From positions 46,824 through 110,823 of the forward strand of contig JAAXWP010000004.1 of assembly GCA_013334925.1 (NCBI GenBank): 64,000 bases of DNA. The letters are read 5' to 3'. Made by a program: the position numbers and the translations under genes. This document shows positions 1 through 64,000 of this stretch, piece after piece (within the stretch, counting starts at the first letter, position 1; each line of letters starts with the position of its first letter). The notes beneath the pieces are model-generated. The model worked only from the letters and a program-made list of their open reading frames with translations, was not told the origin of the DNA and did not search any database. Source of the DNA: Chlorobiaceae bacterium (GTDB taxonomy: Bacteria > Bacteroidota > Chlorobiia > Chlorobiales > Chlorobiaceae).

Positions 1-760
1 GATATAGCTGTCTGCCTCTGATGGTGACGAATGCCCGGGCCGTTTCCTCAGCCCTCTCTAAAGATATTCTAAAGAAGTTTCGTCTGACTTCAAAATAATT
101 TCTAAGTGCCTCGGAAGCAGGGGTTCCGAGAGGAACGACGCGCTGCTTGCGCCCTTTTCCGGTGACTTTGAGAAACCCGTTCTGCAGGTCGATGTCAGCC
201 ATTTGGAGATCGATCACCTCCGACAAACGGAGTCCGCAACCATAAAGAACCTCGAGCACGGCCAGGTCACGGGCGACCTCGAAACTGACAGCAGCCGAAG
301 CTTCGCCGTCAACGATTTCGGCGAGTCCCTTCCGATCAAACAGCCGCCCGGCCTCCTCCTCGCTCAGAAACTCCGGAACCTTGCGCGGCAACCGCGGAGT
401 CATGACCAGCGAAAGCGGTGAATGTTCGATGGAACCGGTATCGAGCAGAAACCGGTAACAGCTTTTGACCGCAGCGAGCTTTCGGGCGATCGAACGAGGC
501 TGTATACCGCTTTCGAGCAGATGCCCCATGAACAGCCTCACATCAGGGACCGTGGTTCGGGCGGGGTCGATGGGCTCACCTTCGGCAAGATTCCAGAGAT
601 TCCGGAGAAAAGAGAAAAACTGGACGAGATCGGTCCGGTAAGCAACCAGAGTTTTGGCGGAGAGGCCTCGCGCCGACTCCAGATGCGACAGAAATGCCGT
701 GACGCACGATTCGGGCGACGGCTGTTTCGCAGATTCAGGACTGTTGGAAGTGATAGTCAT
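1..760 (-). CDS. xerC: Tyrosine recombinase XerC/XerD, C-terminus outside window
   Basis: Site-specific recombinase of the type that resolves chromosome dimers at dif. Translating the minus strand from the ATG at 760 gives a SAM-like N-terminal DNA-binding domain (VTAFLSHLESARGLSAKTL, about residues 18-36) and then the start of the catalytic domain with the first catalytic Arg in GCGLRLSE and the beta-hairpin Lys in TGKGRKQRVV. The HxxR box and Tyr nucleophile lie beyond the left edge, so the gene is cut by the window, not visibly broken. Its ATG overlaps the stop of the preceding gene by four bases (ATGA), making it the last visible gene of a three-gene operon. XerC versus XerD cannot be decided from this part. 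Confidence 0.88.
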   Translation of the reverse strand, partial: MTITSNSPESAKQPSPESCVTAFLSHLESARGLSAKTLVAYRTDLVQFFSFLRNLWNLAEGEPIDPARTTVPDVRLFMGHLLESGIQPRSIARKLAAVKSCYRFLLDTGSIEHSPLSLVMTPRLPRKVPEFLSEEEAGRLFDRKGLAEIVDGEASAAVSFEVARDLAVLEVLYGCGLRLSEVIDLQMADIDLQNGFLKVTGKGRKQRVVPLGTPASEALRNYFEVRRNFFRISLERAEETARAFVTIRGRQLY

Positions 761-1596
761 GACAATGTCACGCCGACAAGCTCCTCGTTCTCCCTGATAT
801 AGTACAACATACCTCCCCGAACGAGGAAGTTGTTGAACAGCGGTGCCGACGACGATGCCGACATGACATCCTCGTAGACGATGCGGTCACCCTGAATCAC
901 CCTGATCCCGGAACTCCAGGTTCCGGTCAGTGCTGAGGGCGTGTGCCTTGCCTCAGCCACGTATCGGCCGGATTCGATGCTCTCGACTGGTCCCTCCGCC
1001 GTCGGGCGTACTTCCGAAAGCACGATACCTTGCCGCTCCTCCTCGCTGACTGCAGACATCCTGAGCAGATTCGGGCGATCGAATCCGGTACCGAGCGACT
1101 CGATCACTTCACCGGTCATCGGATCGATGAGCCAGTACTCGCGCTCCGGAAAACCGGCAAACAGATGCGTACGATAAACCAGAAACGAGTTGCCGAGATT
1201 GGCCGCGAACACGGCCTCGGGACGCCCCCATACCACCTTGCCGCCTATGGGATCCACCGCCCAGACCCCCTGGTGTTCAGGGCTGCCGGACTGGAAGGAG
1301 TGACAATAGAGCAGACCTCCCCATACCGTTTCGAGGCCGATCATCCATCCGTCGCCGACAGGTATCTCTCCCCCGGTTCCTGCCGCGGGCACGAACGCAT
1401 CGCAGCGGGTCATGCCGGTCGGAACATCGATGCAGAAGATCGAGGATGTACGTGTCGCCGGGAAGCGTTTGAGACCGGCAACAAGTCCCTCGCCAGGAAA
1501 CATCAGCTGCCAGATCACCGATCCGGTTCCTCCCTGCCAGGACCATGAGCGAAGCCTGGTACCAGCTCCCTGCAAACCACTATTTTGCTCCATCAT
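757..1596 (-). CDS. Conserved protein of unknown function, possibly DUF4905
   Basis: A 279-residue protein with no signal peptide or membrane segment that I can see. It is rich in short beta-type segments with repeated GGxxxWxxP-like turns (VDPIGGKVVWG, IDPMTGEVIE), suggesting a beta-propeller-like or all-beta fold. From memory it resembles DUF4905, a family of similar length in Bacteroidetes and Chlorobi, but I could not verify this. It overlaps both neighbours by four bases (methyltransferase upstream, xerC downstream), so the three genes are probably co-transcribed and translationally coupled. No function is claimed. Confidence 0.7.
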   Translation of the reverse strand: MMEQNSGLQGAGTRLRSWSWQGGTGSVIWQLMFPGEGLVAGLKRFPATRTSSIFCIDVPTGMTRCDAFVPAAGTGGEIPVGDGWMIGLETVWGGLLYCHSFQSGSPEHQGVWAVDPIGGKVVWGRPEAVFAANLGNSFLVYRTHLFAGFPEREYWLIDPMTGEVIESLGTGFDRPNLLRMSAVSEEERQGIVLSEVRPTAEGPVESIESGRYVAEARHTPSALTGTWSSGIRVIQGDRIVYEDVMSASSSAPLFNNFLVRGGMLYYIRENEELVGVTLS

Positions 1597-2330
1597 CTCG
1601 CTGAACGTTCGAGTTTGTAGATCGTTACGGCAACGGTCTGGTCGCCGGTTGCATCGTAATTCTTCGTCGAGGTGATCTCGAAACCGTTTTCACGAACCAG
1701 TTCGACGAACTGCTCGGCAAGACGCCGCCTCGGATCGGCGATATAGGCTGCACCACCCTCTTTCAGCAGGGTGTCAAGCGCGGTAACGATCGGCAGAAGA
1801 TTAACCCGTTCGTAGAGCACATCGGCAGCAATGACGATATCGTATTTTTCATCGATGCGCACCATCCGCCAGTCAAGGCGCCCGGTGTCGAGCGACACTC
1901 CGTTGCGCAATGCGTTGTACACCACAAACCGGAGCGCTTCGGTCGAGTAATCCGTGGCGATTGCCCGGGCACCTTTCTTTGCTGCCGCCACACTGGCCAT
2001 ACCAACGCCGGCCCCAAGCTCGATGACCGATTTGCCTTCGACATCCAGCTCCTCCATAATCATGTGTGACAAGGTCACGGCCGCTGGCCAGATCTCGGCC
2101 CAGTAGGGCATCTGTTCATCCTTCAGAAACTCTTCGGGATCGATCCGGTCAAGAAGGGCATAACTGTCACGAACACTGAGAAAACGGAAATCGGCTTCTC
2201 CGAACCGGTGCGGGCTCTCCTGAAGATCGTATTCGGAAGCAAGTTCGTCATGAATCCGAAGCAACTCCGTCTGGATAGCAGCATCATCCGGCACTGAAGC
2301 AGCCGGAACATGATAGCGGGATGTAATCAT
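1593..2330 (-). CDS. Class I SAM-dependent methyltransferase
   Basis: Rossmann-fold methyltransferase. Motif I is clear in VIELGAGVGMASVAAA, followed by an acidic motif II region (AIATDYSTEAL) and the post-motif IADVLYE that is typical of the METTL/nicotinamide N-methyltransferase-like group, which methylates protein lysines or small molecules; the substrate here is unknown. I start at the ATG at 2330 (MITSRYHV), giving 245 residues. An in-frame ATG at 2414 would add 28 residues that look non-coding and would crowd the divergent queF. It is the first gene of the operon with the DUF4905-like gene and xerC, overlapping the next gene by four bases. Confidence 0.82.
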   Translation of the reverse strand: MITSRYHVPAASVPDDAAIQTELLRIHDELASEYDLQESPHRFGEADFRFLSVRDSYALLDRIDPEEFLKDEQMPYWAEIWPAAVTLSHMIMEELDVEGKSVIELGAGVGMASVAAAKKGARAIATDYSTEALRFVVYNALRNGVSLDTGRLDWRMVRIDEKYDIVIAADVLYERVNLLPIVTALDTLLKEGGAAYIADPRRRLAEQFVELVRENGFEITSTKNYDATGDQTVAVTIYKLERSAR

Positions 2331-2455
2331 ATCGAGGGTTGACTGAAGGGGTGTAACAGGCAAATATCGCCATGAAGTTAATGAAAATCCCGTCGGTTTT
2401 CTATTTTGCGGCAATCAGGCATGACCCGTATCAACAACAAATTACCGAAACCACC

Positions 2456-2809
2456 ATGAAAAAAGAGATTCTCGAAGTCTTCGACAACACCTATCCCGGC
2501 AGGGACTACACGATCCAGATCGTCAATCCCGAGTTCACCTCGGTCTGCCCGAAAACCGGCCTGCCCGATTTCGGAACGATCACGATCACCTATGTGCCAG
2601 ATAAAACCTGCATCGAGCTCAAGTCACTCAAGTACTATTTCCTCGAGTTCCGCAATGCCGGCATCTTTTATGAAAACATCACCAACCGGATTCTTGACGA
2701 TCTCGTTTCAGCCTGCATGCCGAAAAGCATGACCGTCAAAACCGACTGGAACGCAAGGGGCGGCATCACCGAAACCGTCACCGTCACCTACACCGCTTCG
2801 CAGAACTGA
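2456..2809 (+). CDS. queF: NADPH-dependent 7-cyano-7-deazaguanine reductase
   Basis: Reduces preQ0 to preQ1 in queuosine biosynthesis, in the cytosol. The 117-residue length fits the short, single-domain (type I, YkvM-like) QueF. The catalytic Cys is in FTSVCPKTGLPDFG, and the QueF signature with substrate-binding Glu follows in CIELKSLKYYFLEFRN. I chose the ATG at 2456 (MKKEILEV). The upstream in-frame ATG at 2372 would add 28 residues unlike the family. It is transcribed divergently from the methyltransferase operon and converges on pscC, sharing a terminator hairpin with it. No other queuosine gene lies nearby. Confidence 0.93.
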   Translation: MKKEILEVFDNTYPGRDYTIQIVNPEFTSVCPKTGLPDFGTITITYVPDKTCIELKSLKYYFLEFRNAGIFYENITNRILDDLVSACMPKSMTVKTDWNARGGITETVTVTYTASQN

Positions 2810-2826
2810 CCCATCCCCGGAACGCA

Positions 2827-2856
2827 GAAAACCCCGGAGGGACACTCCGGGGCTCT
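2827..2856. terminator. Bidirectional terminator between queF and pscC
   Basis: An 8-bp GC stem (CCCCGGAG at 2832-2839 pairing with CTCCGGGG at 2845-2852) has a 5-base loop. On the minus strand it is followed by a TTTTC run, fitting a Rho-independent terminator for pscC; queF converges from the other side and may also use it. Confidence 0.75.
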
Positions 2857-2878
2857 TCTGATATTCTGTAAGTCGGGA

Positions 2879-3499
2879 TCAGTATTTCTCGAAAAGCCAG
2901 ATACCGATGGTCTTTGCCTCGTCATCCGTGATTCCGGAGCCCGGGAAACCCTGCATACGCTTGACGATCAGGTTAACCTGGCCAGTCTTCTTGTACTTGG
3001 TGTTCAGAGCATCCTTGACGGAATCGAGCGTGTGGCACTTGTTGCAGCGGTTGTCAACCAGGGTCTTTGCGGCAGCGAAATCAAAACCAGCAGGTGCCGG
3101 AGGAACGTCGCTGACCGTAGGTTTCTTGTTGAGGAAGGCATCAAGATCTTCAACTGACCTGATGTACTTGCCTTCAAGCGTCGTGGTGCGGCCCTGCTCC
3201 CAGTAGATACGGAGGCTGAAGAACATCACCATGACGATCACGAAGATGCTCAGAGGGAAGCTCAGGAACCACTTGTCACTGATGGCGCCGGACATCTTGC
3301 CGAGGCCCATGATAATGAGCGAAGCACAGAAGATGAGCAGGAACCAGCCCATGAAAGACCTGAGCGGAGTGAGAATAACCGAAGCATTCGGTGCCGGGAC
3401 ATAGCCGGTGAGGAACGACACGCCGAAGAACAAGGCCCCCATTAAGGCAGCTCCGCCAATTGCCAGGGCAATCAGCTTACCATTTGACTTGTTGTCCAT
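2879..3499 (-). CDS. pscC: P840 reaction centre cytochrome c-551 (PscC)
   Basis: Electron donor subunit that re-reduces the P840+ special pair of the green sulfur bacterial type-I reaction centre. The 206-residue protein has three hydrophobic transmembrane segments (about residues 10-32, 48-68 and 78-100) followed by a periplasmic domain with one c-type heme site, CNKCH at about residues 153-157. This topology of three helices plus a monoheme domain is specific to PscC of Chlorobiaceae and identifies the organism group. A consensus-like promoter lies just upstream and a terminator just downstream, so it is probably a single-gene transcript at high level. PEP carboxylase starts divergently 237 bases away. 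Confidence 0.95.
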   Translation of the reverse strand: MDNKSNGKLIALAIGGAALMGALFFGVSFLTGYVPAPNASVILTPLRSFMGWFLLIFCASLIIMGLGKMSGAISDKWFLSFPLSIFVIVMVMFFSLRIYWEQGRTTTLEGKYIRSVEDLDAFLNKKPTVSDVPPAPAGFDFAAAKTLVDNRCNKCHTLDSVKDALNTKYKKTGQVNLIVKRMQGFPGSGITDDEAKTIGIWLFEKY

Positions 3500-3537
3500 G
3501 ACTGGTAGTTGAATTTGGTGTTAGCCGCTTGTCAGAA

Positions 3538-3567
3538 ATTATAATTGAAGATAAACATTATTGTCAA
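3538..3567 (-). promoter_or_regulatory. Sigma-70 promoter of pscC
   Basis: On the minus strand TTGACA (3567-3562) is followed after 18 bases by TATAAT (3543-3538), both perfect consensus hexamers. Transcription would start near 3531, leaving a leader of about 30 bases before the ATG at 3499. This fits strong constitutive expression of a reaction-centre subunit. Confidence 0.75.
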
Positions 3568-3736
3568 AGGCGGCAAACAATTAAGCTCAAAAAGGTGTTT
3601 GCGGCATCACCCTGCGTCTGACCCCCGGCAGACACTAAAAAGCAGAGGCCCAAATGAGCTGCAGTACTTTGGAACTCGCGCACCTGTGGTTATGTTGTTT
3701 TAGAAAACGGTCAAAATCATCCCGGAACAACGCCTC

Positions 3737-6484
3737 ATGATTACCTCGACAACCAGCGTCGTCGATTTTGAAAAGTCTGCGCGCGATTTCAGGTTTCTGC
3801 TCGACTGCTTCATCGATGTACTCAACGACCTCGGGCATGAAGCGCTCGCCACCCACCTGAGAAACGGTGGGGCTTTTCCCGTTCTGGATACCGGAAACCT
3901 CGAACGGACCGTGCAGGCATGGTCGATCGTTTTCCAGCTGCTGAACATGGCAGAAGAGAACTCCGCAGCCCAGTATCGGCGCACCATGGAATCGAAGGAG
4001 GGGGTGGAAGCGCTTCCGGGACTCTGGGGTGAAACCCTCACCCGTCTGCAGGAGCTTGGCATTACGCAGGAGGAGATCGCCGGCGAACTCACGTATATAG
4101 AGGTCGGGCCAACCCTGACGGCCCATCCGACCGAAGCCAAGCGGAGAACCGTACTCGAACAGCACCGAGAGCTCTATCTCCTGCTCGTCAAGCGCGAAAA
4201 CCGCATGTGGACCCCCGCAGAACAGACGGCAATCCGCTCGGAGATCAAGGCAACGATAGAACGGCTCTGGCGTACGGGTGAAATCCTGTTCGAAAAACCC
4301 GAGGTCAGCGCGGAGCGACGCAACGTGCTGCACTACCTGCATACGATTTTCCCTGATGTGCTGCCCATGCTCGACCGTCGGCTTGAACATGCCTGGAGTT
4401 CGGCAGGCTTCGATCCGGCCCTTACAGCCGACCCCCGCAACTTTCCGCGACTCGGTTTCGGAAGCTGGGTGGGCGGCGACAGGGACGGACATCCTCTGGT
4501 GACCGCTGAAACCACCCGCCAGACTCTCGTCGAGATGCGACGTCATGCACTCAGGATCGTACATCACCAACTCGAACGGCTGGCATCCAAACTCAGCCTT
4601 TCGGAGCGGTTCCAGTCACCGGAAACGAACATGGCCGGACGAATGAGGGAACTGCAGCGCGCTCTGGGCGCAGAAGGAGACGCGGCTCTCGACCGTAACC
4701 CCCAGGAGCCCTGGCGCCAGTTCGTCAACCTCATGATCACGGCGCTTCCGGAGTCGGCAGAAGAGTCTCCGGCAACAGGTCACTACCGGCGCCATAACGA
4801 ACTGCTGCAGGACCTTTCGCTGCTGGGTTCTTCTCTCAGGGAAATCGGGGCAGGGAACGTCGCGCATGAAGATATCGCCCCGGTATACCGTATTGTGCAG
4901 ACTTTCGGATTCCACCTTGGAAAGCTCGACATCAGGCAGAACAGCCGTTTTCACGACCTGGCAATCTCCCAGCTCATGACCTCCGCCGGGCTGGATGGCA
5001 GCGCTTACCTCGAATGGAACGATGCCGAACGACTGGAGTTCCTGAACCGTGAACTGCTCTCTCCCCGTCCGTTCACCCACCCGGACATGCATACCGGACC
5101 CGAAGCCGAGGCAGTGCTCTCCTGTTACCGGGTGCTGTTCGAACAGGTCAGGGAGTTCGGGTATGAAGGCATCGGGACCCTTATCGTCAGCATGACCAGA
5201 AGCCTGCCGGACCTGCTTGTCATCTACCTGTTCGCACGGGAGGTAGGTCTCATGACCACGTATGATGGCGGAGATGCCTGCCCGATCCCCGTCGTCCCGC
5301 TGTTCGAAACTATCGACGACCTCAGGAAAAGCGCTGGAATCCTGAGCTCGTTTCTGGAACATCCGGTGACCAGGAGAAGCCTCGCCTGTCAGCAGCAGCG
5401 CCAGGGTGGGCGGCGCCCCGTCCAGCAGGTCATGGTGGGATACAGCGACAGCAACAAGGATGGCGGAATCGTTTCGAGCCTCTGGAGCCTCTACCGGGCA
5501 GAGGAGGAGATGATGGAGGCCGGCAGACAGCAAGGTATCGACATCCTGTTTTTCCATGGACGCGGCGGAAGCATCAGCCGCGGTGCCGGACCGACACACC
5601 GCTTCATCAGGGCTCAGCCCCACGGAGCCCTCGATGCCGGGCTCAGGGTCACCGAGCAGGGAGAGACCATCGCCCAGAAGTACGCGAACAGGATCAGTGC
5701 CGCCTACAACCTCGAGCTGTTCCTTGCCGGCGTGACCGAAGCGCGTCTCGTGCACCGGCATAGCGGCAGAAAGCGTCATCCGCTCGAACAGACCATGGAC
5801 TTCCTTTCACTCAAGAGCCATGAGGCATACCGCCGGCTCATCGAGACACCGGGTATGCTCGACTTTTTCCGTCAGGCGACCCCCATCGACATCATCGAGT
5901 CGAGCCGGATCGGTTCGCGACCATCGAGGCGGACGGGCAATCCGAGCCTCGAAGACCTCCGCGCCATACCATGGGTCTTCAGCTGGAACCAGGCCCGCTT
6001 CGGCATTTCGGGATGGTACGGTGCCGGTTCGGCGCTCGAGGAGTTGCGGGCTGCAGACCCTAAAGTATTCAATACCCTTGTGGACAGCGATTTCTCCTGG
6101 GCACCATTCCATTACATCATCAGCAACGTCGCAACCAGTCTCCTGACCGTCGATCTCTGGATCATGCAGCAATATGCCGCTCTCGTTGAGGATGATCTTG
6201 TCAGGGACAGCGTGATGAGCCAGATCACTGCCGAATATCTCAAATGCAGGCGACTGCTGGTTAAAATCTATGGCGGAAAGCTCGAAGAGAAACTGCTCAG
6301 CGTACACCGCTTCATCAGTGCCCGGCAGGAGGGGCTTGCCATGCTGCACGGACTGCAGATCGATCTGCTGAGGCGCTGGAGAAAACTCGGTGCAGAGGGT
6401 AACACCAAAGAGGCCGAAGCACTGCTTCCGGAGCTGCTGCTGACAGTCAACGCCATCTCCGGCGGCCTGCGCACGACCGGCTGA
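3737..6484 (+). CDS. ppc: Phosphoenolpyruvate carboxylase
   Basis: Carboxylates PEP to oxaloacetate with bicarbonate; in green sulfur bacteria this is an anaplerotic CO2 fixation step feeding the reductive TCA cycle. The 915-residue length matches the bacterial family. Signatures seen: LTAHPTEAKRRT with the catalytic His near residue 133, MVGYSDSNKDGG, and the glycine-rich FFHGRGGSISRGAGP loop that covers the active site. The C-terminus ends in NAISGGLRTTG, close to the conserved terminal NxxxxGxRNTG. The gene stands alone, divergent from pscC, with a hairpin-T terminator right after its stop. Confidence 0.97.
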   Translation: MITSTTSVVDFEKSARDFRFLLDCFIDVLNDLGHEALATHLRNGGAFPVLDTGNLERTVQAWSIVFQLLNMAEENSAAQYRRTMESKEGVEALPGLWGETLTRLQELGITQEEIAGELTYIEVGPTLTAHPTEAKRRTVLEQHRELYLLLVKRENRMWTPAEQTAIRSEIKATIERLWRTGEILFEKPEVSAERRNVLHYLHTIFPDVLPMLDRRLEHAWSSAGFDPALTADPRNFPRLGFGSWVGGDRDGHPLVTAETTRQTLVEMRRHALRIVHHQLERLASKLSLSERFQSPETNMAGRMRELQRALGAEGDAALDRNPQEPWRQFVNLMITALPESAEESPATGHYRRHNELLQDLSLLGSSLREIGAGNVAHEDIAPVYRIVQTFGFHLGKLDIRQNSRFHDLAISQLMTSAGLDGSAYLEWNDAERLEFLNRELLSPRPFTHPDMHTGPEAEAVLSCYRVLFEQVREFGYEGIGTLIVSMTRSLPDLLVIYLFAREVGLMTTYDGGDACPIPVVPLFETIDDLRKSAGILSSFLEHPVTRRSLACQQQRQGGRRPVQQVMVGYSDSNKDGGIVSSLWSLYRAEEEMMEAGRQQGIDILFFHGRGGSISRGAGPTHRFIRAQPHGALDAGLRVTEQGETIAQKYANRISAAYNLELFLAGVTEARLVHRHSGRKRHPLEQTMDFLSLKSHEAYRRLIETPGMLDFFRQATPIDIIESSRIGSRPSRRTGNPSLEDLRAIPWVFSWNQARFGISGWYGAGSALEELRAADPKVFNTLVDSDFSWAPFHYIISNVATSLLTVDLWIMQQYAALVEDDLVRDSVMSQITAEYLKCRRLLVKIYGGKLEEKLLSVHRFISARQEGLAMLHGLQIDLLRRWRKLGAEGNTKEAEALLPELLLTVNAISGGLRTTG

Positions 6485-6485
6485 A

Positions 6486-6512
6486 CGCTTTTCGGGAAAG
6501 AGCGGTTTTTTG
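6486..6512 (+). terminator. Terminator of ppc
   Basis: An imperfect hairpin (CGCTTTTC pairing with GAAAGAGCG) begins one base after the ppc stop codon and is followed by six T. Modest stem, but position and T-run fit intrinsic termination. Confidence 0.6.
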
Positions 6513-6571
6513 CGTATCGTTATCTGATATGAATGCAGTTCCGAGTGGTCAACCCCCAACCACTGTCCCAC

Positions 6572-8128
6572 ATGCTCACCACACTCTGTGCGGCTTCGCT
6601 CATGGGCATCGACGCCCTCAAGGTCGACATCGAAACCAATGTCTCCACCGGACTTCCCGCATTCACGGTGGTCGGCCTGCCGGACAACGCCGTCAAGGAG
6701 AGCCGCGAACGCATCCTGACGGCCATACGCAACTCGGGCTTCGAGCTTCCGTCGAAGAAGATCACGGTCAACCTCGCGCCCGCCGACGTGCGCAAGGAAG
6801 GAACAGCCTTCGATCTCGGCATCGCGGTCGGCCTGCTCGGCTCCCTGGCGGAAATCCGAGGCAGCCTTGATGGGACCCTCGTCATGGGAGAGCTCGCGCT
6901 CGACGGTTCGTTACGAAGGATCAACGGAGCCCTGCCGGTGGCAGTCATGGCTGCAAAGGAGAAGCTCCGCCGCATCATCCTGCCTGCCGTGAACGCATCC
7001 GAGGCCGCCGTGGCCGTGTCCGCATCTGGCGCGGACATCCAGGTGTTCGGCGTTGAATCGCTGAATGAAACGGTCGCCCTCATCAATGGCACGGACACCT
7101 TCACTCCGGTAAGCGTGGATGTCGCCAGCCTGTTCACCTGCGAGCCTGAATACCCGGTCGATTTCGCCGAGATCAAAGGCCAGCAGACCGCCAAGAAGGC
7201 GCTCGAGATCGCCGCCGCCGGAGGCCATAACATTCTGATGATCGGTCCCCCCGGCAGCGGAAAGACGCTGCTTGCCAAGGCCCTGCCGGGAATCCTCCCC
7301 CCGCTCGGCTTCGAGGAGTCGCTCGAGACGACCAAGATCTATTCAGTGGCAAACCTGCTCGATCGCGATCAGCCGCTCATGATCTCCCGACCGTTCCGCA
7401 GCCCCCACCACACCACGAGCAACATCGCGCTCATCGGCGGCGGCGCGCTGGCTCGACCCGGAGAGGTGAGCCTGGCACATAACGGCGTACTGTTCCTGGA
7501 TGAGCTTCCGGAGTTCAGCCGCAGCGCCCTGGAGGTGCTTCGCCAGCCCCTCGAAGACCGCGAGGTCACCGTTTCGAGGGCTGCGCTCACCACTCGCTAC
7601 CCTGCGGGCTTCATGCTCGTGGCTGCGATGAATCCCAGCCCTGCAGGCGCGCTGAAGGACCGGGACGGTATGCCGACCGCCTCCCCGGATCAGATACGAA
7701 GGTACCTTTCGAAGATCTCAGGCCCATTGCTCGACCGCATCGACATCCACATCGACGTACCCAAGGTCGATAATGCCGACCTGTTCTCTTCCAGCACGGC
7801 TGAGTACTCCCGTGATATCCGGGCGAGGGTTATCGAGGCCCGGCGTATCCAGCACGAGCGATTCACGTCGCTGACCTCTCCGAGGATTTTCACCAACGCC
7901 CAGATGAGCTCGAAACTGATCCGTCAGTTCTGCCCGCTCGATCGCCAGTCCTCGGATCGGCTCATGGAGGCAATGAACCGCCTGAACCTCTCGGCAAGGG
8001 CGCACGACCGCATCCTCAAGGTCAGCCGGACCATCGCCGACCTCGAGGGCTCCGAAAAGATCGAGATGAAACATCTGGTCCAGGGCATCCAGTACCGCAA
8101 CCTCGATCGGGAGTTCTGGAATTTCTGA
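6572..8128 (+). CDS. comM: YifB/ComM-family Mg-chelatase-like AAA+ ATPase
   Basis: AAA+ ATPase related to the magnesium chelatase ChlI subunit. E. coli and Haemophilus ComM act as branch-migration helicases in recombination, while function in Chlorobi is inferred. An N-terminal Lon-protease-like domain (GLPAFTVVGLPDNAVKESRERI) precedes the ATPase domain with Walker A GPPGSGKTLLAKALPGI, Walker B VLFLDELPEF and the Mg-chelatase-like C-terminal domain. I start at 6572 (MLTTLCAASLMGIDAL), which aligns with the family N-terminus; the in-frame ATG at 6533 would add 13 residues. Convergent with the flippase gene, only 20 bases apart. Confidence 0.9.
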   Translation: MLTTLCAASLMGIDALKVDIETNVSTGLPAFTVVGLPDNAVKESRERILTAIRNSGFELPSKKITVNLAPADVRKEGTAFDLGIAVGLLGSLAEIRGSLDGTLVMGELALDGSLRRINGALPVAVMAAKEKLRRIILPAVNASEAAVAVSASGADIQVFGVESLNETVALINGTDTFTPVSVDVASLFTCEPEYPVDFAEIKGQQTAKKALEIAAAGGHNILMIGPPGSGKTLLAKALPGILPPLGFEESLETTKIYSVANLLDRDQPLMISRPFRSPHHTTSNIALIGGGALARPGEVSLAHNGVLFLDELPEFSRSALEVLRQPLEDREVTVSRAALTTRYPAGFMLVAAMNPSPAGALKDRDGMPTASPDQIRRYLSKISGPLLDRIDIHIDVPKVDNADLFSSSTAEYSRDIRARVIEARRIQHERFTSLTSPRIFTNAQMSSKLIRQFCPLDRQSSDRLMEAMNRLNLSARAHDRILKVSRTIADLEGSEKIEMKHLVQGIQYRNLDREFWNF

Positions 8129-8148
8129 TAACGAGGGCCGCTTCGGCT

Positions 8149-9396
8149 TCACACCAGCGAAATGCCGTGCAATCGCCTCAGTCTGAATGAGTACCAGAGG
8201 CCTCTGATCAAAAGGAGTAGTACCGATGAAACAATCGCGCCTTCGACACCAAAAAAACAGATCAGCAGGGGGCTTGAAAACAGGCTGAGCAGCAATATCC
8301 TGCTTGAAATAGCGGAGTCCTCCTTTTCGTACCCGCCAAATCTGAGAAACGGAGATGCGAGCTGAAGGACAGAGTTGATGGCGGTACCTATCAGGATGAA
8401 CCATAACCATGGGGTATACACCACCATATCCTGGTGGAACCACCCGAGGATCAGCTCGGCATAATATGCCAGTAACGAAACCGTGATGACATTTATAACC
8501 GCCAGCCACAAAACAGCACCCAGATAACTCTTCCGCATCGTGCTGCTGTCGTGCTCCATAACGGCGATCCTCGAAGAGAGAAAATAGTAGAATGCGGTAT
8601 AATTGATCCAGATGATCGAGGAGATAAAGACCAGCAATGAGAAGGCTCCGACCGTTTCCTCCCCGTTGTAGAAAACCTCCAGGCACCAGAGTTCAACAAC
8701 CGAAATGAAGTTGTTCGCAAGGCCGATGATCAGCATCGGCTTGCCGACAGCCCTCCATTCAGGAATGCACAGCGTCTGTTTCTGCCGGTAAAAATCGAAT
8801 GGAATCGACTTCATGGCCGCCCATGACTGAACTGCGACGCTGAGCGACAGACTCAGCAACAGCAGCCCGATCGCTTCGTATTCATTGATGGAAGATGCAA
8901 ACAGCATCCAGGCAGAGATTCCGGCCAGGAACAGCAGGGATTTCAACAGTTCGGTCGTCAGGCTGGAAGCATACTCGCGATGCATGGCCAACAGTAATCC
9001 CCCCAGAAAGGTGAATACCGAAAGGACGGGAGCCAGAATCATCGCGAAGTATGACTCATGGAGCAGTTTGTCAAGTCGATAATAGCGCAGGCCATAATCG
9101 ACCGCGAGCGAACAGATGCTGGCGCATACGGAGATAAGCAGGCTCAGTTTCAGGTAATGAACGATGTAGCCCTTGATCTTGCCCCACTCTTTCTGTTCGA
9201 GATACCTGGGGATGAAGCGGTTGGAAGCGGCATCGCCTCCGGAGACGAACAGCATCGAACAGATGGTTGCCAGGCTTACCGCCACATTGAAATCGCCAAG
9301 GCCATCGAGGTCAAGATGCCTGGCAAGAAACCTGTTTACCGCGTACTCTGCTGCAAACCCGGCATAGAGTATCAAGAGCAATATGATGTTTGTCAT
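8149..9396 (-). CDS. Polysaccharide/lipid flippase-like membrane transporter (MOP superfamily)
   Basis: A 415-residue protein made almost entirely of hydrophobic segments, about 12 transmembrane helices, with the look of the Wzx-like oligosaccharide flippase branch of the MATE/MOP superfamily (VSLATICSMLFVSGGDAASNRFIPRYLEQ near the start, then paired helices). It lies 78 bases downstream of the unknown 404-residue gene and in the same direction as the radical SAM cluster, so it is probably the last gene of that operon and may carry the cluster's product across the inner membrane. The substrate is inferred only from context; a role in ordinary surface polysaccharide export is the alternative. 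Confidence 0.75.
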   Translation of the reverse strand: MTNIILLLILYAGFAAEYAVNRFLARHLDLDGLGDFNVAVSLATICSMLFVSGGDAASNRFIPRYLEQKEWGKIKGYIVHYLKLSLLISVCASICSLAVDYGLRYYRLDKLLHESYFAMILAPVLSVFTFLGGLLLAMHREYASSLTTELLKSLLFLAGISAWMLFASSINEYEAIGLLLLSLSLSVAVQSWAAMKSIPFDFYRQKQTLCIPEWRAVGKPMLIIGLANNFISVVELWCLEVFYNGEETVGAFSLLVFISSIIWINYTAFYYFLSSRIAVMEHDSSTMRKSYLGAVLWLAVINVITVSLLAYYAELILGWFHQDMVVYTPWLWFILIGTAINSVLQLASPFLRFGGYEKEDSAISSRILLLSLFSSPLLICFFGVEGAIVSSVLLLLIRGLWYSFRLRRLHGISLV

Positions 9397-9474
9397 TTTC
9401 CTCGCTTCAATGGTCCAGAGTTACCCGATGAAAAATCGATGATCATCACTATCGCCCCTGTGCAATCAGCTCGA

Positions 9475-10689
9475 TCAGCAAGGCACCACATTATATGGCT
9501 GGCGGATATTCAGCGTGTAGTTCATCTTCTTTTCGCCATGCCTCTCCCTGTCCGACCTGGTAAAGACGAGACCTGTCGGAAAGTATGGGAGCGTCCCGGT
9601 CATGTAATTCGAGCTGCTTTCCGTGTCGATAATGATCCCCCCCTGCTCTCGAACTTCCCTGAGGATAAAGACGTACAGCAGCATCTCTCGCAGGGCTGCG
9701 GGCACGATCGGCTCCGTGAACCCGATCAGCACGTTCTGCCGGTAGATACGCTCCTGTTCGACGAATGCATGGATGAGTGGACCACAATCACCGATCTCGC
9801 TCAACCACGACTCCACCTCTGCCGGTCTGGTGATGTTATCCAGCTGGTCCGGAAACCGTTGTGCAAACGAGCTCCGAATCTCGTAGATGATGGCTCCGAA
9901 TTTTTTGTCCAGTGAACCGGGAGATGCATCGATGGCAAACTTTCCCATCTCCTGCTGAAGATAGCGGCGCATATCCGCTGCCGCCATTCCAAGCGTAGCA
10001 AACAACCGCTCCGGATCGTGCTGATAGTGCTGATGAACAAAACGGGCCATATCGACGAGGTGCTCCGGATCGCCAGTCTCTCCCGTATAGCACCAGAACT
10101 CCCAGTCAATGGCAACGGCCCGTTCCGTAAGCGGTGCAAAAATCCGGCCCAGAGTGGCGGCCACCTCACGAAATCGCGCTCCTGTCGATGGCAGCAGTTC
10201 ACCCGAGCAGTGCCAAAGCCTGCCGTTGGCATCGCGGCGGTACTGGTAGCTGGGGCAGACCAGACTGATCAGCCGAACCCTTCCCATCCCTGCCTGCCCG
10301 GCAAGCTGCCCCAGAGCCAGGCTGACATACAGGGGATCATTATCCTTTTTGTGCATGGAGGTGATCCCCAGCAGGGTCGGGATGACTTCACGAAGCAGAG
10401 CGACTGCAAGCGGTTCATTCCAGACTTTCCAGCGGCTCACAGCCTCGAAGAGCGGCAGGTAAATTCGCTCCGACAGGGCACGAGCCTTGAGCTTGCTGAT
10501 GAAACCGAGTGTCGGAACGAGCGGTCCGAGAAAGCTCTCCTGCAGGAGCGAAGGAACCGCCTGGTAATATCCCCTCAGGCTTCCCCTGATCGTTGAAGCT
10601 GGCTTTCCCGTAATGCGCTCCAGCAAATCGAGAAGCTGCCTGCTGTGATCAACGCTGGTGATGGCAGGCTCTGAAATCAGCGTATTCAT
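9475..10689 (-). CDS. Protein of unknown family in radical SAM cluster
   Basis: I do not recognise this family. The ATG at 10689 (MNTLISEPAITS) gives 404 residues; another ATG at 10734 would add 15. No signal peptide or transmembrane helix is evident, so it should be cytosolic. Notable segments are RVRLISLVCPSYQYRR (a beta strand ending in CPSY), the Trp/Tyr-rich AIDWEFWCYTGETGDPEHL, and the C-terminal GGIIIDTESSSNYMTGTLPYF. The mix looks like an alpha/beta enzyme. Its start overlaps the end of the aminomutase-like gene by 41 bases, which argues for coupled expression. It could be a peptide- or amino-acid-ligating or tailoring enzyme, but nothing in the sequence proves that. Confidence 0.75.
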   Translation of the reverse strand: MNTLISEPAITSVDHSRQLLDLLERITGKPASTIRGSLRGYYQAVPSLLQESFLGPLVPTLGFISKLKARALSERIYLPLFEAVSRWKVWNEPLAVALLREVIPTLLGITSMHKKDNDPLYVSLALGQLAGQAGMGRVRLISLVCPSYQYRRDANGRLWHCSGELLPSTGARFREVAATLGRIFAPLTERAVAIDWEFWCYTGETGDPEHLVDMARFVHQHYQHDPERLFATLGMAAADMRRYLQQEMGKFAIDASPGSLDKKFGAIIYEIRSSFAQRFPDQLDNITRPAEVESWLSEIGDCGPLIHAFVEQERIYRQNVLIGFTEPIVPAALREMLLYVFILREVREQGGIIIDTESSSNYMTGTLPYFPTGLVFTRSDRERHGEKKMNYTLNIRQPYNVVPC

Positions 10690-11695
10690 ACAATCTGTTT
10701 TCGAAATTTCGAAACGAGTATAACCCGTCATCATGACCGGTCACATAATCGGGTGACAAAGGTACCTTACCGCCACCGTTCTCCAGGTCTATGACCAGTT
10801 GCGGTGTTGCCATGCCGCTCATCCACCCCTGGATGGAACGGATGATCTCATACCCGGTCTCAAGGCTGGTGCGAAAATGACCGGTGCCCTTCACCATGTC
10901 CGGTATGAACAGATAGTATGGCTTTACCCGCATGGCCAGAAGCTTGCGCACCAGTTCCCGCATCACCTCGGAGGAGTCATTGACGCCTCTGAGCAGCACC
11001 GACTGGTTACCGAGCTGTATGCCTGCGTCGGCAAGCATGGCGCAGGCCCGTTGGGACTCGAAGGTGATTTCAGCCGGTGAGTTGAATTGCACGTTGACAT
11101 AGAGCGGATGATACTTTTTCAGCATGTTGCAGAGCGCTGCGTCGATCCGTCCCGGATCCACACAGGGTATGCGGGTACCAATCCTGACAATGTCGATGTG
11201 TGGAACAGTTCGTACAGCCCTGATGATCTCCTCCAGCCGATTAACAGGCAGGGTGAGCGGATCACCTCCCGAGATCAGCACATCGTGCACCTCCTCATGA
11301 CGGTTCAGGTATTCCACGACCCGGGCGATCTCGTCATCGGTGATGGTCGTCGTCCGGTCGCTGATATTACGTTTCCTGGTGCAGAAACGGCAATACATGG
11401 CGCAATTGTTGGTCACCAGAAGCAGCACCCGGTCAGGATACCGGTGGTGCAGTCGGGGAACCGGAGAGTGCTCCTCCTCTCTGAGAGGATCGGTCTGGCC
11501 CGAGTCATCGTTCAGCTCCTCTTCCGATGGTATGCACTGTCTGTAGATCGGGTCACCCGGCGCCCTGATCAGACCCAGGTAATAGGAGGTCACCCTCATG
11601 GGGTATTGCAGGGCAACCCTGCTGATGGCGTCACGCTCATCTTTCGTGAATAACGGCATATCGGCCAGGGCTGGCTGGCGGTACGTGTTGTTCAT
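10649..11695 (-). CDS. Lysine 2,3-aminomutase-like radical SAM/PLP enzyme
   Basis: KamA-family enzyme that would convert L-lysine to beta-lysine. The radical SAM cysteines are at residues 98, 102 and 105 (CAMYCRFC). The PLP-binding Lys is in ENGGGKVPL (about residue 310). The two aspartates that hold the lysine side-chain amine in clostridial lysine aminomutase have counterparts in FIPDMV and VIDLEN, with the same 37-residue spacing and the same 7-residue distance from the second Asp to the PLP Lys. That favours lysine over glutamate. The 348-residue length is near EpmB, but the GGGK box is KAM-like and no EF-P or EpmA gene is nearby. One base separates it from the upstream gene. Confidence 0.88.
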   Translation of the reverse strand: MNNTYRQPALADMPLFTKDERDAISRVALQYPMRVTSYYLGLIRAPGDPIYRQCIPSEEELNDDSGQTDPLREEEHSPVPRLHHRYPDRVLLLVTNNCAMYCRFCTRKRNISDRTTTITDDEIARVVEYLNRHEEVHDVLISGGDPLTLPVNRLEEIIRAVRTVPHIDIVRIGTRIPCVDPGRIDAALCNMLKKYHPLYVNVQFNSPAEITFESQRACAMLADAGIQLGNQSVLLRGVNDSSEVMRELVRKLLAMRVKPYYLFIPDMVKGTGHFRTSLETGYEIIRSIQGWMSGMATPQLVIDLENGGGKVPLSPDYVTGHDDGLYSFRNFENRLYEYADFRACHHQR

Positions 11696-11696
11696 G

Positions 11697-13208
11697 TTAA
11701 AACGCTGCCTCCATGAATGCGGGATCGAAGTTGGGGAATCGATCTCCGAGTTTTGTCGTCACCTGCTCCTGGCTGCCGATGATCTCCTCCATGACCGAAC
11801 AATACTCATCCATGGCCCGATGGAACAGGTATTCGAAATCTCGTTTCGTCAGGTATTTCGTTTCGAAGGTGGGCTGGTTGCGGCCATCATAATGGCTGTA
11901 ATCGGGATCTACCCAGGTGATGCCGTAGTTCTGCCGGTGCTCATAGAAATCGGTGCCTGGATAGCCGACGAGCATGTTGATTTCAGCGGTACTCGACAGG
12001 CCGGTACGCAGCCACTGGCTCATGGTCTCTATGGTCTGGCGGGCGGTCTCATAGGTCTCAAGGGGTGAACCGACAAGCCAGTAAGTATGGGTTTCGATCC
12101 CCTCTTCCCTTGCATATTCAAGCATACGCATCACCTCGGGAATCCGGATATTTTTACCCATGACCCGGAGCAGATCCTGGTTGGCGCTCTCCACTCCCAC
12201 ATGCAGGCATCGGCAGTCTGCCTCACGCAGCCTTCGGAAGTGCTCCCTGGTGGCAGCAGGGTTGACCCTGGTCTGCGCCTCCCAGTGCATTTCCGGTCGC
12301 AACGATCCCATCAGACCGGCGATCTCCATGGCACGGTCGAGATGATGCAGAAAATCGTGGGTCCCCAGGTAAAAGAATCGGCTGTTGCGCCGTTCCATCA
12401 GGTAGGTCACCTCCGCCCTGAACCGATCCGGATTCTGGCCGGTAACCTTCGGCTTCCAGAAATCCGCGCACCAGACGCAGTCGTTGGTGCAGCCGGTAAG
12501 CGGCGTCACCCTGGAGATGGGGATGGAAATCCGGTCGTCTCCACCCAGTTCTTCGCTGCTGAAATTGTCCTCCAGGTGCTCATAGCCGATCATCGGCAAC
12601 AGAGAACGATCCATGCGAGGACGGTCAGGAGTTTTAAGGACTTTCCCATCCCTGATGAAGCTGATCCCCGCGATGCCGTCGATAGGCCTGTTGCGCTCCA
12701 TCGCCCTGAGCAGCTCCAGGGTGGTCTGTTCGCCCTCCCTGTGCACCAGAATGTCAAAGACCGAATCGCGAAGCACCTCCTCATGCCGTACCCAGGCGTG
12801 GTTGCCTCCCAGGATCAGGGGAATATCGGGATACTCCTGCCTGATACGTCGAGCCATGCGATCGGCGGTCCTGTAGCTGGCGGTGATCGAGCTGAACCCG
12901 ATCACGTCGAACTCATCCGCCCGGTTGAGGATTTTCCGGAGAAGCATCTCCTCCCGGTCCACATCGTTGCCCTCCGGACTGATCGGGCCGAAAAAGGAGC
13001 ACTCGATCTCATGCTGTTCAAGGAAGGAGATCAGCTGCAGGAGGCCCAGATGAACCGGCTCCAGCATCCAGAAACGGGAAAAGTCCTGTCCGGTCAGATG
13101 GTTGAACACCGTAAAAGCACGGGATGCAAAAAGATAGAAATAATAGCGGCGCTGCATGTTGCTGAGAGGAACCGCCGGGACCGGCGGAGCGACAAATGCT
13201 ACTTTCAC
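11697..13208 (-). CDS. B12-binding radical SAM enzyme
   Basis: A 503-residue protein with an N-terminal cobalamin-binding-like Rossmann domain (VKVAFVAPP, then VIGFSSITASYRTA and PLILGGNHAW) and a radical SAM domain with the cluster motif CTNDCVWC near residue 240. Family members methylate unreactive carbons or catalyse ring contractions. I start at the GTG at 13208 because a strong AAGGAGG lies just upstream and the GTG overlaps the previous stop as GTGA, the same coupling used elsewhere in this operon. An ATG further upstream would overlap the previous gene by 58 bases. The substrate is unknown; it probably acts on the product of the two SPASM enzymes or of the aminomutase. Confidence 0.88.
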   Translation of the reverse strand: MKVAFVAPPVPAVPLSNMQRRYYFYLFASRAFTVFNHLTGQDFSRFWMLEPVHLGLLQLISFLEQHEIECSFFGPISPEGNDVDREEMLLRKILNRADEFDVIGFSSITASYRTADRMARRIRQEYPDIPLILGGNHAWVRHEEVLRDSVFDILVHREGEQTTLELLRAMERNRPIDGIAGISFIRDGKVLKTPDRPRMDRSLLPMIGYEHLEDNFSSEELGGDDRISIPISRVTPLTGCTNDCVWCADFWKPKVTGQNPDRFRAEVTYLMERRNSRFFYLGTHDFLHHLDRAMEIAGLMGSLRPEMHWEAQTRVNPAATREHFRRLREADCRCLHVGVESANQDLLRVMGKNIRIPEVMRMLEYAREEGIETHTYWLVGSPLETYETARQTIETMSQWLRTGLSSTAEINMLVGYPGTDFYEHRQNYGITWVDPDYSHYDGRNQPTFETKYLTKRDFEYLFHRAMDEYCSVMEEIIGSQEQVTTKLGDRFPNFDPAFMEAAF

Positions 13209-14224
13209 GGTAACCCTCCTTGCTGTGCGTTGAATCTGGCATCTTCCGAAAACCTGAAACATCCCGGATCGGGAGCTGTCAGCGACCCCCAGGTCGCATA
13301 TGCCACCGCGCGGCAGCCATAACAGCGGCTTCGTTCAGGGCAGGCTCCGCAGGAACCTTCCAGGTGATGCTCGATAGTGCGGCACCGCTCGAGGATTTCG
13401 GATTCCCTCCATATGTTCGTTATGGATGCCTGGCGAAGGTCTCCCACTTCGATGTCGATCGATGAACAGGGGCGAATTTTCGCATCGGACCCGATATAGC
13501 AGCCGGCCTTGAGCCGGTTGCATGGGGTGTCTCCTGAAAAAGGCAACGCTGCAGGCTGGTCTGGGGACTCCTGGTCAAGAAACTGTTTCAGATCGGCCGA
13601 AAAAGGAACATTGTCTGCCTGAAGCCCCCCCACCGGAATGGCTCGGTTCAACACGAACCCGCAGCCGTTCTGCCCAGCGAAGCTGCGCAAGTCAGGCAGT
13701 GCCGTGAAGTTCGACCTCGAACCCAGCGAATGGATGGCGAACATGGGATACCGGTCCGCATGGTATCCGGCCGCACGGAGATGATCCAGCGCTTCAAAGA
13801 CGATCCGCAGCTCCCCCTGGCCGCCTGACAAAGCGGTGAACTCCCCGGCATCGAGGGTGGTGAGGCTGATCGCCACGTTGATCCGGGCATCGGCCAGCTT
13901 CCCGGCAATCTCCCTGTCGATCAGGGAACCGTTGGTGACCAGCTGCACCATCACGTCGTTTTCGCGAAGATAGCCCACCACATCCCAGAAGTGAGGGTAA
14001 AGCAGTGCCTCACCCCCCGTCAGTTCGACCTTGCGTAAACCCAGGGGTAGCGATTCAGTCAGGGCATTGCGGAGCAGCCCATAATCCAGATCGGTGACCG
14101 GATAGTCCTTTTTGGAGCAGAATACGCAGGTGAAGTTGCACCGGGTCGTGCAGGAAACCGTGAGGTACGCAAGCTGCCCGGGATACTCCAGATCGGTATA
14201 CTCCCAGGGATTCACCTTGTTCAT
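13205..14224 (-). CDS. Radical SAM/SPASM enzyme B
   Basis: A 339-residue radical SAM protein. The 4Fe-4S SAM cluster Cys are at 29, 33 and 36 (CNFTCVFC), the GGEAL motif contacts SAM, and a C-terminal Cys-rich SPASM domain is visible (CGACPERSRCYGC, then PGCF) that would bind auxiliary Fe-S clusters. SPASM enzymes usually modify peptides, making thioether or C-C crosslinks, or tailor small molecules. It begins at an ATG overlapping the stop of enzyme A (ATGA), with an AAGGAGGGGG Shine-Dalgarno, and ends overlapping the B12 enzyme (GTGA). Related to enzyme A only in fold; the two have diverged clearly. Confidence 0.88.
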   Translation of the reverse strand: MNKVNPWEYTDLEYPGQLAYLTVSCTTRCNFTCVFCSKKDYPVTDLDYGLLRNALTESLPLGLRKVELTGGEALLYPHFWDVVGYLRENDVMVQLVTNGSLIDREIAGKLADARINVAISLTTLDAGEFTALSGGQGELRIVFEALDHLRAAGYHADRYPMFAIHSLGSRSNFTALPDLRSFAGQNGCGFVLNRAIPVGGLQADNVPFSADLKQFLDQESPDQPAALPFSGDTPCNRLKAGCYIGSDAKIRPCSSIDIEVGDLRQASITNIWRESEILERCRTIEHHLEGSCGACPERSRCYGCRAVAYATWGSLTAPDPGCFRFSEDARFNAQQGGLP

Positions 14225-15294
14225 ATCCCCCTCCTTCCTGCGGCTTCGGCAATCGAGCTGGCTGTAAGGTCATAGGCAAAGGTGTTGAACGAACCGGTTT
14301 TACGATGCACGATCGAGAAACAGGTGTTGTGGCAGCGACCCGGACCTTCCAGGTGCTGGCATTCCCCGCAGATTTCGGGAGTTTCGGTCAGCGCCCGGTT
14401 GCGCAGCCCGCTCGTCTCCCAGATTTCCCGAAGGGACGATTCGTTCAGGTTGCCGATAGCTTCGGTATGGTCCCAGAAACCGCAGAGCAGAACCTCACCC
14501 GTGGCATTGATATGGACGTAATCGAAGCCGCAGGTGCACTCTACCCAGATGACGTTCGGATGGGGTTCGTACAGTTCGGGATATTTGCAGCGAACCAGCG
14601 GAGAACAGCAGATCCGCACCGGAATCCTGCCGTTTCTTGCCCTGGCGGTCAGTCGCCTGAACACCTCGCTCATTTCGTCAAGTCCCGGATAGAGATCGAA
14701 AACCTCGTCATAGGTCGCGACCAGACATTGCGCGCCCATGATGATATTCCGGCCGGGGGTGGCTACGCTTTCCGCATAATCGTAGAGCGCTTCGAGCTCA
14801 TGGAGGTTGTGGCGCGTCACTGTCGCTTCGAGGTCGACGGTTATGCCCTGATCTGCAAGGGAGAGTGCGTTTGCCTTGAGACGCGCCAGGTTTTCCGCGC
14901 CGCTCCCTTCGGGAAAACCGCGCAGGAACTCGAGCTTTTCGGGGTCGAGGGTATCGAAGGAGACACAGGCAAACTGCAGACCGCCTTCAGCCAGTCTTCT
15001 CGACCATTCGGGATCGATGTTCCTGCAATTCGTGTTGATACGGTTTTTGACACCAAACCTGTTGGCGATCTCCATGGCCTGAAGCAGGTAGTGCTTCGAC
15101 TTTTCGGACATGGTGACCTCGCCGCCCTCGAACCAGACCCATTCAGGCCGTTCCTCCGCGAGGGTTTTTTCGACGATTTCAAGGGGAAGCCACTGGTTGA
15201 ACTCCGGAAGGTCCTGGTCATACGCGCAATAGACACACCTCGCATTGCACGCCTGAAGTAACTGGAATTCAATGACCCTGAACTTGCTACTCAT
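14221..15294 (-). CDS. Radical SAM/SPASM-like enzyme A
   Basis: A 357-residue radical SAM enzyme with cluster Cys at 16, 20 and 23 (CNARCVYC) and a GGEVT motif. The C-terminal half has many cysteines (RICCSPLVRC, ECTCGF, LLCGFWD, CGECQHLEGPGRCHNTC), consistent with a SPASM or Twitch domain holding auxiliary Fe-S clusters. The start at 15294 is supported by AGGAGG eight bases upstream; an in-frame ATG at 15450 would add 52 poor-looking residues. It is the first large gene of the six-gene minus-strand cluster, and its ATG overlaps the stop of a 29-codon reading frame. Confidence 0.87.
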   Translation of the reverse strand: MSSKFRVIEFQLLQACNARCVYCAYDQDLPEFNQWLPLEIVEKTLAEERPEWVWFEGGEVTMSEKSKHYLLQAMEIANRFGVKNRINTNCRNIDPEWSRRLAEGGLQFACVSFDTLDPEKLEFLRGFPEGSGAENLARLKANALSLADQGITVDLEATVTRHNLHELEALYDYAESVATPGRNIIMGAQCLVATYDEVFDLYPGLDEMSEVFRRLTARARNGRIPVRICCSPLVRCKYPELYEPHPNVIWVECTCGFDYVHINATGEVLLCGFWDHTEAIGNLNESSLREIWETSGLRNRALTETPEICGECQHLEGPGRCHNTCFSIVHRKTGSFNTFAYDLTASSIAEAAGRRGI

Positions 15295-15380
15295 GCTTCT
15301 GACCTCCTGTTGATAGGGGTTGGGGTAAGAGGAGAGGCTGATACAAAGCATATGTAAGGAACAAGGGAAGCGGACATCAT
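15291..15380 (-). CDS. Possible 29-residue peptide upstream of the radical SAM operon
   Basis: A short frame starts with two Met codons (MMSASLVPYICF...) and ends in ...INRRSEA, its TGA overlapping the ATG of radical SAM enzyme A (ATGA), the same junction type seen between the later genes. It contains one Cys and several Ser, Thr and Pro residues. It could be a leader peptide or a very short precursor for the SPASM enzymes. Against it: no clear Shine-Dalgarno of its own, no Gly-Gly or similar leader signal, and the Arg-Arg codons are forced by the next gene's AGGAGG. Chance is a real possibility. Confidence 0.25.
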   Translation of the reverse strand: MMSASLVPYICFVSASPLTPTPINRRSEA

Positions 15381-15972
15381 AGCGTTCCGGGCAAAATCCG
15401 AACACCCGGCGATAAATGGTCTGTCCTGTGAATATGCAGCTTCCTTTCAACTAAACAGGCAACACCGATTTTACCTGAAAATCAACGATCCTGCGTCACT
15501 TGAATACGTTACAGGCACAAACACCGACGATTATCTTTCGTAATTTATTCACAAACAAACATACACGTAAATCACACGCAGGACCGTAAAAGCAACTCTT
15601 GAATATATTTATTTATACTCTCGTCATCAAGACACAATATGCACTTAACGCCTATACAGCCGATTGCGACGTAAAATAACTGAAGGTGCTCACCTGTCGG
15701 TAAAAACACCCTTTTCACCTGTGGCAAGGCCCACGCTCAGGAGTTATCACTCCGGCAATTAAAAGTGTCAATCCGGTTTGTTATTGGTTGTCATTCTTCG
15801 CTTCGCTCAGGAGGACAGAGTGGGCCTGGAATACTTTTGCATCCTTTAGTCGCCGATGTGATAATGCAAAAAAACCTGAGCTGTTCGGCGTCGAGGGCGA
15901 ACGATCGCAACCTCGATCGTCGCGAGCCGTGGAGCTGCTGAATGGCGTATTGCTGAAATGAGAGAACGGCAA
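15381..15972. other. Long intergenic region before the radical SAM operon
   Basis: About 590 bases with no convincing gene. The part near 15500-15620 is AT-rich and may hold the operon promoter, but I see no clear -35/-10 pair. At 15789-15810 a stretch reading TCATTCTTCGCTTCGCTCAGG resembles the ends of the palindromic element at 52614-52708. A small perfect palindrome (ACGATCG pairing with CGATCGT) sits at 15901-15920. Confidence 0.5.
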
Positions 15973-15998
15973 CAGGGGCGCGGCTTGCCATGCCCCTG
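15973..15998 (-). terminator. Hairpin downstream of sppA
   Basis: CAGGGGC and GCCCCTG form a 7-bp stem 12 bases beyond the sppA stop, followed on the minus strand by TTGCCGTT. The T-run is poor, so it is a weak intrinsic terminator or an mRNA-protecting stem. Confidence 0.45.
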
Positions 15999-16009
15999 CC
16001 GGTGACGGG

Positions 16010-17830
16010 TCATTTGATCACCACCTCGACCGGGTCAAGCGCGAGAATCCGGGGAGAGTCCGAGCGCAGCAGCATCCGTGCGGCACCTTGAAGCGGCAAA
16101 TCCTGGCTGAACGGCAGCGCCCGGAAGAGATGCAAGGCTGCAATGCGGGACGCCACGCCGGGGAGTGTAACCGAAGAGTCATTTCCGAACAGATAATCCG
16201 ACCAGCTTCTGGCAGCGGGAAGAAAGATCAGGCCCGGTTTTCTGGATTTATCCATGTGAGCGAGTTCCTGCGCAGCTTTCACCGCATCGCCAAACCCGCC
16301 AAGTTTATCCACGAGGCCCACGTCGAGCGCGTTCCGGCCGGTCCAGACCCGGCCACCTGCCACCGCATCTACCTGTTCGAACGTCATCTTGCGACGAGCG
16401 GCAACCTTGCCCACGAAATCACGGTAGATCTCACCCGATGTCTCGTCGAACTTACTGAAAGCCTCCTGATCGAACGGTTTGAAGGGCGTATAGGCATCGG
16501 CAAAACGTCCGCGGACGAGTACCTCCCGCTTTATTCCTGCTTTCTGCAAGAGACCGCTGAAATCGGGCTTGAGCGCGAAGACGCCAATAGAGCCGGTCAG
16601 GGTGAGCGGATCGGCATAAATCCGGTCAGTGCCCAGGGCAACCATGTAACCACCTGAAGCCGCAACACCGGACATCGACGCGACGATCGGTTTTTTCTTG
16701 CGTGCTGCCTCGAGCATTTCGAGCATGGAGGAGGCTGCAAGAGCATCTCCTCCGGGGCTGTCGATCCGAAGGACGATCGCCTTGACTTCACGGTCTTCGA
16801 GGGCAATTTCGAGCGCCTGCTTCAATGTCGCTTCGTCGATCCCTTCGCCATCTGCCATCTCTTCGACACCTCCGGCGCTGACGATCGGTCCAACCACATT
16901 GATCACCGCGATACGACCATCTTTGCCAGTGACCTCCATTCCTCCGGTCGCCTGCAGATACTCATGCCCTCCGACAAAGAGATCTGGCGCTTTCACACCG
17001 GTGGTGCGTTCATACCCCTTTTCGAGCTGCCAGGCACTCGATACGCGATCCACGAGCTTTCTGGACAGGGCTTGTTCGGGCGAAAGTACGGCCACGGAAT
17101 CGATGATGCCGGCAAACACCGCACGGTCAATCCCGCGACGCGACGATACATAGCCGAGATAGTCGTCCCAGGAGTTCTGGAGCAACTGCCCCAGCTCTTC
17201 ACGGTTTTCCGGGCTCGAACCGCTTCTGGTCAGTGGCTCGATGGCACTCTTGTACTTTTTCCATTGAGAAGCCTGGAACCCGATACCCAGCTTACCGAGA
17301 GGTTCGGCGAAATAGAAGGACTCGGCCTTGAGACCATCGAGCAGCAGCCATGAACCCTTCTGCACAATCACGGTGTCACAGGCGACGGCAAGCAGGTAGT
17401 CCTTGTCTTCCGGAGTATGAAGGAAGGCCGTCACCCTCTTTCCTGAGCGCCTGAGCCCTTCGATGGCATGACGGAGCTCTTCGATCTTGGCTGGAGGTGC
17501 TGAAACGCCATCGATGTCGAGGAGCACCGAACGGACTCTCGCATCACCGCCGGCACGCTCCATGACGGTCAGAAGCTCCTGCAGTGAAAGCGGTTGCTTG
17601 CCGGATGAAAACGGAACCGAAACAGGGTCGGCCGGCCGTTCGTCGATCTGGCCGGTGACCGGCAGGCGCAGCACGAAACTGCCAGGCAGGCGGTGGCTCC
17701 AGGAGTTCATCGCCCAGGCAATCACCACGAGTACGATTGGTAATGCAAGCACCGTCAGGCATCCGGTACGCAGGCATCCCCGTTTCTTTTTCGGTTCGCT
17801 CGTCATGTCAAGAGATCGATATGGGTTCAT
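16010..17830 (-). CDS. sppA: Signal peptide peptidase SppA, 67K type
   Basis: Inner-membrane serine protease that degrades cleaved signal peptides. At 606 residues it has the duplicated ClpP-like fold of the long E. coli-type SppA. One transmembrane helix is near residues 20-42 ([18 protein letters not shown]). The catalytic Lys is in [10 protein letters not shown] in the N-terminal half, and the Ser nucleophile is in [13 protein letters not shown] in the C-terminal half, next to [11 protein letters not shown]. Its ATG overlaps the stop of the oligopeptide ABC ATPase gene by four bases, so the two are co-expressed; a shared role in peptide turnover and uptake is an attractive but unproven inference. 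Confidence 0.94.
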
Positions 17831-18807
17831 TGGTACAACAGGCAGCTCACCAGATGGCGCGGGTTATCTTTCAACGGCAGAAGCTCGGGTTCCCGTTCGC
17901 GGCACTCCGGCATGGCGTAAGGGCAACGGGGATGGAAACTGCACCCTTTCGGAATGGAGAGCGGACCGGGCAGGTCACCCTTGAGCACGATGCGCTCGCG
18001 TTTCCGGCCAAGCTCGGGCAGCGGAATCGCCGACAGCAGCGCCTGCGTGTAGGGGTGTTTCGGACTTGCGTAAAGGGTCTCTCCGTCGGTGATCTCGACG
18101 ATCCTGCCGAGATACATCACGGCGACACGGTCGGAAATGTACTCCACGACCGACAGATCGTGCGCGATGAACAGGTAGGTGAGCCCGAACTCACGCTGCA
18201 GATCCTTGAGCAGATTGATGATCTGCGACTGGATCGATACGTCGAGCGCCGATACTGGCTCGTCGCAGATGATGAAGGAGGGGTTCACGGCAAGCGCCCT
18301 GGCGATGCCCACACGCTGTCGCTGGCCTCCGGAAAATTCATGGGGATAGCGGTTGGCGTACTCCCGGTTGAGACCGACCGTGTCGAGCAGTTCCCGAACC
18401 TTTCTGTCGGTCTCGCTCGCACCTCGAACGACGCCATGCACCCGAAGCGCTTCGCCGAGTATCTGACCAACGGTCAGACGGGGATTGAGTGAACCGAAGG
18501 GATCCTGGAAGATCATCTGCATCTCCTTGCGCAGCGGCCTGAACCGGCGATTGTCGAGACCGGTGATATCCTTTCCGCGAAAGACGATCCTGCCCTCTTT
18601 CGATGACGGTACCAGACGCAAAATAGCCCTGCCGAGAGTGGTCTTTCCACACCCCGACTCTCCGACAAGGCCAAGGGTCTCCCCTTTCATGACCTCGAAG
18701 GAGACGCCATTGACCGCTCTGGCAACCGTGCGGCCGCCGAACACTCCTGACTTCCGGACCGGGAAATGGACATGCAGGTCCCTGACCGAAAGAATCTCTT
18801 CATGCAT
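17827..18807 (-). CDS. Oligopeptide/dipeptide ABC transporter ATPase (OppF/DppF-like)
   Basis: ATP-binding subunit of a peptide importer. Walker [19 protein letters not shown], the ABC signature [15 protein letters not shown], Walker [13 protein letters not shown], and the C-terminal Opp/Dpp extension with its Cys motif ([15 protein letters not shown]) are all present; that extension is specific to the peptide/nickel group and may bind an Fe-S cluster. 326 residues is normal. The partner permeases, binding protein and OppD-type ATPase are not in this window; it is paired only with sppA, so they must lie elsewhere. Confidence 0.9.
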
Positions 18808-18828
18808 GGTCGCGTCCTTTCAAGCTTT

Positions 18829-18856
18829 TTGTCATATTTACTGCTTTTGCTATACT
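18829..18856 (+). promoter_or_regulatory. Likely promoter of rsmI-panC
   Basis: TTGTCA (18829-18834), a 16-base spacer and TATACT (18851-18856) each match the sigma-70 consensus at five of six positions. It lies between the divergent oppF-like and rsmI genes and would leave a leader of roughly 45-50 bases. Confidence 0.5.
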
Positions 18857-18910
18857 AATATACAAGCTAGACAATCCAATCAAAGGGCACCAGGGGAAGA
18901 CCTCACTATT

Positions 18911-19648
18911 TTGACCATCCACGACCAACATCACCAAGGAATCCTGTACGTCGTGGCCACTCCGCTCGGCAATCTCGATGACATGACCTTCAGGGCGGTC
19001 ACCACGCTACGCGACGCAGGGGCCATCGCCTGCGAAGATACCCGCAGAACCTCCATCCTGCTCAGACATTTCGGCATCCAGGGCAAAAAACTGGTCACGT
19101 ACCACTCTTTCAACGAAGAGCGCGCCGTCCAACAGGTCAGGGCACTGCTCGAAGAGGGCACCAGCGTCGCCCTGGTCACCGATGCGGGCACGCCGGGTAT
19201 CAGTGATCCCGGCTACAGCATGGCAAATGCCCTCCATACGCTCGGATTCAGCGTCATCCCGGTACCGGGAGCCAGCGCACTTACGGCAGCCCTGTCGGTC
19301 TGCCCCCTGCCGGTCAGCAGCTTTTTCTTCGCCGGATTCCTGCCGCACAAGAAGGGCCGGAAAAGCCGCATGGAGTACCTCTCAAGCCTTGGCAGCACTG
19401 TCGTATTCTACGAGTCGCCACACCGGATCAGGAAGCTTCTCGAAGAGCTGAACGAACATTTCCCCGAAGCCGGGGTCTTCGTTGCGCGCGAAATCACCAA
19501 GATCCACGAAGAGTATATCAGCGGGACCCCCGCATCGCTCATCGAGCACTTTTCCAGCGGCCAGACTCGAGGCGAATTCGTCGTCGTGGTCCATCCGCAG
19601 GAGGTCAAACGTTCCAAACAGCAGAAAGCAGATGCAGATAATCACTGA
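18911..19648 (+). CDS. rsmI: 16S rRNA (cytidine-1402 2'-O)-methyltransferase
   Basis: Tetrapyrrole-methylase-fold enzyme that methylates the ribose of C1402 in 16S rRNA. Family signatures: [16 protein letters not shown] at the N-terminus, [30 protein letters not shown] and FYESPHRI. No ATG lies near the conserved start, so I place the start at TTG 18911 ([14 protein letters not shown]), giving 245 residues, with a purine-rich GGGGAAGA upstream. The frame is open much further upstream, but that part is opposite the ABC ATPase gene and not coding. It overlaps panC by 17 bases. Confidence 0.9.
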
Positions 19649-20504
19649 TCCCGCCGAAATGCAGGCGATCGCCGAAAACTTTCGTCTCCAGCGGCAGCGC
19701 ATCGGCGTCGTGATGACCATGGGGGCCCTGCACGACGGCCATCTCAGCCTGGTTCGTCTTGCGCAGAAGAAGGCGGGAATCGTCATCATGACCATTTTCG
19801 TCAATCCTACCCAGTTCGGCCCCGGCGAGGATTTCGAACGCTATCCGAGACCTTTCGAGCAGGATGCCGCACTCGCCCGTTCTGCAGGCGTCGACTACCT
19901 CTTCGCCCCTGCGCCCGAACAGATGTACCCCGAAGGCTACAGCACGTCGATCGATCCGGGCCCGATGGCCAACCGGTTCGAGGGAAGCTTCCGGCCAGGT
20001 CATTTCAGCGGCGTGGCTACCGTCGTGATCAAACTGCTCAACATCACCAGGCCCCACCTCGCCGTATTCGGAGAGAAGGATGCCCAGCAGCTCTCGGTGA
20101 TCAGAAGAGTCGTCAGGGACCTGAACATCGGCACGATCATCGAAGGAGCACCGATTTCGAGGGAAAACGACGGCCTGGCGACCAGTTCGAGGAACATCTA
20201 CCTCTCTGCCGACGAGCGTGAACACGCCACGGTGCTCTACCATGCGATCCAGCATGCGCAACAGGAGACGGAGAAAGGCAGGCGGGACCTCGGCGCCATT
20301 GCCGGTGAAGCGGAATCGATCATCGACTCGGTCCCCGGCACGAAAAGGGACTACCTCTGCTTCGTCGACGAAGACACCTTCGAAACAGCGGAAACCGCCA
20401 TACCGGAAAAGGCATACCGCTTCATCATGGCGGTACGTGTCGGCTCGACGCGCCTCATCGACAACTGGAGGTACGTCTGCGGGGGAGGGAATGATGAGTG
20501 CTGA
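19632..20504 (+). CDS. panC: Pantoate-beta-alanine ligase
   Basis: Condenses pantoate and beta-alanine with ATP to make pantothenate, the coenzyme A precursor. Signatures: [15 protein letters not shown] (the HxGH nucleotide motif), [43 protein letters not shown] and the KMSKS-like region SSRNIYLS. Start at 19632 ([10 protein letters not shown]), 290 residues. The last residues NDEC and the stop are encoded by the first units of a heptamer array that continues into the intergenic region, so the C-terminus has probably been replaced by repeat sequence. Confidence 0.95.
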
Positions 20505-20595
20505 ATGCTGAATGCTGAGTGCTGAATGCTGAGTGCTGAGTGCTGAATGCTGAATGCTGAATGATGAGGGCTGAATGCTGAATGATGGGTGTTGA
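20491..20595 (+). repeat. Heptamer tandem array (RTGMTGA) starting in panC
   Basis: Fifteen consecutive 7-base units with the pattern R-T-G-(C/A)-T-G-A, mostly ATGCTGA and GTGCTGA, decaying in the last units. It begins inside the last codons of panC and supplies its TGA. Because seven is not a multiple of three and each unit contains TGA, stops occur in every frame. Confidence 0.92.
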
Positions 20596-20646
20596 GTGAG
20601 ATGAATGAAAAATGGAGAGGCTGAGGCAGTCTTACATTTTCCATGG

Positions 20647-20664
20647 GGTCCATGAGGTCCATTA
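20647..20664. repeat. Nonamer repeat, two units
   Basis: Two adjacent units, GGTCCATGA and GGTCCATTA, related to the nonamer loci at 27.9, 28.5, 42.2 and 44.6 kb, lie about 50 bases beyond the heptamer array. Confidence 0.7.
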
Positions 20665-20706
20665 CCCTTCACTCGTCACTAGTGAAAGAATTTTGTATTA
20701 TATTAT

Positions 20707-20820
20707 ATGACTCGAAGAATTATTGAATACGTCACGAACACAACCGGCATTCACCTCTTGACCACTGCAGACGGACTGCAGCAGCTCGAAAGATCCACCG
20801 GAAAGGTTTTTCATCACTAA
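20707..20820 (+). CDS. Possible 37-residue peptide upstream of pnp
   Basis: An ATG at 20707 opens a 37-codon frame (MTRRIIEYVTNTTG...) that ends 15 bases before pnp. The composition (Thr, Leu, charged residues) looks more like protein than repeat. It matches no family I know. In other bacteria PNPase leader regions carry autoregulatory structure, and rpsO is often upstream; rpsO is absent here. It may be a short regulatory or leader frame; no clear Shine-Dalgarno is visible, so chance cannot be excluded. Confidence 0.3.
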   Translation: MTRRIIEYVTNTTGIHLLTTADGLQQLERSTGKVFHH

Positions 20821-20835
20821 CCTCAACAGATTTCC

Positions 20836-23037
20836 ATGTTTATCAGAAAAGAAATCGATCTTGGACATGGCAAGACAATCTCGATCGAAACCGGAAAAAT
20901 GGCCAAGCAGGCCGACGGTTCGGCGGTTGTCAGCCTCAACGACACCATGGTGATCGCCACGGTAGTTTCGAGCAAGACTCCTCCCTCTCCAAACCAGGAC
21001 TTCTTCCCGCTGCAGGTCGAATACCGCGAAAAGTACTCCGCTGCCGGCAAGTTCCCCGGCGGTTTCTTCAAACGCGAAGGCCGCCCCTCCGAAAAAGAGA
21101 TTCTTTCCGCCAGACTGATCGACAGGGCACTCCGTCCCCTGTTCCCTGATGGCTACTACCAGGAGACCCAGATCATCATCTCGGTCATCTCCTCCGACAC
21201 CGTCAACGACGCCGACGTGCTCGGCGGTGTGGCAGCTTCGGCCGCCATCATGGTCTCGGACATCCCGTTCGCGAACCCGATGTCGGAAGTCCGCGTGGGA
21301 CGCATCGATGGCGCGTTCATGATCAACCCCGACATCAACGACCTGCAGCGCAGCGACCTCGACATCTGCATCGGCGGCACCGAGGACACCATCTGCATGC
21401 TCGAAGGCGAAATGAAGGAGATCTCTGAAGCCGACATGCTCGAGGCAATCAGGTACGGCCATGAAGCAATCAAAAAAATCTGCCGCGTCCAGCGCGAGCT
21501 TGCTGCCGAAGTCGCCAAGCCGAAGCGGGCCTTCACGGCGACGCTTCCGCCGTCCGAGCTCGTCGCAACCGTCGAGGGCTTATGCGCCGCCCAGCTCAAG
21601 GAGCTCGCCTACACGCCGCTCGCCAAGGAGGAGCGTTCCGACAGGACCAAGGCGATCTACAAGGATACCCTCAAAAAGACCCTCGCCCATTTCAGCGACA
21701 TCATCACGGTCGACGACATCGCCGCAGATCCTTGCAGGGCTCACTGCCTGAGCGAACACATGATCGAGGAGTGCATCCACGCAGTCGAGAAGAAGGTCAT
21801 GCGCCACATGATCCTCGACGACAAGAAACGACTCGACGGCCGGTCCCTGGATCAGGTCAGGCCGATCAGCATCGAACTCGGCCTCATCCCGAGGGCACAC
21901 GGCTCCGCGCTCTTCACCCGCGGTGAGACCCAGGCGCTGGTCACCCTGACTCTCGGCACCAAAAAGGATGCCCAGTCGGTCGACACGCTGACCGACGACA
22001 AGGACAAGCGATTCATGCTGCACTACAACTTCCCGCCCTTCTCGGTCGGTGAAACCGGCAGGGTCGGCGGCACCGGACGTCGCGAGATCGGCCACGGCAA
22101 CCTCGCCGAGCGCGCCATCAAGATGGTCATGCCTCCGGAGCAGGAGTTCCCGTACACCGTCCGCATCGTCTCCGACATTCTCGAGTCCAACGGCTCTTCG
22201 TCGATGGCATCGGTCTGCGGCGGCACGCTTGCAGCCATGGACGGCGGTATTCCGCTGAAGAAACCGGTCTCCGGTATCGCTATGGGCCTGATCAAGGAGG
22301 GTGACAACTACGCCGTCCTCACCGACATCCTCGGCAACGAAGACCACCTTGGCGACATGGACTTCAAGGTTTCCGGCACCAGGGATGGCATCACGGCCTG
22401 CCAGATGGACATCAAGATCGACGGCCTCGACTACCACATTCTTGAAACCGCGCTCGAACAGGCTCGCCATGGCCGACTTCACATCCTGGACGTCATGTCC
22501 GAGGCTATTCCCGAGTCGCGTTCGGACATCGGCAAGTACGCTCCGCGCCTGACCACGATCCAGATTCCTGTGGATGCCATCGGCCTGGTCATCGGCAAGG
22601 GCGGTGAGACCATCCGCAGCATCACCGAAGAGACCGGCGCAGAGATCAACATCGAAGACGACGGTACGGTGACCATCGCCTGCAACAGCCCGGAAGGGAC
22701 CAAGGCCGCAGTGGAGACCATCAAGACCCTCATCGCCAAACCCGAGGTCGGCACGGTGTACATGGGCAAGGTGCGCGACATCCGCGACGAGCTCGGCGCT
22801 TTCGTCGAGTTCCTGCCGAAGACCGACGGCCTGGTGCACATCTCCGAGATCGCACGCGAGCGCATCGCCAAGGTCAGCGACGTGCTGAAACCGGGCGACC
22901 GCGTCAAGGTGAAGCTGATCGAAGTCCGCAAGGACCCCCGCACCGGCAAGACCAAGTTCGCTCTATCCATGAAAGCACTGCTCGAGACCGAGGGCGCCAA
23001 TGGACAGAACGGCACCAACGCACCGGCTCAGGATTGA
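20836..23037 (+). CDS. pnp: Polyribonucleotide nucleotidyltransferase (PNPase)
   Basis: Phosphorolytic 3'-5' exoribonuclease of mRNA decay and RNA quality control. The 733 residues contain two RNase PH domains ([30 protein letters not shown] in the first, [20 protein letters not shown] in the second), the catalytic [15 protein letters not shown] segment, a KH domain ([20 protein letters not shown]) and a C-terminal S1 domain ([18 protein letters not shown]). A strong intrinsic terminator follows, so pnp is separate from leuS. Confidence 0.98.
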
Positions 23038-23058
23038 CCTTAATCTGACGGACATCGA

Positions 23059-23097
23059 GGCAGTGCAGGAATAAAAAATACCTGCACTGCCTTTTTT
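23059..23097 (+). terminator. Terminator of pnp
   Basis: Perfect 11-bp stem (GGCAGTGCAGG with CCTGCACTGCC), A-rich 11-base loop and six T: a textbook Rho-independent terminator. Confidence 0.95.
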
Positions 23098-23156
23098 GTT
23101 GATTCGCCGTACAGAATTTATTTTCCGGGACTTTTACCGAAACCTACACATCGACC

Positions 23157-25577
23157 ATGAGGTACGACTTTTCAGCGATCGAACGTAAATGGCAGGCACG
23201 CTGGTCCGAACAGGAGACCTTCACCACCGGCACCAGCCAGGATAAACCGAAATATTACGTGCTCGACATGTTTCCTTACCCGAGCGGTTCGGGCCTGCAT
23301 GTCGGACATCTCGAGGGATACACGGCGACCGACATCATCGCCCGCTACAAGCGCAGCCGCGGTTTCAACGTGCTGCATCCGATGGGCTGGGATGCCTTCG
23401 GCCTTCCTGCCGAGCAGTTCGCAATCAAGACCGGCACCCACCCCCGTTTCACCACGGAAAAAAACGTCTCCAGCTTCCGGGATACCCTGAAAAGCATGGG
23501 TTTCTCCTACGACTGGAACCGGGAGATCAATACGACCGATCCGGGCTATTTCAAGTGGACGCAGTGGATCTTCCTGAAGCTCTACGAGATGGGCCTGGCC
23601 TACATGTCGGAGATCGACGTCAACTGGTGTGAAGAGCTCAAGGTGGTGCTTGCCAACGAAGAGGTAGACGAAAAACTCGCCGATGGCTATACCGTGGTGC
23701 GGAAACCTCTGCGCCAGTGGGTGCTGAAGATCACCGCCTATGCCGAGCGTCTGATCCAGGATCTCGACGGCCTCGACTGGCCCGAGAACGTCAAGCAGAT
23801 GCAGCGTAACTGGATCGGCCGTTCCGAGGGTGTGGAGATCGATTTCGAGCTCCGCTGCCATCGCACGAACCTGAAGGTCTACACCACCCGACCGGACACG
23901 CTGTTCGGCGCAACCTACCTGGTGATATCGCCTGAACATCCCATGGCTGAAAAGCTGGCCATCGCCCAGCAGCTCACGGCGGTGAAGGCTTACATCGAGC
24001 AGGCAAAGCTGAAGACCGAACTCGAACGCACCGGTCTGCAGAAGGAGAAAACCGGCGTGTTCACCGGCTCCTACGCCATCAACCCCGCCACAGGAGAAGC
24101 GCTCCCCGTCTGGATCTCGGACTTCGTGCTCACCAGCTACGGTACCGGGGCCATCATGTCGGTTCCTGCTCATGACAGCCGCGACTGGGAGTTCGCAAAG
24201 AAATTCGGCCTTCCGATCCGCGAGGTCGTCAAAAGCCCGCACGATGTACAGGAAGCGGTATTCGAAGGCAAGGAGAGCGTGAGCGTCAACTCTTCGAACG
24301 ATGAGATCAGCATCGACGGACTGACCTTCGAAACGGCATTCGACCGCATGGCAACCTGGCTCGAATCGAAAGGCAAAGGCAAGCGGAAGGTCAACTACAA
24401 GCTCAGGGACTGGGTCTTCAGCCGCCAGCGTTACTGGGGTGAACCGATCCCGATCAAACACTATGAGGACGGCACGATGCGTCCGGAGAGCTCGCTGCCC
24501 CTGACACTGCCCGAAGTGGAGGCCTACCAGCCGACCTCGACCGGCGAATCCCCTCTGGCGAATATCGAAGAGTGGCTGCACGGCGCCGACGAGCATGGAC
24601 ACTTCCGCCGCGAGACCAACACCATGCCGCAGTGGGCCGGCAGCTGCTGGTACTATCTGCGCTTCATCGACCCGAAAAACGGCGAACAGCTCGTCGAGCC
24701 CTCGAAGGAGCAGTACTGGATGAACGTCGACCTCTACATCGGCGGCGCCGAACACGCCGTGCTGCACCTGCTCTACTCGAGGTTCTGGCACAAGGTGCTC
24801 TACGATCTCGGCGTGGTGAGCACGAAAGAGCCTTTCCAGCGCCTGTTCAACCAGGGCATGATCCTTGGTGAGGATAACGAGAAGATGTCCAAGTCCAGGG
24901 GCAACGTCATCCCTGCCGACCATGTGCTGAACGCTTATGGCGCCGATGCGGTAAGGCTCTACGAAATGTTCCTCGGTCCGCTCGAACAGGTCAAGCCATG
25001 GAACACCAATGGCATCGAAGGCATCAGCCGTTTCCTCGGCAAGGTCTGGAGACTGGTGTGGGAAGAGAATGCGACCGGGATCAGGGTCACTGATGAACGA
25101 CCGGCCGATGCCGTCCTGAAAAGGATGCACAAGGCAATCCGGAAGGTGACCGAAGATGTCGAACAGCTGAAGTTCAACACGGCCATCTCGGAAATGATGG
25201 TTCTGGTCAACGAACTGCACAAAGCAGGCTGCTACAGCCGTGAGGCGGTGGAAACCGTCCTGCTCATGCTCGCCCCGTTCGCGCCCCACATCACCGAAGA
25301 GCTCTGGGAGACGATCGGCAACGGCCCGTCGATCAGCGGCGCCAACTGGCCGGTATTCGATACGGAACTGGCTAAAGACGATGTCGTGACCATCGCCGTC
25401 CAGATCAACGGCAAACTCAGGGGAACCTTCGAAACTTCGGTTCAAAGCACAAAGGAACAGCTCCTCGATGAGGCTAAAAAGGTGGAAAGTGTCGTTAAAT
25501 TCCTTGATAGCCAGATAATCATAAAGGAAATCGTCGTACCAGGAAAACTGGTCAATTTTGCCGTAAAACCGCTCTGA
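23157..25577 (+). CDS. leuS: Leucyl-tRNA synthetase
   Basis: Class I aminoacyl-tRNA synthetase. The 806 residues carry the HIGH motif as HVGH in PYPSGSGLHVGHLEGYT, the CP1 editing domain with the threonine-rich region (KVYTTRPDTLFGATY) and the editing Asp in SVPAHDSRDWEF, the KMSKS loop (NEKMSKSRGNVIP) and the anticodon-binding and C-terminal domains (VTIAVQINGKLRG). Full length for a bacterial LeuRS. Its stop codon lies in the loop of a 14-bp perfect palindrome. Confidence 0.98.
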   Translation: MRYDFSAIERKWQARWSEQETFTTGTSQDKPKYYVLDMFPYPSGSGLHVGHLEGYTATDIIARYKRSRGFNVLHPMGWDAFGLPAEQFAIKTGTHPRFTTEKNVSSFRDTLKSMGFSYDWNREINTTDPGYFKWTQWIFLKLYEMGLAYMSEIDVNWCEELKVVLANEEVDEKLADGYTVVRKPLRQWVLKITAYAERLIQDLDGLDWPENVKQMQRNWIGRSEGVEIDFELRCHRTNLKVYTTRPDTLFGATYLVISPEHPMAEKLAIAQQLTAVKAYIEQAKLKTELERTGLQKEKTGVFTGSYAINPATGEALPVWISDFVLTSYGTGAIMSVPAHDSRDWEFAKKFGLPIREVVKSPHDVQEAVFEGKESVSVNSSNDEISIDGLTFETAFDRMATWLESKGKGKRKVNYKLRDWVFSRQRYWGEPIPIKHYEDGTMRPESSLPLTLPEVEAYQPTSTGESPLANIEEWLHGADEHGHFRRETNTMPQWAGSCWYYLRFIDPKNGEQLVEPSKEQYWMNVDLYIGGAEHAVLHLLYSRFWHKVLYDLGVVSTKEPFQRLFNQGMILGEDNEKMSKSRGNVIPADHVLNAYGADAVRLYEMFLGPLEQVKPWNTNGIEGISRFLGKVWRLVWEENATGIRVTDERPADAVLKRMHKAIRKVTEDVEQLKFNTAISEMMVLVNELHKAGCYSREAVETVLLMLAPFAPHITEELWETIGNGPSISGANWPVFDTELAKDDVVTIAVQINGKLRGTFETSVQSTKEQLLDEAKKVESVVKFLDSQIIIKEIVVPGKLVNFAVKPL

Positions 25578-25591
25578 GAGCGGTTTTACGG
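25561..25591. terminator. Palindrome centred on the leuS stop codon
   Basis: CCGTAAAACCGCTC and GAGCGGTTTTACGG form a perfect 14-bp stem whose three-base loop is the leuS TGA. No T-run follows directly, but an 8-T run comes about 40 bases later. It may act as terminator, as an mRNA 3' guard, or as a protein-binding site. Confidence 0.6.
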
Positions 25592-25784
25592 ATATCGAAA
25601 GCGAACGCCTCCCTCTTTTGGCAACATCGCTTTTTTTTGTGTAAATTGAGAATTAACGATCTTGAAGGGCCAACAGCCGGGCCCTTGTCATTCCTACCGG
25701 CTGAAGCAATCATCTGTAAGCTTTAATCATCCCCCGTCCGGGATGGTTATCCTTTTTTTTCATAAAAACAAAACCGTTTTATCA

Positions 25785-27764
<1,980 letters not shown>

Positions 27765-27790
27765 TAGCCTGTCCCGAACAGCAAGCGTGA

Positions 27791-27833
27791 AGAGGCCGTC
27801 TCAGCAAACCTGAGACGGCCTCTTTCGTTTTCT
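27791..27833 (+). terminator. Terminator of acs
   Basis: Perfect 14-bp stem (AGAGGCCGTCTCAG with CTGAGACGGCCTCT), 5-base loop, then TTCGTTTTC. Confidence 0.88.
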
Positions 27834-27852
27834 GGCGGAAGAGAGAAGGAAT

Positions 27853-27928
27853 GGGTCTTATAGGTCACATAAGCCCTATGGGTCCTATGGGACCAGATTC
27901 CGACCCATCCGTCCCATCCAACTCATCC
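27853..27928. repeat. Nonamer tandem repeats downstream of acs
   Basis: Four 9-base units (GGGTCTTAT, AGGTCACAT, AAGCCCTAT, GGGTCCTAT) at 27853-27888, a 13-base break, then three units (GACCCATCC, GTCCCATCC, AACTCATCC) in the opposite sense at 27902-27928. The rest of the gap to 28013 holds an 8-T run and no gene. Confidence 0.8.
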
Positions 27929-28012
27929 GACATTTTTTTTCGCAGGATTTTCGACTGTCTGACGTCTGAAGGTGTAAACATCCTTTACAACCAACAGACT
28001 GAAAACACCATC

Positions 28013-28501
28013 ATGAAACCGACGTTGAAATCCTGGGCAACTCCTCTCGTCATTGCAGCTTTCATCATCTCCGCATTCACCGGCATTCTGATATTCTTCC
28101 ATAAAGGAGGCGGTCTGGTCAAGCCGGTCCATGAATGGCTGAGCTGGGCCCTGGTTGCCGGTGGAGCACTCCACACGGCAGCGAACTGGAATGCATTCAA
28201 GAACTGGTTCACGAAGAGATCTGCCCTGGCGATCATCTCTGCAGGTGCGATCGTTGCCGTAGCTTCCGTCGCAGTCCCCGTTAAAAATGAGCATGGCAAT
28301 CCGTTCATGAGGGTCAGTGGCGCCGTTGCAGCCTCATCTGTACAGAAGGTCGCGCCAGTGGCGAACCTGACCACTGAACAGGCCATCGACAAGCTCAACA
28401 GCAAGGGCATCAAGGTTGACGATGCAGGGCAGAGCATCAAGGCAGTAGCGGCAAATAACGGCACGAAAGAGATCGAAGTCCTCGAGGCGCTGTTCGACTG
28501 A
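28013..28501 (+). CDS. DUF4405-like membrane protein
   Basis: 162 residues from the ATG at 28013 (MKPTLKSW). Three hydrophobic helices are visible (about 8-26, 41-57, 67-84). Histidines on the helices (HKGG, VHEWLSW, LHTAANW) resemble the heme-ligating pattern of DUF4405, a small cytochrome b561-like family, so a membrane heme protein is possible. The C-terminal 60 residues (LTTEQAIDKLNSKGIKVDD) form a soluble helical tail. An upstream in-frame ATG at 27851 would translate the nonamer repeats and is rejected. Exact role unknown; redox function is inferred. Confidence 0.72.
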   Translation: MKPTLKSWATPLVIAAFIISAFTGILIFFHKGGGLVKPVHEWLSWALVAGGALHTAANWNAFKNWFTKRSALAIISAGAIVAVASVAVPVKNEHGNPFMRVSGAVAASSVQKVAPVANLTTEQAIDKLNSKGIKVDDAGQSIKAVAANNGTKEIEVLEALFD

Positions 28502-28514
28502 GCATAACGTGAAA

Positions 28515-28555
28515 GGTTCCATGAGTCCTGCGGGTCACCCTGGTCTCATGGAACC
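28515..28555. repeat. Nonamer repeats within an inverted repeat
   Basis: Four 9-base units (GTTCCATGA, GTCCTGCGG, GTCACCCTG, GTCTCATGG) run from 28516 to 28551. The ends also form an 11-bp inverted repeat (GGTTCCATGAG with CTCATGGAACC), so the transcript downstream of the DUF4405 gene could fold into a hairpin with a 19-base loop. Confidence 0.75.
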
Positions 28556-28590
28556 AATTGAAATCGCCGATCATCACTCCCTCCCTCTCA

Positions 28591-28780
28591 TCACTCATCA
28601 CTCATCACTCATCACTCATCACTCGTCACTCGTCACTCGTCACTTGTCACTTGTCACTTGTCACTTGTCACTCGTCACTCGTCACTTGTCACTTGTCACT
28701 TGTCACTCGTCACTTGTCACTTGTCACTTGTCACTTGTCACTCGTCACTTGTCACTCTGTCACTCGTCACTCTGTCACTG
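28591..28780. repeat. Heptamer tandem array next to tspO
   Basis: About 27 units of seven bases (TCACTCA, TCACTCG, TCACTTG), with two 8-base units (TCACTCTG) near the right end. Seen from tspO on the minus strand the first unit contains the tspO stop codon. Variants are clustered in blocks, suggesting expansion by slippage or unequal exchange. There are no spacers, so this is not CRISPR. Confidence 0.93.
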
Positions 28781-29251
28781 ATTAAGCTGCACGATCGTGA
28801 AATTCAGATACGAGGCGAAGCTCACCCACAGCAGATAAGGTATCATCAGGACCGCAGACAACCTCGACACCTTTGAGAAGGCGACGATCGTGGCCAGAAT
28901 GGCAACCCACAGGATCAGAATCTCCACAAAGCCGGTTAGTGGCGATCGCATCCCGAAGAAAGAGGCTGACCAGCCAAGGTTCAGCACAAGCTGAAGGCTG
29001 AACAGCCCCACCCCCTGGCGAACAGCCTTCTTCTCAATTCCGGCTTCAAGCACAAGGGAAAGCGCAACGCCCATAAGGATGAAAAGCACCGTCCAGACCG
29101 GAGGGAAAAGCCAGTCAGGAGGATTCCAGGAAGGTTTGCGAAGTGTCGTATAATACCATGATCCGGGTTCAGGAGTGAACAGGCTGCCGGCAAAGGCGAA
29201 CAGCATGCAGATCGCAATACAGAGCAGAGCCGTACGCAGTTTGTTATTCAT
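28775..29251 (-). CDS. tspO: TspO/MBR family tryptophan-rich sensory protein
   Basis: Five-helix membrane protein of the translocator protein family, known to bind tetrapyrroles and to modulate pigment gene expression in photosynthetic proteobacteria. The 158 residues contain the family signature around WYYTTLRKPSWNPPDWLFPPVW and VLNLGWSASFFGMRSP. In a bacteriochlorophyll-making organism a porphyrin-related role is plausible, but it has no pigment gene beside it. Its stop codon falls in the first unit of the 28591-28780 heptamer array. Confidence 0.93.
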   Translation of the reverse strand: MNNKLRTALLCIAICMLFAFAGSLFTPEPGSWYYTTLRKPSWNPPDWLFPPVWTVLFILMGVALSLVLEAGIEKKAVRQGVGLFSLQLVLNLGWSASFFGMRSPLTGFVEILILWVAILATIVAFSKVSRLSAVLMIPYLLWVSFASYLNFTIVQLNQ

Positions 29252-29450
29252 GTTTTTGTTTGTTTGTGCACCGATCCCCGCATCGGAACCGGTGAAAATT
29301 CTGTTGATGATCTTATCATGAAAAACGCACGCACTTACTGATAATTCCCGTCACTTCGCCAAAACCGCATATTTTTACGATTCTGCTGCCCATCATCCGT
29401 TTGAAGCCACCAAATGATATATTCACTGCGACATCATCAACCACCCAGCA

Positions 29451-30269
29451 ATGGATATGAACAAGGAACTTGACACCGCCATTCAGGCTGCGGAAGCGGC
29501 TGGAGCCATCACCCTGTCGAGACTCGGCGAGCTCTCGAATCCAGAGATCTACGCCAAGGAGCCCAAGGATTTCGTGACCGAGGTCGACCGGCAATGCGAA
29601 GCGACGATCACGTCGATCATCATCAGCGCCTTCCCCGACGACAGCCTCCTCTGCGAAGAGGGAACGCTGAACGAAGGTACGTCAGGCAGAACCTGGATCA
29701 TCGACCCGCTCGACGGCACGCTGAACTTCATTCACTCTTTCCCTGTGTTTGCCATCAGCATCGCCCTCAGAGGGGCCGACGGCGATCTCCTTGCCGGTGT
29801 CGTTTACCAGCCGATACTACGGGAACTGTTCACCGCTGCCAAAGGAATGGGCGCGTACCTGAACGGTGAGCGCATCAGCATTTCCGATCGCGATTCGAAA
29901 GAGAGCTTCCTGATCGCCACCGGGTTGCCGTTCAAGGAGTATCACTACCTCGATTCCTATGTCGGCATGCTGAAAGAGGTGATCCGTGATTCAGCAGGGA
30001 TCCGAAGAGCGGGATCGGCCTCGATCGACCTCGCCTATACCGCCGCCGGCCGGTTTGACGGCTTCTGGGAGTACCGGCTCTATCCATGGGACTTCGCCGC
30101 CGGTGTGCTGCTTGTCCGTGAAGCGGGAGGCATCGTCACCGGATTCGACGGCAACAGCGACGTGTTCAGGCACCACAGTATCCTTGCCGGAAGCTCCATA
30201 ACCCATCCGATGCTGCTTGACAAGGCGCAGCGACATTTCGGTGACCTGGTCGGCCAGAGTGCCGGCTGA
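29451..30269 (+). CDS. Inositol monophosphatase family protein
   Basis: Mg-dependent phosphatase of the SuhB/IMPase fold, 272 residues. Metal-binding motifs: CEEGT in the first part, WIIDPLDGTLNFIHSFPVFAIS (motif DPxDGTxNF), and WDFAAGVLLVREAGG near the C-terminus. Such enzymes hydrolyse inositol phosphates or 3'-phosphoadenosine phosphate. The start at 29451 (MDMNKELD) is normal; an ATG six bases later is possible. It lies 78 bases before lpxC-fabZ on the same strand with no terminator between, so the two may be co-transcribed. Confidence 0.92.
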   Translation: MDMNKELDTAIQAAEAAGAITLSRLGELSNPEIYAKEPKDFVTEVDRQCEATITSIIISAFPDDSLLCEEGTLNEGTSGRTWIIDPLDGTLNFIHSFPVFAISIALRGADGDLLAGVVYQPILRELFTAAKGMGAYLNGERISISDRDSKESFLIATGLPFKEYHYLDSYVGMLKEVIRDSAGIRRAGSASIDLAYTAAGRFDGFWEYRLYPWDFAAGVLLVREAGGIVTGFDGNSDVFRHHSILAGSSITHPMLLDKAQRHFGDLVGQSAG

Positions 30270-30347
30270 ACCGGCGCCAACGGGGCGATTTGAAGAGTAG
30301 CGCCCGCTTTCGTATCTTGAAGTTTTTATCACTTAGCGTTTCCATTC

Positions 30348-31751
30348 ATGCTCATTCATCAGCGCACCATCCAGAACGAGGTCTCCCTCCAGGGTATCGG
30401 ACTCCACACCGGCCAGGAGTGCACGATCACCTTCAAGCCGGCACCGGCAAACTATGGTTACACCTTCGTCAGAAACGACATTGTCGACTGCCCTGAGATT
30501 CCGGCGCTGATCGACCACGTAGTGGACGTTCGCCGCGGCACCACCATCGCGATCGGTGACGTGAAGGTCCATACCACCGAGCACGTCCTCGCAGCCCTCT
30601 ATGGCCTTCAGATCGACAACTGCCGCATCGAGCTCAGCGGTCCAGAACCGCCGGTCATGGATGGCAGCGCCCGTCCGTTTGCCGACGCCATTCTTTCGGC
30701 AGGTATCTGCGAACAGGATGAACCCAAGAATTACCTGGTCATCGACGAGACCATCGAATATCATGACGCTGAATACGGAGTCGATATCGTCGCACTTCCG
30801 CTGGACGGTTTCAGGGCCACCGTCATGGTGGATTACAAGAACCCGGCCCTCGGTTCGCAGCACTCCGGACTGTTCGATCTCCACAAGGAGTTCCTCGGAG
30901 ACTTCGCTCCGTGCCGCACATTCTGTTTCCTCAGTGAAGTCGAAGCCCTTGCCGGCCAGGGAATCATCAAAGGCGGTGATGTCGACAACGCCATTGTCAT
31001 CGTCGACAAGCAGCTCGATCAGAATGAAGTACAGGATCTTGCCAACAAGATCGGCGTTGAGAGCTCGCACCTGGTTCTCGGCCAGAACGGCATCCTGAAC
31101 AATCGCGAACTGCGATTCCCGAATGAACCGGCCCGTCATAAACTGCTCGATCTGCTCGGAGACATGGCACTGCTCGGCATGCCGGTCAAAGCCCAGGTTC
31201 TTGCAGCACGTCCCGGACATGCCTCGAATGTCGAATTCGTCAAGCAGCTCAAGAAATATGCGGACAGGAACAAACTTGCCCGCCAGTTCCAGCACGAGAA
31301 AAAAGCCGGCGTTATCTTCGACATCAACGCCATCCTGAACATCCTGCCGCACCGCTACCCGTTCCTGCTGATCGACAAGATCGTCGAGTTCACCCTCGAC
31401 GAGAAGATCGTGGCGATCAAAAACGTCACGATGAACGAACCCTTCTTCCAGGGCCACTTCCCCGGAAATCCGGTCATGCCGGGCGTGCTCATCATCGAGG
31501 CCATGGCCCAGACCGGCGGCATCATGATGCTGAACGGCAACGAGAACATCAAGGATTCGGTCGTCTTCTTCATGGGTATCGACAAGGCCAGGTTCCGCAA
31601 GCCGGTACTGCCTGGAGATACACTGGTCATCGAGGCCGTGATGACCAACAAGCGCCGTACGGTCTGCCAGTTCGACGCCAAAGCCTACGTCAGAGGCGAA
31701 CTGGTCACCGAAGCTTCACTCATGGCAACGGTCGTGAACAAGAAAGTCTGA
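30348..31751 (+). CDS. lpxC-fabZ: Fused LpxC deacetylase / FabZ dehydratase
   Basis: A 467-residue fusion. Residues 1-310 are UDP-3-O-acyl-GlcNAc deacetylase, the committed step of lipid A synthesis (QNEVSLQGIGLHTGQ, the zinc-binding THEHV segment here as TTEHVLAALYGL, and LLDLLGDMALLG). Residues 325-467 are 3-hydroxyacyl-ACP dehydratase (ILPHRYPFLLIDKI, then NEPFFQGHFPGNPVMPG with the catalytic His). The same fusion is known in Bacteroidetes and Chlorobi and should balance hydroxyacyl-ACP use between lipid A and fatty acids. A strong terminator follows. Confidence 0.96.
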   Translation: MLIHQRTIQNEVSLQGIGLHTGQECTITFKPAPANYGYTFVRNDIVDCPEIPALIDHVVDVRRGTTIAIGDVKVHTTEHVLAALYGLQIDNCRIELSGPEPPVMDGSARPFADAILSAGICEQDEPKNYLVIDETIEYHDAEYGVDIVALPLDGFRATVMVDYKNPALGSQHSGLFDLHKEFLGDFAPCRTFCFLSEVEALAGQGIIKGGDVDNAIVIVDKQLDQNEVQDLANKIGVESSHLVLGQNGILNNRELRFPNEPARHKLLDLLGDMALLGMPVKAQVLAARPGHASNVEFVKQLKKYADRNKLARQFQHEKKAGVIFDINAILNILPHRYPFLLIDKIVEFTLDEKIVAIKNVTMNEPFFQGHFPGNPVMPGVLIIEAMAQTGGIMMLNGNENIKDSVVFFMGIDKARFRKPVLPGDTLVIEAVMTNKRRTVCQFDAKAYVRGELVTEASLMATVVNKKV

Positions 31752-31771
31752 CGCCTCTATACAGGCAAGAG

Positions 31772-31798
31772 AAAAACCCCGGCATGTCCGGGGTTTTT
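31772..31798 (+). terminator. Terminator of lpxC-fabZ
   Basis: AAAAACCCCGG and CCGGGGTTTTT form an 11-bp stem around a 5-base loop, with the A and T runs expected of an intrinsic terminator. Confidence 0.92.
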
Positions 31799-31882
31799 CC
31801 GTTTGAATTCATCATTATTGGTCACGAACGACCCTGCAGGTTCATCAACATTCCGAGCCTTGTCATCTGCAGTTTTCAGGAA

Positions 31883-31936
31883 TTTTCCACACCTTGTCAA
31901 CACCCCTGCCAACAGGTTGCCAACAAGTTATCCACA
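31883..31936 (+). promoter_or_regulatory. Phased cluster of DnaA-box-like sites (candidate oriC or DnaA target)
   Basis: Five same-strand 9-mers start at 31883 (TTTTCCACA), 31894 (TTGTCAACA), 31906 (CTGCCAACA), 31917 (TTGCCAACA) and 31928 (TTATCCACA, a perfect E. coli-type DnaA box), with spacings of 11, 12, 11 and 11 bases, one helical turn each. An AT-rich tract follows at 31975-32030. The 390 bases between lpxC-fabZ and pgsA hold no convincing gene. The dnaA and dnaN genes are not in the window. Confidence 0.55.
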
Positions 31937-32142
31937 TTTTCAAAATCGTACCACAAATACGGAAACCGCCCGATAAAGCGTTATTATAATTATACTTACA
32001 GGGCTATATAGGACCATTATATTGCACTCTGTATACAGTAGTCCATATATCCAGGGCACATGATGTACACAAATCAGCGAAACACTCGTGAGTGCCGGGA
32101 ATCAGAAGACAGGATCGTGCTGAAGAAGCGGTATGACTGTCA

Positions 32143-32697
32143 TCAGGGCTTGAAATCGAGTCCCTGCCTGATACGGTAAAAGCGGATGCAATATTCGATG
32201 AACGAGTACAGGAGCATGATCGAAGAGAGGTACATGAAGAACTCCTTGACGGAGTAACGAAGAAACAGGGGATTGGGCCAAACCATGGCGATAAACATCA
32301 TGGAAACGAACCCTACAGCCCACTTTCCCGGCCAGAGCGAGGTGGTCAGCACATTGTGACGATGACGTATCCAGGCAGCTCCCATGAAAATGACGAGATC
32401 CCGCAGGATGACAAAAAACACGAACCACACAGGCAGCTCCCCCTTCCAGAGAAAGTAGACGGCCACACTCGCCAGGCAGAGCTTGTCGGCCAGCGGATCG
32501 AGGATTTTACCCATGTCAGAGACCTCGTTGGTCCACCTTGCCGCCCGCCCGTCGAACCAGTCGGAGAGCAAAGCGACAATCATGATGGCGAACGCCTCCC
32601 CCGTCCGTCCGGTATGCAGGCACCAGATAAACCAGGGAATCAGCAGAATCCTCAGAAAACTGAGAAAATTGGGAAGGTTGACGATATGTCCCTGCAC
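32143..32697 (-). CDS. pgsA: CDP-alcohol phosphatidyltransferase
   Basis: Membrane enzyme that most likely joins CDP-diacylglycerol and glycerol-3-phosphate to phosphatidylglycerol phosphate. The family motif DG(x2)AR(x8)G(x3)D(x3)D is complete: DGRAAR, then MGKILDPLADK. 184 residues with about five hydrophobic helices and the typical start VNLPNFLSFLRILLIP. The pgsA assignment rests on length and N-terminus; other CDP-alcohol transferases share the motif. Phosphatidylglycerol is a main lipid of photosynthetic membranes. Confidence 0.88.
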   Translation of the reverse strand: MQGHIVNLPNFLSFLRILLIPWFIWCLHTGRTGEAFAIMIVALLSDWFDGRAARWTNEVSDMGKILDPLADKLCLASVAVYFLWKGELPVWFVFFVILRDLVIFMGAAWIRHRHNVLTTSLWPGKWAVGFVSMMFIAMVWPNPLFLRYSVKEFFMYLSSIMLLYSFIEYCIRFYRIRQGLDFKP

Positions 32698-32780
32698 GGT
32701 TCGTTGGGTTTAATCTACGTGAAAGAAAGTCCTCCAGACTGCCGGAAAACGCAATGCTGCATCCGATGGTGCATCACCTC

Positions 32781-33353
32781 TCAGGCAACCAGTTCCGGAT
32801 GGTCGCCTATATATGACGACCAATCCTGTTTTTTCCTTTTCCTGCCGCTCCCCTTCGAGGAAAACTGCAGACCGGGAGGGTTTGCGGTATTCCTCTGCAG
32901 GTCGCAATACGCAATGGCAAGTGCATCGGTAGCGTCAGGCGGCAGGGCCGACGAAGCAATTGGCAAAAGCTTGCCAAGCATCGATGCCACCTGTTCCTTT
33001 ACTGCAGATCCGTGCCCCGTCACCGACAGTTTGATCTCCCGGGGGGCATATTCCCGCACCGGTCGGGCACACCTGGCGGCAAGTGCGAGCACCGCTCCCC
33101 TCACCTGTCCGAGAATGAGTGCGCTTCTGACGTTGCGGCCGACAAACGCAGTTTCAATAGCGATGCAATCCGGAGAGGTCTGAGCCACAACATCCTCCAG
33201 ACCGCTCCATATCTGGCCGATCCTTTCAGGAAGCGGTGTCGAGCTCTTCATGCGGATCACGCCGCAACCAAGCACGTCATAACCTCTGTCGGTGCAGCGG
33301 ATGACACCGTAACCGGTGTTCCTGCTGCCAGGATCGACTCCCATGACAATCAT
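32781..33353 (-). CDS. ruvC: Crossover junction endodeoxyribonuclease RuvC
   Basis: Holliday junction resolvase. Catalytic acidic residues in the RNase H-like fold: Asp in [15 protein letters not shown], Glu in [12 protein letters not shown], and the late Asp pair in [15 protein letters not shown]. The 190 residues are slightly longer than E. coli RuvC, with a basic tail ([12 protein letters not shown]). It starts three bases after the yebC stop, the common yebC-ruvC order; ruvA and ruvB are not adjacent. Confidence 0.96.
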
Positions 33354-33356
33354 GGA

Positions 33357-34109
33357 TCAGTCGCCAAGGCTTTCCATGGCGCTCTCGCTGATCTCCATGT
33401 TGCTGTAGACCACCTGGACGTCATCACCGCTTTCAAGGGCGTCGATAAGCTTGATTGCGCGGGCTGCATCCTCGGCTTCCAGCTCGACATAGTTGTCCGG
33501 CAACAGATCGACCTTGGCATTATCGAAAGGAATTCCTGCCGCTTCGAGTGCTTTTTTTGCCGTCTCGAGATCCTTAACATCGGTCAGCACCGTGTAGAAC
33601 TGTTCGTCGTCACTGTCGAGATCCTCGAGACCGGCATCGAGCAGCAGCTCCATCAGCTGGTCTTCGGAAGCGGCAGACTTCGGAACGTCGATCGAACCTT
33701 TTCGCTGGAACATCCAGGCCACGCTGCCGCTTTCGCCAAGCGATCCGCCGTTCCTGCTCATGAGGTGGCGAACGTCGGCCACGGTACGGTTCCTGTTGTC
33801 GGTAGCCGTCTCGATGATCACGGCGATACCACCGGGCCCGTAACCTTCGTAGGTGATCTCCTCGTAGATCGCACCCTCGAGCTCACCGGTACCCTTTTTG
33901 ATAGCTCTCTGTATGTTTTCCATCGGCATCGAATTGGCCCGGGCAGTGTCGATGGCCAGCCTGAGACGAGGATTGCCTGTAGGATCGCCGCCACCCATCT
34001 TCGCGGCTATGGTAATCTCCTTGACCAGTTTGGTGAACAGATTTCCCCTCTTCTGGTCGGTAGCGGCCTTTTTCCTCTTGATGGTCGCCCATTTGCTGTG
34101 TCCTGACAT
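33357..34109 (-). CDS. yebC: YebC/PmpR-family protein (TACO1-like)
   Basis: 250 residues with the invariant N-terminus [22 protein letters not shown] and conserved [19 protein letters not shown]. Members are known as DNA-binding regulators, and YebC proteins have been linked to translation of proline-rich stretches; which applies here cannot be read from sequence. First gene of the yebC-ruvC unit. Confidence 0.95.
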
Positions 34110-34154
34110 AACTGTAAAACCCGATGGTTAGATAGATTCCATAAAAGGCTGCTT

Positions 34155-34354
34155 TATGATAAAAGATTTATTTTACTTAAAGTGAAACCAAATCTTTACC
34201 GACAGCCGGAAAGGTACTACACCAAAACCTTTCCCCGCAACCCGGATACACGACGAATGGGGTGCGGAAATCGTTTCGGGCACCTCCGGCGACGCAATCC
34301 GGTAGCGCAGCAGGTCTTCTGGATGTACGGACAAATTAATCACAACGACAAAGA
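34155..34354 (+). other. Structured leader upstream of pheA
   Basis: The 245 bases between yebC and pheA hold a 9-codon frame at 34156-34185 (MIKDLFYLK) and a pair of overlapping hairpins: GGAAAGGT (34208-34215) can pair with ACCTTTCC (34227-34234), while that same strand plus CGCA can pair with TGCGGAAA (34263-34270). No known riboswitch class is recognised, and no T-run follows. Treat as a weak regulatory candidate. Confidence 0.25.
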
Positions 34355-35197
34355 ATGACAAACTGGTTGATTGGCTACCAGGGAGAACCTGGAGCTTACA
34401 GTGAAATCGCAGCCCTGAGGTTCGGCACTCCCCAGCCATTCGAGAGCTTCGACGAAGTTTTCTCGGCCGTTGTCAGGAAAAAGACAGACTACGCGGTCAT
34501 CCCGATCGAGAACTCGCTTGGCGGCAGCATCCACCAGAATTACGACCTGCTGCAGAACCAGCCGGTGGTCATTCTCGCCGAAACGTTCGTCAAGGTCGTT
34601 CACTGCCTGCAGGGATTGCCGGGTTCGAGCGTGGAAAATGCGCGTAAGGTGCTCTCTCACCCGCAGGCCCTGGCCCAGTGTCACAACTTCATTGCCGAGC
34701 ATCCCGGAATCAGGGCTGAAGCGGCCTACGACACGGCCGGCAGCGCCAAGATCGTCGCGGCTGGCGCTGACCCGACGGTTCTGGCCATCGCATCGAAGCG
34801 TGCCGCCGAGCTGTACGGTCTTGAAATTCTGCGTGAGAACCTGGCCGACGAAGAGTGGAACATCACCCGCTTCTTCTGCATCGCCCATCAGGACAACCCC
34901 GATGTGGCCCATCTGAAAAATCCGCCGGACACCTCACAGCAGAAGACATCGATCGTATTCACCCTGCCGAATGAACCCGGCTCGCTCTTCAAGGCGATGG
35001 CAACACTCGCCTTGCGGGATATCGACCTGACCAAGATCGAATCACGCCCTTCGAAGAAAAAGGCGTTCGAATATCTGTTCTACGCCGATTTCATCGGTCA
35101 CCGGGATGACCCGAACATCCACAACGCCCTCGAACACCTCAGGGAGTTCGCGCCCATGCTCAAGGTGCTCGGCAGCTATGGAGTAGTGCATCCATGA
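34355..35197 (+). CDS. pheA: Prephenate dehydratase
   Basis: Converts prephenate to phenylpyruvate in phenylalanine synthesis. Monofunctional, 280 residues. The dehydratase domain has GYQGEPGAYSEIAAL, the IPIENSLGGSIHQNYDLL motif and NITRFFCIA with the TRF catalytic signature; the C-terminal ACT domain (TSIVFTLPNEPGSLFKAM ... ESRPSK) is the Phe feedback site. No chorismate mutase domain is fused. Its stop overlaps the ATG of polA by four bases. Confidence 0.96.
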   Translation: MTNWLIGYQGEPGAYSEIAALRFGTPQPFESFDEVFSAVVRKKTDYAVIPIENSLGGSIHQNYDLLQNQPVVILAETFVKVVHCLQGLPGSSVENARKVLSHPQALAQCHNFIAEHPGIRAEAAYDTAGSAKIVAAGADPTVLAIASKRAAELYGLEILRENLADEEWNITRFFCIAHQDNPDVAHLKNPPDTSQQKTSIVFTLPNEPGSLFKAMATLALRDIDLTKIESRPSKKKAFEYLFYADFIGHRDDPNIHNALEHLREFAPMLKVLGSYGVVHP

Positions 35198-38037
35198 TCA
35201 CTGAAGGCCAGTACGACCTGTTCGCGACCGCTCCGTCACCGGTTGCACCGAACGAGGAACCAGCCGTGACGGAACCGATGAAGCCAGAAAAAAGACCCGG
35301 TCTCTACCTGCTCGACGGCATGGCCATGGTCTACCGGGCGTTCTTCGCCCTGCAGCAGGCACGCATGACCTCCCGTGACGGCCACCCGACCGGTGCCGTA
35401 TTCGGGTTCGCCTCGAGCCTGCTCAGGATCATCGAAGCATACTCACCCGACTACCTTGCCGTGACCTTCGACAGCCGGGAGAAAACCTTCCGGCACGAAC
35501 GATACGAAGAGTACAAGGCCAACCGGCAAGCCCCTCCGGAGGATCTCATCAGTCAGCTCGGCGACATCCATGAGCTCATCCGGGCCCTGGGCATACCGAT
35601 CGTGATCATGCCGGGATTCGAAGCCGACGACCTGATCGGCTCGGCTGCCAGGAAATTCGAACATGAGTGTCAGGTCTATATCGTCACGCCCGACAAAGAC
35701 ATGTCCCAGCTCGTGCACGACGGGGTGCGCATCCTGAAGCCAGGTAAAAAGCAGAACGATTTCGACCTGATGGGCCCACAGGAGATCGCCGAACAGTTCG
35801 GAGTACCACCGGAACAGTTCATCGACTTCCTGACCCTTACCGGCGACACCTCGGACAACATCCCGGGAGCGAAAGGCATCGGGCCGAAAACGGCCTCCAG
35901 CCTGTTAGAAAAATATGGTTCGCTCGACAATGTCTACAGCCATCTCGGTGAGCTGTCGCCAAAGTCCAGAACGAGTCTCGAGGAGTTCCGCGAAAAGATG
36001 CCCATGGTCAGGGAGCTGGTCACGATCCGTACCGACCTCGAACTTCAGCTCACCCTCGATGAACTGCGTCGCGGCACCCTGGACCATGAGGCATTGTTCG
36101 CCCTGCTGAACCGCCTGCAGCTCAGGACCATCGCGGCAAGGGTTCCGGAGCTTTTCCATGTCACGGCACCTGACGCCGATACTCCCGGGAAAGCAGCCGA
36201 TGGCGAACAGACGCAGGAGATCGAACTCGTACCGGCATACGAAGGAGCGAACTACACCCTTGTCGACACCGAAGAGGCCCTCGAGCGTCTGATCAGCAAA
36301 CTCGAGTCATCGACAGGTTTTGCCGTCGACACCGAAACCACCAGCCTCGACACCTTCGAGGCCGAAATCGCCGGTATCTCTTTTTCGGTCGAACCGAAGG
36401 AGGCGTTCTTCGTCTATTTCGGCAAGAGCGGCCTTGAAGCAAGACCTGCGCTCGAGCGGCTGAAACCGCTGCTGGAAAACCCCGAGCAGCCGAAAACCGG
36501 CCAGAACCTCAAGTACGACATCCTCGTGCTGAAGCAGTACGGCATCGAACTTTTTCCGGTCGCCTTCGACACCATGCTCGCAAGCTATGTACTCGATCCG
36601 GAGGAGAAACACAACCTCGACGATCTGGCAGCCAGCCGCCTGGGGTGCAAGACCACGAAATACAGCGAGCTGGTCGGAGAGGGCAAATCGGCCATCGGTA
36701 TCTTTGATGTCGAGCCGAAGAAACTCTCCGATTACGGTTGCCAGGATGCCGATATCGCCCTGAGGCTCAGATCGGCCCTCACAGAGCAGCTTGAAGCCAA
36801 TCCAGAACTGCTGCAGGTCTGTGAAGTGCTCGAATTTCCGCTCGTAAGCGTGCTTGCAGGCATGGAGTTCCAGGGGGTGGCCATCGACACGGCCCATCTG
36901 GAACGAACCGCGGAGATCGTCAATCGCGAACTCGTCGTGCTTTCCGAAAAGATCCACGCCGCCGCCGGAGAACCGTTCAACATCGACTCGCCGAAGCAGC
37001 TTGCGCACATTCTCTTCGAGGTGCTGCACCTGCCGGCGAAAAAGGCCACCAAGACCGGCTATTCGACCAACGTCCAGATTCTCGAAGATCTCGCCGGGTT
37101 GCATCCGATCGCCTCGGACATCCTCGATTACCGCAGCCTGCAGAAGCTCAAGACCACCTACATCGAGGCGCTTCCGAGGATGATCAACCCCAGGACAGGG
37201 AAAGTCCACACCTCGTTCAACCAGCAGGTCACGGCGACCGGACGGCTGTCGTCATCGAACCCCAACCTGCAGAACATCCCTATCCGCACAACACTCGGCA
37301 AAGAGATCCGCAGGGCCTTCATCCCCGAAAAAGCAGGAAATCTTCTGCTTTCGGCCGACTACTCGCAGATCGAGCTCCGGATCGCGGCGGAACTCTCAGG
37401 CGACCAGCGCCTCATCGAAGCGTTCCGGAACCGTGAAGACATCCATGCGGCAACGGCCAGGGTCATCTTCGACACCGACGAGGTCACTCCGGATATGCGC
37501 CGCAAGGCCAAAGAGGTCAACTTTGGCGTCCTGTACGGTATCCAGCCGTTCGGACTCTCGCAGCGTCTCGGCATCCCCCAGAGGGAGGCCAAAGCCATCA
37601 TCGAGACGTACATGGCCAAATATCCCGGCATGTTCACCTCGCTCGAGGCGACGATCACCGAAGCCCGTTCGAAAGGCTACGTCTCGACGCTCATGGGAAG
37701 AAGGCGCTACCTGCCGGACCTGAACAGCAAAAACGTCAACATTCGAAAAGCTGCAGAGCGAGTGGCCATGAACACGCCGATCCAGGGCACGGCAGCAGAT
37801 ATCATCAAATACGCGATGTGCACCATAAGCCGCAAGCTCTCCGAAAGCGGGCTGCGTTCTGTCATGCTTCTGCAGGTGCATGACGAACTGCTCTTCGAAA
37901 CCGACGAAACCGAAAAAGAGCTCCTGAAAAAGCTGGTCAACGACGCCATGATTCAGGCTGCGATCGAATGTGGCATCAGGAATGTGCCCGTGGAGGTCGA
38001 GACAGGGACCGGAAAAAACTGGCTGGAGGCCCATTAG
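35194..38037 (+). CDS. polA: DNA polymerase I
   Basis: Repair and Okazaki-processing polymerase, 947 residues. About 30 extra N-terminal residues precede the 5'-3' exonuclease (LYLLDGMAMVYRAFFAL, TFRHERYEEYKANR, TGDTSDNIPGAKGIGPKTA). The 3'-5' exonuclease looks active: Asp and Glu in VDTETTSLD, Asp in NLKYDILVL and the YxxxD in YGCQDADI. The polymerase has motif A (LLSADYSQIELRI), the O-helix (RRKAKEVNFGVLYGI) and motif C (QVHDELLFE). It is translationally coupled to pheA, an unusual partner with no obvious functional link. Confidence 0.97.
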   Translation: MITEGQYDLFATAPSPVAPNEEPAVTEPMKPEKRPGLYLLDGMAMVYRAFFALQQARMTSRDGHPTGAVFGFASSLLRIIEAYSPDYLAVTFDSREKTFRHERYEEYKANRQAPPEDLISQLGDIHELIRALGIPIVIMPGFEADDLIGSAARKFEHECQVYIVTPDKDMSQLVHDGVRILKPGKKQNDFDLMGPQEIAEQFGVPPEQFIDFLTLTGDTSDNIPGAKGIGPKTASSLLEKYGSLDNVYSHLGELSPKSRTSLEEFREKMPMVRELVTIRTDLELQLTLDELRRGTLDHEALFALLNRLQLRTIAARVPELFHVTAPDADTPGKAADGEQTQEIELVPAYEGANYTLVDTEEALERLISKLESSTGFAVDTETTSLDTFEAEIAGISFSVEPKEAFFVYFGKSGLEARPALERLKPLLENPEQPKTGQNLKYDILVLKQYGIELFPVAFDTMLASYVLDPEEKHNLDDLAASRLGCKTTKYSELVGEGKSAIGIFDVEPKKLSDYGCQDADIALRLRSALTEQLEANPELLQVCEVLEFPLVSVLAGMEFQGVAIDTAHLERTAEIVNRELVVLSEKIHAAAGEPFNIDSPKQLAHILFEVLHLPAKKATKTGYSTNVQILEDLAGLHPIASDILDYRSLQKLKTTYIEALPRMINPRTGKVHTSFNQQVTATGRLSSSNPNLQNIPIRTTLGKEIRRAFIPEKAGNLLLSADYSQIELRIAAELSGDQRLIEAFRNREDIHAATARVIFDTDEVTPDMRRKAKEVNFGVLYGIQPFGLSQRLGIPQREAKAIIETYMAKYPGMFTSLEATITEARSKGYVSTLMGRRRYLPDLNSKNVNIRKAAERVAMNTPIQGTAADIIKYAMCTISRKLSESGLRSVMLLQVHDELLFETDETEKELLKKLVNDAMIQAAIECGIRNVPVEVETGTGKNWLEAH

Positions 38038-38121
38038 ACTTTGATTATTAGGGGAAACTTTTTTTATATTTCACAAAATTCAATCGACACCCCTCTTCTC
38101 CGTCAATCAACCGCACACCGG

Positions 38122-38931
38122 ATGCTTTCTTCGAACAGGCTTGCATACCTTGCCAAAAACGACATGGTCGAGCAGGCCCGAAGAGTGCGTTCCATGCGCT
38201 TGACCAGCTTTGTTCTCGCCCTCGCATTCCTGCTGCTGCCGGCCCTGAACTGTTTCACCGGCACCGGCCGCCTTTTTGCCGCAGAAAAGAGCGTGGCAGC
38301 GGAACCTGCTGCACAGGTAAGCTCGCAGGAGGCGGACCGCGCTGAACTCATCACCGCTTCCACGGAATCACCGGAAGACCTCATCACTTCGACCGAAATG
38401 ATGATCGAAAAGCTGATTCTGCAGATGGATCGCGAGTCATCGATAAAGACGAGGGGTAACGACAGGTCCATCATCGCTTCCCTGCCATCGATCAGGCCGA
38501 TCCAGGGATACATCACCAGCGACTTTGGCCTTCGCCTGCATCCGGTTTACAAACGTCCTATTTTTCACACTGGTACCGATTTCTCGGCGCCGGTCGGCAC
38601 GAGAGTCCTTGCGACAGCAGACGGTGTTGTCGCCTCTTCAGGATTTGACAAAGGATATGGCAAAAAAGTTGTCATCGATCATGGCTTCGGCTACCAGACC
38701 ATCTATGCACATCTGTCGAAAGCCGTCGTCAGGCAGGGACAGCATATCAGACGCGGCGATGTGATCGCATTCTCCGGAAACACTGGCCTTTCCACAGGGC
38801 CTCACCTCCACTACGAAGTACGTAAGGACAACATTGTCGTCAATCCTACTGCCTACTTCCAGGACGACCAGACCCCAGACAAGTTCACCCTGCACGATAC
38901 CGAGCAGGCACAGGACAACAGTCACTCTTAA
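38122..38931 (+). CDS. M23-family peptidase (LytM/NlpD-like)
   Basis: Envelope zinc metallopeptidase or amidase activator. The LytM domain is complete with zinc ligands in HTGTDFSAP and GPHLHYEV, so it is probably catalytically active on peptidoglycan cross-links. The N-terminus has a positively charged stretch and one hydrophobic segment (SFVLALAFLLLPALNCF), a signal peptide or anchor. The start is uncertain: ATGs at 38041, 38122, 38164 and 38194 are in frame. I list 38122 as a compromise; 38194 (MRLTSFVL) would give the most canonical signal peptide. Confidence 0.88.
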   Translation: MLSSNRLAYLAKNDMVEQARRVRSMRLTSFVLALAFLLLPALNCFTGTGRLFAAEKSVAAEPAAQVSSQEADRAELITASTESPEDLITSTEMMIEKLILQMDRESSIKTRGNDRSIIASLPSIRPIQGYITSDFGLRLHPVYKRPIFHTGTDFSAPVGTRVLATADGVVASSGFDKGYGKKVVIDHGFGYQTIYAHLSKAVVRQGQHIRRGDVIAFSGNTGLSTGPHLHYEVRKDNIVVNPTAYFQDDQTPDKFTLHDTEQAQDNSHS

Positions 38932-38958
38932 CCTGATAAATCCATCTCAGTTACTCGT

Positions 38959-39186
38959 ATGTACTGGAATCTCGATCTTGCACGATATATTGCCGACGCC
39001 CCATGGCCGGTTACCAAAGATGAACTGATTGATTACGCAAACAGGACTGGCGCTCCCCAGCAGGTGATCGACAACCTGCTCGACCTTCCCGAGAGCGATG
39101 AACTTTACGAAAGCCTCGAAGAGATCTGGCCGGACTATCCGACCGACGAGGATTTCGGCTACAGCGATGAAGAACCCTTAACATAA
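38959..39186 (+). CDS. DUF2795-like small protein
   Basis: 75 residues, very acidic at the C-terminus. The region WPVTKDELIDYANRTGAPQQVIDNLLDLPESDELY fits DUF2795, a small helical domain of unknown function. It lies 27 bases after the M23 peptidase gene on the same strand and ends 12 bases before the Omp85 gene's ATG, so it may be part of an envelope operon with both. Confidence 0.82.
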   Translation: MYWNLDLARYIADAPWPVTKDELIDYANRTGAPQQVIDNLLDLPESDELYESLEEIWPDYPTDEDFGYSDEEPLT

Positions 39187-39198
39187 GGTTAGTATCCG

Positions 39199-41437
39199 AT
39201 GTTTTTTTTTTAAGCTGACATCACGTTACCGGGCGGCATGGAGCAGTTTTCTTGCCGCCTGCCTCCTCCTGTCTGCAGCTACCCCCGTTTCAAGCGAATA
39301 TCTCATTGCGGCCGAAAAAAACCAGAAACCGGTACTTGTCGGCAGTATCAGCATTTCTGGCAACAGAGCGGTCACCACGGAAGAGATCAGGAGCATCATG
39401 TCCACCACGACCAGAAGCTCATTCCTGGGGACCGGACTCTTCGCGGGGGTTCAGCGCCCCTTCATTGCCGATGACTTCGAAAAAGACATAGAGCTGATCA
39501 GGAAACTCTATACGTACAAGGGTTTCTTCTCGGCTACCGTCGACACCACCATCGTTCGCAAAGACAACCGCAGAAAGGTCAACCTCTTCATCAAGGTCAC
39601 CGAAAACGCCCCCTCACGCATCGACGCCATCACCTATGCCGGCATCGATGCCCTGCCAGCCGATCTGAAGTCGAAATATACCTCCCAGAGCCGGCTGAAA
39701 ACCGGAGACATCTTTTCGGTCGAGAAGATCATCTCGGAGCGTGACCGGTCAGTCGATTTTTTCAAAGAGTATGGCTACGCACTGTTCCATCCTGACAGCA
39801 TCAGAATCAAGGTCGATACCACAAAGCTGAACGCTGGCGTACATCTTCGACTCAACCTGCCCGGCAAGGTCTCCTATGGACCGGTCAGGGTCGTCGTACA
39901 CCATCCGATCAGGAGAGACAACGAACAGAATTCGAAGAATTTCATGCGCGACAGCGTCGCCGTGACCATCTATGGCAGGCAGAAGTTTTCCGAAAAGATC
40001 TTCTCCCATTCGGTAGCCTATCGGCCAGGCCGGCTTTCACAGCATTCGCTCGAACAGCGCACCCTGCAGAACTTCGGCGCAACGAATCTCTTCTCCTCCA
40101 TTTCGATCGAAAACGATTCGCTCAGAAACGGGGTACTCTACACCACGGTCCATCTTGACCCGAGCCCCAAGCATCTGATCGAGCCAAAACTCCTTGTAGA
40201 CAACCGATACGGAGACCTCTTCGTCGGCAGCTCACTGGCGTACGAAAACAGGAATCTTTTCGGTGCAGGCCAGCAGTTCCGGCTCTCCGCCGAATTCGGC
40301 ACCCAAACATCTTCGAACAACAGCCTGCTCGAGAATCTCGACAAGAGCGACTACGACAAGGTGCGCCCGTACGAAATGAATATCACGGGCAACCTCGTCA
40401 TACCGGTGCTGAAAAAGCAGGGTTCGTTCTACACAGTCACCACGGAATATTCACAGTCCAAACTGCCGGTACTGCTTTCGAGCCGGAAAGGACTTATCAG
40501 AACCAGTTACAGTACAAGGCCAACACAGAACTCGCGACTCAATTTCGACTTCTTCGAGATCGAGCTTGCCCAGAAAGACTCCCTGCGCGGCTTCAGAAAA
40601 CTGTTCACCAACGAACTGGCGAGCAACATCGGCATCGATCCGAACGATGCCAGCGCCGTCAACAACGGAATCGACAGCCTGCTCCAGCGGCGGGTAAACC
40701 AGACCTTCAGGCTTCAGTACAACTACTCGAACCGCTACACCCCGTCGCCACTCAGAAAAACCACATGGAACTTCGCGGCGACCGCAGAAGAGTCCGGCAG
40801 CCTGTTCTGGCTGATCGACAAGTATGTCGACAAGACAAACCATGAAGGATTCACCGATTCAGATCCGCAGATCTTCGGAACAGCATACTCCCAGTACGTT
40901 AAGCTCGACACCCAGGTGTCGTTCGCCAAAGACCTCGCGCCTGACCGTCAGGTGGCGGGTCGGCTCAGCCTGGGGTGGATGAGCCCCTATGGCAAATCGA
41001 ACGCCACACCGGAAGATCGCCGCTTCTATGCCGGCGGAGCGAACAGCATGAGGGGTTGGGTATTCAATACACTCGGGCCGGGTAAAAGCACCAGCAAGGC
41101 CGCCTCGAACTTCGGAGCGGACATCAAGCTCGAACTGGGCATGGAGTACCGGCTGAAATTCTTCAAGTTCCTGGATCAGCCATCAGGCATCACCTTCTTC
41201 ACCGATATCGGCAATATCTGGGACCGTCAGGGCCCCTATGCACTGACCTTCAGATCCCTGACCGAGGACTTCGCCTGGGACGTTGGTGCCGGACTGCGAC
41301 TCGGTTCACCCATAGGGCCGTTCCGTTTCGATTTCGCCTGGAAGAAACATGATCCCTCGGCAGAGCAGCCCTGGAAGCTTATGGACTGGAGCCTGAAGAA
41401 CATGACCTTCAATTTTGGAATTGGAGAGGCATTTTGA
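39199..41437 (+). CDS. Omp85/BamA-TamA family outer-membrane protein, frame interrupted by T10 run
   Basis: Outer-membrane beta-barrel with N-terminal POTRA-type segments (VGSISISGNRAVTTEEIRSIM; a second near RIDAITYAGIDALPADLKSKY) and a C-terminal barrel with the Omp85 loop motif FYAGGANSMRGW and a last strand ending in Phe (FGIGEAF). It would insert or secrete outer-membrane proteins. The frame is continuous from 39212 to the stop at 41437, but the only sensible start, ATG 39199, is out of frame: after ATG come ten T. With nine T it would read MFFFKLTSRYRAAW and continue into a good signal peptide (FLAACLLLSAATPVSSE). Starting at the internal ATG 39398 would lose the signal and half the first POTRA. 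Possible phase variation, transcriptional slippage or sequencing error. Confidence 0.85.
39202..39211 (+). repeat. Homopolymer T10 directly after the Omp85 ATG
   Basis: Ten consecutive T follow the ATG at 39199-39201. It is the longest T-run I noticed in the window (others reach eight) and sits exactly where a change of one base switches the signal peptide and whole barrel in or out of frame. Confidence 0.9.
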
Positions 41438-41482
41438 TATTTAGCACCGTCTTTTTCCTTTAACCACAGCGCAGTAACCGAT

Positions 41483-42145
41483 ATGCCCGGCAAAACAACG
41501 CTCATTGCACCATCTATTCTTTCGGCGGATTTCTCCGACCTCAAAAGCGCGCTCAAGCTGGCCGAACAGGCCGGAGCGGACTGGATCCACTGCGACGTCA
41601 TGGACGGCGCATTCGTTCCCAACATCACCTTCGGACCGCTCATCGTCCAGGCGATCGCCAAGTGCACCAGCCTGGTGGTCGACACCCATCTGATGATCGA
41701 GGATCCCGATCGCTACATCGAGGACTTCATCAAAGCCGGTTCACACCAGATCACGGTGCACCAGGAGGCCTGCCCGCACCTGCATCGCACGGTACAGTTC
41801 ATCAGGAGCCTTGGGGCGAAAGCCGGCGTATCGGTCAACCCGGCGACTCCGCTGTCGGTGCTCGAAGAGGTCCTTCCCGATCTCGACCTCGTGCTGCTGA
41901 TGTCGGTCAACCCCGGATTCGGCGGTCAGAAATTCATCCCGTCGTCGATCGGCAAGATCGCTCGTCTCGACGCCATGCGCAAGGAGCTGAACCCGAATCT
42001 GGTCATTGCTGTCGATGGAGGCGTGACCGAGGAGAATGCCGCTGAACTCGCCGCGGCAGGCGCCGACGCACTGATCGCCGGCACAGCCTTTTTCAAGGCT
42101 CCCGACCCGGCAGCCGCCGCAAGGAAGATCAAAGGCCTCGCCTGA
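41483..42145 (+). CDS. rpe: Ribulose-phosphate 3-epimerase
   Basis: Interconverts ribulose-5-phosphate and xylulose-5-phosphate. TIM barrel, 220 residues, with APSILSADFSDL, WIHCDVMDGAFVPNITFGP (metal His and catalytic Asp), DTHLMIEDP, LMSVNPGFGGQKFIP and AVDGGVTEENA. Standard length, own terminator. It sits 46 bases after the Omp85 gene. Confidence 0.97.
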   Translation: MPGKTTLIAPSILSADFSDLKSALKLAEQAGADWIHCDVMDGAFVPNITFGPLIVQAIAKCTSLVVDTHLMIEDPDRYIEDFIKAGSHQITVHQEACPHLHRTVQFIRSLGAKAGVSVNPATPLSVLEEVLPDLDLVLLMSVNPGFGGQKFIPSSIGKIARLDAMRKELNPNLVIAVDGGVTEENAAELAAAGADALIAGTAFFKAPDPAAAARKIKGLA

Positions 42146-42157
42146 ACCCTGAATGAC

Positions 42158-42185
42158 AAAAGCCCCGGCTCGCCGGGGCTTTTAT
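42158..42185. terminator. Bidirectional terminator between rpe and trpC
   Basis: AGCCCCGGC and GCCGGGGCT form a 9-bp stem with a 2-base loop, A-run on the left and T-run on the right, serving the convergent rpe and possibly trpC. Confidence 0.88.
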
Positions 42186-42227
42186 GTTTTCTCTCTTTGC
42201 GACATCAGCTCTGGACTTGCCTGCGCC

Positions 42228-42272
42228 GTCCATCCTGTCCATTCAGTCTATTCAGTCCATTACGTCCATAAC
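42228..42272. repeat. Nonamer tandem repeat, five units
   Basis: Five consecutive 9-base units: GTCCATCCT, GTCCATTCA, GTCTATTCA, GTCCATTAC, GTCCATAAC. It lies between the rpe terminator and the trpC stop and shows the 9-base period of this family most clearly. Confidence 0.88.
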
Positions 42273-42286
42273 AGCCCGGCGCCCTT

Positions 42287-43063
42287 TCAAGGCCGCTGCC
42301 ATCCGAAGCTCTTCAGCTCCCGGCTCGTCAGGAGACCTTCGCCGATCAGCACGGCATCGAACGAAGCATCCTGCATCAGGCGGATATCTGCTGCCTGTTT
42401 AAGGCCACTTTCCGCCACGGAGATCACGCCATCCGGCATGGCTGCCCTGAGACGAACCGAAGTCTGGAGATCGACCGTGAAGTCCCTGAGATCGCGATTG
42501 TTGACCCCGATGATGCCAGCCCCCTGCTCGACGGCAATATCGAGCTCCTGCAGGTCATGCACCTCCACCAGGGCGTGAAGCCCCAGTTCGGCGAACAATT
42601 GCAGATAATCCTTGAGCTGAACCGGGTCGAGCGCCGCGACAATCAGCAGGGCCGCATCGGCCCCCATGAGGCGGGTATCGTAAATCTGGCTCTCGTCGAT
42701 AATGAAGTCCTTGCGGAGTACCGGAAGCGGAAAGGCTTTCGATACGGCCCTGAGGTAGTCGGGAGATCCCTGGAAATAGTCGCGGTCCGTCAGCACGGAG
42801 AAGGCCGAGGCACCAAGGGCCACATATTCGGCGGCCAGTTCGAGCGGCCTGAAATCCTCGACCAGCACACCACGGGAGGGCGACGCTTTCTTGATTTCCG
42901 AAATGAGCCTGATACCGCCATCGCAGCTTGTCAGCGCGGCACGGAAATCACGCGTCGGAGAAAGGTCGCAGGAGAGCTCGCGGTAACGGCGCTCCGGATC
43001 GTTTTTCCTGAGCGCCGCCACCTCTTCGGCTTTCGTCTGAAGAATCTTCGTCAGATAGGTCAT
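42287..43063 (-). CDS. trpC: Indole-3-glycerol phosphate synthase
   Basis: Tryptophan pathway enzyme, 258 residues, monofunctional TIM barrel. Conserved segments: [74 protein letters not shown] and SVAESGL. Its ATG overlaps the carB stop by four bases, coupling tryptophan synthesis to carbamoyl phosphate synthesis; no other trp gene is adjacent. Confidence 0.96.
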
Positions 43064-44547
43064 GACTCGCTGTCTGCGGCTGCCATTTCACGAAGTTCAC
43101 CTTCGAACTCGACAATCTGACGGATGTTGTCGAGGAACCATGGATCGATGCCGGTGGACTGGTGCACCTCTTCGACGGTCGCACCTGCCTGGAATGCATA
43201 GCGGAGATAGAACATGCGATCGGCCTTCGGGATCCTGATCTTCTCGAGCAGATCCTCCTTGGCGAACTGACGCTGCTGCTGGGTCATGTCGATGACGTTC
43301 ATGATATCCTTGCCATCGCAGCCGAGTCCGGCACGCCCGATCTCGAGGCCACGCAGCGACTTCTGCAGCGCCTCCCTGAAGTTACGTCCGAACGCCATGA
43401 CCTCGCCCACCGACTTCATCTGTACACCGAGACGTGAATCGACGTTCTTGAACTTCTCGAAATCCCAGCGGGGAACCTTCACGACACAGTAGTCGATCGA
43501 CGGCTCGAAGCTGGCCGGAGTGGACTTGGTGATGTCGTTCATGATCTCGTCGAGCGTATAACCGACGGCAAGCTTGGCAGCCACCTTGGCAATCGGGAAG
43601 CCGGTAGCCTTCGAGGCGAGCGCGGAGCTCCTCGACACCCTCGGGTTCATCTCGATGACGACGATGCGGCCATCTGCCGGGTTGATGGAGAACTGGATGT
43701 TGCTGCCACCGGTTTCAACGCCGATTTCGCGGATGATCTTGATGGATGCGTCGCGAAGCTCCTGATACTGGCGGTCGGTGAGCGTCTGGGCCGGTGCGAC
43801 CGTGATGCTGTCGCCGGTGTGAACACCCATCGGATCGACGTTCTCGATCGAGCAGACAATGATGACGTTGTCGGCCAGGTCGCGGATCACCTCGAGTTCA
43901 TACTCCTTCCAGCCGTTGAGACTCTCCTCGACGAGCACCTCGCCTATCGGGCTCTCTGCGAGGCCACGTCGCACGACGTCGTAGTAGTCGGCCTTGGTCT
44001 CGGCGAATCCACCGCCGGTGCCACCCAGGGTGAAGGAGGGACGTATGACGATCGGCAGGCCGATCTCTTCGAGAGCCTCCTTCGCCTCTTTCTCGTTACG
44101 CACAAAGAAACCTTTGGCCATCTGGAGGCCGATCTTCTTCATGGCGTCACTGAAAAACTCGCGGTTCTCGGCCTTGCGGATGGCGCGAAGCTTGGCGCCG
44201 ATCAGCTCGACACCATGGCGCTCGAGAACACCTGACTCGGCAAGCTTGACCGCTGTGTTCAGCGCCGTCTGACCGCCCATGGTAGGCAGCAGGGCATCGG
44301 GCTTTTCCTTCTCGATGATCTTGCGGACATAATCCGGAGTGATGGGTTCGATATAGGTCGCATCGGCAAAATCGACATCGGTCATGATGGTGGCCGGGTT
44401 GCTGTTGACCAGAATGACCCGATAACCATCTTCCTTGAGTGCCCGGCATGCCTGGGTACCCGAATAATCGAACTCGCAGGCCTGCCCGATGACAATGGGG
44501 CCAGCCCCAATCACTAAAATCGACTTGATATCCTCACGTTTTGGCAC
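43060..44547 (-). CDS. carB: Carbamoyl-phosphate synthase large subunit, one half only (split gene)
   Basis: 495 residues, less than half of the usual 1,070 or so. It contains one ATP-grasp unit with [19 protein letters not shown] near the N-terminus, the ATP-grasp loop [12 protein letters not shown], the metal site [13 protein letters not shown], and an oligomerisation-type tail ([15 protein letters not shown]). The N-terminus and [13 protein letters not shown] match the amino-terminal carboxyphosphate half of CarB. There is no frameshifted second half beside it, since trpC follows directly. A split carB is known in some archaea and thermophiles; the second half must be elsewhere. Confidence 0.9.
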
Positions 44548-44641
44548 AGTTCTTCCGCGTTTAAATCTTGGTGTAAGCTTTCACGTACCGTAATGTACAA
44601 AATTATTCCCTAGTTCCCGACAGGGCGGAGGGCTGGAGAAT

Positions 44642-44668
44642 GGGCCCCATGGGTCTTATAGGTCTTAT
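44642..44668. repeat. Nonamer repeat, three units
   Basis: GGGCCCCAT, GGGTCTTAT, AGGTCTTAT in tandem. GGGTCTTAT also occurs at 27853. It lies 31 bases from the heptamer array at 44700-44741. Confidence 0.82.
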
Positions 44669-44699
44669 GGGTTGAAACGAAAATCCCCCTCATTTCAAC

Positions 44700-44741
44700 T
44701 CATCATTCATAACTCATCACTCATAACTCATCACTCATCAC
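44700..44741. repeat. Heptamer tandem array within the JAMM gene 3' end
   Basis: Six 7-base units (TCATCAT, TCATAAC, TCATCAC and variants). Read on the minus strand they encode the last residues of the JAMM protein (VMSDEL) and provide its TGA. Confidence 0.88.
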
Positions 44742-45161
44742 CCTGATATGCTCCTGGTGAAATCCCCCGGAATCCCTTCTGAGCCACGAGGTAACCTCGC
44801 GCGGCACACCATTGTACAGCGAAATGATGATCATGGAGTGGCCCGGACGGGCGAAATCGATATCGTGCCTCGACGGAATCGCCGAAGAGTTGATATGCGA
44901 ATGGTATGAACCTACGATCGCGAGCCCGAGACTCTGGGCCTCATACTCCACCTCTTCGTACTCCCGGAAAGAGATTTCGAAACTGGTCTCCCGGCCATAA
45001 AACAGATCGTTCCGGCACGGAGCGACCTCCATCACGATGTTGTCGATATTGCCGCGGTGATCGACGATCTTCCTGCCGACAAGCAACCCACAGCACTCGT
45101 AAGGATGCTCCAGGACCGCCTTTTCCTGTATGATTTCGAACTTTCTGCGAGGAAGTTTCAT
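44721..45161 (-). CDS. JAMM/MPN+ metalloprotease family protein
   Basis: 146-residue Mov34/MPN domain with the full zinc motif: Glu near the N-terminus (HPYECCGLLVG) and HSH(x7)S(xx)D in YHSHINSSAIPSRHDID, so it is probably an active isopeptidase or peptidase. Prokaryotic members cleave ubiquitin-like or sulfur-carrier proteins, or act in cysteine and molybdopterin pathways. No ThiF-like E1 or ubiquitin-like protein is nearby. The last residues VMSDEL and stop are made of heptamer repeat units. 30 bases downstream of purD on the same strand. Confidence 0.9.
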   Translation of the reverse strand: MKLPRRKFEIIQEKAVLEHPYECCGLLVGRKIVDHRGNIDNIVMEVAPCRNDLFYGRETSFEISFREYEEVEYEAQSLGLAIVGSYHSHINSSAIPSRHDIDFARPGHSMIIISLYNGVPREVTSWLRRDSGGFHQEHIRVMSDEL

Positions 45162-45191
45162 TGCACACTGCTCAAAGATGTACTGATCTTG

Positions 45192-46469
45192 TCAGAGAGC
45201 TTTGGCGCCGATATCACGGCGGTAACAGGCTCCTTCGAAACGGATCATGCCGATTCCTGCGTAAGCCCGGTCAAGCGCCTCCCTGAGATTGCCGCCAAGG
45301 GCTGTCACCGACAGGACCCTTCCACCTGAAGTCACCAGGCGCTCACCATCCTGCTTCGTCCCCGCATGGAACACCATCAGGCCCTCGACATCGGCCACCG
45401 AAGGATCGATGGAGACCTCCCGACCGGTCTCGTAAGCGTCGGGATAGCCGGCCGAAGCCATGACGACCGTAGCCCCCGCCCCTGCGTGCATCTCGAACGG
45501 TACCGTATCGAGACCGCCATCGACACTCGCCATGAGCGCATCGACGAAATCGCTCTTCAGCATCGGCAGCACCACCTGGGTCTCGGGATCGCCGAGACGG
45601 GCATTGAACTCGACCACCGAAGGCTCGACACCATCGATCATGAGACCAACATAGAGGAACCCGGTGTAAGGATAGCCTTCGGCTTTCATGCCGTCGAGCG
45701 TCGGACGAATGATCCGCTCTTCGACCTTCTGCATGACTTCGGGCGTGACGATCGGCGCCGGGGTGTAAGCACCCATGCCACCGGTGTTCTTGCCGGTATC
45801 GCCCTCACCGATACGCTTGTGGTCCTGGGCAGAGAGGAACAGGCGGTAGTCGCGCCCATCCGTAAGCGCGAAGACGCTGGCCTCCTGGCCTTTCAGAAAC
45901 CCTTCGATCACCACTTCGTCCGCAGCATCGCCGAAGATCCTGTTCTCGAAAAACTCGTGGATCGCCTCGAGAGACTCCTCGCGGGTCATGGCCACAACCA
46001 CGCCCTTGCCGGCGCAGAGACCGCTCGCCTTGATGACCTGCGGAAAAGAGCCGCACGATTCGAGGTAAGTTTTCGCATCGGCATATTCACGGAACACACG
46101 GTACTCAGCCGTGGGAATACCCTGACGTCGCATGAAATCCTTGGCGAACACCTTGCTGGTTTCGAGTCTCGAAGCCTCCATCGTTGGTCCGACGACCCGC
46201 TTTCCCGCAGACCGGAACCGGTTGACGACACCGACTTCGAGCGGCTGCTCCGGACCGACGATTGTGAGTTCTATCTGCTCCCTGTCGACAAGCTCGAGCA
46301 GTGCATCGACATCGGTGGCCTTGACAGGTACGTTGACGACCCTGTCGCCCATCATGGCCGTACCACCGTTTCCCGGTGCGACGAAAACCTTCGAAACTTT
46401 CGCGTTGCGCAGCACGGCCCAGGCCATGGCGTGTTCCCTGGCACCGCTGCCGATGATCAGAATATTCAT
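45192..46469 (-). CDS. purD: Phosphoribosylamine-glycine ligase
   Basis: GAR synthetase of purine synthesis, ATP-grasp fold, 425 residues. MNILIIGSGAREHAMAWAV at the N-terminus, the signature GDPETQVVLPML preceded by VEFNARL, and KASGLCAGKGVVVA are all present. First gene of a minus-strand pair with the JAMM protein. Confidence 0.97.
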   Translation of the reverse strand: MNILIIGSGAREHAMAWAVLRNAKVSKVFVAPGNGGTAMMGDRVVNVPVKATDVDALLELVDREQIELTIVGPEQPLEVGVVNRFRSAGKRVVGPTMEASRLETSKVFAKDFMRRQGIPTAEYRVFREYADAKTYLESCGSFPQVIKASGLCAGKGVVVAMTREESLEAIHEFFENRIFGDAADEVVIEGFLKGQEASVFALTDGRDYRLFLSAQDHKRIGEGDTGKNTGGMGAYTPAPIVTPEVMQKVEERIIRPTLDGMKAEGYPYTGFLYVGLMIDGVEPSVVEFNARLGDPETQVVLPMLKSDFVDALMASVDGGLDTVPFEMHAGAGATVVMASAGYPDAYETGREVSIDPSVADVEGLMVFHAGTKQDGERLVTSGGRVLSVTALGGNLREALDRAYAGIGMIRFEGACYRRDIGAKAL

Positions 46470-46803
46470 GTTGACGTGTGGAGCAATGGCCTCGAAACCA
46501 CCGGTGGTTTGTCGGCGCGGATTGTTAAATTACACCCGGCTGAATGCTGGAAGTATATAATGCATGAAGCATCAAAAAAGCAATTAAAAAAATTCAGGCC
46601 TGAAAACCTCGACGGTATGCATGGCCGCCCGGAATTCCCTCAATAAAAGCTGGCCATCGGTCGAACGGACCTGACCTCATCCGGACCCCTGAAATCCGGT
46701 TACCAGTCTCTCCGGAACGACATCAATGAACTTGAAACCCGTCTTCGCGGCAACGATGGCGTTATCGGGCGCAAGGCTTCCGGATACAATCCAGTAACGC
46801 CAA
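46470..46803. other. Intergenic region between divergent purD and GT25
   Basis: 334 bases. AT-rich near 46540-46600, where promoters for both directions could lie. Minus-strand frame 46677-46877 overlaps the GT25 start and has no family resemblance I know. I see no repeat or RNA. Confidence 0.4.
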
Positions 46804-47544
46804 ATGTCAGATCTCCCCATCCAGGTTATCAGCCTCGGCACAGCATCGGACCGTCGCCGGGAGTTCGCCCGAAACAATTCGCACCTCGATTATGCGTTTG
46901 TCGACGCCGTCGACGGTCGTAGCCTCACTGAAGCATCGATCCGTGCATCGGGCCTGTTCGGGGAGCGATTGCAGTTCTCTCCCGGTGCTTACGGCTGCGC
47001 CATGTCACATCTGACGCTGTGGGAAAAGGCGATCAGTGAAAACCGGCCGGTAACGGTCGCTGAAGATGATGCCATTTTCCGGCTCGATTTCGAAGAACGG
47101 TCCCGGCAATTGCTCGAAGAACTTCCTGAGGAGTGGGATTTCGTGCTCTGGGGCTGGAACTTCGATTCGTTCCTCTCGTTACGCGTCTTGCCAGGAATCT
47201 CCCCGGCTGTGGTCTTTTTCAACCAGGAGCAGCTGCGCAAGGCAACTGCTGAATTCCAGCAACTCAGTGACCGGACGACGCCCCTGCGCCTGGAACACGT
47301 GTTCGGCATCCCGGCATACTCGATCAGTCCGCGAGGTGCGAGAAAATTCAAATCCCGCTGTTTTCCGGTGCCTGCCCGCGACCTCGATCTGCCGCTGTTC
47401 GGCAAACGCCTTCCGAACACCGGCATAGACATCACCATGAACTTCGTTTACCGGGAGAGCGATGCATTCTGCTGCTTTCCGCCTCTCGTCGTCAGCAGAA
47501 ACGATCACGCCAGCTCTTCGATCCAGACTCCGCAATCAAGGTGA
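46804..47544 (+). CDS. Glycosyltransferase family 25 (LPS biosynthesis type)
   Basis: 246 residues. IQVISLGTASDRRREF at the start, GAYGCAMSHLTLWEKAI and VTVAEDDAIF (the metal-binding ED motif) identify GT25, whose members add galactose or other sugars to lipooligosaccharide. The neighbours downstream are an acyltransferase and lpxK, so a role in the LPS core or a glycolipid is likely. The C-terminus is normal. Confidence 0.88.
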   Translation: MSDLPIQVISLGTASDRRREFARNNSHLDYAFVDAVDGRSLTEASIRASGLFGERLQFSPGAYGCAMSHLTLWEKAISENRPVTVAEDDAIFRLDFEERSRQLLEELPEEWDFVLWGWNFDSFLSLRVLPGISPAVVFFNQEQLRKATAEFQQLSDRTTPLRLEHVFGIPAYSISPRGARKFKSRCFPVPARDLDLPLFGKRLPNTGIDITMNFVYRESDAFCCFPPLVVSRNDHASSSIQTPQSR

Positions 47545-47707
47545 TCGGGCTGGCCCGCCGTCGGAATGACCGGTAGTGAAAACCGGCTCCGGTTTGTCCT
47601 GGCGATATATTAAATTGATGCAGACTGATCAGTTAAACCCGGGTAACCCATCCGAAAGCGGGCTCGATGCCGATACGGCACCTGCCGCTTGACCATTTCG
47701 AGACCGC

Positions 47708-48337
47708 ATGTCGACAAAAAAATCAATCCTCCTCAACATCGGGACACTTCTGCTGCCCCTGTTCCTGAAACTGCTCTTCTCGACGCTGCGCATCGACATC
47801 GTCAAAAAAGAGTCCGGACTTCCCGACAGATCCCGGGGTCTCATGTTCGCCTTCTGGCACGGGCAGATGATCACCGGCTGGCTGCTCGCAAAGCGCCTGT
47901 TCCCGGATACCATCCCATCAGCCGTGGTAAGTCTCTCACCGGATGGCCAGATTCTTTCGGATGCCCTCGAAAAACTGGACTTTGAGCTCATCAGAGGCTC
48001 CAGCTCCCGGGGTCGTGACGATGTCAAGGCCGGGATCGCCGAACGACTCCGGAACAGTGGGCTCGTCGCCATCACCCCGGACGGTCCGCGCGGACCGATT
48101 CATCGGTTCAAGTACGGCACGCTCAGACTGGCATCCGAACACCGGACACCAATCCTGTTCGCCGACATATCCCATGAAAAGGCCAGCAAACTGAGAAGCT
48201 GGGACCAGTTCGAAATCCCGATGCCATTCAGCAGGGTCAGGGTCACCCTGCACCGGATCGATGTACCGGTATTCTCTTCGGAAGAGGAGTTGAGGGCATT
48301 CGCCAACCAGCTTTCAGACCGGTACACCCATGCCTGA
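47708..48337 (+). CDS. DUF374 lysophospholipid acyltransferase family protein
   Basis: 209 residues. One N-terminal hydrophobic segment (LLPLFLKLLFSTLRI), the FAFWHGQMITGWL block that takes the place of the HxxxxD acyltransferase motif, VSLSPDGQI, RGSSSRG, and the TPDGPRGP segment define this LpxL-like family. It overlaps lpxK by eight bases, so it probably acts in lipid A acylation or core assembly. Confidence 0.9.
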   Translation: MSTKKSILLNIGTLLLPLFLKLLFSTLRIDIVKKESGLPDRSRGLMFAFWHGQMITGWLLAKRLFPDTIPSAVVSLSPDGQILSDALEKLDFELIRGSSSRGRDDVKAGIAERLRNSGLVAITPDGPRGPIHRFKYGTLRLASEHRTPILFADISHEKASKLRSWDQFEIPMPFSRVRVTLHRIDVPVFSSEEELRAFANQLSDRYTHA

Positions 48338-49424
48338 TCGCCTCGCCGCATCCCTGCTGAGCCCCGCTGGTCTTGCCTACGGCGTCATCATGAAGTTCAG
48401 GAACAACCTGTACGACCAGGGCATCTTCAAAGCCTGGCGCTCGCCCATCCCCGTGGTCTCGATCGGCAACATCACCACCGGAGGTACCGGGAAGACGCCG
48501 CTGGTCGACTGGATCGTCAGATTTTACAGAGAAAACGGTATTGCCCCCGCCATCATCTCGCGAGGTTATGGAAGGAGCACGAAAGGAGCCCTGGTCGTTT
48601 CCGACGGAAGCAGAATGCATCTCGGCAGCAGGGAGGCTGGTGATGAGGTGGCCATGCTTGCCGCAAGAAATCCCTCGACGATCGTCATCGTGGCCGAAAA
48701 GAGGCAGGAAGGGGTCGAACTGCTCATGCGCGAGTTTCCCGGCAGGTTGCCGGACGTCATCGTGCTCGACGACGCGTTTCAGCACCGGAAGATCGCTCGT
48801 GACCTCGATATCGTGGTGATCAACGCTTCGGAGCCCCTCACCGATGCAAGAATGCTTCCGGCAGGACACCTGCGGGAGCCCCTCAGCGGGCTCGGTCGCG
48901 CAGATCTGTTCATCCTCAGCAAAATCACGAGCGACAGGAACGCAGCAGCGATCGTGCAACATCTGAAACCATTCGGCAAACCGGTAGTGCTGTCGAAAGT
49001 ATGCCCGGGCAAACCGGTACGGGTACAAAAATCCGGAGACGACATGCACGGAGCTCACGGCACACGAGTACTGGCATTTGCCGGCATCGGCGCTCCCGAA
49101 AGCTTTCTTCGCAGCCTCAGGGAAGCCGGCATGGAGGTTGTTTCGTCACATTTTTTCCGGGATCACCAGCCCTATACCAGAGAGTCGGTAGCGATGATCG
49201 TCAGCGAATCGGAAAAGCTTGGCGTCCTGCCGGTCACCACAGAAAAGGATTGGTTCCGCATTCAGGACAACCAGGAGCTGACAGCTCTGCTCTACCAGGC
49301 TGGATGTGCCTATCTGCCTATCGAACAGCAGTTCATCGAAGGGCAATCGTCACTTGAAAAAAGCCTTCTTGACCTGCTGAACCTCACCTTACATCCAGCG
49401 GCTGGCCAGAAACAGGTGCACTGA
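48330..49424 (+). CDS. lpxK: Tetraacyldisaccharide 4'-kinase
   Basis: Lipid A 4'-kinase at the inner membrane, 364 residues. P-loop SIGNITTGGTGKTPLVDW, then ISRGYGR, DEVAMLAAR, VIVLDDAFQHRKIARDLDIV (the Walker B-like DDAFQHR of LpxK) and MLPAGHLREPL. It overlaps the DUF374 acyltransferase gene; both are in the pathway that starts with LpxC encoded at 30.3 kb. Confidence 0.95.
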   Translation: MPDRLAASLLSPAGLAYGVIMKFRNNLYDQGIFKAWRSPIPVVSIGNITTGGTGKTPLVDWIVRFYRENGIAPAIISRGYGRSTKGALVVSDGSRMHLGSREAGDEVAMLAARNPSTIVIVAEKRQEGVELLMREFPGRLPDVIVLDDAFQHRKIARDLDIVVINASEPLTDARMLPAGHLREPLSGLGRADLFILSKITSDRNAAAIVQHLKPFGKPVVLSKVCPGKPVRVQKSGDDMHGAHGTRVLAFAGIGAPESFLRSLREAGMEVVSSHFFRDHQPYTRESVAMIVSESEKLGVLPVTTEKDWFRIQDNQELTALLYQAGCAYLPIEQQFIEGQSSLEKSLLDLLNLTLHPAAGQKQVH

Positions 49425-49460
49425 TGGCACGCAGCCCTGAAAAGATCCCGCTGCAAGGTA

Positions 49461-50222
49461 TCACTGGAGATTGAACTCAATGGTCACCACGACCCTCGCG
49501 ATCTTGTCGATGGTCGATTTGTCGTAGGTGCCGCCGTAATCGTCCACATTCGCATTCGACACCGGAGGCAGGATGTAAAACGCACCCTGCGAAGCGGAAC
49601 GCATGGCGCCCAGCCTGGCGTCACTGTGCTTGACGAACTCCTGCGCACGTTTTCTGGCGTTGTCGGTTGCGGCACCGATCAGGGACATTTTGACCTCTTC
49701 GAGATTCGAGACAAGGTAGTTGGGATTGGCGTACTCGATGTCGTGTCCCGAAGCCTTGTAATCGAGCGCAGACCGGTGGGCAGCGACAATTTTCTGCAGC
49801 TGACGGCTGCTGACGATGACCGTATGTTTGCCGATGAATCCTTTCTGGACCTGGCGAACCTGCTCGCCAATCGCCTCGTCCTCGTAATACGGCGCGACCG
49901 TTTCATCGGTTTCGCGGATCGAAGCGCCGTCAAAACCCTGTGCAGAAATGAAGCCGTCCAGTGCCACCTTTTCACGACGCAGATTTCCAACAGCCTCGGC
50001 AAAGGTCGCGCCACGGGCTACCGCCGTCAGCTGCCATTCAGCCATATCAGCCCTGACCGGTTTTTCGGCCAATCCCTTTACCACGACAGACGAACGTCCT
50101 GAGCCGATATGCCTGGTCTGGTAACCGAGAACGAACGCGCCAAGAACCAGCCCGAGCGAAACGAGCACTCCGAATACCACAACCGAACGGGACATGCCCG
50201 AAGAGTCCTGACCGTTTTTCAT
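49461..50222 (-). CDS. SIMPL domain (DUF541) periplasmic protein
   Basis: 253 residues. A single hydrophobic segment near residues 12-32 (VVVFGVLVSLGLVLGAFVLGY) is a signal anchor; the rest is a SIMPL/DUF541 domain (RADMAEWQLTAVARGATFAEA, ATDNARKRAQEFVKHSDARLGAM). Family members have poorly defined envelope or stress roles. It converges on lpxK with a 36-base gap. Confidence 0.87.
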   Translation of the reverse strand: MKNGQDSSGMSRSVVVFGVLVSLGLVLGAFVLGYQTRHIGSGRSSVVVKGLAEKPVRADMAEWQLTAVARGATFAEAVGNLRREKVALDGFISAQGFDGASIRETDETVAPYYEDEAIGEQVRQVQKGFIGKHTVIVSSRQLQKIVAAHRSALDYKASGHDIEYANPNYLVSNLEEVKMSLIGAATDNARKRAQEFVKHSDARLGAMRSASQGAFYILPPVSNANVDDYGGTYDKSTIDKIARVVVTIEFNLQ

Positions 50223-50379
50223 GATTCACCTGATAAACGTTAATAACAGCCGTTGACGGTGCCGGTCAAAGCCATCTGACAAATACCACCGACACACCTG
50301 CAAGCCATGTAAATATAAACACGAACCTGCACACATTTCCTCAGACGGCTAATTCGGAAACCTTGTTGAGCACCAATAC

Positions 50380-50436
50380 AGGAGTGCGGGCATTCCTGTC
50401 GTCCATGCAATGGTGTGCTGGAATACCCGCACTCCT
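50380..50436. other. Long imperfect hairpin
   Basis: Two 17-base arms (left AGGAGTGCGGGCATTCC, right GGAATACCCGCACTCCT) match at 16 of 17 positions around a 23-base loop. It lies in the 352-base gap between the SIMPL and isochorismatase genes. It may be a terminator or a structured RNA. A second hairpin, CTGCCTCAG with CTGAGGCAG at 50518-50543, follows the isochorismatase stop. The rest of the gap has no gene. Confidence 0.6.
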
Positions 50437-50574
50437 TTCAAAACGACGCTTTTTGCTGCTGATAAGACGCTTGATGGCTTTTTTCTGGTAATAACTCAGT
50501 CTGGCACAACGAGGGAACTGCCTCAGCTTTGCATCTGAGGCAGCCTCCTGCAGGGAATTATTCTACGTGAACGT

Positions 50575-51117
50575 TCACTCCTTGATGATCTTCGAGATCG
50601 CCTTGAACGTATCGCCCTCGGCCACACGCAGCAATTCGAAAATGGCCATCTCGGTGCTGGTGGGCACACCGCCGGCCCGCTCGATACATTTGATCCCAAG
50701 AGCTCGGTTTTCCGGAGTTCTCGAAGAGACCCCATCGGTAACCAGATGCACATTGTAACCAAATTCAAGCAGCTCGACACAGGTCTGGTAAACACAGACA
50801 TGGGTTTCCATACCGACAACGAGAATATCGTTGCGGCCAAGCGAACGCAAACGGTCCATGAATCCTTCACCGCCACAGCAACTGAACGAAAGTTTCTCGA
50901 ACGGCTGGTCATCGCCGATGAGCTCTTTCAGAGGATCGATCGTATGCCCCAGTCCCTTCGGGTACTGTTCCGTATAAATCGCCGGTACGCCAAGCAGTTT
51001 GCAGGCTCTGAGCAGCTTGCCGATGTTCTTTTCGACGAGATCGGCTTCAAATACTGCAGAAGCCAGTTTGGCCTGCACATCGATGATGAGCAGGAGTGTC
51101 TCTTTTGGAGTTATCAT
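50575..51117 (-). CDS. Isochorismatase-family hydrolase (YcaC-like)
   Basis: 180 residues from ATG 51117 (MITPKETLLL). Catalytic Asp in LLIIDVQAKLA and nucleophilic Cys in VGMETHVCVYQT; the pattern fits the cysteine hydrolase family (YcaC, nicotinamidase-like). Substrate unknown. An ATG 15 codons upstream (51162) is possible. It is divergent from the methyltransferase gene at 51228. Confidence 0.88.
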   Translation of the reverse strand: MITPKETLLLIIDVQAKLASAVFEADLVEKNIGKLLRACKLLGVPAIYTEQYPKGLGHTIDPLKELIGDDQPFEKLSFSCCGGEGFMDRLRSLGRNDILVVGMETHVCVYQTCVELLEFGYNVHLVTDGVSSRTPENRALGIKCIERAGGVPTSTEMAIFELLRVAEGDTFKAISKIIKE

Positions 51118-51227
51118 GGTAACTTGAGAGGGAGAAGTTGACAAGGAACGATGCAGGGCCATCGGCGATATTCCTACAATTAGGTGGTTTTAAAAATAAT
51201 CATTCAAAGCAATTATTACACTTTACC

Positions 51228-51749
51228 ATGGAAAAACGACAAGAACGGCAAAATGGGCAGTTCGGCCAGAGGGGCGAACTCCTGCTCGCCCTGCAGTTAC
51301 TGCTCATGCTCGGATTCGTTGTGGTACCACCATGGCCTTCTGAACAGGACTCAGTTCTCTTCCGGTCACTTGCCGGATTTCGATGGCTGATGCTCACGTT
51401 CTGCTGGATCAGCTCTCTGATATTCACCCTTGGAGGGTTCCTGGCCATCAGAAAATACCTGACCCCACTCCCCTATCCAGTTGAAGACAACCAGCTGGTC
51501 ACCACGGGAGTCTTCCGCCTGGTTCGCCATCCGATCTATACAGGCCTGCTTCTGGCAGGAGCCGGATGGACAATCTTTACGGCAAGCGCCGCGCATCTGC
51601 TGGTGAGCATTGTTGCCGCCTTACTGCTCGATCACAAAGCATCCAGGGAAGAGGGCTGGCTCAGGCAGCGTCATCCGGAATATGCGGAGTACGCACTGAG
51701 AACCGGGAAATTCATACCAAAGTTACGTGTTGGCAAGCGGAAACAATGA
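51228..51749 (+). CDS. Isoprenylcysteine carboxyl methyltransferase-family membrane protein
   Basis: 173 residues starting at ATG 51228 (MEKRQERQ). About four to five transmembrane helices, then the ICMT/PEMT signature: LVTTGVFRLVRHPIYTGLLL and the C-terminal KASREEGWLRQRHPEYAEYAL with the cofactor-binding Glu. SAM-dependent methylation of a lipid or prenyl substrate is the family function; the substrate is unknown. An in-frame ATG at 51138 would overlap the divergent gene and is not used. Confidence 0.88.
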   Translation: MEKRQERQNGQFGQRGELLLALQLLLMLGFVVVPPWPSEQDSVLFRSLAGFRWLMLTFCWISSLIFTLGGFLAIRKYLTPLPYPVEDNQLVTTGVFRLVRHPIYTGLLLAGAGWTIFTASAAHLLVSIVAALLLDHKASREEGWLRQRHPEYAEYALRTGKFIPKLRVGKRKQ

Positions 51750-51872
51750 TACTGCTGCCGTTATCGTTTCGGCGGTAACCGGGCTCAAAGGCACACCGGT
51801 TCGGCATCTTCGATCAGGAAGCGAAACGCTCTCCGCTCATGCCGCACCGTCAACCATTAAAAAAATCAACTG

Positions 51873-52514
51873 TCAATTATCCTTCACGCACCTCACGGAC
51901 AGCCCGAGACCTTTTCCGACACTGACTCTGCCCAGACGGGCATCGGATAGCGAGATCTCCCGATCCCATGCCTCAAACGGACCGGAAACCGTTGCACTCC
52001 AGAAAAAAGCGAGTGCACCATCGCCGAAAAAATCTCCCAGACAGTTTCTGCTTCCCGGAAAAAGGAGATCGAATCCGCTGGCAGAAGCTCCACTACCCCT
52101 GAGTCTGCCACCGGCAACGCCAGCTCCACCAAGATGATCGGCAAGGCGGGACCACTCCCGGTCATCCGGCACATGCCATCCCATAGGTGCCAGGCCGCGC
52201 AGATCAGAAACAGCATACCAGTTGTACAACCTGCCCTTCCTGCCCGCACCCGCCTGATCGTTCATGGAGTAACACCAGGCCCCCTCCTGCTTCGTAATCG
52301 CAGCGTTCCACTCGGCGACACTTCGTGCCTCAGGTATCCGGTCACCGTTCCGGTAATGGTCGACATCGAGATTTTCGGTCATCCAGATCTGCTCTCCGAT
52401 CGTGACCTGCCCCGGCGAAGCCGACTCGCGCTTACAGCCTGTCAAAAGCAGCAACAACACCAGAAGAGAACAGAATACGGCAGCCGGAACGGAAAAACTT
52501 TTCACTCTTTTCAA
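51873..52514 (-). CDS. FISUMP-domain lipoprotein
   Basis: 213 residues with a lipoprotein signal ending in the lipobox LLTGC (Cys 27) and a Fibrobacter succinogenes major paralogous domain: QIWMTENLDVDHYRNGD, GRLYNWYAVSD, GWHVPDDREW, FWSATVSG and GLSVRCVKD at the end. The domain is common in Bacteroidetes and Chlorobi outer-membrane lipoproteins of unknown function. Upstream gap to elbB (about 445 bases) contains the palindromic element at 52614-52708. Confidence 0.9.
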   Translation of the reverse strand: MKRVKSFSVPAAVFCSLLVLLLLLTGCKRESASPGQVTIGEQIWMTENLDVDHYRNGDRIPEARSVAEWNAAITKQEGAWCYSMNDQAGAGRKGRLYNWYAVSDLRGLAPMGWHVPDDREWSRLADHLGGAGVAGGRLRGSGASASGFDLLFPGSRNCLGDFFGDGALAFFWSATVSGPFEAWDREISLSDARLGRVSVGKGLGLSVRCVKDN

Positions 52515-52613
52515 TTTCTGTTATGGCAACAACACTCCCGGGCGACAACCGGAATCGACACCTGTTATCAATCCGGCCATGACAAGTCGCATAAAATTCC
52601 CGGAGAAAGCAGT

Positions 52614-52708
52614 GTCATTCTGAGTTGAGCGTGGCGAAATGAAGAATCCATCTTACTATTAATAAATGAGTTCTGGATTCTTCCCCTACAAGTCAGGATC
52701 AGAATGAC
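52614..52708. repeat. Imperfect palindromic element (MITE-like)
   Basis: 95 bases with inverted ends: GTCATTCTGA at the left with TCAGAATGAC at the right, and AGAATCCA with TGGATTCT further in. The ends look like interspersed short palindromes seen in many Bacteroidetes and Chlorobi genomes. No coding capacity and no clear target duplication. The rest of the 52515-52960 gap holds no gene I would accept. Confidence 0.7.
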
Positions 52709-52960
52709 ATTTGGGAAACCCTTTGTTCTGTCAATGATCGAAACCTTCAGTTGCCACCTTGACAAGGCAACGCAAGGGAGATAAGCTAAATTATAAAAAA
52801 CAGAAAAAATGGATCTTCCCTCGTCTCAATGCGCTGAAAAAACAGCTTTCACCGGGTGAACGTTGGAACAAAACGGGCGCTTGCCTGTATATTCAGAACA
52901 TGAGCGCCTGCCATCCGTTGCAGGATAAACGAGCAATCTAACAAGCAACTGAGCCATCCC

Positions 52961-53617
52961 ATGAAAAAAATTGGCGTTATCCTTTCCGGCTGCGGTGTCT
53001 ACGACGGCACTGAAATTCACGAAGCGGTACTTACACTGCTCTCCATCGACAAGGCTATGGCCGAGGCGGTCTGTTTCGCTCCGGATATTCCGCAGCATCA
53101 TGTGATCAACCATCTCACCGGCGAAGTATCGGAGGGTGAAACCAGAAACGTGCTGGTCGAATCGGCAAGGATCGCCCGTGGCGCCATCAGGAACCTCAAA
53201 GAGATCGATTCGCTGATACTCGACGCGCTCATCATTCCCGGTGGTTTCGGTGCGGCGAAGAACCTGAGTGATTATGCATTCAGGGGTGCAAGCTGCGAAG
53301 TGCTTCCAGAAGTCGCCGAAGCGATCCGGAAATTCCACAGCACCGGCAAACCGATCGGGTTCCTTTGTATCGCGCCGGTCATTGCCGCCAGACTGTTCGG
53401 AAGCGACAGCATCGAGGTCACCATCGGAAACGATGCCGCAACGGCTGGAGACATCGCCGCAATGGGCGCGCGCCATGTAAACCGGCGGGTCGACGAAATT
53501 CTGGTAAGTGCGGATGGAAAAGTAGTCACCACTCCGGCCTATATGCTCGGTCCATCGATCGCCGATGTCGCAAAGGGCATCGACGCCCTGGTCGTCAAGG
53601 TGCTGGAACTATGCTGA
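52961..53617 (+). CDS. elbB: ElbB-type DJ-1/PfpI glyoxalase
   Basis: 218 residues. KIGVILSGCGVYDGTEIHEAV, then ALIIPGGFGAAKNLSDYA and KPIGFLCIAPVIAARLFG (with the elbow Cys) match E. coli ElbB, an isoprenoid-linked protein of the DJ-1 superfamily with weak glyoxalase activity. It ends convergently with the ABC permease, overlapping nine bases. Confidence 0.95.
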   Translation: MKKIGVILSGCGVYDGTEIHEAVLTLLSIDKAMAEAVCFAPDIPQHHVINHLTGEVSEGETRNVLVESARIARGAIRNLKEIDSLILDALIIPGGFGAAKNLSDYAFRGASCEVLPEVAEAIRKFHSTGKPIGFLCIAPVIAARLFGSDSIEVTIGNDAATAGDIAAMGARHVNRRVDEILVSADGKVVTTPAYMLGPSIADVAKGIDALVVKVLELC

Positions 53618-54487
53618 TTCCTCCCTGTCGTAAGGCACCCCGACCTCCGCGGGCGGGGTCGCCCGACCGACAAACCCGGCGAGTACGACGAGAGTGATCA
53701 CATACGGCAGAGCCTGCACCAGTTGCGAAGGCAGCCATCCTGTCTGCACCCACATTTCCAGCGACTCGGTCGAAGCGAACAACAGACTGGCAACACCTGC
53801 ACCCACTGGCGTCCATTTGCCGATGATCATCGCAGCCAGGGCGATATACCCCCTGCCGGCAGACATGTTGTCCGTAAAACTGTGTTGCTGATACACGAGA
53901 AAAGCACCACCCATCGCTGCAAGCGCCCCTGATACCAGAACCCCGGCATACCTGAGACGCCGTACGTTCACGCCGGTCGTCTCGACCGTTCTGGCGCTTT
54001 CTCCCGCCGCCCGAAGCCTGAGACCGAACGGTGTTCTGAACATGACCACCTGACCGAGCACCACCGACAGCACCGCAAGAAGAAACAGCGGATCGACGAG
54101 CACCGAAGGAACCTCCATACCAGCAATCCTGGCAGAGTTCATCGCGCTGCCGAACATCAGGGAAAGACCGAAGCGCGTGGCACCCATTGCCAGAATATTG
54201 ATGGCGATACCGCTGACGATCTGGTTTGCCCTCAGTGTGATCGTCACGAAAGCATGCACAAGGGCAAGAATTATCCCAAAAACCATCGCGACCCCCAACC
54301 CGGCCCAGGCGGAACCGGTTAAGTGCTGACCGACTGCCGCGCCGAAAGCTCCCGTGAGAATCAGTCCTTCAAGCGCCAGATTGATCACTCCGCTACGTTC
54401 CGAAAAAGAGGCCCCGACCGAGGCCAGAATGTAGGGTACGGATATCCTGAGTACCTGAAGAACGAAAACGATCGCTACGTTTTCCAT
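53609..54487 (-). CDS. ABC transporter permease, nucleoside/BmpD type
   Basis: 292 residues of mostly hydrophobic helices, with SERSGVINLALEGLILTGAFGAAVG near the N-terminus, the segment typical of the second permease of the nucleoside (NupQ/YufQ) branch of ABC importers, and FTDNMSAGRGYIALAAMIIGKW later. The ATPase, first permease and BMP lipoprotein that usually accompany it are absent here, so it is orphaned in this window. The 3' end overlaps elbB by nine bases. Confidence 0.87.
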   Translation of the reverse strand: MENVAIVFVLQVLRISVPYILASVGASFSERSGVINLALEGLILTGAFGAAVGQHLTGSAWAGLGVAMVFGIILALVHAFVTITLRANQIVSGIAINILAMGATRFGLSLMFGSAMNSARIAGMEVPSVLVDPLFLLAVLSVVLGQVVMFRTPFGLRLRAAGESARTVETTGVNVRRLRYAGVLVSGALAAMGGAFLVYQQHSFTDNMSAGRGYIALAAMIIGKWTPVGAGVASLLFASTESLEMWVQTGWLPSQLVQALPYVITLVVLAGFVGRATPPAEVGVPYDREESA

Positions 54488-54656
54488 TGTTCTATATCAA
54501 CACATGGTTATCCGGAGTTTTTCCGGAGAGTTTTTTCTATTAAATTTCAGTTCTGAAACTTAGCGAACACCAGCCGCTTTTTTCAGATTTTTCTGTTGTT
54601 TTTCGGGTTGGCCGTTGGTTCAACCGGTTCATTCACTCCAGACATTCCAGACAAAC

Positions 54657-57404
54657 ATGCCGAATTCTCACGTTGACGAATCAGCTGCAGCCAAGCAATA
54701 CATTTACAGCTTTGCTGGCGGTGCCGCTGAGGGAGACGCTTCCATGAAAAACCTTCTTGGAGGCAAAGGTGCAAACCTTGCAGAGATGGCTAACATAGGC
54801 CTTCCTGTCCCACCCGGATTCACTCTTTCGACTGAAGTCTGTACGTACTACTACGACAATCAGAAAACTTACCCGGCGAACCTCTTCGACAGGGACATCC
54901 CTGCAGCCATGAAGAAAATCGAAGAGTACCTGGGAAAGAGATTCGGCGACCCTGAAAACCCCCTCCTCGTATCGGTCCGTTCCGGTGCACGCGCCTCGAT
55001 GCCTGGCATGATGGACACCATCCTCAACCTCGGCCTCAACGACAGTACGGTCGCCGGCCTTGCAAGGAAATCGGGCAACGAGCGTTTCGCCTGGGACTGC
55101 TACCGCCGCTTTGTCCAGATGTATGGCGACGTCGTGCTCGACCTCAAACCTGCAGACAAAAAACAGATCGACCCCTTCGAGGAGATCCTTGAACACAAGA
55201 AACACGAACTGGGCATCACGCTCGACACCGAATTCAACGTCGAAGATCTCAAGGACCTTGTCGCAAAATACAAGAGCGCAATCCTCGACAAGACCGGCAA
55301 GACCTTCCCTGAAGATCCGGTCGAACAGCTCCGCGGAGCCATTGGCGCCGTGTTCAACAGCTGGAACAACGAGCGCGCCATCGTTTACCGCAAGCTGAAC
55401 CACATCCCCGGCTGGTGGGGTACCGCCTGCAACGTCCAGGCAATGGTGTTCGGCAATATGGGCGAAGACTGCGGCACGGGCGTGGCATTCACCCGCGACG
55501 CCGCATCGGGCGACAACATCTTCTACGGTGAGTTCCTGATGAACGCCCAGGGCGAAGATGTCGTGGCAGGAACCAGGACCCCGCTCAAGATCGAGCAGCT
55601 CGCACTGGAAAACCCGAAAATCTACGGCCAGCTCGAAGATATCCGTTCCATCCTCGAGAAGCACTACCGCGACATGATGGACATCGAGTTCACCATCGAG
55701 AGCGACAAGCTCTTCATGCTGCAGTGCCGCGTCGGCAAGCGTACCGGCTTTGCCGCCATCAAGATCGCCGTCGACATGTTCAACGAAGGCCTGATCGACG
55801 AGAAAGAGGTGCTTCGCAGGATCGAACCGGAACAGCTCAACCAGCTGCTTCGCCCCGTTTTCGACCTCAACGAGAAACGTTCCGCCGTCGATGGCGGACG
55901 CCTCCTGGCCACCGGCCTCAATGCCGGCCCCGGTGCCGCCTGCGGCCGCATCTACTTCAACGCCGACGACGCTCAGGACGCAGCCAAGCGCGGTGAAGAG
56001 GTTATCCTGGTCAGGATCGAGACCTCTCCGGAAGACATCAAAGGTATGGCGGTCGCTGAAGGCATCCTGACGGAGCGCGGCGGCATGACCTCGCACGCAG
56101 CTCTCGTCGCCCGCCAGATGGGCAAAGTCTGCGTCGCAGGTTGCGGTGCCCTCAGGATCGACTACAAGACCGGTGAAATGCGCGTCAACGGTAACGATAT
56201 CGTGCTCAAAGAGGGTGATTACCTCTCCATCGACGGCAGCACCGGCGAAGTCATCGCCGGAGAAGTGAGAACCAAGAACTCCGAAATTCTCGAGGTGCTG
56301 ATCGACAAGACCCTGAAACCGGAAGACGCACCGACCTTCAAGATCTACGATCAGCTCATGAAGTGGGCCGACAAGTACCGCAAACTCAACATCCGCACCA
56401 ACGCCGACCAGCCCGACCAAGCCGAGATCGCCATCACCTTTGGTGCAGAAGGTATCGGCCTCTGCAGGACCGAGCACATGTTCTTTGGCGGTGACCGTAT
56501 CGATGCGATGCGTGAGATGATCCTCGCCGACGACATCGCAGGACGCAAGACCGCGCTCGACAAGCTGCTCCCCTACCAGAGGGAAGATTTCTACGGCCTC
56601 TTCAAGGCCATGGGCGCCCGTCCGGTCACCATCAGGCTCCTCGATCCGCCGCTGCACGAGTTCCTGCCGCACACCGACGCCGAAATCGACGATCTGGCAG
56701 GCAAAATCGGCAAGTCAAGCGCAGAGATCAAGGCACGCATCGAAAGCCTGCACGAATTCAACCCGATGCTGGGCCTTCGCGGCTGCCGTCTCGGCATCCT
56801 GCACCCGGAGATCATCGTGATGCAGGCACGCGCCATCATCGAGGCGGCATGCATGATCAAGCAGGAAGGTCAGGACATCGTGCCTGAGATCATGGTCCCG
56901 CTCGTCAGCACCGTCAAGGAGCTCGAGATAACCAGTGAAGTCATCCACAAGACGGCCCGCAGCGTCATCGCCGAAAAGGGCGTCGGTGTCAAGTATCTGG
57001 TCGGCACCATGATCGAGGTTCCTCGCGCTGCGCTCACCTCCGATCAGATCGCCAAGGCTGCAGACTTCTTCAGCTACGGTACCAACGACCTTACCCAGAT
57101 GGGCCTCGGCATGAGTCGCGACGACTCCGGCCAGTTCCTGCCGATCTATCAGCAGCAGGAGATCTTCGAACGCAACCCGTTCGAAACCATCGACAAAGAC
57201 GGTGTCGGCCGACTGCTCAGCTTGTCAGCCAAAGAGGGCCGCTCGGTCAAGCCGGACCTCAAGCTCGGCATCTGCGGTGAACATGGCGGCGACCCGGCCA
57301 CGGTCGAGTTCTGCCACATGACCGGCCTGAACTACGTATCCTGCAGCCCGTACCGCGTGCCGATCGCACGCCTTGCAGCTGCTCGCGCTGCGCTTCAGGA
57401 CTGA
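54657..57404 (+). CDS. ppdK: Pyruvate, phosphate dikinase
   Basis: Interconverts pyruvate and PEP with ATP and phosphate; in green sulfur bacteria it supplies PEP from the pyruvate made by pyruvate synthase after acetyl-CoA is formed. 915 residues from ATG 54657. N-terminal nucleotide domain [23 protein letters not shown], catalytic phosphohistidine in the [16 protein letters not shown] signature and the PEP domain with [17 protein letters not shown] and [10 protein letters not shown]. Works with ppc at 3.7 kb, which uses the PEP. A terminator follows. Confidence 0.97.
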
Positions 57405-57428
57405 GCTTCAGGAAGCTGAATACAACAG

Positions 57429-57458
57429 AAAAGACGGCCGATCAGCCGTCTTTTCTGT
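57429..57458 (+). terminator. Terminator of ppdK
   Basis: AAAAGACGGC and GCCGTCTTTT form a 10-bp stem with a 6-base loop, followed by CTGTTTTT. Confidence 0.9.
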
Positions 57459-57506
57459 TTTTGCCCAGAAGCCGTAGCGCCTTATGTGCAACTGCCCGCA
57501 AAGCGA

Positions 57507-57668
57507 TCAGATGATCTGCTCGGCTATCTCCACATTCTGGAGCGTTCTGTCATTCCCGATCTGGTTAAGGATCGTGGCTGTCGTGGAGCCCGCAGACCGC
57601 AGGCCAACGGCGTCATAAGGCTGTTTCGAAACAATCTGATCGATGGAGGTTTGCCGGGAGATCGGCAT
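57507..57668 (-). CDS. Possible 53-residue protein downstream of the exonuclease gene
   Basis: A minus-strand ATG at 57668 opens 53 codons (MPISRQTSIDQIVSK ... LQNVEIAEQII). Composition looks like a soluble helical protein. It starts 29 bases after the exonuclease stop, so it could be co-transcribed. No Shine-Dalgarno is clear, and I know no family; it may be a small conserved gene or a remnant. Confidence 0.35.
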   Translation of the reverse strand: MPISRQTSIDQIVSKQPYDAVGLRSAGSTTATILNQIGNDRTLQNVEIAEQII

Positions 57669-57697
57669 TCATCCGGTGGTTGACCGGATGTGTCCTC

Positions 57698-58339
57698 TCA
57701 CTCCGAAAGGGAGGAGAGATAACGGTGAGCGTAGAGCCTGTTGATCCGGGACAGCTCCTGAAGCTGTTCGATGGTGATCGTGGAAAGCGAATAACTCCTG
57801 CGGATCCGCTCCAGCATCTCCAGCCAGAGCTGAGCGGTCATTTCGGCATCAGCAAGCGCACGGTGAAAACTGCCAGCCGGAGTGATACCCACATGGGAGA
57901 CCAGGGTCTTCAGCTTGTGGTTCGGAGCATCCTGGTAAATCCGCCGGGACACGAGCAGCGAGCAGCAACAGGACCCATCATGCACCCGACCGATCCTTTT
58001 CAGTTCGGCGTCAAGAAAGCGCTTGTCGAAAGCGGCATTGTGAGCGACGATATGACGACCTGCCACAAAATCCGAAAACTCGGCCATCACCTTTTCACAA
58101 CTCGGCTGCGTTTTCAGCATCTCATTGGTGATTCCGGTATACCCCTCGATGAACGAGCTGATCCTGAAGCCTGGGTTCATCAGCTTATGAAAGCGATCGA
58201 CAACCGAGCCATTCTCGATGAGCACAGCCCCGATCTCGATCGCCCGGTCGCCATACTCGGGAGACAACCCCGTAGTCTCGAAGTCAAGAACGACTACCGT
58301 GTCCGCTGAGGGTTTCTGCAATGAATCGACCAATGACAC
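57698..58339 (-). CDS. DEDDh 3'-5' exonuclease (DNA polymerase III epsilon-like)
   Basis: 213 residues. Exo I with Asp-Glu in [15 protein letters not shown], exo [17 protein letters not shown], and exo III with His in [14 protein letters not shown]: the complete DEDDh set. Could be the proofreading subunit or a stand-alone exonuclease; GSB carry several of these. No polymerase gene is beside it. Confidence 0.9.
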
Positions 58340-58429
58340 TCGTGATTTTTCGTTGAAACCAGAACGCCCCGGTCCGTGGGCCGAGGCGCCTTCGTTAAGA
58401 AGCCAGAACGAAATCAGCCAGGAAAAGCC

Positions 58430-58618
58430 TTATTCATCATACTTGTTGGTAGAGATACCGAAAACCGTATAAAGCGGGCAGAAACCGACTGCCGCCGTCC
58501 CCAGGAAGATCAGGCCCAGAAGCCCGATAAATTTCATGAACACGATGCTGTACACAAGCATGACCGCGCCGATCAAGGCGCGAACGATTCGGTCTTTCTC
58601 ACCCATATTTTTTTTCAT
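58430..58618 (-). CDS. DUF2892-like small inner-membrane protein
   Basis: 62 residues starting at ATG 58618 (MKKNMGEKDRIVRALIG). Two hydrophobic helices with GAVMLVY and a FCPLYTVFGIST end match the DUF2892/YgaP-like membrane family. Often fused or adjacent to rhodanese domains; not here. An upstream in-frame start at 58750 would add a basic stretch that overlaps the next gene. Confidence 0.75.
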   Translation of the reverse strand: MKKNMGEKDRIVRALIGAVMLVYSIVFMKFIGLLGLIFLGTAAVGFCPLYTVFGISTNKYDE

Positions 58619-58733
58619 GGCTGCTCCGTAAAAGTTGTTGTTCCGGTTTGTGCGTTCTGCAGGGAACTGCTTCAGAAAGCGGCAGTTATAAAATATACGA
58701 AAAGATCGTTGAGAACAACGTCGGGAACAGGCA

Positions 58734-58943
58734 CTAACTCTCCGCTCCATGATGGGTCAGCACCGCGGCGATCAGGCCGAATACGCTGAAAATCAGTCCG
58801 GCGGCAAGCCATCCGAACAACTGACCTCCCCGGTAACCTTTTCTGGCTGCTATAATCGTGCAGGCAATCCCGCACACGGCACTGACCACGAACACAAAAG
58901 TCCAGCTGGCCGGATCCATCATTTGTAACATATACAGCAACAA
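58734..58943 (-). CDS. Small two-helix membrane protein
   Basis: 69 residues, two predicted transmembrane helices (SWTFVFVVSAVCGIACTIIAA; LFGWLAAGLIFSVFGLIAAVL) with a Tyr-Arg-Gly-Gly linker. I recognise no named family. Same direction as the DUF2892 gene 115 bases downstream, so possibly co-expressed. Confidence 0.6.
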   Translation of the reverse strand: MLLYMLQMMDPASWTFVFVVSAVCGIACTIIAARKGYRGGQLFGWLAAGLIFSVFGLIAAVLTHHGAES

Positions 58944-59162
58944 TTTGATTGGGCTTTAACTTCCGGGCTGAGCCGGAAGCATATGAAGTAGCGAATATAC
59001 AAACAGCCAGGGCATCAAAAAACGGTTGAGCATCAGCTGATGCCAAATGACCTCAGGTAAAACCGGACGCAGATAACCTTTTTCATACAGCAGATTGTTT
59101 GCTCCCCTACGGATAAAAAATAGATTGTTATAGAACCTCCATTATCACTATGCTGCGATACG

Positions 59163-61052
59163 ATGCTGCACCTGAAAGACAACCACCGGATAGTCAGGCG
59201 ACTGAACACCCTTTTTCAGCTGATTCTGCGTAAAAGCAGATACTACAAGGGCACATCTCAACAACTCGTCCGTATGACCTGGGCCTCATTTCTCGCCCAG
59301 CTCAACCTCAACCAGGACCTGCCGTTTCTCCTGGTGGCCATCTTTGTCGGACTGGTAACCGGCTATGTAGCCGTGGTGTTTCATGAAGCCATAAAGATCA
59401 TCAGCGAAGTGCTGTTCGAAGGTCCCACAGCGCTGGGATTACCATCATTCAACAACGCTACGCGTCTGATCCTGCTACCGCTGATCCCGGCACTCGGAGG
59501 TCTCGTCGTCGGTCTCTACAATGCGTTTATCGTCAAGGCACGTCCGGAGCATGGCCTGGCGTCGGTCATCAAGGCAGTCGCCCAGAAGGAGGGCCGAATT
59601 TCAAAAAAAAGCTGGATCCACAAGACCTTCACCTCGGTAGTCAGCATCGGTACCGGTGGCGGAGGGGGACGCGAGGCGCCCATCGCCCAGGTGGGTGCGG
59701 CGATTGGCTCCACGGTGGCCCAATTGCTGAAATTTTCTCCGGCAAGAACCAGAACATTGCTCGGCTGTGGTGCAGCCGCAGGACTTTCGGCTGTTTTCAA
59801 CGCACCCATCGGTGGCGTGATGTTCGCTGTCGAGGTGATTCTCGGAGACTTCAGCGTCAAGACCTTCAGCCCCATCGTGGTGGCCGCTGTGGTCAGCACC
59901 GTGCTATCACGAAGCTATCTGGGTAATTATCCGACCTTCAGGGTACACGAATACAGCCTTGTCTCGAATACAGAGCTGGCGCTCTATTTCATACTCGGAG
60001 TGCTCGCCGGTCTCTCGGCCGTCGTCTTCATCAGGACATTCTACTTCATCGAGGAGCGACTGAAGAAATTCGAAAAACGCTTCAGAGTTCCGGGCTGGGC
60101 CATGCCAGCCATCGGCGGCCTTCTTTGCGGACTGGTCAGTATGTGGGTACCGGAACTCTACGGGTTCAGCTATGATGTCATCAACCGGGCGCTCACCGGA
60201 ACCGAATCCTGGGAAAACATGATCGCGGTATACCTGCTTAAACCCGTCGTTGCTGCATTTACCGTCGGCTCAGGTGGTTCCGGAGGTATGTTCGCCCCCT
60301 CGATGAAAATGGGCGCCATGCTCGGAGGTATGTACGGCAAGATGGTCAACCAGCTGCTGCCGGGCATGACCGCTGCATCCGGAGCGTATGCCCTCGTCGG
60401 TATGGGTGCGCTCACTGCCGGGATCATGCGTGCCCCCCTTACGGTTATCCTGATTCTGTTCGAAGTCACGGGCCAGTACGAGATCGTGCTCCCGATCATG
60501 TTCGCTGCCGTGACGTCAGCACTCGTGGCCCGCCTCTCCTATCCCTACACCATGGAAACCTATGTCCTCGAAAAGGAGAATGTACGGGTGGGTTTCGGAA
60601 TAGCGCTGACCATAGCCGGAAATATCAGCGTCATGGATGTCATGAGGAAAAACTTCATCCGGTTTTCCGACTTTACGAGAGTCGAAACCATCATTGAATC
60701 GTTCCACAACACGCTCGAGTCCAACTTTTATGTAACAACGGATGACGGTGTTTTCGTCGGCGTGATCGGTCTTGAAGAGATGAGCATCCTGCTCAGGGAA
60801 GGCGCGGTAACGGGCTTGATCGCTGAAGATATCGTCAAAAAAAATGTTACGGTTCTTTACGACACATCCAAACTTGACGAAGCGCTCAAGATTTTCGAGA
60901 TCACCGATCATTCGATTCTGCCGGTAGTCTCCTCAAGCAATGGCAGAATGCTCGGGGTGGTCCGGCAGGACGACACCTTTTCGTACTACCGCAAGCAGAT
61001 GAATCTGATCACCACGGATGAAAACGATTCTCCGGGCAACAACAGCAGATGA
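59163..61052 (+). CDS. ClC-family chloride channel/transporter with CBS domains
   Basis: 629 residues. ClC fold with the selectivity motifs: GTGGGGGREAPIAQ (Glu gate in GREAP), GVMFAVEVILGDFS, and GSGGSGGMFAPS. The Glu is kept, so it may be an H+/Cl- antiporter. The C-terminal 130 residues form a CBS pair (ISVMDVMRKNFIRFSDF, then VLYDTSKLDEALKIFEITDHSILPVV) that could sense nucleotides. The start at 59163 (MLHLKDNHRI) fits. Confidence 0.93.
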   Translation: MLHLKDNHRIVRRLNTLFQLILRKSRYYKGTSQQLVRMTWASFLAQLNLNQDLPFLLVAIFVGLVTGYVAVVFHEAIKIISEVLFEGPTALGLPSFNNATRLILLPLIPALGGLVVGLYNAFIVKARPEHGLASVIKAVAQKEGRISKKSWIHKTFTSVVSIGTGGGGGREAPIAQVGAAIGSTVAQLLKFSPARTRTLLGCGAAAGLSAVFNAPIGGVMFAVEVILGDFSVKTFSPIVVAAVVSTVLSRSYLGNYPTFRVHEYSLVSNTELALYFILGVLAGLSAVVFIRTFYFIEERLKKFEKRFRVPGWAMPAIGGLLCGLVSMWVPELYGFSYDVINRALTGTESWENMIAVYLLKPVVAAFTVGSGGSGGMFAPSMKMGAMLGGMYGKMVNQLLPGMTAASGAYALVGMGALTAGIMRAPLTVILILFEVTGQYEIVLPIMFAAVTSALVARLSYPYTMETYVLEKENVRVGFGIALTIAGNISVMDVMRKNFIRFSDFTRVETIIESFHNTLESNFYVTTDDGVFVGVIGLEEMSILLREGAVTGLIAEDIVKKNVTVLYDTSKLDEALKIFEITDHSILPVVSSSNGRMLGVVRQDDTFSYYRKQMNLITTDENDSPGNNSR

Positions 61053-61483
61053 CTCTGCAAGTGCTTGTATGCGTATACCATATGGCTGACCAGCCATCCC
61101 GACCATTTCAGCGACAATCAATTGTGCCACGACAGGCCTGAAAAAGAGTGTGGTTCAGATGCTGTCAATCAGACTGAAGAGTACCATGAAGAAAAGCACA
61201 AATCATTTCAGAAAAACAAGTTCCATCGCATAAGCCTCGTCCTGGACGATATTGGCGAAAGCATGAATGCTCAACTGATGGATACGTTAAACGCCAAAAA
61301 TAATAACAGCAGTCAACAGGAACTTTAATTTTCAAAGCCCTGTTCTTTCCGTTGACAGCCGATGGTTATGGTTGTTGTGTGAATGCGTGACTTATGATGG
61401 TTACGGGTTTCAAGCGGGCTTGATGGATCTCCGTCCTCGAGCCCGTTTTTTTTCTGCCGGCAGAACCGTCATGGCCATATAAC
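61053..61483. other. Intergenic region with terminator
   Basis: The 430 bases after the ClC gene hold a hairpin at 61415-61452 (CGGGCT with AGCCCG, then eight T) that would end plus-strand transcripts. The 87-codon frame at 61065-61328 has an odd His/Glu/Lys-rich composition and no family resemblance, and is not called. Confidence 0.6.
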
Positions 61484-61744
61484 TCATCGTCGCCAGATCT
61501 CAACCACATCGTTGCCGTCGATGTTCAGCAAACGATCTTCCGGTTCATAACCACAAAGAAGCGAACGGAGGAGCATGAAACGACCGGCCGATGCCTTTTC
61601 GTCAAATCTGTACCGAAGACCCAATGCCGGAATACCTTCGACCTCGACATCGATCAATCCTGGCTGACGACGATATTCAAGCATCGCTCGCTTTGCGAGA
61701 TCATGAAAACTTTGCATCGGACGCCCCTTTTTCAGAAGTTTCAA
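61484..61744 (-). CDS. Conserved hypothetical protein, 86 residues
   Basis: Small soluble protein (MQSFHDLAKRAMLEYRRQPG core, then VEVEGIPALGLRYRFD and NIDGNDVVEIWRR). An internal ATG at 61717 would give 77 residues and may be the true start. The regular alternation suggests a compact beta-rich domain. Family not recognised. It looks coding from its codon use and ending. The region up to 62016 has no other clear gene. Confidence 0.55.
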   Translation of the reverse strand: MKLLKKGRPMQSFHDLAKRAMLEYRRQPGLIDVEVEGIPALGLRYRFDEKASAGRFMLLRSLLCGYEPEDRLLNIDGNDVVEIWRR

Positions 61745-62016
61745 ATCTACCGGACAAAATCAGTCGATCCTATCCAGTGCTGAATAACCCATAAACAAAG
61801 AGGGAATCGGCGGAGGTAAAAAAGATAGAAATCTCATCATATCCGGGAAGTCTGAAGTACAGCCAAGGCACTGATGAAGGTGGGTACCTCCCGGCATAGA
61901 GTTGTCTTAAAATACAAAAGAATGAGAGACCGGGAAGAAATTTACTTAAATATTTCTTCTTCACGTCAATACAGTAAATCTGGACACCTCATCAGGATCG
62001 GACAGAGATGACGATA

Positions 62017-62250
62017 TCAGATACAAGCCTGGCCAAAACAGGCCGAACAGACTCTCTCCTCTTCGATTTCATAGATGGTCGAAACACCGAGACAGGCCTG
62101 ACAAGTCAGTCCCTGCACCATACCAGTGCCGCCACAGACCGAACACTCTTTGATGACGGTAACATTGACCACTCCTTTTCCCTGACATACCGGACAGGTA
62201 TTACTCGACGAATCGCTGTCGTAACTGAATAATGGAACTGCGCTGATCAT
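62017..62250 (-). CDS. DnaJ-type zinc-finger small protein
   Basis: 77 residues from ATG 62250 (MISAVPLF). It has three CxxC elements in two CxxCxGxG-like repeats (CPVCQGKG, CSVCGGTG, CQACLG, CSACFG), the pattern of the DnaJ central zinc domain. Free-standing zinc-finger proteins of this type occur next to photosystem or chaperone genes in phototrophs. Partner unknown. Confidence 0.75.
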   Translation of the reverse strand: MISAVPLFSYDSDSSSNTCPVCQGKGVVNVTVIKECSVCGGTGMVQGLTCQACLGVSTIYEIEEERVCSACFGQACI

Positions 62251-62387
62251 GGTTCGTATTTTTATCTGATGAATGTTTGTCTGCAATGCTCCGTCACCTG
62301 ATTCCCGGCTGATAAGCATCGGGTCGATGGTTACCGAAAGTGGTGCAGCGCCGCAAAAAAGCGCCCCACTTCAGTTCCATCTCATAA

Positions 62388-63011
62388 TCAGAACGTGACT
62401 GCCGTAATGGTAATGGTTCCTGTGTAGTCACCTGACACAGTGGTATTGGAAAAATCGAGCCCCATCAGCACATCTCCCGTGGTTGCATTGAGCTTCTGGA
62501 TACCTTTCAGGTCAGCACTGACAGAACGCCCTCCCGATGAGGCTTGCGCGCCGTCAAGCTTGAGCTGAAGCTTTGAAACACCAATCGATGAGCTGCTGGA
62601 CTCATTTCTGAGAAATGAATCCCCGGCAATGCTGACGGTTGCCTTACCCGAGCTTGAAAAGCCGCGAACCGCCCAGACATTTCTGAGGGTAAGGGTTATG
62701 TCGGAGCCCCTGAGTGCAGCCAGGTTTGCATCAGCCGGCGATGCAGTACCCAGTTCCCAGGAACCATCGATCGTCTGTTCCCTGCCATCGATGGCCACCT
62801 GATTACAGAAGTCATGCCCATGGCTTTCGGTCTGACCGACGAGTCCAAGATTGATGTTGCTGAAATAATCGAGGATAATGACATCCGGCACCGAAACGTA
62901 AATGGTCGAAGTGCCGCTCGCTGTCCGGGAAGCGATCACCGAGACTGGCACGCTGGCGGCAAGCATTGCCGCTGCAAGAGCGATGGGGCGGAGATGGGGG
63001 CTTTTGAACAT
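62388..63011 (-). CDS. Secreted protein with signal peptide, fimbrial-like C-terminus
   Basis: 207 residues. Signal peptide MFKSPHLRPIALAAAMLAASV with Ala cleavage site about residue 27. The body is Ser/Thr/Gly-rich and ends in GDYTGTITITAVTF, resembling the end strand of DUF4402 or pilin-like beta proteins (donor strand type). Could be a fimbrial or surface-layer component; not certain. Upstream 63012-63442 is a gap where I see no gene. Confidence 0.7.
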   Translation of the reverse strand: MFKSPHLRPIALAAAMLAASVPVSVIASRTASGTSTIYVSVPDVIILDYFSNINLGLVGQTESHGHDFCNQVAIDGREQTIDGSWELGTASPADANLAALRGSDITLTLRNVWAVRGFSSSGKATVSIAGDSFLRNESSSSSIGVSKLQLKLDGAQASSGGRSVSADLKGIQKLNATTGDVLMGLDFSNTTVSGDYTGTITITAVTF

Positions 63012-63442
63012 GGTCGAAACATTCAGGGGTTCACAAGCAAACCGATACCGAAACGTCGCATCGGCAGCCTGTGATTATCCTTCAAATAACGTGCCACAAG
63101 AATATTCGCCCTTGATCCCGGATCACCTTCCACCAATAACGTTCTAATCTGCTGTCATTTAGAAACAGCGACCGGAGCCCGACGGTATTTCGCAAAAAAG
63201 CACCGTCTCGCCGTAGTTATCCCTGCCGCATCGGCTATCCGTCTCATTCAGCGACACCATATGCATCATCATGTGTCGCAAATGCAGGAAACCCGGAAAA
63301 CACCGCCGTTTCATTTCAATGCAAAATCGATCGATCGGGGAAGATGGAGGACGCCGACGCTCAGCATACGACGGCACAGGAAAAGAATCACAGAGATGTA
63401 CAGGAACAACTCGAGGACTGAAAACGACAGGCAGGGATCAAA

Positions 63443-63491
63443 GACAAAAAAAGCAAGGTTTCCGTGGGTGAACCCCTGGCGAAAACCTTGC
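63443..63491 (-). terminator. Minus-strand terminator of the Cys-rich gene
   Basis: On the minus strand GCAAGGTTT at 63491-63483 pairs with AAACCTTGC at 63461-63453, with an inner GGGT/ACCC stem, followed by eight T. It lies 105 bases after the stop of the 63596-63766 gene, consistent with its transcript. Confidence 0.72.
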
Positions 63492-63595
63492 GGTATAGTT
63501 TGGACGCAAAACCGAAACAGGCTGTTTTGATCTGACGTCCGGAACCAGTGCTCTCTGTAAACCTCCTGAAAGATTTTCAGAAAACGAAATGGAGC

Positions 63596-63766
63596 TTACT
63601 TCTGCTCTGCATCCTCTTTTTTCTTGAAGAACATGCAGCCGCCTTCGGCGACGACGTCCTTACCGAAACAGGTGCCTGCAGCCGGATTGGAGGGGTTGAC
63701 GGTAAAGCTCTGGCAGTCTTTGCACTGCTTTCCAGGCTCTGCCTGCTGTTTGTACATGGGTTCCAT
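63596..63766 (-). CDS. Small cysteine-rich protein, possible Fe-S or zinc binder
   Basis: 56 residues translated from the minus-strand ATG at 63766 (MEPMYKQQAE). Four cysteines: CKDC at 15 and 18, Cys 33 in GTCFGKD, Cys 44 in GGCMFF. The spacing resembles HiPIP-like or BssC/rubredoxin-like small metal proteins, but exact family unknown. The dedicated terminator downstream supports expression. A second in-frame Met at residue 4 is possible. Confidence 0.72.
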   Translation of the reverse strand: MEPMYKQQAEPGKQCKDCQSFTVNPSNPAAGTCFGKDVVAEGGCMFFKKKEDAEQK

Positions 63767-64000
63767 GGCGGTCAATCGATTTATCGGTTATGATGCATAC
63801 TGATAGGTCCAAAGGACTTGTGGAATATACGCTACCACTCCGATATTCAAAGCTTTTTTCGATCAGATGAAACGTTATCCAGCCCCTGCCTGTTGAACCC
63901 GTTACCGGATGACGAGGGTTGCCTATTGGCAGAACATTCCTACATTTAAAGACAGTCTTATTGCAGTAGCGGAGAGCTTCATCACATTCATGGACTTCAG

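What the first reader, a model, noticed from the sequence alone, without database searches (positions are those of the whole stretch)
8149..15380. Six-gene cluster with four radical SAM enzymes, a lysine 2,3-aminomutase-like enzyme and an unknown protein
Seen: two SPASM-type radical SAM proteins, a B12-binding radical SAM protein, a KamA-like enzyme, an unrecognised 404-residue protein and a flippase-like exporter run in one direction. Junctions overlap (ATGA, GTGA) or are a few bases apart, except a 78-base gap before the flippase. Known: SPASM enzymes usually modify peptides or build cofactors; B12 radical SAM enzymes methylate or rearrange; KAM makes beta-lysine. Inference: a dedicated pathway for a modified beta-lysine or peptide product with its own export. 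I know no pathway with this exact set.
Basis: partly seen in the sequence, partly recalled or inferred. Interest (0 to 1): 0.88.

Follow-up and report, generated by a model that had tools for sequence, protein, structure and literature searches.

The report
Beta-lysine cassette with new tRNA-synthetase-fold enzyme
Six neighbouring genes, kept together in a few green sulfur bacteria, likely form a pathway that turns lysine into beta-lysine, hands it to an enzyme family absent from the family libraries searched and predicted to have the fold of one class of tRNA synthetases, and would then modify and export the product, which is still unknown.

Summary
In detail: six co-directional minus-strand genes at 8149-15294 (the first gene starts at 15294, not 15380) encode two radical SAM/SPASM proteins, a B12-binding radical SAM protein, a KamA-family enzyme, an unknown 404-residue protein (here P2) and a flippase. 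P2 occurs in 4 and sp1 in 5 of 86 genomes of the family, P2 only beside sp1. Gene order is the same as far as contigs reach, at three sites; a fifth genome keeps a remnant followed by an IS200-like transposase gene. The KamA keeps residues of lysine 2,3-aminomutase for lysine and PLP. P2 reaches no Pfam or NCBIfam cut-off. Its AlphaFold model (pLDDT 84) has the class I aminoacyl-tRNA-synthetase-like fold of cyclodipeptide synthases, isonitrile synthases and TyrRS, but its sequence profile is no closer to the first two than shuffled profiles are. One homologue is a natural KamA-P2 fusion. Most likely P2 acts on free beta-lysine; it lacks the basic helix proposed to bind tRNA in some cyclodipeptide synthases. 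Product unknown. The paper searches showed no described pathway with this set. New variant of a known kind around a new enzyme family.

The parts
14221..15294 (-). sp1: radical SAM/SPASM protein, 357 aa, first gene of the cassette
   Evidence: Pfam PF04055 + PF13186; ribosome site AGGAGG; 48 relatives found
15303..15308 (-). Shine-Dalgarno-like AGGAGG of sp1
   Evidence: sequence
13205..14224 (-). sp2: radical SAM/SPASM protein, 339 aa
   Evidence: Pfam PF04055 + PF13186; overlaps sp1 stop by ATGA
11697..13208 (-). b12: B12-binding radical SAM protein, 503 aa from GTG 13208 (GTGA overlap with sp2)
   Evidence: Pfam PF02310 + PF04055; AAGGAGG before GTG
10649..11695 (-). kamA: lysine 2,3-aminomutase-like radical SAM enzyme, 348 aa
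   Evidence: TIGR00238 267 against cut-off 199 bits; 1.4e-97 to 2a5h with lysine-site and PLP residues kept
9475..10689 (-). P2: new family, 404 aa, predicted class I aminoacyl-tRNA-synthetase-like fold
   Evidence: no Pfam or NCBIfam family above cut-off; AlphaFold2 pLDDT 84.4 pTM 0.87; Foldseek/VIA
8149..9396 (-). flip: MOP-type flippase, 415 aa
   Evidence: two orthologues exceed PF01943 and PF01554 cut-offs; 62-66% identity

Best explanation
Six adjacent genes, found in the same order in the other genomes of the family that carry them (as far as their contigs reach), likely form one pathway in which a lysine 2,3-aminomutase is predicted to make beta-lysine and pass it directly to P2, an enzyme of a new family predicted to have a class I aminoacyl-tRNA-synthetase-like fold, after which three other radical SAM enzymes would modify the product and a flippase would export it. 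Shown: the genes, their conserved order at three genomic sites, the lysine-type active-site residues of KamA, the natural KamA-P2 fusion in a relative. Predicted: the fold of P2. Inferred: that KamA makes free beta-lysine; that P2 takes it as the free amino acid, as isonitrile synthases take free tyrosine or tryptophan, and condenses it with a second small molecule without tRNA; that sp1, sp2 and b12 act on that conjugate; that it leaves the cell through the flippase.
Against: P2's sequence profile matches neither cyclodipeptide synthases (33 of 60 column-shuffled profiles score as high) nor isonitrile synthases (18 of 60), so a shared mechanism rests on a predicted fold with modest superposition (TM-score by query about 0.4 at best). 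Of nine segments tested for register, the expected one came first for CDPS only in the two C-terminal segments and for PvcA only in the two strand-1 segments. Some CDPS bind tRNA by other surfaces (PMC7566563 passages), so lack of a basic helix is not decisive; the subfamily of the eight CDPS compared was not determined. No second substrate is identified. Which substrates the three other radical SAM enzymes use is unknown; none reaches an NCBIfam cut-off among the rows shown (lists for sp1 and sp2 capped at 25). KamA lacks the last part of lysine 2,3-aminomutase and scores 392 against the AblA cut-off of 525. 81 of 86 family genomes have neither sp1 nor P2, so the cassette is accessory.
Confidence: 0.5

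Rival explanations
1. P2 works like a cyclodipeptide synthase: it takes an amino acid from an aminoacyl-tRNA onto Cys145 and transfers it to beta-lysine, giving a dipeptide that the SPASM and B12 radical SAM enzymes then modify.
For: CDPS are the top Foldseek hits. Invariant Cys145 follows strand 1, where CDPS carry the catalytic Ser; Tyr339 and Tyr362 lie near the positions of the catalytic tyrosines Y178 and Y202 (register read by hand; catalytic residues from PMC13062777 passages). The conserved C-terminal segment aligns best, of all offsets, with the CDPS C-terminal strand (z 3.4).
Against: The expected strand-1 register is not among the four best CDPS offsets; the Tyr339/Y178 register is second in one segment and outside the best four in two others; the Tyr362/Y202 register is outside the best four. 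The position of CDPS Glu182 is Leu343. The basic helix after strand 2 is missing. Sequence profile no better than shuffles. Up to 2018 the characterised CDPS were reported not to use lysine (PMC5816076 passages).
Confidence: 0.2
2. The cassette matures a ribosomal peptide (RiPP): the two SPASM enzymes, the B12 enzyme and KamA modify a precursor encoded elsewhere, and P2 is an accessory protein.
For: SPASM and B12 radical SAM enzymes are common in RiPP pathways (general knowledge); b12 is nearest, though far below cut-off (122 against 750 bits), to RiPP enzyme ApyD.
Against: No small ORF is shared in the 900 bases upstream of sp1 in four genomes and no gap inside the cassette is longer than 78 bases; lysine-site residues of KamA fit free lysine.
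Confidence: 0.12
3. KamA serves a known beta-lysine pathway (N-acetyl-beta-lysine osmolyte, or beta-lysylation of EF-P) and the neighbours are unrelated.
For: KamA-family enzymes are best known for these two uses (general knowledge). In G012 a GNAT acetyltransferase gene lies next to the cassette, on the opposite strand to the flippase.
Against: kamA sits inside a conserved six-gene unit and is fused to P2 in a relative; the genX/EpmA model finds only matches below its cut-off; no acetyltransferase is part of the shared unit. An AblB acetyltransferase was not searched for genome-wide.
Confidence: 0.04

Closest known systems
Lysine 2,3-aminomutase (KamA/AblA; PDB 2a5h)
   Same: CxxxCxxC cluster site, PLP lysine and both lysine-side-chain aspartates kept (roles recalled)
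   Different: alignment ends at 2a5h residue 366 of 416, so it lacks the last part; part of a six-gene unit; fused to P2 in a relative
Isonitrile synthases (PvcA/PIsnA, PF05141)
   Different: no match to PF05141, profile no better than shuffles; no Fe/2OG oxygenase partner in the cassette; KamA partner
Cyclodipeptide synthases (PF16715)
   Same: predicted fold; Cys where they have the catalytic Ser, by a hand register
   Different: no Glu182 equivalent, no basic helix after strand 2, extra N-terminal helical domain of about 130 residues
EpmB-EpmA pair (beta-lysylation of EF-P; recalled)
   Same: a KamA-family enzyme paired with a tRNA-synthetase-like enzyme
   Different: EpmA is a class II, LysRS-like protein (recalled); P2 is predicted class I-like; no EpmA above cut-off here
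Blasticidin-type pathways (recalled)
   Same: KamA-family aminomutase and a radical SAM enzyme in one cluster; sp2 weakly matches cytosylglucuronate decarboxylase (E 1.3e-4)
   Different: different gene set; no nucleoside genes seen in the six-gene unit

Membership tests
Lysine 2,3-aminomutase (KamA family) | CxxxCxxC motif, PLP lysine, two aspartates for the lysine side chain | tested here: met
   C98-C102-C105, K310, D266, D303 aligned to 2a5h (checked in relatives); residue roles recalled
Lysine 2,3-aminomutase AblA equivalog | score above TIGR03820 cut-off, full C-terminal region | tested here: not met
   392 against 525 bits; LAM_C matched over positions 2-55 of 127
Cyclodipeptide synthase | match to PF16715 or to a family profile | tested here: not met
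   PF16715 not among Pfam matches at E<=10 (the only match is PF00227 below cut-off); profile comparison no better than shuffles
Cyclodipeptide synthase | shared Rossmann fold | tested here: met
Cyclodipeptide synthase | catalytic Ser, two Tyr and Glu | tested here: inconclusive
   Cys145, Tyr339, Tyr362 invariant, Glu position is Leu; register by hand only, mostly not supported by the offset test
Isonitrile synthase | match to PF05141 or to a family profile | tested here: not met
Isonitrile synthase | uses ribulose 5-phosphate to form an isonitrile | not testable with these tools
   needs biochemistry
Class I aminoacyl-tRNA synthetase | HIGH and KMSKS motifs | tested here: not met
   pattern HxGH in 1 of 21 and KxSK[ST] in 1 of 21 P2 sequences, neither conserved
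RiPP cluster | precursor peptide encoded in or beside the cluster | tested here: inconclusive
   none shared upstream of sp1 in four genomes; a distant precursor is not excluded
MOP-superfamily flippase | match to PF01943 or PF01554 | tested here: met
   in two orthologues above cut-off; the window's own protein has no match

The most novel reading that the evidence does not exclude
The cassette is an oxygen-free isonitrile-type pathway: P2, a further branch of the cyclodipeptide synthase / isonitrile synthase superfamily, turns an amino group of beta-lysine into a reactive metal-binding group, and three radical SAM enzymes do the tailoring that Fe/2-oxoglutarate oxygenases do in aerobes, yielding an exported metal-binding compound.
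Probability: 0.12. Interest if true: 0.88.

Novelty: new variant of a known kind. Interest (0 to 1): 0.7.

Why it matters
It gives a predicted fold, and so a testable chemistry, to a protein family without annotation; it links a lysine 2,3-aminomutase to a class I synthetase-like enzyme by gene order and by a natural fusion; and it points to a secreted small molecule built largely by oxygen-sensitive radical enzymes in anaerobic phototrophs, with relatives of its first enzyme in Spirochaetales and Deltaproteobacteria. If P2 proves to act on beta-lysine without tRNA, it would be a further reaction type in a superfamily known to me for aminoacyl-tRNA synthetases, cyclodipeptide synthases and isonitrile synthases.

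Tried and rejected
Sequence proof of homology of P2 to CDPS or isonitrile synthases: failed; profile scores 15.4 and 18.4 against shuffled means 15.9 and 16.6 (8 CDPS and 8 isonitrile synthase sequences; L033, a partial CDPS gene fetched, was left out). Direct search of P2 in PDB sequences: nothing convincing. Pfam gives only a below-cut-off match to PF00227 (E 0.04-0.05) and NCBIfam one to a dehydrogenase (E 0.1), both taken as chance. Ungapped register test: mixed, as told above. In the VIA list of the domain model no CDPS stands among the 50 rows shown; that does not exclude the family.

Overall protein charge does not separate the families (median pI 6.4 for P2, 6.7 CDPS, 6.5 PvcA). Riboswitches: no Rfam match at gathering score in the window or in L024, L027, L006. 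Promoter and terminator scans near chance. Defence: weak viperin-like hits of sp1 and sp2 only, taken as general radical SAM similarity. P2 and sp1 in viral contigs: a few pattern matches, no confirmed relative; sp1 in plasmids: no match at 1e-20. PF16715 in 247 phylum genomes: none, but the control was silent (the model does find a CDPS in 1 of 6 plasmid records); PF05141 in 1 of 247. Both P2 protein searches scored only the roughly 8000 candidates sharing most words. Gene neighbourhoods of the non-Chlorobi sp1 relatives could not be reached. Ten paper searches showed no title or abstract start describing this gene set; most hits were not opened.
Full report
Observation. The six genes exist as described on the minus strand. 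From 5' to 3': sp1 14221-15294, sp2 13205-14224, b12 11697-13208, kamA 10649-11695, P2 9475-10689, flip 8149-9396. sp1 starts at 15294 after AGGAGG, not at 15380. Four of the 37 Radical_SAM matches of the genome fall here. sp1 and sp2 have SPASM domains, b12 a B12-binding domain, kamA part of LAM_C. In the NCBIfam rows shown none of sp1, sp2 and b12 reaches a cut-off. The flippase has no Pfam match itself, but two orthologues exceed the cut-offs of PF01943 (31.6 against 28.2) and MatE (32.2 against 24.9).

The unit. A P2 profile matched 4 of 86 genomes of the window's family and an sp1 profile 5 of the same 86; in the wider phylum sample 4 and 5 of 394. The family is unnamed in the tool; that it is Chlorobiaceae is inferred from the titles of the records behind two of its members. 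The four P2 genomes are G000 (the window), G012, G017 and G144, all among the five with sp1. tblastn shows the order sp1-sp2-b12-kamA-P2-flip in G017, the same over two contigs in G012 (which overlap by 283 identical bases), and the first five genes in G144, whose contig ends inside P2. G000 and G017 share the sppA/yifB site; G012 has a short-chain dehydrogenase upstream and a GNAT gene downstream; G144 has Fe-ADH and another radical SAM gene upstream. The fifth genome, G022, has intact sp1 and 39 residues of sp2, followed by an IS200-like transposase gene; the other four genes were not found in the 19 kb read there. The 900 bases upstream of sp1 are not alike in four genomes and share no small ORF. 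The six genes are therefore the conserved unit, an accessory one. Compared genes differ mostly at third codon positions.

KamA. It matches lysine 2,3-aminomutase 2a5h at 1.4e-97; D266, D303 and K310 align with D293, D330 and K337 (roles recalled). They are kept in G012, G017, G144 and in the fused P0026. The genome has no other close KamA: the only further match is 27% identical at E 3.9e-6. The EpmA/GenX model matches below cut-off (best 236 against 287 bits; probably lysyl-tRNA synthetase, inferred).

Mechanism. The fusion and the overlap of kamA and P2 suggest that P2 takes the aminomutase product. Free beta-lysine rather than an aminoacyl-tRNA is preferred because of the missing basic helix and because no EpmA-type enzyme was found above cut-off. 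Isonitrile synthases set a precedent for using free amino acids (start of the abstract of PMC7949033 in the listings; passages of PMC5974471). What P2 joins to beta-lysine is unknown, and what sp1, sp2 and b12 do is inferred from their domains only.

Wider distribution. sp1 has 48 database relatives: 16 at 67-94% identity, 18 at 55-63% (including P0054, named Spirochaetales, and P0055, named Deltaproteobacteria), 12 at 48-52%, one at 39% and one fragment. No title or abstract start seen in ten searches of the open-access library described this gene set; subscription papers are mostly not held.

Verdict. A real, conserved biosynthetic cassette of unknown product with one new enzyme family; the beta-lysine reading is likely, the chemistry of P2 is open.

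Noticed in passing
L039 (G022) 8118-10368: Decayed copy of the cassette: intact sp1, 39 residues of sp2, then an IS200-like transposase gene; the other four genes were not found in the 19 kb read.
   Followed up: yes
P0027 (metagenome protein, 696 aa): P2 domain fused to about 265 N-terminal residues that match no Pfam family.
   Followed up: partly
L010 622-2307 (genome G103): 561-residue ORF with an N-terminal part that reads like a TetR regulator (by eye) followed by an isonitrile synthase domain PF05141; two Hymenobacter plasmids hold 83% identical isonitrile synthase domains.
   Followed up: no
L006 4005-5099: A capsule-synthesis-type gene (PF09587) lies between sppA and the cassette in G017; no such gene is at that place in the window.
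   Followed up: no
window 15295-16009: Intergenic stretch of low GC (0.48 against 0.56 for the window) upstream of the cassette, without a shared ORF.
   Followed up: partly
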